35,028 bases of DNA from a virus, in IMG/VR virus record IMGVR_UViG_3300031963_000499, positions 1 through 35,028 of that record; one strand, written 5' to 3'. A program made the translations under genes and the position numbers. Positions 1 to 35,028 of the stretch are shown here, in pieces; within the stretch, counting starts at the first letter, position 1; every line of letters starts with the position of its first letter. The notes beneath the pieces are model-generated. The model had not been told where the DNA came from, searched no databases, and was given only the letters and a program-made list of their open reading frames with translations.

Positions 1-25
1 GCTGGCCCCCTCAGCCCTGGCCTCT

Positions 26-75
26 TGTAAGCGGACGCATGGAATTGAACTTTCGGACGCATGGAGTTGAACTCC
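26..75. repeat. Putative phage terminus with two adjacent 22-bp transposase-binding-like repeats
   Basis: Two copies of a unit beginning CGGACGCATGGA and ending TTGAACT start at 32 and 54, exactly 22 bp apart, and differ at one position in the core. A TG dinucleotide at 26-27 lies 4 bp before the first copy. Mu ends start with TG, and the R1 and R2 MuA sites of Mu are adjacent 22-bp units, so the arrangement matches. The location, just outside the last late gene, also fits. The matching inverted end is not in this window, so the exact boundary is inferred. Confidence 0.6.
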
Positions 76-105
76 GGCGGGCCGGTTCGGGCGTCTTAGG
101 TGGCC

Positions 106-127
106 TGTGGATAAGTCCTGTGGATAA
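106..127 (-). promoter_or_regulatory. Two perfect DnaA-box sequences (TTATCCACA) 13 bp apart
   Basis: On the minus strand the 9-mer TTATCCACA occurs at 106-114 and 119-127, each followed by GG. It is the consensus high-affinity DnaA box. The pair sits between the presumed phage end and the last late gene. Mu-type phages replicate by transposition and are not known to need DnaA, so the role is unclear. The pair could be a chance motif or a binding site used in end synapsis or host regulation. Confidence 0.5.
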
Positions 128-130
128 CTC

Positions 131-147
131 CCGCGCTTGAGCGGGGA
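131..147 (-). terminator. Weak hairpin downstream of the late operon
   Basis: CCCGC at 131-135 and GCGGG at 142-146 can pair around a 6-nt loop, about 25 bp beyond the stop codon of the last late gene. No U-tract follows on the minus strand. It could mark the end of late transcription, but the stem is short and this is a tentative call. Confidence 0.25.
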
Positions 148-169
148 TCGAGCGGGGTTTGATGGGGGG

Positions 170-646
170 TTAAAGGCCCTGCGCAGGGTCTCCGAGCACG
201 CCTGCGCGTTGGGCATCGCGGACGCCCAGAATCGCCTCTTCCAGATCAGCCGGCGACGGCACCTCGGCAAAGCGCACGGGCCAGCCGTGGAACGCCAGGT
301 CGTTGGCGACCATCTCGCTGCAAATGATGCCGCCGGCGTTCCGGGTGCTCTTGCCCACCAGGTGGTACAGCGGCCGCAGGGCAAACAGGATGTAGTCGAG
401 CACGCCGTAGCGCTCAACGGCGGTGTCCAGCATCAGGTCCAAGTATTCCGCGGTGATCGGCACCGGGGTGGGCACCACGATCACCCGGCCGGGCGGGTAC
501 AGGGGCCACAGGCGGCGGCGTCTCAGCAGGGACATGTCCCAAAACTTGACGCCGTCAGTGAAGCCGATGTGGTAGCAGCAGCTGCCCGTGAAGAACTTGG
601 TGAGCGTGCTGCTGGGTTGCTTGCCGTAGATGAACGCGACCTTCAT
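170..646 (-). CDS. Permuted papain-like (NlpC/P60-superfamily) cysteine peptidase-like protein
   Basis: The 158-aa protein is the last gene of the late block, 6 bp after the fibre assembly gene. It has the layout of the circularly permuted NlpC/P60 (YiiX-like) fold: an early histidine in CYHIGFTDG (H26) and a later cysteine in GIICSEMV (C109), with a conserved DYILFALRPL stretch between them. Family members cleave peptide or amide bonds, some in cell-wall peptides. Similar proteins are common at the distal end of Mu-like prophages, in my recollection often with misleading names. There is no signal peptide, so it may act in the cytoplasm or be carried in the virion. The active-site assignment is inferred from motif order only. 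Confidence 0.7.
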   Translation of the reverse strand: MKVAFIYGKQPSSTLTKFFTGSCCYHIGFTDGVKFWDMSLLRRRRLWPLYPPGRVIVVPTPVPITAEYLDLMLDTAVERYGVLDYILFALRPLYHLVGKSTRNAGGIICSEMVANDLAFHGWPVRFAEVPSPADLEEAILGVRDAQRAGVLGDPAQGL

Positions 647-652
647 GGTGGC

Positions 653-1198
653 TTACCCCTGAAAGGTGGGCGGCCAGCCGCCGCTGAAGTTGTAGGTGTC
701 CGGGTTCGCGCTGGCCAGCATGGCGGCGCGGTGGGCCTCGGCGGCGGTGTAGATGGCGATGTCCGAGGCTGCCGCGGCCGCGAAGATCTGCCCGGCCAGC
801 GCTGGGGTCATGGTCACCATCTCGCCCGTCATCGTCTTCCACTGCACGCCGGGCGGCATGTTGGGGCCCATGATGACCAGGCCGAGCTGCTGCGTGCGGC
901 TGAAGGTGTCGCTGTGGAACCAGTGGCCGTTGACCTGGTAGCCGGCCAGTTGCGTGCGCCGGTCTCGCTCGGTCTTGATGCGCTCCCAGGCGCTTTCCTG
1001 GCGGGTGGACAGGGGCGGCACGGGCGCGTCTTGCAACTGCGGATGGCCGTGCTCGTCGGCGACGATGCGCCGGCCTTGGCTTTGGCCCAGCAGCAGGTCG
1101 GCGTGCCGTTCGTCGGTGATCTCGACGCAATCAGCCGGTACGGCTGCGCCATGAATCTCAGTGGCGTAAAACCCGCCCGTTTGTGACGAATAAAGCAT
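653..1198 (-). CDS. Tail fibre assembly protein with DUF4376-like C-terminus
   Basis: The 181-aa protein follows the tail fibre gene by 9 bp, the usual place for a fibre chaperone. The N-terminal part (about 1-60) has the aromatic, acidic look of tail fibre assembly proteins. The C-terminal part has the DUF4376-type pattern, with ERIKTERDRR near residue 73, GYQVNGHWFHSD near 86, and W-K-T-MTGEMVTMT further on. AAGGA lies 6-9 nt before the ATG. It probably helps fold or attach the fibre encoded upstream and should not remain in the virion. Confidence 0.8.
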   Translation of the reverse strand: MLYSSQTGGFYATEIHGAAVPADCVEITDERHADLLLGQSQGRRIVADEHGHPQLQDAPVPPLSTRQESAWERIKTERDRRTQLAGYQVNGHWFHSDTFSRTQQLGLVIMGPNMPPGVQWKTMTGEMVTMTPALAGQIFAAAAASDIAIYTAAEAHRAAMLASANPDTYNFSGGWPPTFQG

Positions 1199-1207
1199 GC
1201 TGTTTCC

Positions 1208-2038
1208 TTAAACGCCGATGGCGATCCAACCGATCGAATCCGGTGCGAACGATGCGCCACCCGCCGCCGTCGATGACACGTTGATCTGTGACGCTGAGAT
1301 CACCTGAGCCCGGGCGCTGTTGCCCGTTGTCGGCCCCATCGTCACAGCGACGACCACAAACCCCGTGCTTGTGAAACTGATCGGCAGGGTCACGGTGACG
1401 CCGGCTGACGAAATGGATCCTTGGTTGTTGCCCCACTGGACGATCAACCCGGACGGCAGCCGCTGCCAGCCGCTTGTTGAGAGCGACCGCGCAAACGCCC
1501 CGTTCACCACCCGCCACACCCCAGACGCCCCCGCGGCACCGTTGCCGCGCAGGTGCAGTTCCTCGCTCACCCGCAGGCTCAGGCTGGTGGCGCCGCTGGC
1601 GCCGTTGAATATGGTGTTGGACCCTGCCCTGTTGATGGTCACCGCGTTGGCGCTGGTGTCCGTGCGGAAGAAGCGCAGGGGCAGCGGCCGGCCGTTGGCT
1701 GCGTCGGTGGCCGGCAGGTTGATGGTGACCGCGCCGCCGGTGGCGTCCACGTACACGTCGCCGGCGTCGTCGGCCGTCAGGTTGGTGGTGCCGGCCGCGA
1801 TGCTGCGCACGTTGCCGCCGTACATGCGGCGGATGGCGTCGCGCACCTGCGTCAGGGTGGCCGCGCTGGGCACCAGGCCGCCGTCGCGCAGGATGTTGAT
1901 CAGCTCTTGCTGCACACCGTCGCACCAGCCCGGCTGCAGCGCGGTGGCCAGGCTGACGCCCGGCACGCCGGCCTGAAAGCCGTGAAGGCCTGAGCCAAAC
2001 TTGTCGATCTGTCGGTTCGATGACTGGATGACGTCCAT
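1208..2038 (-). CDS. Tail fibre protein
   Basis: The 276-aa fibre comes after the gp48 baseplate gene. Residues 1-75 (RQIDKFG start, then a VRDAIRRMY helix) form the virion-attachment part. A beta-rich middle follows, and the end carries SGWQRLPSGLIVQWG, the signature of the gp53-like C-terminal receptor-binding domain of many Burkholderiales phages. It should bind the host surface receptor. AGGAG stands 7 nt before the ATG. It is short compared with the Mu S fibre (about 500 aa), and no invertase or alternative fibre cassette is present here, so host range is not switched by inversion within this window. Confidence 0.85.
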   Translation of the reverse strand: MDVIQSSNRQIDKFGSGLHGFQAGVPGVSLATALQPGWCDGVQQELINILRDGGLVPSAATLTQVRDAIRRMYGGNVRSIAAGTTNLTADDAGDVYVDATGGAVTINLPATDAANGRPLPLRFFRTDTSANAVTINRAGSNTIFNGASGATSLSLRVSEELHLRGNGAAGASGVWRVVNGAFARSLSTSGWQRLPSGLIVQWGNNQGSISSAGVTVTLPISFTSTGFVVVAVTMGPTTGNSARAQVISASQINVSSTAAGGASFAPDSIGWIAIGV

Positions 2039-2059
2039 AAGGTACTCCTGGGCTCGCGG

Positions 2060-2632
2060 TCAGCTTGCGTAGCCAAACATGACAAGGGTGTGGGCCGGCT
2101 TGCGGCGGTTGATCACGCACTCCAGCTGCGTGTTGCCAAACACGCGCAGCGGTGCGTCGCTGGCGCCTTCGCAGGTGGCCTCAGTAATGGAGGTGGCCTG
2201 CGCCAGGTTCATGCGCCACACACCGATCCACTCAAAGCCCAGCACGGGCGAGTCGCACGGGTGCGCGCACGTGGTCGGGCCGAACTCTTCGATGGTGGCG
2301 CCCGCGTAGCCGATGGTGGCGGCCAGGGCGATCATGAAGCCGCGGCTCAGATCGCCACGGCCGGCGATGCGCTGGCGCAGCGCGGTGCGGCGCTGCTCCA
2401 GCGTCTGCGACACGCCGCCGCTGCAACTGTCGGGCAGCGCGTAGTTGCGCTCCCAGTCCTCCAGCCCCACCACCGCGCGGTCAGGCTGCTGCTCGCGCAG
2501 CACCGTCTGCGCACCGCTTTCCGCTGAGGTCAGCACGGCCGCGATGGCACCGGCCTCGCGACGCACACCCAGCCCGCGCACGTCGTAAGCGACGGGCGGC
2601 AGCAGCGCGGGAATGGCGTCGACGATGTCCAC
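2060..2632 (-). CDS. Baseplate/tail protein, Mu gp48 (YmfQ/DUF2313) family
   Basis: This 190-aa protein matches the DUF2313 (YmfQ) family in length and layout: an N-terminal helical region with LEDWERNYALP, a conserved EQRRTALRQRI helix, and a beta-rich C-terminus ending HTLVMFGY. In Mu, gp48 follows gp47 and takes part in joining baseplate and fibre. The same order holds here. The start is a GTG, 16 bp after the gp47 stop codon. No better ATG lies upstream in frame before that stop. Confidence 0.85.
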   Translation of the reverse strand: MDIVDAIPALLPPVAYDVRGLGVRREAGAIAAVLTSAESGAQTVLREQQPDRAVVGLEDWERNYALPDSCSGGVSQTLEQRRTALRQRIAGRGDLSRGFMIALAATIGYAGATIEEFGPTTCAHPCDSPVLGFEWIGVWRMNLAQATSITEATCEGASDAPLRVFGNTQLECVINRRKPAHTLVMFGYAS

Positions 2633-2648
2633 GATGTCGGCTCAGGTG

Positions 2649-3719
2649 TCAGGTCAGAGTGATGGCGCCGAGGGTGATCAGCTCCAGCGCCGTGGGGCTG
2701 ACCGAGCATGCAACGTTCGCGGCGGGTGCAGTGAGCGTGACGTCGGTCACGCCCGGTGCGGAAAGCAGGGCGCGGATCAGGCGGTTGCGCACCAACTGGT
2801 CGCCGGGGCCCAGCGCGGCGAACTCTGCGGTGATGGCCGCCGTCACCGTGGCGTTCACGCTGGCCAGCGTGGTGCCGGCAGTCAGCGTCAGGGCGGCCGT
2901 CACCGGCTGCACCACGGCCGTGGGCGCCAGCGCCTGCACGCCCGTGCCCGGCAGCATGCCCACCGGCCGGCGCTGGTCCAGCACCGCCTGCACCGATGCC
3001 AACAGGGGCGCGCCTGGCAGGCCGGTGGAAGGCATGGGCACCACGTCCACCGTGCCCGTGCCGCGCCGGGCCGGGAACACGAAGGCGCGGGCCACGCCGG
3101 GCACCGTCAGCGCCCAGCGCTGGTAGTCCGCAGCGTTGCCGCCCTGCGCGGGCTCACGCAGCTCCAGCAGCAGCCGCTGCAGCAGCGCCGAGTCGGCCTC
3201 CACGTCAGAACCGCCCGTCATCGTCAGCACCGTGGCCGCCACCGTCAGGCCGGCCGGTGGCGTGTTGAGGGTGACAGGCGTGTTGGCGCTGAGGTTGCCT
3301 GCGGCGCCCGCCACGCTGGCCACGCAGGTGAGATCCACGGTGCCGCCTGCGCCCACCACGCCGGCCGCCGTGGTCTGGTACTGCGCGCCCTGCGCAGTGA
3401 CGAACGTCTGCCCGCTGGCCACGGCCGTGCCCACCACGCCGCTGATGCGCACCGTGCCGCCGGCGGCCGCCGCAGGCCGGCGGGTCACGCCGCGCAGGTT
3501 GGCCATGCGCTCCATGCTGTCCACGTCGGCCAGGTCAGGGAAGCCCTGCCGGAACACCCACGCCTGGTGACTCAGCAGGCTTTCGCCGATGGCCGCCACC
3601 GCGCAGGCGCGCACAAAGTGGTCGCTGTCCGGGCCGGTGGCCGCGGCCGGGTTCTGGTTGCGCACGGCCTGCAGATAGGCATCGCGCAACTGGGCGAATG
3701 AAGGCACTTCGTAGGGCAT
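2649..3719 (-). CDS. Baseplate protein J-like (Mu gp47)
   Basis: A 356-aa baseplate wedge protein of the P2 J / Mu gp47 / T4 gp6 family. Residues 1-90 hold the VPSFAQLRDAYL start and the ADVDSMERMANLRGV region typical of the family. A beta-sandwich section (100-200) follows, then the GGNAADYQRWALTVPGVARAFV segment around 220-245 that marks the Baseplate_J domain. It builds the baseplate ring with the gp46 homologue. The start chosen is the ATG giving MPYEVPSF, because upstream codons in the same frame lack family features. Confidence 0.9.
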   Translation of the reverse strand: MPYEVPSFAQLRDAYLQAVRNQNPAAATGPDSDHFVRACAVAAIGESLLSHQAWVFRQGFPDLADVDSMERMANLRGVTRRPAAAAGGTVRISGVVGTAVASGQTFVTAQGAQYQTTAAGVVGAGGTVDLTCVASVAGAAGNLSANTPVTLNTPPAGLTVAATVLTMTGGSDVEADSALLQRLLLELREPAQGGNAADYQRWALTVPGVARAFVFPARRGTGTVDVVPMPSTGLPGAPLLASVQAVLDQRRPVGMLPGTGVQALAPTAVVQPVTAALTLTAGTTLASVNATVTAAITAEFAALGPGDQLVRNRLIRALLSAPGVTDVTLTAPAANVACSVSPTALELITLGAITLT

Positions 3720-3756
3720 GGGAACAGGCTTTCCAAACAGGCTTCTCAGGTTGTTG

Positions 3757-4149
3757 TCAGGCCACCCGCACCGGCACCCTGAACACCACAGGCGCACCGC
3801 CTGCGGGCGTCACGGTCACGGCCAGCAGCAGGCGCCCGGCGCCGCTGGCGTCGCTGCCGATGTCCACGGCCACGTCGATGTCGCTGCAGCGTCCGTCTGT
3901 CAGCAGCGGCTGCAGCGCCTGCAGCGCGTACTGGCGCGCCAGGGCCTGCGTGCGCGGCGTGGCCTTCTCGCGCTGCAGCTCGTGCAGGCGCGAGCCCAGG
4001 GCCGGCTCAGCCCACCAGGTGCCCAGCGGCGTCTGCAGCCGCAGGTACACCGCATTGCCAATGCCCGGCGCGGGGTCGCGCGTCAGGTCGCCGGGCGCCG
4101 TGGCGCTGGCGGCATAGTCCGCCGTCAGGGGGTTGATCCACGCGTCCAT
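3757..4149 (-). CDS. Baseplate protein, Mu gp46 (W/gp25-like) family
   Basis: A 130-aa protein in the Mu gp46 position. It begins MDAWINPLTADY and carries LGTWWAEPALGSRLHEL (about 43-59), the conserved core of phage GP46 proteins. These are structural relatives of T4 gp25, which locks sheath and baseplate. The ATG shares one base with the gp45 stop (TGATG), so translation is probably coupled. Confidence 0.88.
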   Translation of the reverse strand: MDAWINPLTADYAASATAPGDLTRDPAPGIGNAVYLRLQTPLGTWWAEPALGSRLHELQREKATPRTQALARQYALQALQPLLTDGRCSDIDVAVDIGSDASGAGRLLLAVTVTPAGGAPVVFRVPVRVA

Positions 4150-4739
4150 CAGGTCGGGCCTCCGGTGTTGCCGCCACCGGGCTGCACACCCGAATGCACG
4201 TGCGCCTGCAAGGTCACGCCCGCGCCCGTCACGCCGCCGCTGAAGGTGGCCGCGCCGGTGCCCGTGCTGGTGCCCGTCACCGAGAGGTTGCCCGCAATCT
4301 GCACGTTGCCCGCCACCTGCACGTTGCCGCTGAAGGTGGCCAAGGGCGCCTGCACGTTCACCTGGCTTGCCGCCTGAATCAGGATGCTGCGGTCCTGGCG
4401 CAGGTGCACGCGGTCGCCCCACTGGCTATAAATGACGGTTTCGCCGGCCGCGCCCAGCTGGATGCGCACGCTGCCCAGTTCGCTGGCAATCACCACAGAC
4501 TGCGCAGTGCGGCCACCCACGGGCACCACGATGACATCCGCGCCCTCGGGGATGGCCGAAGAAAAGCCGAAGTGCTGCATCACCTCTGCGTCGGCCAGCT
4601 CTTCGCCGGCCAGGCCGCCAAAGCGCGCACGCTGCACCTGGGTGGTCCGTGTGATGCCGCGCATCACGCCACGGAAGGCCGTGCGCACGCCGCGCAGGCC
4701 ACGGTCCACCTCGCGGCGGATGTCATCCAGCGTGCTCAT
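4149..4739 (-). CDS. Baseplate assembly protein V / tail spike (Mu gp45)
   Basis: This 196-aa protein is the membrane-piercing spike. An OB-fold occupies the N-terminal half, with the RARFGGLAGEELADAEVMQHFG stretch near 37-58 typical of Mu gp45. The C-terminal half is a short-repeat beta-prism (NVQVAGNVQIAGNLSVTG-like repeats, 139-156) ending in an HVH motif at 180-182. In Mu gp45 and P2 gpV an HxH triplet binds an iron ion at the spike tip, so the same is inferred here. The start overlaps the gp44 stop by ATGA. Confidence 0.9.
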   Translation of the reverse strand: MSTLDDIRREVDRGLRGVRTAFRGVMRGITRTTQVQRARFGGLAGEELADAEVMQHFGFSSAIPEGADVIVVPVGGRTAQSVVIASELGSVRIQLGAAGETVIYSQWGDRVHLRQDRSILIQAASQVNVQAPLATFSGNVQVAGNVQIAGNLSVTGTSTGTGAATFSGGVTGAGVTLQAHVHSGVQPGGGNTGGPT

Positions 4740-5890
4740 GGCGCCCCCCGCGTCAGGTCGATCACGCCGCCCGGCACACTGTTCTTGCCGCGGCGGTGGC
4801 GGCGCGTGCTGGGGTGTGCCTGCGGCACCCAGGCGCCGTCTTCCTTCAGCGTCAGTTGCGTCACCTGGCCCACGCCCTCGCCGCCCATGAAAGTGCGGCC
4901 CAGCAGGAAGAAGGTGCCGGAGATCTGGTGCGGGTCGCTCACCAGCTCCACGCGCTGGCCAGGCGTCCACAGTTGCCCCGCGCCAGGCTGCCCGGCCGGC
5001 ACGCGGTGCCCTTGCACCAGCGCCTGCAGCGTGTAGCCCTGCACCCGCCCATCGCTGATGGCCTTGATGGCGCGTGCCCGCGCGATGTTCACGCTGGTGG
5101 CCTCGTGGTCCACCAGCACGCGCGGCCGGTACACCGGCACACCCGTGTCCTGCACCTGCGCCTGGATGCCGGCGCGGGCGTTGCGCTCGGCCGCACCGCT
5201 GCCGCTGGCCGCCGCCTGGCCCAGCACCGTCACATGGCTGTAGCGCGGCACCAGGCTGCGCGTCTCCGCCAGGCGCAGCAGGTTGTTCTGCGCGGCCGGC
5301 GTGCCGGTGCGCATCTGCAGCAGGCACACCGCCGGCACGTCATAGCGCGGCCCGCCCACCACCAGCGTGCCGTCCGGCTCGAACCAGGCCCACAGCCCAT
5401 TGGCCTCCGCCGCGCGGCGCAGGGCGTCCCAGGCGCTGTCGCCGGGCTCGGTGCTCACCTTCTCGCGCGGCAGCGTGGTGTCGGCCTCGATGCGGATGCT
5501 GGTGATGCCCAGCGGCCGCACGATGCGCGCAATCACCTCGTCCAGGTTCAGGTTCAGGCCACTGGTGATGGGCGCGCTGCAGTCCAGCAGCACCGCGGCC
5601 TGGTCACGCCCGCTCAGGTGCAGGCGCATGGCGCCCTCGCTCACGTCTACCGTGCGCTCGTCCAGCACGCCGGTCAGGGCCACGTCGCCGCCCAGCGTCA
5701 CGCGCACCGCAGCGCCAGGCGTCACCTCGGCGGGCACGCTCAGGCCGCTGGTGGACAGCGAGACAGACCACGCGTCGGCCGGCGTCATCAGGTTGCTGTC
5801 GATCTCGTAGCGCGTCCAGCGGCTCTGCACCTGGCCGCGGATGGAGATCTCCACCGCATCACGCTGCGGCGCGCCCTGCGGCTCAGCCAC
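4736..5890 (-). CDS. Baseplate hub protein, Mu gp44 (P) family
   Basis: The 384-aa protein lies between gp43 and gp45 homologues and matches the Mu gpP hub family. Its N-terminus has VEISIRGQVQSRWTRYEIDSN, an LSVPAEVTPGAAVRVTLGG beta segment and LTGVLDERTVDVS. The C-terminus has GQLWTPGQRVELVSDP and a VTQLTLKEDGAW motif. It is expected to form the trimeric hub above the spike, like T4 gp27. I use the GTG at 5890, which overlaps the previous stop by 8 nt. An ATG seven codons earlier is possible but would add an Arg/Trp-rich leader. Confidence 0.85.
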   Translation of the reverse strand: MAEPQGAPQRDAVEISIRGQVQSRWTRYEIDSNLMTPADAWSVSLSTSGLSVPAEVTPGAAVRVTLGGDVALTGVLDERTVDVSEGAMRLHLSGRDQAAVLLDCSAPITSGLNLNLDEVIARIVRPLGITSIRIEADTTLPREKVSTEPGDSAWDALRRAAEANGLWAWFEPDGTLVVGGPRYDVPAVCLLQMRTGTPAAQNNLLRLAETRSLVPRYSHVTVLGQAAASGSGAAERNARAGIQAQVQDTGVPVYRPRVLVDHEATSVNIARARAIKAISDGRVQGYTLQALVQGHRVPAGQPGAGQLWTPGQRVELVSDPHQISGTFFLLGRTFMGGEGVGQVTQLTLKEDGAWVPQAHPSTRRHRRGKNSVPGGVIDLTRGAP

Positions 5891-7151
5891 GGTACACCTC
5901 CAGCGGGTCACCCGCGTCCAGCAGCACCTTGCGGCCCAGGCGGTTCACCAACGCCAGCTCGTCGGCGCGGGCCGCGTCGTTGTACAGCAGGTGGGCCAGC
6001 AGCCGGGCCGGGCCGCCGGCCGGTGCGGGCTGCAGCACCAGTTGCGGGCGCGTGGCAATCAGCGCCCGCGCGGTTTCCTGCAGCGCGTCAGCCGTCTGGC
6101 GCAGGCCGTCAATGGTGCGGCCCTCCCATTCGGCCGGCAGCGCGTTGCGGGTGCCGTCCATCGCCAACTGCAGCGCCGTGCGCGCCTGGCCGGTCAGCGC
6201 CTCGATCTGCGCCCTCGTCAGGTCTGTGGTGTCCGCCTGGCTGGCCAGCACGGTGGCCGCCAGCTCCGCCATGCCGGTGGCCATGTGGATGCGCGTGTGG
6301 GCCTGCAGCACGGCCGCGTCGCCCGCCATGTCGGCGTCCACCAGCGCGGCCTGCGGCGTCAGCACGGCCAGGGCCGGGTCCATCAGGCGCGCACCGCGTG
6401 TCCAGTCGCCCCACAGGGTGGAACTGGCAGGTACCGACACGGCCACCGCGCCATAGGCCGGGTTACGCCCGCCCAGGGGCAGGCCCTGAAAAGCCCGGTC
6501 CACGATGGCCCGCAGGTCTGCCACATAGGCCCGGGGGTACAGCAGCGGGTCCAGGTCTGACAACAGCGCCCGCAGGCCCGTGGTGTTCAGCAAGCCGGTC
6601 AGCGCCGTGCGCGCCTGCGTCACCAGATCGCGCAGCACGGTGATGCGCGGGAAGGCCAGCGTGGGCACCGCCTGCACCCGGCGCACCACGGCCTCATCAG
6701 CGGGCACCCGGGCGGCAGCGGCCGCGCTGGCCACCGCGTCGGCACGGCTGGTGAAGGTGCGCTGCGCAAAGGTCTGGTCAAAGCCCGCGCCCGCATCCTC
6801 CACGAAGTTGACGGTGACCTCGGCGCCGTCCACCAGGTCGGCCTGGTGCTCCTCGGCCCAGTCAAAGGCCACCACGCGCAACTTGCCCCAGATGGGGTGC
6901 ACCAGCTCGCCCGCGCCGGGGGCTTCCAAGGCCGTCAGAAAGTCCTTCAAACGGCTTTCGTAGTCGGCCCCGAAGAAGACGGCACGCACCCCGATGCGCC
7001 GCGCCAGCAGGCCCAGATCGTCCACCGCCGCGCCGTTGCGAAACGGCACCTGGTGCACCGCCACCGAGCGCGAGCCTTGCTGCGCCACGCGCTCCACCTC
7101 GAAGCGCACGCCCCGAAAAGATGCCGGCTGGAAGGTCTCGGCCCAGGCCAT
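5883..7151 (-). CDS. Tail/DNA circularisation protein, Mu gp43 (N) family
   Basis: A 422-aa protein beginning MAWAETFQPASFRGVRFEVE, which is the N-terminal DNA_circ_N signature (SFRGV.F), followed by FFGADYESRLKDFLTALE and HPIWGKLRV. These are conserved in the Mu gpN family. The family was named for DNA circularisation, but its place between tape measure and hub indicates a tail-tip structural role comparable to a LysM-type tail protein. The start codon overlaps the tape-measure stop (TGATG). Confidence 0.88.
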   Translation of the reverse strand: MAWAETFQPASFRGVRFEVERVAQQGSRSVAVHQVPFRNGAAVDDLGLLARRIGVRAVFFGADYESRLKDFLTALEAPGAGELVHPIWGKLRVVAFDWAEEHQADLVDGAEVTVNFVEDAGAGFDQTFAQRTFTSRADAVASAAAAARVPADEAVVRRVQAVPTLAFPRITVLRDLVTQARTALTGLLNTTGLRALLSDLDPLLYPRAYVADLRAIVDRAFQGLPLGGRNPAYGAVAVSVPASSTLWGDWTRGARLMDPALAVLTPQAALVDADMAGDAAVLQAHTRIHMATGMAELAATVLASQADTTDLTRAQIEALTGQARTALQLAMDGTRNALPAEWEGRTIDGLRQTADALQETARALIATRPQLVLQPAPAGGPARLLAHLLYNDAARADELALVNRLGRKVLLDAGDPLEVYRG

Positions 7152-9289
7152 CAGTTCCTCCGGGCGTCCATCGTGTTGCGGCGGTTCACCGCGTCCTGGA
7201 TCTGCTGGCCGTCCAGGTAAACGTTCACGGACACCTCGGGGTTGCGGCCACCACCGGCCGGGGTGCCCAGCAGCGACGGCTGCTCCGCCGGGTTGCCCTT
7301 CGCAGCAGAGTTCCCGCCCGTGTACCAGCCGCCTGTGGCGCTCAGGGCGCTGCGATCAATCATCTCAGCCAGCCGGGCGTCGCGTGTGGCGATGCGCTCC
7401 TGTACGCCCTGCACGTCGGCGCGGCTGCCCAGTCGCGCCTCCAGCTGGGCCAGGTTGGCCTTCAGGGCCGCAATCTCGGCCTGGTACCGGCTGGCGCCTG
7501 CGGGGTCCAGCGTGCTCAGCTCGGTCAGCTCGGCCAGGCGGGCTTTGCGGGCAGCGATGCGGCTTTGCAAGCCCTGCGCCGAGTTGGCCTGCTCTGACAG
7601 CGCCACGCCGGCACCCAGCACCAGGGCGGGCACTGCCGCCGCCACTACAGCAGGCAAGGCGGCAGCGGCAAGGCCGGGCAGCGTCTTGCCAGCCGGCCCC
7701 GGGGTGCCGCCTGGCGGTGATGGCGTGCCCGGCATTCCCGGCGTGCCCGGCACAGTGGGCGGGCTGCCCCCGGGAAAGCGGCGGGCCAAAGACCCGAGCA
7801 CGACCAGCGCCCCGGTGGCTGCGGTGGCACCAGCAGCAAGCGCATACATGGCGAACTTGGCAAGCTCCATCGCCTGCGCCAGCAACGGGTATTCCTCTCT
7901 CAGCGATGTCGTCGTGTCGGCCAACTTACCCAAGGCCTCGTTCACGCCCTTCAGCGCGTCGCCCTGGGTGAAGAGCTTCATCTCCCCGGACCGCTGCGTC
8001 TGAAAAAAGGGCATCTGCTCCAGCAGCGCCATGTTGCTGTCGTTCGCACCCCGCGCGCCGGCCAGGCGCTGCTGCACGCTGTCCATGTACTGGCCGTTGT
8101 TCATGATCGCGATCAGCGCCATCAGCGCCTGGCGGTCCTGGACGATCTTGCCGATGGCCGAGCCTTGCAGGATGGCCGCCTGCGATTCCAGCGCCGCCTT
8201 GCGCTCGCCATCGGAGCCTGCGGTCTGCGCCGCGCGGCGGGCCGCCACAAAGCGGGGGTCACCCCCCGCAATCTGGCTGGCCAGGTTGGTGAACGCACTC
8301 AAGCTGTCCACACCGCGCGCACGGGCCGCGGCAAGAGAGCCCGCCAGGTCAACGCCCAGCTTCTTGGCGTCGGCGGCCGTGTCCTGGCTGTTGATCTTGC
8401 CCAGCAGATTGACCAGGTTGTTGCCGGCCTCGTCGCGCGTGCCGGCGGTGATCACGCTGGCCTGGGTGGCCGCCAGCAGGCGGTCAATGTCGCGCGGCCC
8501 GCGCATGCCGGACTGGCCTGCGATTGCCAGAATCTGGGGCAGCCACTTGGCCATGTCACGCAGCTCGAAGCCGCCGGCCTGGCCAGCGGCCAGCGCCTTG
8601 TCCAGCAGCAGGGGGATGTCCGCCTCGCTGAAGCCGTTCTGCAGCGCCCGCACCACGATGGAAGCCATCTGCTCGGCGCTGGCGCCGGCACCGGTGGCCG
8701 CGCGCTGGATCATCGGCAGCATCCGCGTGGCAGCACCAACCTCCACCGTGCCGCTGCCGATCATGCTGTTCAGGGCCGCAAGCGCATCGTCGCGGCTGCC
8801 CCCACCGGCCTGCACAGACTGGCGCACCGCGGCGTCCAGCGCGCCCATGCCGGCGCGCCTGGCGTCCACGCTCTGGCCGGCATAGGCCGTGTTGGCTGCG
8901 CTGGCCAGGGCGTACTCATAGCTGCGTGCCGCGCCCAGTGCCGGCGCGGTCGAGGACCGCACTGCGGCCACAGCGCCGGCTACAGCGGCCGCTGCGGTGA
9001 CGGCCCGAATGGTGTTCCCCGCCGCAGACCACGCGGCCTGCAGCCGGCCCGCCAGCTGCGTGGCGCGCTCGGTGTCACGGCCCAGCTTCTCGGCCTGCTT
9101 GGCGGCCTCTTGCGGGCCGCGCATGCCGGCCATCTGCTGGTCGGCCTGGCGGCTGGCCTGGGTCACGCCCTGCACCGTGCGCTCCAGGTTCTTGAAGTCC
9201 TTCTCGATCTCGTCCAGGCTGCGGCGCAGCGGGGCCACCAGCCGGTCTTGCAGGCTGGTGATCAGGGCAACGCGCATGTCCTGGCTCAC
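7151..9289 (-). CDS. Tail tape measure protein (Mu gp42)
   Basis: The longest late protein (712 aa) fills the tape-measure position after the frameshifted chaperone. Residues 1-80 are coiled coil (RSLDEIEKDFKNLERTVQGV). A TP901-type core with ASAANTAYAG and a GGFELRDMAKWLPQI segment follows, then a hydrophobic stretch (KFAMYALAAGATAATGALVVLGSLA). After that comes a Pro/Gly-rich collagen-like linker, and finally two copies of a RIAxRxARLAEx helix. It sets tail length and may enter the host envelope during infection. The start is GTG, with AGGAG about 8 nt upstream, and overlaps the end of the frameshift product (GTGA). Confidence 0.9.
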   Translation of the reverse strand: MSQDMRVALITSLQDRLVAPLRRSLDEIEKDFKNLERTVQGVTQASRQADQQMAGMRGPQEAAKQAEKLGRDTERATQLAGRLQAAWSAAGNTIRAVTAAAAVAGAVAAVRSSTAPALGAARSYEYALASAANTAYAGQSVDARRAGMGALDAAVRQSVQAGGGSRDDALAALNSMIGSGTVEVGAATRMLPMIQRAATGAGASAEQMASIVVRALQNGFSEADIPLLLDKALAAGQAGGFELRDMAKWLPQILAIAGQSGMRGPRDIDRLLAATQASVITAGTRDEAGNNLVNLLGKINSQDTAADAKKLGVDLAGSLAAARARGVDSLSAFTNLASQIAGGDPRFVAARRAAQTAGSDGERKAALESQAAILQGSAIGKIVQDRQALMALIAIMNNGQYMDSVQQRLAGARGANDSNMALLEQMPFFQTQRSGEMKLFTQGDALKGVNEALGKLADTTTSLREEYPLLAQAMELAKFAMYALAAGATAATGALVVLGSLARRFPGGSPPTVPGTPGMPGTPSPPGGTPGPAGKTLPGLAAAALPAVVAAAVPALVLGAGVALSEQANSAQGLQSRIAARKARLAELTELSTLDPAGASRYQAEIAALKANLAQLEARLGSRADVQGVQERIATRDARLAEMIDRSALSATGGWYTGGNSAAKGNPAEQPSLLGTPAGGGRNPEVSVNVYLDGQQIQDAVNRRNTMDARRN

Positions 9290-9797
9290 TTGGCGGCTCC
9301 TGCGCGCCGCGGGCGGCGCTTGATGATGTAACGGGTGGTGGTGCCGGTGGGCGGCGCGTCAGCGCCCCGGCTTGAGGTGCGCGGCGCCAGTTGCTCCAGC
9401 ATCACCAGGCACTCGGCCACGCCCAGTTGCGCGGTCTCGGTCCACGTCAGGCCGGCGCGGCACAGGGCAAGGCGGGCTTGTGTCCATTGGGCGTGGCCGC
9501 GAGCGCGGCCCGCCGCTTTCCCTCAAGCTCAGCCGCCGCCGCCTCCAGCCGGTTGAAGTCACTCGGGTGCATGCCGGTGATCAGCTCCAGCGGCACCGGG
9601 GCCGGCAGCGTGCCCAGCCGGGTGAGCTGGCGCGCCAGGATGGCCGCGCTCAGCGCAATGGCGTTGGTGGTGCCCACCTGGTCCACGGCGTCGATGTTGT
9701 CCTGCACGGTGGGCGCGCGCAGGGTGAAGCTGCGGTGCCACGTGCCCTCCACCTCCACGCCCTGCTCCAGCTCGCCGCTCAAGGTCAGGTCCTTCAT
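9286..9797 (-). CDS. Tail assembly chaperone, -1 frameshift fusion product
   Basis: Reading gp41 to Lys94 and then slipping back one base at GGGAAAG (9522 down to 9516) opens a frame of 76 further codons, ending in TGA just inside the tape-measure start. The extension reads GHAQWTQARLALCRAGLTW and then an amphipathic ETAQLGVAECLVMLEQL segment. Its composition is protein-like, and it fills the otherwise empty 157 bp before the tape measure gene. The layout matches the lambda G/GT system, in which the longer product binds the tape measure and recruits tube subunits. The fusion would be about 170 aa. Confidence 0.8.
9447..9797 (-). CDS. Tail assembly chaperone, Mu gp41 family (unshifted product)
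   Basis: This 116-aa protein follows the tail tube gene by 6 bp and belongs to the Mu gp41 / FluMu gp41 family. Recognised parts are the GELEQGVEVEGTWHRSFTLR beta region (8-27), then VQDNIDAVDQV and a helix ending GMHPSDFNRLEAAAAELEG. It coats the tape measure during tail assembly and is normally absent from the virion. The last 22 residues after the slippery site are read only in the unshifted frame and look less conserved (Pro/Ala-rich). Confidence 0.85.
   Translation of the reverse strand: MKDLTLSGELEQGVEVEGTWHRSFTLRAPTVQDNIDAVDQVGTTNAIALSAAILARQLTRLGTLPAPVPLELITGMHPSDFNRLEAAAAELEGKRRAALAATPNGHKPALPCAAPA
9516..9522 (-). promoter_or_regulatory. Programmed -1 ribosomal frameshift site GGGAAAG
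   Basis: On the coding strand the heptamer is G GGA AAG in the gp41 frame (codons GAG GGA AAG), exactly the X XXY YYZ form and identical to the lambda G/T slippery site. The downstream -1 frame is open to the start of the tape measure gene. Confidence 0.85.
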
Positions 9798-9803
9798 GGC
9801 GGC

Positions 9804-10175
9804 TTACTCGACGATCTTGGTGGCGGCGGTCAACTGGATGTCGATGCGCGCCTCGTTGTCCACGTTGTAGCTCTCGCCCACCTGCGTGGCGAAGCAGTCT
9901 GCATAGCTGGTGCGCCGGCCACCGGCCAGGGGCGTGATGCTGAGCTTGGCACCCTGGATGTTGGCCCAGTCCACAGGCGTGCCCGTGGCAGGCACCAGGG
10001 CCGTCACGCGCAGGTCGTACTGGCCCAGCGTGCGCGCAAAGCCGGTGATGCGGCCGGTGCGGTTCATGGTCCTGGCCGCACGGCGGCCGGTCTGGTCTGT
10101 GACGTCCAGCCCGGTCACCTCGATCTCGCGCCCGTCCACCTCCAGGATGGCGACGCCAACAAATTCAGTGAGCAT
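9804..10175 (-). CDS. Tail tube protein (Mu gp40, M)
   Basis: A 123-aa tube subunit between sheath and chaperone, as in Mu. It has the Mu M pattern: VEVTG-like beta hairpin near residue 18, GRITGFARTLGQYDLRVTAL in the middle, PVDWANIQGAKLSITPL, then GRRTSYADCFATQVGESYNVDNEA near the C-terminus. The subunits stack as rings inside the sheath. AAGGA lies about 9 nt upstream of the ATG. Confidence 0.88.
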   Translation of the reverse strand: MLTEFVGVAILEVDGREIEVTGLDVTDQTGRRAARTMNRTGRITGFARTLGQYDLRVTALVPATGTPVDWANIQGAKLSITPLAGGRRTSYADCFATQVGESYNVDNEARIDIQLTAATKIVE

Positions 10176-10264
10176 GAAAAGGTCCTTCCAGCGGGCTTAC
10201 AAGCCCAGGGGTGAGAGGCCCGCAGTCGCGGGGTGTGGGGGGCGTGGGGATGGGCTGGGGCCGT

Positions 10265-11683
10265 TCACAGCAGCAAGTCGATGCGGCCGGCCAGCACGTG
10301 CAGGCCGTTGACCACGTCCACCGGGATGCGCACGTTCAGACGGTTCGGGTCCACCGTGGCGCGCTCCACCACCAGTGCGGGCTTGTTGGCGTTCACGGCC
10401 TCAACGATCTCCAGCTCTTCCAGCTTCACCAGCACGTCCAGCACCTCGCTGCGCACCCGCGCTGCCGTGCGCTCGCTCAGCTTCTCGCGGGGGAAGCGCA
10501 GCGTCACGCGCTCGCGCACCGCGCGGCGCACATAGTCCAGCGTGCGCACCGTGGTCAGGTCCAGGTAGCTGATGTCCGCCACGCCCAGCGGGTTCAGCGT
10601 GTAGGTGGTGATGGCGCGCACCACACCCACCTGCTCGCCCGGCTGCACCTCCAGCGGGGTGATGCCGTTGGCCAGCGCCGTCTCCTGCTCGGTGCGCGTC
10701 ATGCGGCTGGCAATGGGCGGGGCCTGCACGCTGGTGAGCACCAGGGTGTTCAGGGGCCGGGCGGGGTCTTCCTCCGCCGCGATCAGGGCCGCATAGGCGG
10801 CGGCCACTTCCTCGGCCGGGGTGAAGCTGCCGGGCAGCAGCGCACCGGTCAGGCGCTCGCTGTTCAGGGCCGCGGCCAAGGTGGTGGCGGCCGACAGCGT
10901 GCCGGTCAGGCCGAACACGCCAATGGCGCTGCGCTGCTCCATCGGCCCGCTCACAAAGTTCAGGTGCGTGCGCAGGGCCTGCAACTGGGTGCTGGCCTGG
11001 TACGGCACCACGATGATCTCGTGCCCACCGCTTTGCACCGCGGCCAGGGCGGTGGTGATGTCGGGGTCTGTGGCACCGCTGGCGAAGGCGGTGACCACCG
11101 CCGTCACGCTGGCGGCCGTGGGCGTGGCACTGGCCCGCAGCGAGTTGCCCACGGTGCCCAGGTTGCGCGCCGTCAGCGTCACCACGCCGGCCGCGCTGGC
11201 GGCCGAGAAGGGCAGATCGGGGCGGGCGGCCACCGCGGCCACCACGGCCGTGGCAATGGCGGTGGGCGTGTCACCCAGGGCCACAGGCAACTGCACCAGC
11301 GTGCCGGCCAGGTTCAGGTCCAGCACGCCGGCACCCGTGGCCGTGCCGGTGATGGTGATGGTGGCGGTGGCCGCGGTGCCCGCCGCATCGGCCACCGGGC
11401 ACACGAACAGGCGGGCATAGGGGTTGGTCTGCAGCACGTCCACCACCATGCGGTGGCACTGGCTGCCGCGCCCGAACTGCAGGGCCGCCGTCTCGGCGTC
11501 GAAGATCTGCAGCACCGTGTTCACAGGCGCCGGGCCTGCGGCCATCTTCTGCGCAATGATGAGGATGCGCGCCGCCGCACTGGGCAGCGTGCGCACGGCC
11601 AGGCTGTTGTTGAACTCGAAGTAGCGGCCCGGCTTGCGGATGCTGTTCGGGATCTGATTGAAGCTGATGTTGGGGCTGGTCAT
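10265..11683 (-). CDS. Contractile tail sheath protein (Mu gp39, L)
   Basis: A 472-aa sheath subunit. Features of the family are the ISFNQIPNSIRKPGRYFEFNN start, the LIIAQKMAAG segment, a domain insertion rich in Ala/Gly/Val between about 110 and 240, and the C-terminal block with ITTYTLNPLGVADISYLDL, TVRTLDYVRRAVRERV and LRFPREKLSER. The C-terminal block forms the conserved inner sheath domain that grips the tube. AAGGA is 9 nt before the ATG. It is slightly shorter than Mu L (495 aa). Confidence 0.92.
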   Translation of the reverse strand: MTSPNISFNQIPNSIRKPGRYFEFNNSLAVRTLPSAAARILIIAQKMAAGPAPVNTVLQIFDAETAALQFGRGSQCHRMVVDVLQTNPYARLFVCPVADAAGTAATATITITGTATGAGVLDLNLAGTLVQLPVALGDTPTAIATAVVAAVAARPDLPFSAASAAGVVTLTARNLGTVGNSLRASATPTAASVTAVVTAFASGATDPDITTALAAVQSGGHEIIVVPYQASTQLQALRTHLNFVSGPMEQRSAIGVFGLTGTLSAATTLAAALNSERLTGALLPGSFTPAEEVAAAYAALIAAEEDPARPLNTLVLTSVQAPPIASRMTRTEQETALANGITPLEVQPGEQVGVVRAITTYTLNPLGVADISYLDLTTVRTLDYVRRAVRERVTLRFPREKLSERTAARVRSEVLDVLVKLEELEIVEAVNANKPALVVERATVDPNRLNVRIPVDVVNGLHVLAGRIDLLL

Positions 11684-11745
11684 GGTCGGGCCGTCCTTGG
11701 GTCAGTGGATCCAGGTGATGGGGGGCGATGGGGGGCGGAAGACGC

Positions 11746-11952
11746 TCAGCCCTTGGCGCCGCTCTTCGCGCCGGCCGCCGGCGCTGCGGCAGGCGCCGGC
11801 AAAGGGCGGGGCTGCACCTCCACCAGGTCGCCGTCCGCCAGGCGGCGGATGTAGTAGCCGGTGGGCGCAATCTCCACCGGCTCTTCGCCGATGTAGGTGC
11901 GGGGGTCTTCTTCGCGGGGCACTTGCAGGCCGGTTGCTGCCTTCACCAACAT
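11746..11952 (-). CDS. DUF2635 protein (Mu gp38)
   Basis: A 68-aa protein directly before the sheath gene, the position of Mu gp38. The centre (EEPVEIAPTGYYIRRLADGDLVEV) matches the DUF2635 consensus, in which a short beta protein ends with a tyrosine pair and RRLxDGDL. The C-terminal 18 residues are low complexity (Ala/Pro/Lys). Its function is not established; it is presumed a tail or connector component. A strong AAGGA precedes the start. Confidence 0.8.
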   Translation of the reverse strand: MLVKAATGLQVPREEDPRTYIGEEPVEIAPTGYYIRRLADGDLVEVQPRPLPAPAAAPAAGAKSGAKG

Positions 11953-11973
11953 GGGGGGTCCTTTCGTGCTGTC

Positions 11974-12555
11974 TCAGGGGGCCACCAGGGTGGTGACCTG
12001 GTCGCTGGCGTCAGATTCGTCGTCGCCGGGCTTGAGCAAGTAGCTCAGGCCCACGGTGATGAGGTCGCCGGCCGGGGCCAGGGCGGGGTCGGGGTAGATC
12101 TCGGTCCACGCGGTGGCGAACTGCTGCGCCATCACCGTGATGGCGTCGCGGTTGACCAGGCTCTTGGCCACGCTGCGGATGGCGCCCGGCGCCAGCGGCT
12201 CAATCTGCAGGCCCAGCGTGGCGTTCACCAGGGCGAGCTTGTTGTCTTCCAGCAGCTGGTACACGCCCACGTCCTGGCCGCGGCTGTCGTCGGCCTGGCG
12301 GGCGCGGTCTTGCACCAGGTTGCGCTGGGCCACCAGCACCTCAAAGGTGCCCTGGTAGCGCCAGGTGCGCGGGCCCACGCGGGTGGGCCGGGCGCCGTCA
12401 AACGTCACCCACACGGCCGGCAGCGAACGGATCCAGCCGAACGTCTCATCGTCCAACTGGGCGCCGTAGCTCTCCACCAGCGGGGTGTAGCTGCGGGTCA
12501 CCGCGCGCAGGCGGTTGACCAGGCCCTGCTCTATCAGCGTCACCGGGCTGCTCAC
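11974..12555 (-). CDS. Tail terminator-like protein (Mu gp37)
   Basis: This 193-aa protein occupies the gp37 position between gp36 and gp38. It begins SSPVTLIEQGLVNRLRAVTRSY and contains AVWVTFDGARPTRVGPRTWRYQGTFEVLVAQRN-type segments; the split between alpha and beta parts resembles Mu gp37. Mu gp37 is thought to cap the tail. The start is a GTG overlapping the gp36 stop by GTGA, which I prefer because the reading frame upstream belongs to gp36 in another frame. Confidence 0.82.
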   Translation of the reverse strand: MSSPVTLIEQGLVNRLRAVTRSYTPLVESYGAQLDDETFGWIRSLPAVWVTFDGARPTRVGPRTWRYQGTFEVLVAQRNLVQDRARQADDSRGQDVGVYQLLEDNKLALVNATLGLQIEPLAPGAIRSVAKSLVNRDAITVMAQQFATAWTEIYPDPALAPAGDLITVGLSYLLKPGDDESDASDQVTTLVAP

Positions 12556-13013
12556 AGCATGCCCTCCAGTGCGCCAAAGGTGCGCGCAGGCGTGCGCACG
12601 GCGCTGGCCCCGCCCACGGCGGCCGGGTTGCCGGCGCTGGCCAGCTGCAGGTTGCCCGCGGCAATCTGCACCCGGCCCTCGGCAGCGGCCTGCAGCCAGG
12701 CGGTGGCGTCCTTGAAGCGGGCGCGAATGCCCTCGGTCTCCATCACCTCGGTGCCGGTCATGCGGTAGCGGGCGATGTCGATGCACGCGGTGCGCAGCTC
12801 CACGGGGGTGGTGCTGAGCACCACGCCGGCCCGGCTGGCCAGCGGCAGCGCGTAGCGGCGGCCCAGGTAGCCGTCCATCTCCGCGCTGGCGTCGTCCAGG
12901 GCGCGCTGCAGGGCTGCGGTGTCCGGCGTGCCCACGCCCGCGCGATCGCTCAGCGCCGTGGCCTCACGGGCGCCAAGGCGGTCAATCATCTGCTGGACGG
13001 TGGCGTAGGGCAT
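12552..13013 (-). CDS. DUF1320 head-tail connector protein (Mu gp36)
   Basis: A 153-aa protein with the DUF1320 pattern. The start is MPYATVQQMIDRLG, followed by DTAALQRALDDASAEMDGYLGRRYALPL (helix, then the YLGxRY motif near 47-56) and LRTACIDIARYRM. Members of this all-helical family form connector rings, comparable to HK97 gp6. It lies between gp35 and gp37 homologues. The Shine-Dalgarno sequence is weak. Confidence 0.88.
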   Translation of the reverse strand: MPYATVQQMIDRLGAREATALSDRAGVGTPDTAALQRALDDASAEMDGYLGRRYALPLASRAGVVLSTTPVELRTACIDIARYRMTGTEVMETEGIRARFKDATAWLQAAAEGRVQIAAGNLQLASAGNPAAVGGASAVRTPARTFGALEGML

Positions 13014-13035
13014 CGCGGCTCAGGGCGCTGCAGGG

Positions 13036-13065
13036 GTGGGCTCAGGTGGGCTCAGGTGGGCTCAG
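13036..13065. repeat. Three tandem copies of a 10-bp unit
   Basis: The unit GTGGGCTCAG is repeated three times between the gp35 and gp36 genes and covers the gp35 stop codon. On the coding strand each unit carries a TGA. It looks like a small local expansion of the stop region. Confidence 0.8.
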
Positions 13066-13277
13066 GCCGGCTTCTGCGGCTGTGCAGGCGGCTCTGCAGC
13101 CGGCTGTGCAGCTGGCTTGATGGCGCCCGCCTCCAGCAACTGCTTGGCATCGGCCTCAGACAGCTCCAAGGTGGCGCCGGGCTCGTGCCGCTCGCCGTCG
13201 TACTCAACGGCGTAGACGGCGATGTAGGCCTCCACCGCAACGTCGGCGGTGGAGGTGTTGGTCTTGGTTCTGGCCAT
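13062..13277 (-). CDS. Mu gp35-like small head-completion protein
   Basis: A 71-aa protein just after the capsid gene. The core YDGERHEPGATLELSEADA (26-44) is the typical gp35 segment, followed by KQLLEAGAI. The tail is a Pro/Ala/Gln-rich low-complexity extension (about 54-71). Proteins of this type occur between capsid and DUF1320 genes in Mu-like phages, but their biochemical role is unknown. AGAGG sits 7 nt upstream of the ATG. A longer same-frame reading upstream overlaps the capsid gene and is not used. Confidence 0.78.
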   Translation of the reverse strand: MARTKTNTSTADVAVEAYIAVYAVEYDGERHEPGATLELSEADAKQLLEAGAIKPAAQPAAEPPAQPQKPA

Positions 13278-13303
13278 GAAGTACCTCTGAAGTTGATGGG
13301 CGA

Positions 13304-14260
13304 TCAGGCGATGGCGGTCTGGAACAGGTAGCCGCACTCGGCAGCGGCGATCACTTCCTTGACCGTCTCGCCCACGCGCACCAGCTCGCCGCCACGCAGG
13401 CCCCGCTTGGGCTCGGGGATGCTGCCGGCGATGTAGTTGCCGAACTGCGCAGTCCAGCCCCAGCTCGGCTGGCCGATCTGGGCCGCCGTCTGGCTGCTGT
13501 AGATCAGGGCAGCGCTCTTGCCCCAAGCGCGGTTGTAGGCGGCGGGCTGGCCCCGGCGGGCGGTGTTGACCCACGCCTCGCCGATCAGGATCTCTTCCAG
13601 CTCCAGCGCCTCGGCCGCCATCTGCAGGCTGACCACGCCGCGGTTCTGCGCGGTCTTGTAAACCGCCTGCACCATTGACGGGTGCTGGCGCAGCACCGTC
13701 CACACCTGGCGGCCCAGCACCAGCTTGTTGGGCCGCACCAGCAGCGAGTCCGCCGCCACCAGGATCGCGTTGACGGGGTTGCTGTTCACGAAATCGTCCC
13801 AGCGGCTGGTGCCGGCCAGGGCCACGGTGTTGGTGCCGTAGTTGGCAGCAGCGAACGTCGTGTTCGCCACGCGGATCTCGCGGTCCAGCTGGATCAGCGA
13901 GGTCAGCATCATCACGCTCAGGTCACGCGGGTGGATGGGCCCGCCGGAGGGCGGCTTGTCCATGTTCTCGAAGTTTTCGATCCCGTCGTTCGACACCAGA
14001 TCGTCCAGGCCGAAGTCGACGCACTGGTCGCTCACTTCAGTGCCGCCGAAGTCCACCATGTTGGGCTCGCTCTTGATGCCCACCATCGTGTTGGGCACCG
14101 TGAACCCCTGGGCGGTGCCGTAGCGGGTCCACTTGAACGCCTTGGTGGCCACCGGCACCCGGGGCATGACGCGGTCGGCAATCAGGCGTGACTCGGGGTT
14201 GCGGAACGCAATCGCCACCGCTGACAGGGTGGGATTGATCGGAAAGGATTGAACTGCCAT
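13304..14260 (-). CDS. Major capsid protein (Mu gp34, T-like)
   Basis: A 318-aa capsid subunit at the T position. Recognisable blocks are LIADRVMPRVPV (25-36), KWTRYGTAQGFTVPNT, VDFGLDDLVSNDGIENFEN around 80-100, DLSVMMLTSLIQLDREIRVA, and LVLGRQVWTVLRQHPSM in the second half, all characteristic of BcepMu-type capsid proteins. It assembles into the icosahedral shell with the protease/scaffold upstream. A clear GAGGA lies 9 nt before the ATG. There is no cleavable N-terminal delta-domain of HK97 length. Confidence 0.9.
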   Translation of the reverse strand: MAVQSFPINPTLSAVAIAFRNPESRLIADRVMPRVPVATKAFKWTRYGTAQGFTVPNTMVGIKSEPNMVDFGGTEVSDQCVDFGLDDLVSNDGIENFENMDKPPSGGPIHPRDLSVMMLTSLIQLDREIRVANTTFAAANYGTNTVALAGTSRWDDFVNSNPVNAILVAADSLLVRPNKLVLGRQVWTVLRQHPSMVQAVYKTAQNRGVVSLQMAAEALELEEILIGEAWVNTARRGQPAAYNRAWGKSAALIYSSQTAAQIGQPSWGWTAQFGNYIAGSIPEPKRGLRGGELVRVGETVKEVIAAAECGYLFQTAIA

Positions 14261-14289
14261 GTTGCTGAGTCCTCAGGGTGGGGGGGGGG

Positions 14290-14649
14290 TTAGAACACGT
14301 GCGGGATGATGAGCACCTGCACCAGGTCGCCAGCGGCGACCGCGGCCTCCTGGGAGATGCCGACCACGCGCTGGCCAGCCGTGTTGGCCAGCACTGCACG
14401 CCCGTTGGCGTCTGACGTGAGAGGATCACTTGCGGCAAAGGCGCCGCCCGCCTCCACCAGGTGCATACCTGCGTGGCAGACCTCCACGCGCTCACCGGTC
14501 AGCGGACCCACGTCCCAGCTCACGCCGAAAGACTTGCCAGAGGCCGCAGCGGCTTGCTGCACGGTGCCGGCAGCGGCACCCGGAACCACGATGCGGTAGG
14601 GCGCAATGGCGGCCGCCGCGACGTATTGCTTGTACAGAGGGGATGACAT
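14290..14649 (-). CDS. Head decoration (capsid cement) protein
   Basis: A 119-aa protein between protease and capsid genes. It is beta-rich and Ala/Gly-rich, with a VGISQEAAVAAGDLVQVLI ending that resembles DUF2190 and other small capsid-stabilising proteins encoded at this place. It likely binds the outer capsid surface. AAGGAG lies 9 nt upstream of the ATG. A run of ten G follows its stop codon on the plus strand (14280-14289). Confidence 0.72.
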   Translation of the reverse strand: MSSPLYKQYVAAAAIAPYRIVVPGAAAGTVQQAAAASGKSFGVSWDVGPLTGERVEVCHAGMHLVEAGGAFAASDPLTSDANGRAVLANTAGQRVVGISQEAAVAAGDLVQVLIIPHVF

Positions 14650-14652
14650 GCT

Positions 14653-15846
14653 TCAGGCTCCTTCCTGGATGCGGGCCACGGCCTCGGCCGCGGTGATGGT
14701 GATGCCCCGGGTGGCTTCATCGGCCACCAGGGCGGCAGCCTTGTGTCCCAGCGCGACGGGGTCGATCTCGCGGGTGCCGCCGTTGCGGGCGTGCTCGCCA
14801 AAGCTCACGGTGGCCGGCATGGCCAGCAGTTGCGTGCGCAGCACGCTGGCCAGCGGCTGGGCGGCATCGCCTTCCCCGAAGCTCACCACGCTGTCACCAG
14901 CGGGCGTCTCCAGGTGCACCAGGGTGGCCACCAGCACATCGCGTGCGCCGGCGGGCCAGCGGGCTTCGCCGATCAGCTTGTCGGCAAAGCTGGCGCACTC
15001 CGCCTGGCGCGCCTGCGCCTGGCGCTGCGCCTCGGCGCCGCGCAGCGCCTGCAGCTCGGCCTCGGCCCTGTCGGCGCGGGCTTTTTCGGCCGCCAAAGCG
15101 GCCTGGGTTTCAGCACTCACGGATGATGTCCTTTCAGCGTGGTTGGAACGGGATTCGATCGGGGTGTGAAGTTCCTCAGACACGTCTGGGGCCCGATCTG
15201 CAAACGATGCGCCCTGCATGCCAGGCCGGCGCTCCTCGGCCTCTTCCTGGCTGGCCGCGGCAGCCGTGTCGCTCAGGCCGTCCAGTTCCCACTGGGGCAG
15301 CACGGCGTCGGCCTTCTCCAGGCCGTCACGCTCCACCAGCCAATCGCGCAGGCGGCGCAGCAGCCGGGTGACCGAACTGCCGAAGTAGCCGGACAGTTCG
15401 CCGAAGCTCACCGCATCCAGCTCCACGGTGGCCAGCTCTTGGCCTTCGGCAAAGCTGACGGCCGGCAGGCCTTTGATGGCGGGCGGGTTGGCGCCCAGGA
15501 AACCGATGTGGGCCAGGTGCCACTTGCCCGGTGTGGGGTTGTTGCGGCTTGCCGGCGGATAGAACTGCGCGGAGACTTTGCTGAACAGGCGCTGCTTGAC
15601 CCAGCCCACCAGCTCGGGCTGGGGGTCCACGTCGGCCACCAGGTGGCCATCGGCGAACGACAGGCCGCGCACCCAGCCGTAGGCCGGCGCGGTCAGCTTG
15701 GGGTGGCCGATGACCAGCGGCGCCTCATGCGTGCGCGGGCTGTAGGTCTGCGCCACCTCGGCCAACAGGGCCGGGGTGAACTCCAGGTCGACGCCCTCAA
15801 CGCTGACAGCGCGGGCACCGGCCTTGGCAATGTGGATGGATGGCAT
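14653..15846 (-). CDS. Prohead protease/scaffold protein (Mu gp32, I)
   Basis: The protein of about 397 aa has the Mu I two-part layout. The N-terminal protease domain (about 1-170) contains the THEAPLVIGHPK motif with its histidine, AYGWVRGLSFADG, and WHLAHIGFLGANPPAIKGLP. The C-terminal scaffold half is helical, with an Ala/Glu/Arg coiled coil (250-290) and an Ala-rich tail. In Mu the 3' part is also made separately as scaffold Z; whether that occurs here cannot be seen. Seven SF-[AG]-[DE] tetrapeptides are scattered through it. I choose the ATG at 15846 (MPSIHIAK); an ATG three codons earlier is also possible. Confidence 0.88.
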   Translation of the reverse strand: MPSIHIAKAGARAVSVEGVDLEFTPALLAEVAQTYSPRTHEAPLVIGHPKLTAPAYGWVRGLSFADGHLVADVDPQPELVGWVKQRLFSKVSAQFYPPASRNNPTPGKWHLAHIGFLGANPPAIKGLPAVSFAEGQELATVELDAVSFGELSGYFGSSVTRLLRRLRDWLVERDGLEKADAVLPQWELDGLSDTAAAASQEEAEERRPGMQGASFADRAPDVSEELHTPIESRSNHAERTSSVSAETQAALAAEKARADRAEAELQALRGAEAQRQAQARQAECASFADKLIGEARWPAGARDVLVATLVHLETPAGDSVVSFGEGDAAQPLASVLRTQLLAMPATVSFGEHARNGGTREIDPVALGHKAAALVADEATRGITITAAEAVARIQEGA

Positions 15847-15884
15847 GCCTCGCATCGTCGCGAGGCGGGGGTGCTCAAGGCATG

Positions 15885-15898
15885 GTGACGTGCGTCAC
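15885..15898. promoter_or_regulatory. 14-bp palindrome upstream of the protease gene
   Basis: GTGAC-gtgc-GTCAC, 38 nt before the chosen protease start. It differs at one spacer base from the element at 23970-23983 ahead of the amidase gene. Both are followed on the minus strand by N-ATGC-N9-CCCC. The shared sequence and spacing suggest a regulator-binding site for late genes. Confidence 0.5.
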
Positions 15899-15954
15899 TG
15901 CCTGGGCGTCACTGCCTGGGCGTCACTGCCCGGGCGTCACTGCCCGGGCGTCAC
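15894..15954. repeat. 14-bp tandem repeat array between the G and protease genes
   Basis: GTCAC recurs at 15894, 15908, 15922, 15936 and 15950, always 14 bp apart. The units read GTCACTGCCTGGGC twice and then GTCACTGCCCGGGC twice. The first GTCAC is also the right half of the palindrome at 15885-15898, so the array looks like an expansion from that site. It fills most of the 104-bp gap and reaches the G stop codon. Confidence 0.85.
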
Positions 15955-16520
15955 GGGCCGCGGGCCTGGTTGCGCGCAATGGCGCGGGCGTGGAAGGCCT
16001 GGGCATCCTCGACGATGTCGCGCAGATCGCGCGGCGTCAGGCGCAGGAACGGCCGGGCCGGGATGTTACTGCCTGGGTGATTGACTTGCCGCACCACGAT
16101 GCCGCCGAAGGACAAGGCGCGCTTGTTCCGGGCGCGGATGACGTGCGGCTTGGTGCGCCCGCCGAACTGGTGGATGGCGGCATACACCTTGTTGCTGCCC
16201 ACCACGGCCTCAGAAGCCGACCAGCGCTGGCTGATGGAGCCGGCCAGGCCGCCGCTGCGCTGCAGGATCTTGCCCTGCAAGCCGCCCTTGCGCATGACAA
16301 GGCCCTGCTTTGTGTTCGTCGTGGCCAGGCCCAGCTTGGTGCCGGGGTGCAGGTCCACCCACTTCGGGCGGCCCTCCTGGGCGAAGTTCTCCTCCACCGA
16401 GTTCAGCATGGTGCCGGCCACTGACTTCATCAGCGCCACCGTGTTGCGCATCTCGCCGGCAGCGCGGCGCAGGGCCTCGATCACGGGCCGGTACTCAATG
16501 CTGGTTTCGATGATGGGCAT
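15951..16520 (-). CDS. Virion morphogenesis protein (Mu gp31, G)
   Basis: A 189-aa protein of the phage virion morphogenesis (tail S-like) family. Features are NSVEENFAQEGRPKWVDLHPGTK (40-62), LQRSGGLAGSISQRWSASEAVVGSNKVYAAIHQFGG (87-122), and the NIPARPFLRLTPRDLRDI end, which is the family signature. It completes head or tail assembly in Mu, P2 and relatives. About 100 bp of untranslated sequence separates it from the F-like gene, with no recognisable element. Confidence 0.9.
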   Translation of the reverse strand: MPIIETSIEYRPVIEALRRAAGEMRNTVALMKSVAGTMLNSVEENFAQEGRPKWVDLHPGTKLGLATTNTKQGLVMRKGGLQGKILQRSGGLAGSISQRWSASEAVVGSNKVYAAIHQFGGRTKPHVIRARNKRALSFGGIVVRQVNHPGSNIPARPFLRLTPRDLRDIVEDAQAFHARAIARNQARGP

Positions 16521-16621
16521 GGTGCGGTAGTAGGATGCGGAAGCCGGCGTCGGAATCTGTCCGAGGCAGCGCTATCAGGCGCGCGCTCTAGCGGGGAGTA
16601 GATGCCCCGTGCCGGCACCCT

Positions 16622-17860
16622 TCACCGAAGACGCTCCTGCTTGTTGGCAAGGTTGGCCCGGAAGCGGGTATCGTCCCCGGCCCCCGCGAGCGACTGGACG
16701 AAAAGCTGATCGCGTCCTTTGGTTGTCTTGAGCGCCAGGCGCCACCACCGTTGGGTCTGCGTTGCCAGGTACAGCAAGGTGTAGCCGTCTTTGTCTCGGT
16801 AGACCTCGCCCTCGTCCACGATCTGAGGGATGAGTTTCCAGTCATCCAGCGTCAGGTCAGGACGCTGGCTCTGCTTTTTGGCCAGGGTATCGCCGCTGAG
16901 GTAGGCGACGGATGCCTCAGCCTGCAGTGCTGCGCGGTCAGCCTCACGCAGCACGGCCACCGGAAACAGGGTGCCCGCCCCCGGCTGCTCCACAAAGCGC
17001 CGGAAGGCCGGGCCGGCCACGGCCGTCTCCACGTACTGCCGCGACAGCGCCACGTCCATGCCCTGCAGCCGGGGCTGCCAGGTGTCCCGCCCGGGGTTGC
17101 TGCTGAAGCCGGGGTCTGGCGTGAAGCCGCCACCGGGCAGGCTGGCGTCCACATACCGGGTGCCCGTGGCCTCGCCGCCGCCTTTGAGCGGCACGCGCAC
17201 CTCGCGCAGCTTGCCCTGGCTGGACTCCACCGACACCCCCGCGCGCCTGACATCGCGCTCGCTCAGGGCGCGCACACGGCAGCGGCAGTTGAAACCGTTC
17301 GGCGGGAACGCCGTGCCCCAGGCGGCGTCGTCATATCTGAACACCTTGCCGTTGAGCGCACGGTGGGCGGGGCGGGTGCGGCTGTCCAGCACCGCCACGT
17401 ACTGCCAGAACGGCCGCTCGTCCACCTGCTCGATCATCTGCTGGTAGCGCCCGGCCATGTAGGCGCTTTGCATGTTGGTGGCAAAGATGGTGCGCAGACG
17501 GTGCGGCGTCAGGCCCTTGCGGATCTCGCCGCTGGCCTCGTCCACGCGGCCGGCCTGGCGCAGCTCGGCCGTGGTGCCCTCTCGCTGCCACCAGCCTTTG
17601 CGCTGCAGGGTGGGAATCAGCCCGTCCCGCCACTGCTGCAGCGTCTGGCCCTTGGCCAGGGCGTCCTTCAGGCTGGCCTGGATGTCCTGCAGCACCTCCA
17701 GCTTGGCCACGTTGGCCACGGTGAAGGCCCGCGCGTGCTGGCCGTCCAGCCACTCACGCCAGGACCCCGTGACCTGCGCACCCTTGGCCTGCAGATGCGC
17801 AATGGCCTGTTCAGGCGGCAGCCCGATGGCGGTGGTGACGGCGGGGGTGGGGATGCTCAC
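16622..17860 (-). CDS. Head morphogenesis protein F (Mu gp30/SPP1 gp7-like) with C-terminal PBECR-type nuclease-like domain
   Basis: A 412-aa two-domain protein. Residues 1-200 form the minor head protein: helical N-terminus, LRTIFATNMQSAYMAGRYQQM (122-142), and the SPP1 gp7 motif with DSRTRPAHRALNGKVF (H166) and PPNGFNCRCRV (186-196). Residues from about 318 (YLSGDTLAKK..RPDLTLDDW, then IVDEGE and WRLALKTT) match the phage Barnase-EndoU-ColicinE5/D-RelE-like (PBECR) domain often fused to phage head proteins. The first part is needed for head assembly near the portal. The second may be a toxin or RNase delivered with DNA; catalytic residues were not assigned. Confidence 0.85.
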   Translation of the reverse strand: MSIPTPAVTTAIGLPPEQAIAHLQAKGAQVTGSWREWLDGQHARAFTVANVAKLEVLQDIQASLKDALAKGQTLQQWRDGLIPTLQRKGWWQREGTTAELRQAGRVDEASGEIRKGLTPHRLRTIFATNMQSAYMAGRYQQMIEQVDERPFWQYVAVLDSRTRPAHRALNGKVFRYDDAAWGTAFPPNGFNCRCRVRALSERDVRRAGVSVESSQGKLREVRVPLKGGGEATGTRYVDASLPGGGFTPDPGFSSNPGRDTWQPRLQGMDVALSRQYVETAVAGPAFRRFVEQPGAGTLFPVAVLREADRAALQAEASVAYLSGDTLAKKQSQRPDLTLDDWKLIPQIVDEGEVYRDKDGYTLLYLATQTQRWWRLALKTTKGRDQLFVQSLAGAGDDTRFRANLANKQERLR

Positions 17861-18081
17861 GCTGCTTCCTTCTTGCCGTGCTCGCGTCCGATCTCGTACC
17901 AGAAGTGCGCGTGGCCGTCGACCTCACCCTCACAGTTGGTGCAGCGGTAGCGGTGGCGCAGCGGCTGGCTGCCTGGCAGCCTCTCGAAGGTGTGTCGGGG
18001 GCAGTCGCGCAGGCGCGCTGCGTTGGCCTGGACCTGGGCCAGCAGTTCGCGGCCCGCTGCAAGGCGCGCGGGATCGGTCAC
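17857..18081 (-). CDS. Small Cys-containing protein between portal and F genes
   Basis: A 74-aa protein overlapping the portal stop and the F start by 4 nt each, which indicates coupled translation. It has DCPRH (C27) and YRCTNCEGEVDGHAHFWY (47-64), so a CxxC pair plus nearby histidines could bind zinc. I do not recognise a family. Similar short zinc-ribbon proteins occur beside portal genes in some Burkholderiales Mu-like prophages, but the function is unknown. Confidence 0.7.
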   Translation of the reverse strand: MTDPARLAAGRELLAQVQANAARLRDCPRHTFERLPGSQPLRHRYRCTNCEGEVDGHAHFWYEIGREHGKKEAA

Positions 18082-19640
18082 TGCTCACTCCCCACCGCGC
18101 TGTCCCGCCCCACCACGTCGGCCACGAAGTAAGCCTGTTCCATGAGCGTTTCAAGGGCGCTTGCATCCATGTCGGGCCAGGCCTCGGCCAGGGCCTGCTG
18201 CACCTGCTCTGGCGTGGCGGCGTCCTGGATGGCGGCCAGCGCGGGCGCCAGCAGCTTGGCCATCGCGGCCTGGATCTCGTCGGCCGGCAGCCGCGCAATG
18301 GCGGCGTCGATGGCGGCCTGGTCAGCCGGCACATCGGCTGCAGCGCCCTCGGCAAAGCTGGCCAGGGTGGCGTCAGCCCCGGCCGCCGCACCTGGTGCAC
18401 CAGGTGCAGCACCAGGCGCACCCGGCACACCACCAGGCGGGGCGGCGTCGGCCAGGTCGCCGGGCTGCAGCTTATACGCGCGCAGGAAGTACTGCGTAGT
18501 GAAGGTGGCCCCGGCCTTGCGCAGCGTCTCGTCGCGCTTGGCCAGCGTCTCGTCAATCTCCTCCGTCTGCCAGAAGGCGAACACGGGCGGCGTGGCGCCT
18601 GGCCAGTTCACGGCCACAAAGTGGGCCAGCAGCTCGTTGATGCCGGCGGCCACCATTGCCGCATCGTCATCGCGCAGCGCCGCCTCTACGGACTGCGCGG
18701 CCGTGGCGCTGGCCCGGTTGCTGTTGGCCTCCACACTTTGGTTGTTGCCCAGCAGCGCCACCGAGATCTCGGCGTTGCACCAGTTCAGCATGCGCTCGTG
18801 CATGTCGCTGTTGGCGCTGCCGCTGATGGACAGCAGCTCCACGCTGGCGTCATCGGGCACGGTGGCAATGGCGTCGCGCACCATTGCAGAGAGCTTGTCA
18901 GCCAGTGCGTCGTGCTCCTCCTGGGTAGAGGTGCGCGGCAGCTTGCCCACGGCCCAGGGCATGCCGTACTTCTCCACGAACTGCACCCAGAACTTCAGCC
19001 CGCCGCGCTTGAACGTCACCGGCCAGAACACGCTGGCCAGGTCAGGCTCGCCGTAGGGGTTCTCCCAGCTGCGCATGCTGCCCACCACGATGAACTTGCG
19101 CGCCGGCACCAGCTCACCCTGCAGGCTTCCGCGCGGGCGGAACTTCAGCGCGGCCGTCTCGGGATCGAAGCCGAACCACTCGCCGGGCTTGGCCACCAGG
19201 TCAGCCGGCTGGATCAGGCCGTCCATCGGGGCCCACATGATCTCCGCCACGCGGAAGCCGTACATCGCGCCGTCGGTCAGTTGCCGCACGATGCGCTGCA
19301 GATCCAGGCGCGCCAGCAGCGCCTCACAGGCCTTGCGCACACGGGCCGGGGTGGCGGTGGACGCCTCCCGGTCCAGGCCGTGCTCCATAGACAGCACTGC
19401 AGACCAGCGCCGCTTGCGCGCCGACTTCACCCGCGGGTCCGCCAGCAGTGAGCGGTACACGCGCATGTCCGCCCCCATCGCCTTGAGCACCGGGTCAGGG
19501 TTGGGCAGCAGCCCGAAGATGCTTGTCAGGTCACCCGCGCGCAGGCGGCTGGCGATGGCCGGGCCGGTGAGGACGGCGGCATCCACCTGTTGCGCGGATG
19601 CAACGAACGTTTGGGCGTTGAGGGTCTGATCGGGGGTCAT
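18078..19640 (-). CDS. Portal protein, DUF935 family (Mu gp29)
   Basis: The 520-aa protein matches DUF935 portals. It has YRSLLADPRVKSARKRRWSA (62-81), DGAMYGFRVAEIMWAP, MRSWENPYGEPDLASVFWPV, FVEKYGMPWAVGK, and LNWCNAEISVALLGNNQS. It forms the dodecameric entry for DNA. The C-terminal 120 residues differ in style: a collagen-like Gly-Ala-Pro stretch (about 402-423), one SFAEG motif at 428, and an Ala-rich helical tail like scaffold or protease substrates. The Shine-Dalgarno sequence is weak. Confidence 0.9.
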   Translation of the reverse strand: MTPDQTLNAQTFVASAQQVDAAVLTGPAIASRLRAGDLTSIFGLLPNPDPVLKAMGADMRVYRSLLADPRVKSARKRRWSAVLSMEHGLDREASTATPARVRKACEALLARLDLQRIVRQLTDGAMYGFRVAEIMWAPMDGLIQPADLVAKPGEWFGFDPETAALKFRPRGSLQGELVPARKFIVVGSMRSWENPYGEPDLASVFWPVTFKRGGLKFWVQFVEKYGMPWAVGKLPRTSTQEEHDALADKLSAMVRDAIATVPDDASVELLSISGSANSDMHERMLNWCNAEISVALLGNNQSVEANSNRASATAAQSVEAALRDDDAAMVAAGINELLAHFVAVNWPGATPPVFAFWQTEEIDETLAKRDETLRKAGATFTTQYFLRAYKLQPGDLADAAPPGGVPGAPGAAPGAPGAAAGADATLASFAEGAAADVPADQAAIDAAIARLPADEIQAAMAKLLAPALAAIQDAATPEQVQQALAEAWPDMDASALETLMEQAYFVADVVGRDSAVGSEQ

Positions 19641-19806
19641 GGCCGTTCCGGGGGGGGTTCTGACAGCCGGCAGCGGCCCGGCAAGCCGTTTAGACCCCGT
19701 TTAGCTTTTGCGATCGGGGCTTGGGCAATACCCAGGTAGCCGCAAAGACTTCCGGCGCCTCCTAGGCCCTGTTTTTGAAAAGTGCTCACTAACTTTTGAA
19801 GCGGGG
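19641..19806. other. 166-bp gap between portal and terminase genes
   Basis: This is the widest gap in the packaging and head-gene region and is visibly richer in A/T than the flanking genes. It holds a repeat of CTAAACGG on the minus strand and an AAAAGT...ACTTTT inverted repeat at 19778-19797. No convincing reading frame is present; one minus-strand open stretch across it is Arg/Pro-rich and lies out of frame under the terminase gene. It could hold an internal promoter or an RNA structure. Confidence 0.4.
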
Positions 19807-21138
19807 TCATCCGAGGTACCCCTGCAACTGGCTGACCACGGCCTCGCGGCCGGGCGACGGGCGGCTGGAAACGTGGACGGGGCCCTGGACGCCATGCGCT
19901 GCCAGGCAGGCCAGCGCCTTGGCCCAGAACCGGTCGGCGTGGCCGTTGGCGTCGGCGTCGGCATCGAACCGCGGCGCGCCGGTCGGGCTGGTGATCTTGC
20001 GCACCCGGTGCAGATCGCCGCGCAGCTTCTCGTCACCCATCGGGATCCGGCTCTTGCGGTCCTCGAAAGACTCTTTGATCAGCGTGGCCAGCGTCTGCTT
20101 GTTGGCAGCGGTGAACAGCACACCCTCCACGCGGGTGTGGCCGTAGCGGCGCTTGGCGTCTTCCACCGGCTTTTCGCCCATGCCGGTCTGGTCCATGCAG
20201 TAGCGCGCAACCTTGTAGCGCTGCTCCACGTCGTCCTGCAGGGCGTCCATCTCGGCAAACGAGATCCGCTTGCGCACGATCACCTCGCGCGTCCACAACA
20301 CGTCGCCCACCAGCTCGTCCACCCAGATCACGAAGTTGTCGCTGCGGGTGGCGATGTCCACGCCCACGTAGCAGGGCCCGCCCATGTAGTGGTCGGCGAT
20401 GCCGGCGTGATCGTGCTCGACACTGTTGATGAGGTCATAGCTCAGCCAGCTGGTGGCTTCGTCCAGCCACTGCAGCTCGAACTCCTGGGCCCAGGCGTCC
20501 TCGTCCATGAGTGCGGCGCGCAGTTGCTGCGGGTCGCGGGGCAGGCCTTCCTTGACGGCCTGGTAGATGTCCACCGTGTGCTGGCTCCAGCCGGCCTCGG
20601 GTCCGGCCGTGGCCAGGTCATAGAACTTGTTGCCCTTGCCGTTCGGGGTGGAGGTCACCCGGATCCGCCAGCCGGCGCTGATCACCGGGAACAGCGCCGT
20701 CCAGATCTTGCGGCTGTCCTTGTGGAAGGCAAACTCGTCCAGAAACACATTGGCGCTGAAGCCGCGGGCGGTGTCCGGGTTGGCCGGCAGCGCGGTGATC
20801 TTGTTGCCGCTGGGGTAGATCAACTGCAGCGCGCGGCGGCGGATGCCAGACTCCTCGTCGTAGAAGTCCGCGTCTTCCCGCAGCACCTTCAGCGCGGCGC
20901 CATAGGCCGCGTTGTGGCGCATCACGCCCTCTTCCATCGCCTCCTGCGCCTGGCGCTCGCCCCGGGAGAGGATCACCCACGGCGCCCGGGCCTTCTTGAT
21001 CTCGGCCTCGTGGACGTCGTCCACGATCTCAAGCGTGGTGGTGAAGGTCTTGCCGGTCTGGCGGGCAAAGCGGCCCAGTTTGAAGCGGCTTCGATCCTTG
21101 AACCAACGCTGCTGGTAGGGGTACAGAAGGCCGCTCAC
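19807..21138 (-). CDS. Terminase large subunit (Mu gp28)
   Basis: A 443-aa packaging ATPase/nuclease. It starts SGLLYPYQQRWFKD, a common N-terminus in the family. The Walker A-like motif is ARQTGKT (25-31), Walker B is VFLDEF (131-136), and a motif III-like TSTPNG follows. The RNase H-like nuclease half has CYVGVDIAT and later DQTGMGEKPVEDA. It cuts and pumps DNA from the integrated phage. The GTG start overlaps the stop of the 57-aa gene (GTGA). An in-frame upstream ATG exists but would overlap that gene and lacks family residues. Confidence 0.92.
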   Translation of the reverse strand: MSGLLYPYQQRWFKDRSRFKLGRFARQTGKTFTTTLEIVDDVHEAEIKKARAPWVILSRGERQAQEAMEEGVMRHNAAYGAALKVLREDADFYDEESGIRRRALQLIYPSGNKITALPANPDTARGFSANVFLDEFAFHKDSRKIWTALFPVISAGWRIRVTSTPNGKGNKFYDLATAGPEAGWSQHTVDIYQAVKEGLPRDPQQLRAALMDEDAWAQEFELQWLDEATSWLSYDLINSVEHDHAGIADHYMGGPCYVGVDIATRSDNFVIWVDELVGDVLWTREVIVRKRISFAEMDALQDDVEQRYKVARYCMDQTGMGEKPVEDAKRRYGHTRVEGVLFTAANKQTLATLIKESFEDRKSRIPMGDEKLRGDLHRVRKITSPTGAPRFDADADANGHADRFWAKALACLAAHGVQGPVHVSSRPSPGREAVVSQLQGYLG

Positions 21139-21308
21139 GCGTACCTCCACCACCGGAAGACGTGGACGAACCACCAGGTCACCGCCCAGCCCCCGCGCCA
21201 GCCATCCGGCGGCCGGCGGTCCACCTGCGGCAGCAGCACCCACCAGCGCGGATGCCACGCCAGCGCCACGCCAGACGTGATCTCCTGGTCAGGCCGGTGC
21301 AGCGCCAT
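21135..21308 (-). CDS. 57-aa Trp-rich protein between DUF3486 and terminase genes
   Basis: The ATG overlaps the DUF3486 stop (ATGA) and the stop overlaps the terminase GTG start (GTGA). Nine of 57 residues are Trp, with PRWWVLLPQVDRRPP in the middle and a hydrophobic TWWFVHVFRWWRY end. About 53 of 57 codons end in G or C, matching the neighbouring genes and supporting translation. No family is recognised. It could be membrane-associated or a small packaging accessory. Confidence 0.6.
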   Translation of the reverse strand: MALHRPDQEITSGVALAWHPRWWVLLPQVDRRPPDGWRGGWAVTWWFVHVFRWWRYA

Positions 21309-21841
21309 CAGAGCGCGCCCTCGTAAACGGCCCGCACCTTGGCCAGCATCTCCAGGGCCACGTCGCGGGTTTCGCCCTTCATGGCCTTGGCCTGGGCCTC
21401 CACCTGGGCCAGCTGCGCGGCGACCTTGGCGCGCACGTCCATCTGCCAGCGCTTCTGCGTCACACTGGCCCGCGCCAGGTCGGCAATGCTCTTGGTCACC
21501 TTGGTGATGTTCACGGACTCCGGGTCCACGTCCAGCTCCACCAGCAGGCCGAACAGCTTGTCCTGCGTCAGCCGGATCAGCGCCTCGTTCATGGCGCCTT
21601 CGTCGTCCGGGCTGGCCTGCACCACGGCGCGGGCCTGCTCGGTGCTGACCTTCAGTTGCGCCAACCTCGCCTCGAACTGGGTGCCGTACCGGTGCACCGC
21701 GCTCTTGCTCACCTCGGCGCCCTGGGCCTTCAGGTCTTCGGCCAACTGCACATAGTCAGCAAAGCCGCGGCGCACCAGCTCGGCGTCCAGCCACTCTTTC
21801 AGCTCGGGCGGCAGCCCGGCAATCTTGCTGCGGCGGGGCAT
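21308..21841 (-). CDS. DUF3486 protein (Mu gp27), probable small terminase
   Basis: A 177-aa protein starting PRRSKIAGLPPELKEWLD, the typical DUF3486 N-terminus (S-K-I..LP..v..wl), then a helix-turn-helix-like region with LKAQGAEVSKSAVHRYG (38-54). A long helical C-terminus follows. In Mu-like phages it precedes gp28 and is thought to recognise packaging DNA as the small terminase subunit. The arrangement here agrees. The start is 5 bp below the stop of the preceding gene. Confidence 0.88.
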   Translation of the reverse strand: MPRRSKIAGLPPELKEWLDAELVRRGFADYVQLAEDLKAQGAEVSKSAVHRYGTQFEARLAQLKVSTEQARAVVQASPDDEGAMNEALIRLTQDKLFGLLVELDVDPESVNITKVTKSIADLARASVTQKRWQMDVRAKVAAQLAQVEAQAKAMKGETRDVALEMLAKVRAVYEGAL

Positions 21842-21845
21842 GCGC

Positions 21846-22157
21846 TCACCCCACCTGCGGCCGCAGGATGCCCGGCTCCACCGGCACGGTGTATTCCGCC
21901 ACGTCCACCCCGGCGCGCGTCAGCTCGGCGTGCCAGGCGCCCAGCGGGTCTCGCTGGATGGTGACCAGATCTCGGTCGGCCAGGTAGTCCAGCTCGCGCT
22001 TGAGTTCGAGGTCCGTCGCGTCCGCGTAGGTGGCCGACACCACCGAGCGGATGGCCGCCAGGCTCATGCCCACCGGGCGGGCCACGTTCAGGGCCACCAG
22101 CAGCAGCCAGCGGATGGTCTCGCGCCGGGCCTTGGCCATCTGCAAGTTGATGTCCAT
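21846..22157 (-). CDS. VpaChn25_0724-family winged-helix protein (Mu gp25/26 position)
   Basis: A 103-aa protein with RRETIRWLLLVALNVARPVGMS at the N-terminus, LELKRELDYLADRDLVTIQ in the middle (50-70), and the family ending LTRAGVDVAEYTVPVEPGILRP. This all fits a small winged-helix family found before gp27 in Mu-like phages. It probably binds DNA; its role in packaging or late control is unknown. The ATG shares a base with the preceding stop. Confidence 0.82.
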   Translation of the reverse strand: MDINLQMAKARRETIRWLLLVALNVARPVGMSLAAIRSVVSATYADATDLELKRELDYLADRDLVTIQRDPLGAWHAELTRAGVDVAEYTVPVEPGILRPQVG

Positions 22158-22498
22158 CACGTATCCCCACGGGTGTTGTTGTTCTGGCTGGCGCGCAGCA
22201 CCACGTTTTCAAACCGGATGGCCATCGCGTCCAGCTTGGTCATGATGGTGGCGATGGCCTGGGTGTAGTCCTCACGCCGCACATAGTCACGCGGCAGCTC
22301 GGCCTTCAGGTCCATCAGCTCGCGCTCCAGGCGGCGGCTGGTTTCGTCCTGCCGGCCCAGGTGGGCCTTCACCTCGGTGAACTGCTCGCGGATGGAGTTG
22401 ACGGCGCCGGCCAGCAGCACCTTGGCCAAGGCCCAGAACGCGGCTACCAGCGTGAACGCCACCGTGAGCACATGGAAAAGAGACAGTTCAAAGGTCAC
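22157..22498 (-). CDS. Single-TM coiled-coil protein, possible inner-membrane spanin
   Basis: A 113-aa protein with an N-terminal membrane segment (LFHVLTVAFTLVAAFWALAKVLLAG, split as residues 7-31) and then a charged coiled coil (RRLERELMDLKAEL, 55-68), ending in a polar tail. The layout resembles Rz-type spanins, and the gene lies right after the holin-like gene. It starts with GTG. Topology, lipoprotein partner and function are inferred only from position and shape. Confidence 0.6.
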   Translation of the reverse strand: MTFELSLFHVLTVAFTLVAAFWALAKVLLAGAVNSIREQFTEVKAHLGRQDETSRRLERELMDLKAELPRDYVRREDYTQAIATIMTKLDAMAIRFENVVLRASQNNNTRGDT

Positions 22499-22504
22499 GG
22501 GCGC

Positions 22505-23044
22505 TCACTCCTTGATGCCGGCAGGGTTGATCTGGGCCAGCAGCTGGTCTTTCTCCTTGCTGCCGCGGCTGCTGCCGAACTCGAACTGGTGGGCATCGCG
22601 CAGGCACAAGCCGAAGATGCCGGCGATGGTGGACAGCAGCGTCACCACCTCGGCGGGCATCTTGTCGCGGTACAGCGCCAGCACCCCCAGGCAGGCCACC
22701 AGGCCCACCACGTCCATCACCACCATCAAGTCGGCCCGCCTGTTGCGCATGCCTGCCTGGGCCAGGGCCACGTCGCGGCGGCGGGCGTCGGCGCGGTCAT
22801 TCAGGTAGGCGCGCTCCAGCTCGCCGTCAATCTCGATCAGCCGCTGCTGGTACTGCAGCACCAGGGCAGGGTCAGCCTGCAACTGCTGCACCGCCTGCGC
22901 CGGGGTGGCGGCGCCGGTTACCTGCTGGGCCACCTGCACCACGCGGTCTACCACCGAGGCGGCCGGCTCCCCGGCGCCAAAGTAGCGCATCACCGTGGGC
23001 GCCATGCTGGCCAACTGCAACGCAATGGGAATGAGCGGGGCCAT
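22505..23044 (-). CDS. Holin-like membrane protein (GTA_holin_3TM-like)
   Basis: A 179-aa protein with a long helical soluble front (LQQLQADPALVLQYQQRL near 48-68), then two membrane segments (LMVVMDVVGLVACLGVLALY and VVTLLSTIAGIFGLCL) and a polar tail with FGSSRGSKEKD. This arrangement matches holins of the gene-transfer-agent type, which form holes in the inner membrane at lysis. It sits between the amidase and a spanin-like gene. The family assignment is by pattern only. Confidence 0.72.
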   Translation of the reverse strand: MAPLIPIALQLASMAPTVMRYFGAGEPAASVVDRVVQVAQQVTGAATPAQAVQQLQADPALVLQYQQRLIEIDGELERAYLNDRADARRRDVALAQAGMRNRRADLMVVMDVVGLVACLGVLALYRDKMPAEVVTLLSTIAGIFGLCLRDAHQFEFGSSRGSKEKDQLLAQINPAGIKE

Positions 23045-23045
23045 G

Positions 23046-23252
23046 TCAGCGAGCTTTCTTGAGGGCGCGCCGGTGGCGTGCCTGGTTTCGGCGCTTGCGC
23101 GCCATGCGTTGCACGTGCCGGTTGCTCAGGCCGCGGCTGCGAGCTTGCGCCGTGGGCGCCACGGTTCCGCCCGTCACGCCTGGGGTCGGCGTCCATGCAC
23201 ACGCGGCCGTGGCCAGCGCTGCGGCCAGCACGGAAGCCAAGGCGCCCCTCAT
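23046..23252 (-). CDS. Small exported or lipoprotein-like basic protein
   Basis: A 68-aa protein whose ATG overlaps the amidase stop by ATGA. The N-terminus is a signal peptide (RGALASVLAAALATAAC) with a cysteine that could be a lipobox, though the -3 residue (Thr) is not ideal. The C-terminal half is strongly basic (RMARKRRNQARHRRALKK). Its position between amidase and holin suggests a lysis role, for example an outer-membrane spanin partner, but this is inference. Confidence 0.6.
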   Translation of the reverse strand: MRGALASVLAAALATAACAWTPTPGVTGGTVAPTAQARSRGLSNRHVQRMARKRRNQARHRRALKKAR

Positions 23253-23932
23253 GCCGCACCGCCTTCCAGCACGTTCACCGCCAGCGGCTGCATGCCGGCC
23301 TGCAGCCAAGCGGCCACGTCGAAGCCTGGGCAGGTTTTCAGCCACTCCTGGCGGGTGACCTGGCCGTCGCCGTTGGTGTCAGGTGACAGGTCACGGTGGC
23401 CGCACACGCGCACCTGGCTGCGCGCCAGGGCATCCAGCTCGCCCTTCAGGCGGGCCACCAGCGTCCGCAGCGCACGCCACTGCGCCAGGGTGTAGCGCGC
23501 CACGGGCTCTGCGCCGCCCACCATGCAAATGCCCACCGAACGGGCGTTGAAGCCCGCCACGTGCGCGCCGGGCTCGGGCAGGCCACGGCCGGTGGCAATG
23601 CGGCCGTCCAGGTCAATGACGTAGTGGTAGCCGATGTGCGCCAGGTTCGGGTTCAGCCGGGCGGCCGCGCGTGGCAGGCGCGCAAACCCGCGCGCCTTGT
23701 GCCAGCCGTCGATGGCGGTTTCCGCCTCAGGGGCCAGCCGGACACCGCTGCGCGTGGCGCTGCAGTGGATGACGATCAGGTCTATCGGCCGCATGGCGCT
23801 GCGCTCGGCCAGCGTGCGCGGCAGCGAAGCCCTCACGGCCGCATGGGCAGCCTCGACGGCCTGCAACTCCAGGCCGGGATAGTCCGCAGGCGCAGGGGCT
23901 GCGCGGAGGTTGGGGAGCGGGGTCGATTGCAT
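23249..23932 (-). CDS. N-acetylmuramoyl-L-alanine amidase (endolysin)
   Basis: The protein is 227 aa from the first ATG. The catalytic domain is Amidase_2 (T7 lysozyme/PGRP-like): LIVIHCSATR (H56), IGYHYVIDLDGR, CGHRDLSPD (H179) and CPGFD (C201). H56, H179 and C201 are the expected zinc ligands. An EF-hand-like DTNGDGQVTRQE loop lies at 185-196. It cleaves the amide bond between N-acetylmuramic acid and L-alanine of the peptide stem. The first 46 residues lack family features, so the ATG at 23794 (MRPIDLIVIH) is a real alternative. The first start is kept because of the upstream palindrome. Confidence 0.9.
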   Translation of the reverse strand: MQSTPLPNLRAAPAPADYPGLELQAVEAAHAAVRASLPRTLAERSAMRPIDLIVIHCSATRSGVRLAPEAETAIDGWHKARGFARLPRAAARLNPNLAHIGYHYVIDLDGRIATGRGLPEPGAHVAGFNARSVGICMVGGAEPVARYTLAQWRALRTLVARLKGELDALARSQVRVCGHRDLSPDTNGDGQVTRQEWLKTCPGFDVAAWLQAGMQPLAVNVLEGGAA

Positions 23933-23951
23933 CCGGGCAGGATGCCCGGAT
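23931..23951. terminator. Perfect 9-bp hairpin between regulatory cassette and lysis genes
   Basis: ATCCGGGCA and TGCCCGGAT pair perfectly around GGA. The hairpin overlaps the first base pair of the amidase ATG and lies 45 bp beyond the stop of the zinc-ribbon gene. There is no U-tract. It could end transcription from the regulatory cassette, or hide the amidase start in RNA coming from that side. Confidence 0.55.
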
Positions 23952-23969
23952 GGGGAGAGCTATCGCATC

Positions 23970-23983
23970 GTGACGTGTGTCAC
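23970..23983. promoter_or_regulatory. 14-bp palindrome upstream of lysis genes
   Basis: GTGAC-gtgt-GTCAC lies 37 nt before the amidase start, in the only gap between the lysogenic cassette and the late block. The element at 15885-15898 is its near copy. A late activator or repressor could bind here. Confidence 0.5.
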
Positions 23984-23995
23984 GGCATGCGCTGG

Positions 23996-24472
23996 CTACG
24001 CGGGTTCAGCAGGCGCAGCCTCGGCTTCCATCTGTAGCGCCGCCCGAACTGGAATGAACAGGTAGTCATCGGTGGATTGCCACACCCCATTCTCGACGTC
24101 CGCATAGAAGGTATCCGCGCGTGCCGAAGTGGTCAAAAGCACAGCCGCTGCGAGGCCACCAATCGCCCCGTACCACCAAGGCGACCCCATCAAGGCAGCC
24201 AAGCTCGGGCCAACGATCAGGCAGGCAGCCATGAACTTGGCCGACAGCGGCGCCGTGGCTGCGGTTGTTCCTGAAATCGTCGTCTTGGTGTACGTGTAGG
24301 TGAACGGTACCGCAACCTGCATTGTCGGGGATGCCCTGACGAAGCTCTCGACCAACGGATGGCGCCATGAATTCGGATGTCCGCAGCTTGGGCAAGCGTC
24401 TGCCAGCTTGGACAGCGAACGGTCGCATGCAGCGCACGTAATCAGATCTGTTGTCACCGTGCCACCTCCCAT
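23996..24472 (-). CDS. Zinc-ribbon membrane protein of the lysogenic cassette
   Basis: A 158-aa protein with an N-terminal zinc ribbon (CAAC at 13-16, CPSC at 27-30), a linker with FTYTYTKTTISGTT, then two membrane segments (about 78-96 and 97-115) and a cytosolic or periplasmic acidic tail. Its start overlaps the preceding stop by one base (TGATG). Base composition is lower in GC than the late genes. It is not a known Mu gene. Because it is transcribed with the regulator, it should be made in the lysogen; superinfection exclusion or another conversion function is possible. No family is recognised. Confidence 0.7.
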   Translation of the reverse strand: MGGGTVTTDLITCAACDRSLSKLADACPSCGHPNSWRHPLVESFVRASPTMQVAVPFTYTYTKTTISGTTAATAPLSAKFMAACLIVGPSLAALMGSPWWYGAIGGLAAAVLLTTSARADTFYADVENGVWQSTDDYLFIPVRAALQMEAEAAPAEPA

Positions 24473-24720
24473 CAAGGCGCGTCGACCCTACAGCTGGGGC
24501 CTAGCTGAAAGACACGCTCTGGCGGCGCGTTGAAGGATGAACATGGCTGCTTGCCGGGCTCCTGAACTGGAAGGAAGAGGCCGGCGCACGCGATCGCTGC
24601 GACGAACGCAATGAGCCCAACGGTCCACCGGTCCGGCCCCTGCATCAGGATCACGTCGCCAATGACGTTTGCTACTTGGATGCCCGAACCGTGGTTCTGC
24701 TGTTTGCTTGTACTGATCAC
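24472..24720 (-). CDS. One-TM protein with N-terminal Gly-rich tag
   Basis: An 82-aa protein read from GTG, with a strong AGGAGG 8 nt upstream and a 4-nt overlap with the regulator stop. Residues 11-23 (GSGIQVANVIGDV) resemble the tail of the regulator next door. One membrane segment follows (WTVGLIAFVAAIACAGLFLPV, split 32-52). The last 30 residues hold two cysteines (60 and 77) that could form a disulfide outside the membrane. Orientation and function are unknown; a sensor or partner of the regulator is one possibility. Confidence 0.65.
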   Translation of the reverse strand: MISTSKQQNHGSGIQVANVIGDVILMQGPDRWTVGLIAFVAAIACAGLFLPVQEPGKQPCSSFNAPPERVFQLGPSCRVDAP

Positions 24721-25091
24721 CGTGAAATCCTCCTGTGTTTTATGTCGCCTCCGGTGTTGGCGATTTGGTAAGAGCCGGATCCTTTCATTTTCTGCACTGC
24801 GGACATCACAGGTTCACGCGTGGCGGCCACCTCGGCGGGCGCGCCTTGCCCACCTCGCAGCAGCAAGTCTAGGTTGACGTCAAAGCCGACACCCAGCTTG
24901 TGCAGGTAGACGGCATCCAGCAGGCGCTTCCCTGTCTCTAGCCGGTACTGCTGGGCCAGGCTCACGCCTAGCTGCTTGGCCATGTCGATGGCATTGACAC
25001 CAATCTCCTCCCGCACGGCTTTCAGCCGGCCACCGATGAGGCGGCTCAGCTCCTTATCCGTATCGCTTTCAACTCTGGCCTTGCGCGGCAT
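24717..25091 (-). CDS. XRE-family regulator (candidate lysogeny repressor) with C-terminal Gly-rich tag
   Basis: A 124-aa protein with a helix-turn-helix domain at about 21-79: RLKAVREEIGVNAIDMAKQ, then LGVSLAQQYRLETGKR. It is divergent from the early operon, the usual place of a c-type repressor. After a linker, residues 106-117 read GSYQIANTGGDI, a motif that recurs in the following gene. There is no peptidase-type domain, so induction by RecA-driven self-cleavage is not expected. The ribosome-binding site is strong (GAGGGGG). Whether it is the immunity repressor or a cro-like partner is not clear. Confidence 0.78.
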   Translation of the reverse strand: MPRKARVESDTDKELSRLIGGRLKAVREEIGVNAIDMAKQLGVSLAQQYRLETGKRLLDAVYLHKLGVGFDVNLDLLLRGGQGAPAEVAATREPVMSAVQKMKGSGSYQIANTGGDIKHRRISR

Positions 25092-25118
25092 GTAACCCCC
25101 TCAAGTTAGTCGGGTATT

Positions 25119-25150
25119 TTCGCTATTTGACGCATTCGCTATTTGGCGAA
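25119..25150. promoter_or_regulatory. Tandem 16-bp operator-like repeats in the divergent control region
   Basis: TTCGCTATTTGACGCA and TTCGCTATTTGGCGAA follow one another without a gap. The second is also an inverted repeat (TTCGC...GCGAA). They lie between the two divergent regulators, in AT-richer DNA where both promoters must be. They are the best candidate operators for the XRE and Ner-like proteins. Confidence 0.65.
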
Positions 25151-25190
25151 AACAATCCCACATCGTCACCGTGTGTCCCTGATGCTACCT

Positions 25191-25469
25191 ATGCCAAGGC
25201 CAAGAATCAAAGCACCAGATATCAAAACACCAGATGCAGTCCGAGCAGAGCTGCAGGAGGCGGGGCTGTCCTTGGCCGAGTGGGCGAGGGCCCACAACGT
25301 GTCCTATGAGGTCACCAAGGCCGTGCTCGCGGGCCGGCTCAAGGGCAAGCGCGGAGAGGCCCATCGGATTGCCATTGGCCTGGGCTTGAAGGTTGGCAAG
25401 GTCATTGCTCCGCAAGCCTACGGCGCACCCCCTCCGAAGCCTCATCGTTCACTGAGGGTGGTGCCGTGA
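25191..25469 (+). CDS. Ner-like DNA-binding protein
   Basis: A protein of about 92 aa, first gene of the early operon. The DNA-binding part is VRAELQEAGLSLAEWARA followed by NVSYEVTKAVLAGRLKGK, which resembles the Ner/Nlp type (LAEWA.....Y..V...L.G). Mu Ner represses the repressor and early promoters in the lytic phase. ATG at 25191 is chosen; ATG at 25182 is also possible, and neither has a clear Shine-Dalgarno sequence, so a leaderless start is possible. The gene ends inside the start of the next one. Confidence 0.72.
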   Translation: MPRPRIKAPDIKTPDAVRAELQEAGLSLAEWARAHNVSYEVTKAVLAGRLKGKRGEAHRIAIGLGLKVGKVIAPQAYGAPPPKPHRSLRVVP

Positions 25470-26305
25470 TGAAGCCGCAGAGTTTCCAACAAGACAGCGA
25501 CGATGACGCGGGGGTGCCGCAGCGCTTGCGGGCGGTCATCGCGGATAGCGGGATGTCCCAGGCCAAGTTCGCTGCGCACGTCGGCATCGATCTGGACCGC
25601 CTGAAGGGCGTTCTGAGGGGGAAGACACGCCGCCCCCCCCTAGATCTGCTACAGAAGGTGATCAAGCGGTGCAACGTCGATTCGACGTGGCTGTTCACCG
25701 GCATGAAGCTCGACGTGGGCGAGACGACGCCACTTGAAAAGGCGCTGATTGCCGACTTCCGTTTGCTCAAGCCCGCCGAGCAGTACGCGATTAGACGTGC
25801 AGCGGCGGCGAGGGGCGACGAACCCAAGCTGAAGACGCTTCTTGATGAACTAGCCGCCCGCCGTGCGGAGGCGCTTGATCCCAGCCCGCCGCCCGACCAG
25901 GCACCAGCGTGCGCTGCGAGGAAGCCCCATTTCAAGCTCCGCTTGTCCGGCCAGATCGACCTGGTGTCGCCGGGCACCGAGGCGGTGTCGCGTTTTGAGA
26001 CACAAGCATTCTCCACCGAGCAGCTAGCTCAAGCCAAAAAACGCATCACAGACACCGGCCAAACGTTGGCCGACTGGGCTCGCAAACGAGACCTTGACTA
26101 CAACACCGTTTCCCTCGCGCTGCAAGGGCGGTTGAAGGGCCTGCGCGGTGAAGGGTATCGCGTTTGCGTCGCCCTCGGCCTTCGGGAGGTGTCAAGCAAG
26201 CACAGGCGGCAGTGGGCGGCAGTCCCTAGCCACGAAGAAGCGGCCCTGGTTCATCTCCACGACAGGGGGAACTTGGAACGCCGCGCGGGAAAGGTCCAAC
26301 CATGA
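25469..26305 (+). CDS. Two-domain regulator: XRE helix-turn-helix plus C-terminal Ner-like domain
   Basis: A 278-aa protein. Residues about 17-83 form a Cro/CI-type helix-turn-helix (RLRAVIADSGMSQAKFAAHV). A linker of about 100 residues follows. Residues about 183-240 (LAQAKKRITDTGQTLADWAR, then YNTVSLALQGRLKG) repeat the domain of the preceding gene. A run of eight C at 25633-25640 lies in the first DNA-binding domain. The ATG shares a base with the Ner stop. It may be the true lysogeny repressor or an early regulator; no family was recognised for the full length. Confidence 0.7.
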   Translation: MKPQSFQQDSDDDAGVPQRLRAVIADSGMSQAKFAAHVGIDLDRLKGVLRGKTRRPPLDLLQKVIKRCNVDSTWLFTGMKLDVGETTPLEKALIADFRLLKPAEQYAIRRAAAARGDEPKLKTLLDELAARRAEALDPSPPPDQAPACAARKPHFKLRLSGQIDLVSPGTEAVSRFETQAFSTEQLAQAKKRITDTGQTLADWARKRDLDYNTVSLALQGRLKGLRGEGYRVCVALGLREVSSKHRRQWAAVPSHEEAALVHLHDRGNLERRAGKVQP

Positions 26306-26535
26306 GCAGCCTCACCACCCAGTTGGACCCCGCCGCACAACGCCGCGCTTTGCAGCGCGAGGTGCTCACGCGCCATCGCCTGGAGTTGGCCGCCGCGGTA
26401 TCTGAAGCAGCTCGGCAAGTTGCCGAAGCGCTGCAGCCACTTCGGGCTCTTCCGGCCACTGGCCAGCCTCATTCATCAACAGTGCGGCCAGTTGCGGACG
26501 CAAAGGCCCCAGCGGACCCGGGAATCGATCAATGA
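26302..26535 (+). CDS. Small early ORF overlapping an antisense gene
   Basis: A 77-aa frame whose ATG overlaps the regulator stop by ATGA. Codons 1-32 have the G/C-ending bias of the phage genes and a helical sequence (AAQRRALQREVLTRHRLELA). After about 26396 the bias disappears, and the DNA looks coding on the other strand. It may be a short real protein with an overlapping tail or a truncated remnant. No family is recognised. Confidence 0.35.
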   Translation: MSSLTTQLDPAAQRRALQREVLTRHRLELAAAVSEAARQVAEALQPLRALPATGQPHSSTVRPVADAKAPADPGIDQ

Positions 26536-26671
26536 ATCGCACCGTCTCGTGCAACGCTGTCTGCAGGGCCACGATCTGCCCCGCCAGATGCGCGTGCGAA
26601 AGCTCCAGGGCGGCGCTCTGGTGCTTCGCAAGCAGATCCAGCAGTTGCGCCAGTTCGTCGTCAGTGAGCAT
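26366..26671 (-). CDS. Antisense hypothetical protein between regulator and transposase genes
   Basis: A 101-aa frame on the minus strand inside the otherwise plus-strand early operon. It has mixed composition with amphipathic helices (DDELAQLLDLLAKHQSAALE, then LPRQ-free LRPQLAALLMNEAG) and good third-position G/C down to about 26396. This suggests it is translated rather than a shadow. The ribosome-binding site is weak. It faces the small plus-strand ORF and could interfere with read-through into the transposase gene. No family is recognised. Confidence 0.45.
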   Translation of the reverse strand: MLTDDELAQLLDLLAKHQSAALELSHAHLAGQIVALQTALHETVRFIDRFPGPLGPLRPQLAALLMNEAGQWPEEPEVAAALRQLAELLQIPRRPTPGDGA

Positions 26672-26713
26672 GGGCGCGATCGTATCCGGTGGCCGCCCTG
26701 CGGAGGCCCAGCC

Positions 26714-28864
26714 ATGAGCGCCTGGGCCACCGCCACAGACCTGGCCGGCCTGCCCGGCCTGCCGGCCAGCGCATTTCGCATCCGTGAAGTGCTCACCCGC
26801 CTGTCGGTGCCCTCACGCCGCCGGGCGGGCCGGGGCGGCGGTGTGGAGTTTGCCGTCGCCGCGCTGCCCGAACACACGCGCCTGGCCTTTGTGCAGCGCT
26901 GCGGCGCTGATGCGCAGGTGTCTGCCAACGATGCCCGCCTGGCCAGCGTGCCCCCGCAGGCCAGCGCCCGCGCTGAAGAAGCCCGCCAGGCCGCGCTGGT
27001 GACCGGCTGGAGGAAGGACCGTCAGGACGAAGTGGCCCGGGTGCTGGTGGCCTTCCAACGCTTCTGGGCGGGCTTTGGTGGGCCGGTGACGCCGGCCCTG
27101 CACGCCTTCTGCAGCCTGTGGGCTGCCGGCAAGGTTCCGGCCGATGAGGCGCTGCGCACGGCCTACCCGCGCCTGAGCTTTTCAACCCTGCGCGGCTGGT
27201 ACGTGGCGGTGGAGCGCGGCGGGCTGGCGGAGATCACCCCACCCAAGCACTGGCGCAAAGGCCAGTTCTCGGCCCTGGCCGGTGAGGTGGGCCACGCGGT
27301 GCTGGCGCTGCTGATTGACAAGCCGCACCTCTCGGCCCAGGCCATTTACCGGGTGCTGCAGGCGCAGTTCGCCGGCCTGCCGAGTGACCGCGCTTTCCGG
27401 CGCGGCCTGGCCGCCTGGAAGACGCACAACGCCCAGTTGCTGGCCGGGCTGACCAACCCGGACGCCTGGCGCAGCCGCTACATGAGCGCGGCCGGCAGCG
27501 CCAGCGCCGCCGTCACCAAGCCGAACCAGTTGTGGGAGATGGACTCCACCCCGGGCGACGTGATGCTGGCCGATGGCAAGCGGCACGCCGTCATCGCGGT
27601 GATTGACGTGTACACGCGGCGCCGCATGTTCTTGGTGGCCCGCACGTCGAAAAGCGGCGCCATCATGGCCCTGATCCGCCGCGCCATTGCGGCCTGGGGC
27701 GTGCCCGAGGCCATCAAGACGGACAACGGCCAGGACTACACCGCGCGCCAGTTGGACCAGGCGCTGGTGGGCCTGGGCATCGAGCACCCGCTTTGCACGC
27801 CGTTCTCACCCCATCAAAAGCCCCATGTGGAGCGCTGCATCGGCGCCCTGATGCGCGAGCACTTTGAGTTGTTGGACGGCTTCATCGGCCACAACGTGGC
27901 GCAGCGCCAGGACATCGAGGCGCGCCGCAGCTTTGCCGAGCGGCTGTTTGACGCGGACGGCAGCACAGAGCTGCGCCTGAGCCCTGAGCAGTTGCAGGAC
28001 ACGCTGGACGCCTACTGCACCCGCCGCGAGGCCCAGCCCGAAGAGGCGCTGGGCGGCATGACGCCGCTGCAGGCTGCGGCCGGGTTCAGCTCCGCCACCG
28101 TGAGCGAGCGCGCCCTGGACATCCTGCTGGCACCTGCAGCCGATGGCGGCACCCGGGTGGTGGGGAAGAAAGGCTTGCGCATCGGCCGCGGTGACTACAA
28201 CCACGCCGCCCTGGGCGGCCTGGAGGGCAGCACCGTGCAGGTGAAGGTGGATGACGCCAACCTGGGCCGCTGCTGGGTGTTTGACCTGGACGGCATCTAT
28301 CTGTGTGAGGCCATCGACCACGCCCGCCTGGGCATCAGCGCGGCCGAGGTGGCCGCTGAGCGCAAGGCTGAGCAGGCCAGGAAGATGCGCGAGGCCAAGC
28401 GCCGGATCAAGGCCGAGACGCGCGAATACGACACCCGCGCCGCGGTGCAGGCCATCACCCACCGCCGTGTGCAGCAGGCGGTGGAGGCATCGCCCAACGT
28501 GGTGGCCCTGCGGCCGCAGCGCGAGCACACCAGCACGGCGATCGAATCCATTGACGCCGCAGGGGTTGACCTGGTCACCGCCGCGCAGGTGGCCAGCAGC
28601 CAGCAGGTGGTGGCCGCGCGCCTGGCCGCCGTGCCCGCACCCGCCGTGGCGCCGGCCCAGGTGCTGCGCCTGGATGACACGCCGCAGCTGCGCTACGCGC
28701 GCTGGGTGCGGCTGGAGCAACGCGTGCAGCGCGGGCAAGCGCTGACGCCTGCTGAGGGCACCTGGTTCCAGGGCTACCCCGCCGGGGCGGAGCACCGGTC
28801 CATGCGCGACTACTTTGAAAGGTTCGGCCTCGACGCCGAGACGGTGCTGGCCGGCGCAGGCTGA
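26714..28864 (+). CDS. DDE transposase A (MuA/BcepMu TnpA-like)
   Basis: A 716-aa transposase. The N-terminus (FRIREVLTRLSVPSRRRAGR) is the MuA-type DNA-binding region with HTH-like segments. The rve core carries LWEMDSTPGD (D277), KTDNGQDYTA (D337) and KPHVERCIG (E373), giving a D-60-D-35-E spacing. A Mu C-terminal beta-barrel follows (LRIGRGDYNHAALGGLEGSTVQV near 490), then a basic helix (AERKAEQARKMREAKRRI). It joins phage ends to target DNA. GGAGG is 8 nt before the ATG. In-frame codons upstream of this ATG are noncoding in character. Confidence 0.92.
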   Translation: MSAWATATDLAGLPGLPASAFRIREVLTRLSVPSRRRAGRGGGVEFAVAALPEHTRLAFVQRCGADAQVSANDARLASVPPQASARAEEARQAALVTGWRKDRQDEVARVLVAFQRFWAGFGGPVTPALHAFCSLWAAGKVPADEALRTAYPRLSFSTLRGWYVAVERGGLAEITPPKHWRKGQFSALAGEVGHAVLALLIDKPHLSAQAIYRVLQAQFAGLPSDRAFRRGLAAWKTHNAQLLAGLTNPDAWRSRYMSAAGSASAAVTKPNQLWEMDSTPGDVMLADGKRHAVIAVIDVYTRRRMFLVARTSKSGAIMALIRRAIAAWGVPEAIKTDNGQDYTARQLDQALVGLGIEHPLCTPFSPHQKPHVERCIGALMREHFELLDGFIGHNVAQRQDIEARRSFAERLFDADGSTELRLSPEQLQDTLDAYCTRREAQPEEALGGMTPLQAAAGFSSATVSERALDILLAPAADGGTRVVGKKGLRIGRGDYNHAALGGLEGSTVQVKVDDANLGRCWVFDLDGIYLCEAIDHARLGISAAEVAAERKAEQARKMREAKRRIKAETREYDTRAAVQAITHRRVQQAVEASPNVVALRPQREHTSTAIESIDAAGVDLVTAAQVASSQQVVAARLAAVPAPAVAPAQVLRLDDTPQLRYARWVRLEQRVQRGQALTPAEGTWFQGYPAGAEHRSMRDYFERFGLDAETVLAGAG

Positions 28865-28887
28865 GCCAGCCCTGGCAAAGAACAGGC

Positions 28888-28942
28888 GCCAGGGGGCTGG
28901 TGGCCTGAAAAGAAAAGGCCGCTAGGGGGCTGGCGGCCTGAA
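28888..28942. repeat. Two 22-bp direct repeats between transposase genes A and B
   Basis: Units at 28888-28909 and 28921-28942 differ at two positions (GCYAGGGGGCTGGYGGCCTGAA). The first also pairs imperfectly with CCAGCCCTGGC just upstream, forming a hairpin after the transposase stop. This could be a partial terminator, an RNA element or a protein site that sets the A/B ratio. About 100 bp here are untranslated. Confidence 0.7.
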
Positions 28943-28969
28943 GTTCAAACAGTGATTAGCGAGGTGATT

Positions 28970-29716
28970 ATGACAGCAGGAAAGATGGCAACCACAGCGG
29001 GCTCGGCAATCGCGCCGACGTCCAACGTGGCCCTGGTTCACACCCTGATGGACCAGCTTACCCAGCGCGAGCCGGGCATGCCGGGCATCGGCACCCTGTA
29101 CGGGCCCAGCGGCTACGGCAAAACCGTGGCCGCGGCCTACGCCAGCCACCCGGCCGGCCACAACGGCATCTATCTGAGCTGCCGCAGCTACGACACCAAG
29201 AAGAGCTTTGTGGAGCAGATCTGCAAGAGCGCCGGCATCCAGGCCAAGGGCCCCATCGCCCACGTGGTGGACGACATCGTGTCGCTGCTGGCGGTGACGG
29301 GCCGGCCGCTGGTGATTGACGAGGTGGACCACATCGTGGAGAGCCGCATCCTGGAGCTGGTGCGCGACATCCATGACGCGGCCAACGCGTCCATTCTGCT
29401 GATCGGCGAAGAGGCTCTGCCCACCAAGCTCAAGCGGCATGAACGCTTTGACAACCGCGTGTTGCAGCACCAGCCCGCCACCAAGTGCAGCGCGGCGGAC
29501 TTTGACCTGCTGGCGCGCCAGTACATCCCCGGCCTGGCCATTGACGCTGACCTGAAGAAGCGGGTGCTGGCCGAGACGGCCGGCATCACGCGCCGGGTGG
29601 TCACCAGCCTGCAGTCCATCAAGCGCTGGTGCGACGCCCAGGGCCTGAGCGCGGCCCCGGCCGACTGCGCCGCCACGCTGTACACGGGCGCCGTGCCGGG
29701 CCGGAGGGCCGGCTGA
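28970..29716 (+). CDS. MuB-like AAA ATPase, transposition target selector
   Basis: A 248-aa ATPase with Walker A GPSGYGKT (near 44-51) and Walker B PLVIDEVDH (near 109-117), followed by a sensor-like ASILLIGEE and an arginine-rich C-terminal helical domain (KRVLAETAGITRRVV). MuB-type ATPases coat target DNA, recruit the transposome and give target immunity. The gene follows A, as in Mu. The ATG with GAGG 5 nt upstream is chosen; a GTG six codons earlier is possible. Confidence 0.9.
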   Translation: MTAGKMATTAGSAIAPTSNVALVHTLMDQLTQREPGMPGIGTLYGPSGYGKTVAAAYASHPAGHNGIYLSCRSYDTKKSFVEQICKSAGIQAKGPIAHVVDDIVSLLAVTGRPLVIDEVDHIVESRILELVRDIHDAANASILLIGEEALPTKLKRHERFDNRVLQHQPATKCSAADFDLLARQYIPGLAIDADLKKRVLAETAGITRRVVTSLQSIKRWCDAQGLSAAPADCAATLYTGAVPGRRAG

Positions 29717-30375
29717 TGCGGCCGCAAGTGGAACCCTCAGCGCCCAGCGCGCGCCGCTCTGGCCGGCTGCCGCTGCACATGGAATGCGCAGGCATGCCCA
29801 CCCAGCGCCAGCGCATCTGGACGGCTCTGCGCCGCCACCAGCCGGCCACGGCCGAGCAGCTGCAGGAGCACGCCGGCAAGCCCTGGGTCAGCGTTGACCA
29901 GGTGCAGCACTACCTGACTGAGCTGACGGCCGCGGGCTGGGTGCAGCAAGCGGTGAAGCCCGGCCGCCGGCGCGGCGGGCAACAGTTCACGGCTGCCAGC
30001 TATGTGGTGGCGCGTGATGCCATCGAGGCCCCGCGCACGGGCAAGAGCGCCACGGCCGGCCTGGGCGTGCTGGCCATGTGGCGTGCGATGCGGGCGCTGA
30101 AAGAGTTCGACTACCAGGACGTGGCCGCGGCCGCATCCATCCCCGGCTGCCAGGTCAAGGCCTCCACCGCCAAGACCTACCTGCTGCTGTTGGCGCGCGC
30201 CAAGTATTTCGCCGTCATCCGCCCGGCCAAGCCGGGCACGCCAGCGCGCTACCGCCTGGTGCGCGACACGGGCGCGCACGCCCCCGCCGTCACCCGCCGC
30301 AAGTGCGTGTTTGACCGCAACTTGGGTGCCATCACCTGGGAGCAATCGGTTCAGGAGGTGGGCGATGTCCAGTAA
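29716..30375 (+). CDS. Early protein with two winged-helix-like segments
   Basis: A 219-aa protein after MuB, sharing bases with its stop (TGATG). The first HTH-like segment is RQRIWTALRRHQPATAEQLQ and VDQVQHYLTELTAAGWVQQ. A second (LAMWRAMRALKEFDYQDVAA, then TAKTYLLLLARAKYFAVI) lies in the C-terminal half. It is probably a DNA-binding regulator of early genes. Similar proteins occur after transposase B in BcepMu-like phages, but I cannot name a family. Confidence 0.65.
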   Translation: MRPQVEPSAPSARRSGRLPLHMECAGMPTQRQRIWTALRRHQPATAEQLQEHAGKPWVSVDQVQHYLTELTAAGWVQQAVKPGRRRGGQQFTAASYVVARDAIEAPRTGKSATAGLGVLAMWRAMRALKEFDYQDVAAAASIPGCQVKASTAKTYLLLLARAKYFAVIRPAKPGTPARYRLVRDTGAHAPAVTRRKCVFDRNLGAITWEQSVQEVGDVQ

Positions 30376-30721
30376 GCCCCCTGCCAAGCCCCTGCCGGCC
30401 GACGCGCTGGAGGCTTTGCGCGGCCTGTGCACCACCACCAGCCAGGCTGCAGTGTCCCGGCGCCTGGGCGTGACGCCCGGCTCCATCAGCCAGGCCCTGA
30501 ACGGCCGGTACGTGGGCAACGTGGAGCGCCTGGCCGAGCGCATCCGCGGCGAGGTGCTGGGCCAGCAGGTGGCCTGCCCGCTCTGGGGCCAGCTCACGCT
30601 GCGCATGTGCCAGGACAAGCGCGAAACCCCGCTCAACGCGGGCAACCCGCTCATGGTGCGCCAGTGGCAGGCCTGCCGCGGCTGCATCCACAACCCCAAG
30701 GCCGAGCAGGAGGAAGCGTGA
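30365..30721 (+). CDS. Small helix-turn-helix early protein
   Basis: A 118-aa protein with an 11-nt overlap with the preceding gene and a strong GGAGG. Residues 22-48 (TSQAAVSRRLGVTPGSISQALNG) read as a helix-turn-helix, followed by a Cys-containing C-terminus (C76, MCQDK, CRGCIHNP). It may bind DNA and zinc. Proteins of this shape are frequent in the early region of Mu-like phages. Confidence 0.65.
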   Translation: MSSKPPAKPLPADALEALRGLCTTTSQAAVSRRLGVTPGSISQALNGRYVGNVERLAERIRGEVLGQQVACPLWGQLTLRMCQDKRETPLNAGNPLMVRQWQACRGCIHNPKAEQEEA

Positions 30722-30978
30722 TGCACCACGCCACTGAACACGCCACTGACCCCACCACTGTGCCCACCACAGACCGCACCAGGTTCACCGCCCGCCCGCC
30801 CCTGGGCTGGATCAAGCGCCGGGCGCGGCGCCTGGAGCGGTTCTACGGGGTTCAGCGCCGCATCGCCGTCTGGGATGCCGCGCTGGACTACCTCACGTTC
30901 TTCCACCCGCACCTGGTGCCCGTAAAGCCCATGAGCAAGGGAAACGCCAGGCTCATCGTCATCCAAGGAGGCCGCTGA
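30721..30978 (+). CDS. Hypothetical early protein
   Basis: An 85-aa protein coupled to its neighbours by shared stop/start bases. The N-terminus is Thr/Asp-rich and low in complexity. The centre is basic and aromatic (LGWIKRRARRLERFYGVQRR, then AALDYLTFF). There is no recognised domain. Confidence 0.55.
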   Translation: MHHATEHATDPTTVPTTDRTRFTARPPLGWIKRRARRLERFYGVQRRIAVWDAALDYLTFFHPHLVPVKPMSKGNARLIVIQGGR

Positions 30979-31202
30979 TGTTCAAACGCATGTCCTTCCC
31001 GCGCCTGCGGCGCCCCTCGGCCCTGCCGGGGCTTTCACGGGCAGCGCGCCGGCACGCCTTCGCCCCTGGGGTGATTGATGCCGGGCCGCGCCTGCATGCG
31101 CTGCGCGTGTGGCGCACCGTCAGCCCCTTGCTGGTGGCTGTGCTGCTGGTGGCGTGGGTGGCCGGCTGGGTGCTGTTGGCAACGTGGCTGGTGTGGCCAT
31201 GA
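30978..31202 (+). CDS. Small single-TM early protein
   Basis: A 74-aa protein with a basic N-terminus (FKRMSFPRLRRPSALPGLSR) and a C-terminal membrane segment (VSPLLVAVLLVAWVAGWVLL, then ATWLVWP). It is coupled on both sides. The positive-inside rule predicts a cytosolic N-terminus. The function is unknown. Confidence 0.55.
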   Translation: MFKRMSFPRLRRPSALPGLSRAARRHAFAPGVIDAGPRLHALRVWRTVSPLLVAVLLVAWVAGWVLLATWLVWP

Positions 31203-31615
31203 GCACGGCCCCCTCCACCCCCTCCACCCCCGCCAGCGCCGCCACCCACGGCGCCCTGCCCATCGCACGCCGCGGCGGGCCCATCACGCCCGATGCCGTG
31301 TTGGTGGCCTTGCGCGGCCACGTGGGCCGCGACAACGGCATCCACGCCCGTGACCTGGCGCGGCGCCTGTGCGGCGCCCTGACCGTGGCCGCTGACGAGC
31401 GCGCGCTGCGCGCCGTGATCACCGATCTGCGCCTGGCAGGCCACCACCTGTGCGGCACGCCAGAGACCGGCTACTACCTGGCCGCCACGCCCGAGGAACT
31501 CAACGAGACCTGCAAGTTCTTGGTCAACCGGGCAATGGCATCGCTTTCCCAGGTGGCACGGATGAAGGCCATCGCGCTGCCAGATCTGCACGGGCAGATG
31601 CACCTGCCGACCTGA
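31199..31615 (+). CDS. Early phage protein with winged-helix-like fold
   Basis: A 138-aa protein with a Ser/Thr/Pro-rich N-terminus and a DNA-binding-like core: HARDLARRLCGALTVAADER, LRAVITDLRLAGHHLCG, then GYYLAATPEELNET. The C-terminus has NRAMASLSQVARM and LPDLHGQMHL, which recur in unnamed phage proteins. It is likely DNA-binding; no function is known. About 50 bp of C/A-rich sequence separates it from Gam. Confidence 0.65.
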   Translation: MSTAPSTPSTPASAATHGALPIARRGGPITPDAVLVALRGHVGRDNGIHARDLARRLCGALTVAADERALRAVITDLRLAGHHLCGTPETGYYLAATPEELNETCKFLVNRAMASLSQVARMKAIALPDLHGQMHLPT

Positions 31616-31665
31616 CCACCCGCCCCCCACCACCACCCCCCACCACCACCACGAGAGGAGGCCAC

Positions 31666-32187
31666 ATGGCCCGCATCAAGAGCAAGGCGGCGGCCTACGC
31701 CCCGCAGACCCGCACCGACTGTGCGGCAGACGTCAAGAAGCTGGGCGATCTGCAGCGCGAACAGGCCCGCCTGGCCACGCACCTGAACGACGAGATCGCG
31801 CGCATCACCCAGAGCTACGAGCCCAAGCTCAAGGCGCTGCAGGAGGCGATCAACGTTCTGCACGGCGGCATCCAGACCTGGTGCGAGGCCCACCGCAGCG
31901 AGCTGTGCAAGGGCGACAGCAAGACGGCCAACCTCATCACCGGCGAGGTGAGCTGGCGCGTGCGGCCGCCCAGCGTGCGCATCACCGGCGTGGACTCCGT
32001 GCTGGAAACGCTCAAGCGCATGGGCCTGCACCAGTTCGTCCGCACCAAGGAAGAGCCGAACAAGGAAGCCATGCTCAACGACAAAGACGCCGTGCGCGGC
32101 ATTGCCGGCATCACCATCGTCAGTGGTGTGGAGGACTTCGTGGTAACGCCGTTTGAAGCCCCTACCGCCACCACGGAGGCCGCGTGA
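31666..32187 (+). CDS. gam: Host-nuclease inhibitor Gam-like DNA-end protector
   Basis: A 173-aa protein with the Mu Gam layout: a basic start, a long helix (KLGDLQREQARLATHLNDEI and on), and KALQEAINVLHGGIQTWCEAHRSEL (62-86). The family block GEVSWRVRPPSVRI and a C-terminal EPNKEAMLNDKDAV follow. Gam binds double-strand ends and blocks exonucleases, and it is related to Ku. AGGAGG precedes the ATG. The gene fits the early replication operon. Confidence 0.88.
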   Translation: MARIKSKAAAYAPQTRTDCAADVKKLGDLQREQARLATHLNDEIARITQSYEPKLKALQEAINVLHGGIQTWCEAHRSELCKGDSKTANLITGEVSWRVRPPSVRITGVDSVLETLKRMGLHQFVRTKEEPNKEAMLNDKDAVRGIAGITIVSGVEDFVVTPFEAPTATTEAA

Positions 32188-32951
32188 TGGACCGCTCCAT
32201 GAACACCACGCCCGATGGCATCCGGGTCAACTTCACCGCGGCCGAAGGTTCGCAAAAAGTGCTGGTGCTGGACATGATGGCCGCGGCGGCCGAGGAGCGC
32301 TTTGAGATTGCCGAGGTGCAGGAATGCACCAAGGCCCAGAGGCCCGTGGCCCTGGCGCTGATGAGCGTGCTGCGCCGCGACGGCTGGATCACCACCACCA
32401 CCGAGCAGCGCGGTGACGATCGGCTCAAGGTGCACGGCATGAGCCAGCGGCAGGCCGACACCTGGGCCCAGTGGCGCAGCCGGATCGTCGGCGCCAAGCC
32501 CACGCGCGGCGCGCCCCGGGCCGTGAAGCTGGCCAGCCCCGAAGGCGCAGACCAGAACCGCGCCGCGGTGCTCAGCCGTGCGCCCATCCTGAACCTGGGC
32601 ATCTGGAGCGACGGCTCGCTGTCCATCGAGGGCCTGGCGGCCAAGGCGGTGCGGGTGTCCGCCCACGACGTGGGCGTCTTGTCCACGCTGGTGGCATCCC
32701 TGCCCGAGGGTGCTCTGCAGGCCCTGATTGACAGCCCGCTGCAGCCGCAGTTCACGCTGCACAGCAACGGCCGCAGCTACCGGCTGCAGGGGCAGCAGAC
32801 CCGCCAACTGGTGGACTACCTGGAGACCCTGCCCAAGCGCTGGGTGCGCACCGAGCAGGCGCCCGCCCTGCCGTGGGCCGGCCTGCTGCGCCCCGGCACA
32901 GACCACCGCACCCACCGCATCGCACAACCTGGTGAGGAGGACGAGGCATGA
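32187..32951 (+). CDS. Early protein of unknown function
   Basis: A 254-aa protein after Gam, overlapping at TGATG. The N-terminus has KVLVLDMMAAAAEERFEIAE (24-43) and a winged-helix-like VALALMSVLRRDGWITT (54-70). The C-terminal half contains PILNLGIWSDGSLSIEGLA and a helix with TRQLVDYLETLPKRW. It is not recognised, and regulatory or DNA-binding roles are possible. Confidence 0.55.
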   Translation: MDRSMNTTPDGIRVNFTAAEGSQKVLVLDMMAAAAEERFEIAEVQECTKAQRPVALALMSVLRRDGWITTTTEQRGDDRLKVHGMSQRQADTWAQWRSRIVGAKPTRGAPRAVKLASPEGADQNRAAVLSRAPILNLGIWSDGSLSIEGLAAKAVRVSAHDVGVLSTLVASLPEGALQALIDSPLQPQFTLHSNGRSYRLQGQQTRQLVDYLETLPKRWVRTEQAPALPWAGLLRPGTDHRTHRIAQPGEEDEA

Positions 32952-33475
32952 CACCCGACATCCTCAGTTCTGCAGGCCGTCTTTTCCGCTTCGATGCGCC
33001 TTTGCACAACGTGATCGAGATCGACGAGATCGCGCATGCGCTGTCGCACCTGTGCCGCTTCTGCGGCCACACCCAGCAGCTCTACACCGTGGCGAAGCAC
33101 AGCGTGGAGGTGTCCTGGATCGTGCCTGCGCAGGACGCGCTGGCCGGCCTGATGCACGACGCGGCCGAGGCCTTCGTGGGCGACATGCCCGCGCCCCTGA
33201 AGCGGCTGCTGCCGGACTACGCGCGCATCGAGCGCCAGGTGGAAGAGGCGGTGGCCCACCGCTTTGACCTGCCGCTGACCCTGCCCGACAGCGTCAAGCA
33301 CGCAGACCTGGTGCTGCTGGCCACCGAGATGCGCGACCTGATGCCCGCGCACGAGGGCCCCTTCGCCTGGCAAAGCCGCGGCGACGTGCAGCCCCTGGGC
33401 AAGCGCCTGGTGGCATGGAGCCCCCTGATGGCCAAGGTGGCCTTTCTGAACCGCTATGAGGAGTTGACGCAATGA
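32948..33475 (+). CDS. HD-domain phosphohydrolase (YfbR/nucleotidase-like)
   Basis: A 175-aa protein with the HD ligand set H51 (YTVAKHSVEVS), H70-D71 (GLMHDAAEAFVGD) and D120 (VKHADLVLLATE). Order and spacing fit the YfbR-like 5'-nucleotidase branch often found in phages. Enzymes of this type dephosphorylate deoxynucleotides and could adjust the nucleotide pool during transposition, or deplete or protect a nucleotide signal. The start overlaps the previous gene by ATGA. The substrate is unknown. Confidence 0.8.
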   Translation: MTPDILSSAGRLFRFDAPLHNVIEIDEIAHALSHLCRFCGHTQQLYTVAKHSVEVSWIVPAQDALAGLMHDAAEAFVGDMPAPLKRLLPDYARIERQVEEAVAHRFDLPLTLPDSVKHADLVLLATEMRDLMPAHEGPFAWQSRGDVQPLGKRLVAWSPLMAKVAFLNRYEELTQ

Positions 33476-34176
33476 GCAGCAGCCCACACAAGACCGCCGA
33501 ACAGATCGCCGCCGAGCTGGCCGCGCTGCAGGCCATCAAGCCCTCACTGCCGCCCGAATCCGACTGGGGCGACGACATCATGGCCGCCGTTGACGCGCAG
33601 ATTGCCGTGCTGCGCGACCGCCCGACGCTGAACGAGGTGTACGAAGCCTATGAAGGCCGCACGTACACGCTGCACCGGGCGCTGCGCGCGTGGTTCTGGG
33701 CGGCCGGCAAGTTGGCGGCGACAGCGCAGAGCCCCGCCGCACACTGGGCCAGCACGCTCACGGCCGACGATCAGCAGCCACCGCCCGCGCCCGCCGCCGC
33801 TGATGCGTTGGAGCAGCAGATCCAGGCCAAGGGCGCCGACGTGGCGCCGCGCGTCACGGTGGCGGACGTTGAGGCCAACATCGCCAGCGAGCACTGCTTC
33901 ACGGCTGCTGACGGTGTTGCCGGTTCCCACGCCCAAGTTGTGGGCGGCCAAGTGGGCATTGCAGCCCATGAGTCGCCCCAGGCACTGGGCATGCTGACCA
34001 TCTGCGTCTTGGTTCTGCGCAACGGCTTCACCGTCACGGGTGAGAGCGCGTGCGCATCGCCCGAGAACTTCAACGCCGACATCGGCCGCCAGGTGGCCCG
34101 AGCCAACGCCATCAACAAGATCTGGCCGCTGATGGGGTACGAGCTGCGCAGCAAGCTGGGGGCGTTGAAGCCATGA
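33472..34176 (+). CDS. Two-part protein with C-terminal N4 Gp49/Sf6 gp66-family domain
   Basis: A 234-aa protein. The first 110 residues are helical and Ala/Pro-rich, with HRALRAWFWAAGK at about 68-80. The second half (about 128-230) matches the phage Gp49/gp66 family: VEANIASEHCFTAADGV, LTICVLVLRNGFTVTGESAC, and ASPENFNADIGRQVARANAI. The function of the family is not known. Both ends overlap neighbours by ATGA. Confidence 0.8.
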   Translation: MSSSPHKTAEQIAAELAALQAIKPSLPPESDWGDDIMAAVDAQIAVLRDRPTLNEVYEAYEGRTYTLHRALRAWFWAAGKLAATAQSPAAHWASTLTADDQQPPPAPAAADALEQQIQAKGADVAPRVTVADVEANIASEHCFTAADGVAGSHAQVVGGQVGIAAHESPQALGMLTICVLVLRNGFTVTGESACASPENFNADIGRQVARANAINKIWPLMGYELRSKLGALKP

Positions 34177-34868
34177 ACCGCGACCAGGCCCTTGCCAAGA
34201 TCAAGAAGTGCATGGCGCTTGGCCGTAGCGCCAACCCGCACGAGGCCGCTGCCGCGATGCGCCAGGCGCAGAAGCTGATGGCTGAGCATGGTCTGAGCGA
34301 CACCGATGTCGAGCTGTCTGACGTCAGTGAAACGACGTGCGCTGCGGCTTTGAACGCCCCTGACTGGGAGGTGTTCCTGGCCAACGTGGTGGCGCAGGCC
34401 TTTGGCTGCGACGTGCTCTGGACGGCCACCCGCAAGTGGATCGGCCACAAGCCCCGCCGACAAATGGCGGTGTTGTTCATCGGCGTGGGCAGCCACCCCG
34501 AGATCGCCGGCTATGCCTGGCAGGTCTTGGACCGCCAGTGTGCGCGGCAGCGGCTGGACCACATCCGCCAGCAGCCCAAGAGCTGCAAGCTCATCACGCT
34601 CACGGCCCGGGGCGATGCGTTCGCGGTCGGGTGGGTGCACGGTGTGCGGCAGCACCTGCAGGCGTTCGCCGGTGATCGGCACCAGCGGCTGCTGGATGCC
34701 TACAAGGCATCGCGCTTCCCGGGCGGCGTGGGCAGGGAGACCGTCAAGAGCCGTGCAGTCGGGCGCAACGTGCGTGACGACAGCAGGGTCGCGGGCTTTG
34801 TGGCAGGCCGCGCCACCAAGCTGGCCCACGGCGTAGGCAACGATGCACTGAAGGCGCTGCCGCGATGA
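34173..34868 (+). CDS. DUF2786 domain protein
   Basis: A 231-aa protein. The first 40 residues (QALAKIKKCMALGRSANPHE then QAQKLMAEHGLSDTDV) match DUF2786. The middle (EVFLANVVAQAFGCDVLW, VLFIGVGSHPEIAGYAWQVL) is also usual in phage members. A nucleic-acid-related role is presumed for the family, without proof. The ATG overlaps the previous stop. Confidence 0.8.
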   Translation: MNRDQALAKIKKCMALGRSANPHEAAAAMRQAQKLMAEHGLSDTDVELSDVSETTCAAALNAPDWEVFLANVVAQAFGCDVLWTATRKWIGHKPRRQMAVLFIGVGSHPEIAGYAWQVLDRQCARQRLDHIRQQPKSCKLITLTARGDAFAVGWVHGVRQHLQAFAGDRHQRLLDAYKASRFPGGVGRETVKSRAVGRNVRDDSRVAGFVAGRATKLAHGVGNDALKALPR

Positions 34869-35028
34869 GCAAGCTGGCCCGAGACCACCGCAACGCCGAG
34901 CTGGCCAAGATCCACCTGGCCAAGAAGGACCTTTGCATGACGGACGAGGAATACCGCGCCATGCTGTGGTCGGTGGGCCGCGTCAACTCGGCCAAGGATC
35001 TGGACTACGCAGGCCGCCAGGCCGTGCT
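34865..35028 (+). CDS. Mu gp16/GemA-like regulatory protein (partial, runs off the window)
   Basis: The visible 54 residues (SKLARDHRNAELAKIHLAKK then LCMTDEEYRAMLWSVGRVNS) carry the N-terminus of the Mu gp16/GemA (DUF1018) family, which is encoded late in the early operon ahead of Mor. GemA modulates host gene expression in Mu. The reading frame is open to the window edge. Confidence 0.8.
   Translation, partial: MSKLARDHRNAELAKIHLAKKDLCMTDEEYRAMLWSVGRVNSAKDLDYAGRQAV

Follow-up and report, generated by a model that had tools for sequence, protein, structure and literature searches.

Are the small membrane proteins encoded directly behind the repressor of a temperate phage its partners or its passengers? 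This question is raised by a three-gene cassette (XRE, ORF2, and ORF3) on the minus strand of a 35-kb virus record, the whole of which (35,028 nucleotides) is called the window here. The cassette lies at positions 23996–25091, flanked by the early operon and the lysis genes, and the open reading frames confirm the place that a first-pass annotation of this DNA had given it. That annotation had considered a superinfection-exclusion, defense, or membrane-signal module whose regulator responds to its partner proteins, an interpretation that, as a whole, is partly supported by the present analysis. It missed a short motif that is matched between the C-terminal tail of XRE and the N-terminal head of ORF2, and it is this motif that lends support, at the level of sequence, to a regulator that responds to a partner. 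We favor, with a probability of roughly 0.45, a reading in which XRE would be the immunity repressor and ORF2 its cognate inner-membrane partner and envelope reporter, the two coassembling through their shared motifs.

Layout of the immunity region

The window phage is a KS10/BcepMu-type transposable phage of Burkholderiales. Its plus strand carries genes for a Mu-type DDE transposase (26702–28864; Pfam rve, 9e-15, and Mu-transpos_C, 4e-12; phrog_310, 7e-99), a TniB/MuB-like ATPase, and Gam, and its minus strand carries an amidase gene and further genes. As in immunity modules of the KS10/BcepMu type, the Mu-type transposase gene is in the early operon; the first early gene, an HTH gene of the BcepMu gp16 family (25143–25469, plus strand; phrog_925, E = 1.6e-20), diverges from the repressor gene; and the repressor gene, the accessory genes, and then the lysis genes, of which the amidase (endolysin) gene is the first (23249–23932, minus strand; Amidase_2, 8e-17), share one strand. 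KS10, the comparator for this layout (BcepMu was outside the phage collection compared), has the order gp9 endolysin, gp10 holin, gp11, gp12, and gp13 repressor, with gp14 (gp16 family) and the gp16 transposase on the opposite strand (PMC2628397). It is thus like the window in having a repressor, two unannotated genes, a holin, and an endolysin, with the gp16-family gene and the transposase gene diverging from them, and unlike it in that gp11 is lipoprotein-like and a zinc-ribbon protein is absent. Mu, in which the first-pass annotation had sought counterparts of the membrane genes, was the wrong choice of comparator.

The second early regulator (25466–26305, plus strand) combines an HTH_3 domain with a C-terminal phrog_925 domain (Pfam and PHROGs). 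The adjacent regulators at 25143–26305 therefore both carry a phrog_925 domain, fused behind HTH_3 in the second, suggesting duplication and fusion. Elsewhere, in L175, L178, L179, and L190, HTH genes of the phrog_925 type (GISVAEWARHNGFNPTLVYQVLR type) adjoin apparent restriction-modification or other defense genes, not a phage repressor.

A copy of the cassette that is 99.9% identical is found in one other IMG/VR contig and in one contig of a Rubrivivax MAG, and more distant prophages, with transposases 57–60% identical, are found in Polaromonas, Variovorax, and other Burkholderiaceae. The G/C counts given earlier (29 of 60 at 24661–24720 and 48 of 60 at 5401–5460) are exact, and low GC extends beyond the membrane genes to the whole immunity region, about 24000–26400. 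A search of 23200–26800 returned no terminator-like site on the minus strand, and so none within the cassette, an absence that is consistent with a single cassette transcript and supports the earlier proposal that both membrane genes would be cotranscribed with the repressor gene.

XRE as a candidate immunity repressor

XRE (24717–25091, minus strand) is an HTH protein of 124 aa. Its Pfam matches to HTH_31 (E = 5e-5) and HTH_3 (E = 1e-3) both narrowly miss the curated cut-offs, it matches phrog_8 (2.7e-7) and the transcriptional repressor family phrog_2328 (4.5e-6), and its top NCBIfam match is phage repressor RstR (1.5e-6, below the cut-off). Tandem operator-like repeats of the form TTCGCTATTTG(A/G)CG(C/A)A lie at 25119–25150, without further exact copies in the window; the second repeat is a palindrome, TTCGC-N6-GCGAA. 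The repeats overlap a putative early promoter, TTGACG-18-AACAAT (25127–25156, plus strand), which is σ70-like by consensus match only; the early operon has no other promoter-like site. Because XRE diverges from the gp16-family gene, as KS10 gp13 does, because the repeats lie over this promoter, and because the layout is that of KS10, we infer that XRE is the immunity repressor.

The same features bear on whether XRE could instead be the antitoxin of a toxin–antitoxin-like pair, with a membrane protein as the toxin. The small overlapping genes, a weak similarity of XRE to the antitoxin model couple_hipB (E = 0.006), and the overlap of an XRE gene with a PBECR2 nuclease gene in phage L065 would all fit such a pair, which is nevertheless made very improbable by the immunity-repressor position of XRE, by the operator-like repeats over the early promoter, and by RstR being the best NCBIfam match, albeit below the cut-off.

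A motif shared by XRE and ORF2

ORF2 (24472–24720, minus strand) would encode 82 aa, comprising an N-terminal motif, one TM segment, and a short tail with two Cys residues. Its only hydrophobic segment spans residues 31–51, approximately (maximum KD19 of 2.51). The overlap with XRE is 4 nt (GTGA) and the Shine–Dalgarno sequence is AGGAGGA; together with GC3 and the motif, these features suggest that ORF2 is a gene. It has no family in Pfam, PHROGs (E ≤ 0.1), NCBIfam, or PADLOC and no usable match in phages or plasmids. The idea that ORF2 would travel with XRE genes elsewhere is not supported, as no relative was found outside the window phage beyond the motif.

Residues 104–117 of XRE (GSGSYQIANTGGDI; 24741–24782, minus strand) match residues 11–25 of ORF2 (GSGIQVANVIGDVIL; 24646–24690, minus strand). 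The alignment of the XRE tail with the ORF2 head, GSG-IQVANVIGDV, spans only about 14 residues, with an SW score of 38 and a shuffle p of about 0.001 for the terminal segments and about 0.009 at full length. The motif is short, rich in Gly, Asn, and Asp, and probably of the β type. Since similar short motifs sit in β-helix repeats, a β-solenoid-like structure is plausible. In a single-sequence AF2 model of ORF2, the motif is helical rather than a strand, with low confidence there (pLDDT about 55). The cassette proteins gave no match to known fungal or animal amyloid motifs in the Pfam library, which is expected to cover the fungal ones.

In bacterial amyloid signaling sequences (BASS), known from NLR/Bell pairs, a short motif is matched between the C terminus of one protein and the N terminus of a neighboring gene's product, and the effector has a TM helix (PMC7889193). 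The XRE/ORF2 motif likewise sits at the termini of adjacent-gene products, one of which bears a TM helix; unlike in BASS, the sensor side in the window is a phage repressor. Because NLR receptor and Bell effector domains are absent from XRE, ORF2, and ORF3 (Pfam and NCBIfam), and amyloid formation is hypothetical, we keep the cassette outside the BASS class.

Recurrence of matched pairs in other phages

We searched for the same C-to-N pairing among relatives of the transposase, in a census of phrog_925 loci (280 Burkholderiales genomes, 26 of them positive, with 28 regions read), and in phages matching the repressor of L083, a Burkholderiales prophage. The pairing recurs in independent phages, each with its own motif: KS10, KS5/Carl1/AP3, Ps59, and prophage L166. 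The tail of KS10 gp13 matches the head of gp12 with a p of 0.001; the corresponding values are 0.003 for KS5 gp11/gp12 (QNFEGASIGQQVTGDV / MNQKFDG-EIGQVAGGDV), 0.002 for Carl1, 0.026 for AP3, and 0.002 for Ps59_17/18, and the L166 repressor and partner (GDFHGQLVEGNVNN / GDFNGQLANGNINN) score 68 (p < 0.001). TM segments are present in the partners of KS5, Carl1, AP3, Ps59, and L166. KS10 is unlike the window here, in that gp12 has no TM segment and has a partner domain common to other loci.

The P2-like phages KS5 (gp11–gp12), Carl1 (Carl1_39–38), and AP3 (AP3_39–38) resemble the window in that the motif of the repressor tail matches the head of a one-TM protein encoded by the next gene, and in that this partner, a moron product of the "membrane protein" family phrog_6521, has a periplasmic Cys-containing end, as ORF2 does. 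That family takes in the partners of KS5, L083, and L166, which have in common a periplasmic-type end with two Cys residues; KS5 gp12 has been named merely "membrane protein" (PMC3091744). The P2-like pairs differ from the window in the size of the partner (about 250 aa), in its ORF6C-like region, in the motif (FxGxVGQVAGGDV), and in phage class, and the phrog_6521 profile does not match ORF2, whose homology to these partners is undetectable beyond the motif. In the Pseudomonas phage Ps59, the repressor tail also matches the N terminus of a TM partner, here with two TMs and a different motif type.

A directional comparison of repressor tails with next-gene heads was made at 30 loci, one representative per cluster. 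Matched pairs reached p ≤ 0.005 at 5/30 loci, compared with 9/870 mismatched pairs (Fisher 5e-5), in a test for which the motif had first been noticed in the window, the C-to-N direction was picked afterwards, and the loci were sampled nonrandomly. Several of the top mismatched pairs join loci of one motif type (Komp repressor/KS5 partner and L176/L164). A smaller, earlier control, covering all pairs and both termini, gave a weaker enrichment (5/59 versus 4/150). At 25 of the 30 loci the repressor/next-gene match was not significant. The L163 repressor and partner were likewise set aside as not significant, as was the L083 repressor tail with its next gene, which look alike by eye at a p of about 0.05–0.10; the significant match in L083 is solely the one between its two membrane proteins (p < 0.0005). 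In L164 (reverse complement, 2070–3159), L181, L184, and L186, the repressor is followed by a protein with GDGN/GNGN-type motifs, and the next gene of L164 encodes a zinc-ribbon/TM protein whose N-terminal motif, RIDGNDNIQVGRVEGDLTI, is related.

Scanning viral contigs with a DNA pattern for NVAGGDI returned mostly unrelated proteins. For VAGRDIN, 260 genomes gave 7 matches compared with 0 for the backward control; the 2 that could be read as full ORFs were a filamentous-haemagglutinin-like β-helix repeat and the L083 zinc-ribbon gene. As the short motif also occurs in a β-helix repeat protein, it is not diagnostic by itself.

Natural (Rosetta-stone) fusions are customary evidence of functional association, and one such fusion is found in L167 (1522–2364), where a single protein of 280 aa joins a repressor HTH, the motif, and a partner domain. 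Its residues 19–97 match KS10 gp13, residues 97–272 the L181 partner, and residues 140–203 KS10 gp12. XRE aligns with the N-terminal part of this fusion (residues 20–117, p < 0.004), and phrog_17822 matches gp13 (HTH) of KS10 and also gp12. Repressor–membrane motif pairs were undescribed in the literature searched, which took in few subscription papers.

ORF3 and the variable site behind the repressor gene

ORF3 (23996–24475, minus strand) has 159 aa when read from TTG 24475. A start at GTG 24457 is probably the correct one, with a better Shine–Dalgarno sequence (GGGAGGTGG) and a 14-nt gap to ORF2. The 4-nt overlap of ORF2 and ORF3 requires the TTG start and vanishes with GTG 24457; of the 1–4-nt overlaps reported earlier, that of XRE and ORF2 therefore holds and the second is probably lost. 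The protein had been described as having a zinc ribbon and two TMs. The ribbon is present (C14, C17, C28, and C31; Zn_ribbon_3, E = 0.003, below the cut-off) and a TM hairpin is predicted (77–95/101–117), with a second TM that is weak by hydropathy. An AF2 model (mean pLDDT of 70) comprises the zinc ribbon, a strand pair, the TM hairpin, another strand pair, and a C-terminal helix, and a Foldseek search with it gave no match at E ≤ 0.001 in BFVD or PDB. ORF3 has no usable match in Pfam, PHROGs, NCBIfam, PADLOC, phages, or plasmids. A scan for the pattern CPxCGxPNxWxHP yielded three further members, in the Mu-like phages L063, L064, and L065, which when aligned with ORF3 share CxxC...CPxCGxPNxWxHP, the TM hairpin, and a C-terminal F-x8-W-x-S...PV; a bacterial contig holds a truncated, frameshifted relative. 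The family thus appears to be a rare one of Mu-like phages, and its presence in three others argues that ORF3 is a real gene.

In L065 the ORF3 relative follows XRE–PBECR2 and precedes the holin and amidase genes; L064 has it between Mor and the amidase, and L063 in the early operon before gemA, both without XRE. ORF3 therefore does not need the regulator, and the idea that the membrane genes always accompany an XRE gene is not supported. These positions also bear on the idea that ORF3, and perhaps ORF2, would belong functionally to the lysis or late program, for instance by modulating a holin, and would merely abut the repressor gene. Consistent with this idea, the relatives in L064 and L065 are all on the lysis strand and next to amidase or holin genes, but the L063 relative is an early-operon gene, and the lysis genes own a conserved control element downstream of ORF3; we regard a lysis role as improbable. 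The element, a GTGAC-N4-GTCAC dyad and then a hairpin (23930–23983, minus strand), comes directly after ORF3, and the 3′ arm of the hairpin carries or abuts the amidase ATG. One copy lies upstream of the lysis gene in each of L005, L006, L007, L010, L011, L012, L015, and L019, and a second copy in the window lies around 15830–15900 (minus strand). It is possibly a late-promoter-like element, a late-activator site with the start codon beside the stem. Several tandem GGGCAGTGACGCCC-like repeats (about 15885–15950, minus strand) lie directly upstream of the second copy.

The site downstream of the repressor gene is hypervariable in relatives, holding genes for secreted proteins, lipoproteins, or nucleases, or no genes. 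It encodes a 2-TM protein in L005, secreted proteins in L006 and L007, a DUF6731 protein and a TM protein in L010, and a zinc-ribbon/TM protein and a 61-aa motif protein in L011. The order in L083 is repressor, zinc-ribbon/TM protein, motif-TM protein, small protein, TIR protein, holin, and lysozyme. The analysis supports a moron-like island at this site. In the same repressor-to-lysis slot, the TIR protein of L083 (5451–6302) is CAP12-PCTIR_TIR, the PADLOC candidate PDC-S35 (2e-115), and in L065 (9382–10208) the XRE gene overlaps the PBECR2-family nuclease gene by 4 nt.

Such variability, the 25 of 30 loci without a repressor/next-gene match, and the occurrence of ORF3 without XRE would be expected if the membrane genes were unrelated morons riding on a shared transcript and the repressor tail were no more than a self-association tag. 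Enrichment of matched motif pairs within loci and the existence of repressor–partner fusions speak against such a passenger island, which we consider unlikely.

A possible link between repressor and membrane

In the reading that we favor, of a repressor with a membrane partner, a single transcript in the lysogen would yield both XRE and ORF2. The C-terminal tail of the repressor and the cytosolic N terminus of ORF2 would carry one motif and could coassemble, and through coassembly the membrane could tether or nucleate repressor molecules. ORF2 would most likely inform the repressor of a state of the envelope, thereby tuning lysogeny or induction, and ORF3, with its zinc ribbon and TM hairpin, would be an accessory protein from this moron island. 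Because it is the repressor that bears the tag, we favor a membrane sensor by which repressor would be titrated, tethered, or released.

The main rival to this membrane sensor is a Rex-like exclusion system, in which the tagged DNA-binding protein would sense infection and, by way of the common motif, turn on the membrane protein or proteins, which would damage or depolarize the membrane and so abort infection. In P. putida, the RexAB genes lie downstream of a repressor gene, and their membrane effector is switched on by their DNA-binding protein in abortive infection (PMC12894663). The lambda cI-rexA-rexB and P. putida RexAB arrangements parallel the window in that DNA-binding and membrane proteins are encoded downstream of the repressor and cotranscribed with it (PMC12894663), a motif-joined sensor and membrane effector would follow the logic of a bacterial amyloid signalosome (PMC7889193), and the L083 island holds the TIR defense candidate PDC-S35. 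However, the tag sits on the repressor itself and not on a RexA-like extra gene: only XRE, ORF2, and ORF3 lie between the early and lysis genes, with no separate RexA-like DNA-binding protein, whereas RexA and the repressor are distinct proteins. Nor does the cassette encode a polytopic channel such as RexB, its membrane proteins having one TM (ORF2) and a TM hairpin (ORF3). Neither ORF2 nor ORF3 has a PADLOC match, the two systems are not homologous, and a matched motif is absent from the description of RexAB in PMC12894663. We therefore find exclusion of this kind doubtful, and the effect of the repressor–ORF2 pairing may be induction control or Rex-like exclusion.

More broadly, unrelated temperate phages (Mu-like and P2-like) could have repeatedly evolved an amyloid- or β-type relay from repressor to membrane, a viral counterpart of NLR/Bell systems, although we hold this generalization to be speculative and rather unlikely. 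The repressor-tail motif would be locus-specific, homotypic, and common to the co-encoded membrane protein, and the DNA-bound repressor and the membrane sensor or effector would exchange state by templated assembly. Candidate pairs occur in the isolated, named phages KS5, KS10, Ps59, and Carl1, in which the gene after the repressor bears no annotation beyond hypothetical or membrane protein, and comparison of repressor tails with next-gene N termini offers a screen for further pairs. If such a relay exists, a sequence-specific tag would connect prophage repressors to the membrane, beyond their role as DNA-bound switches, and lysogeny decisions or exclusion would gain an envelope input or output.
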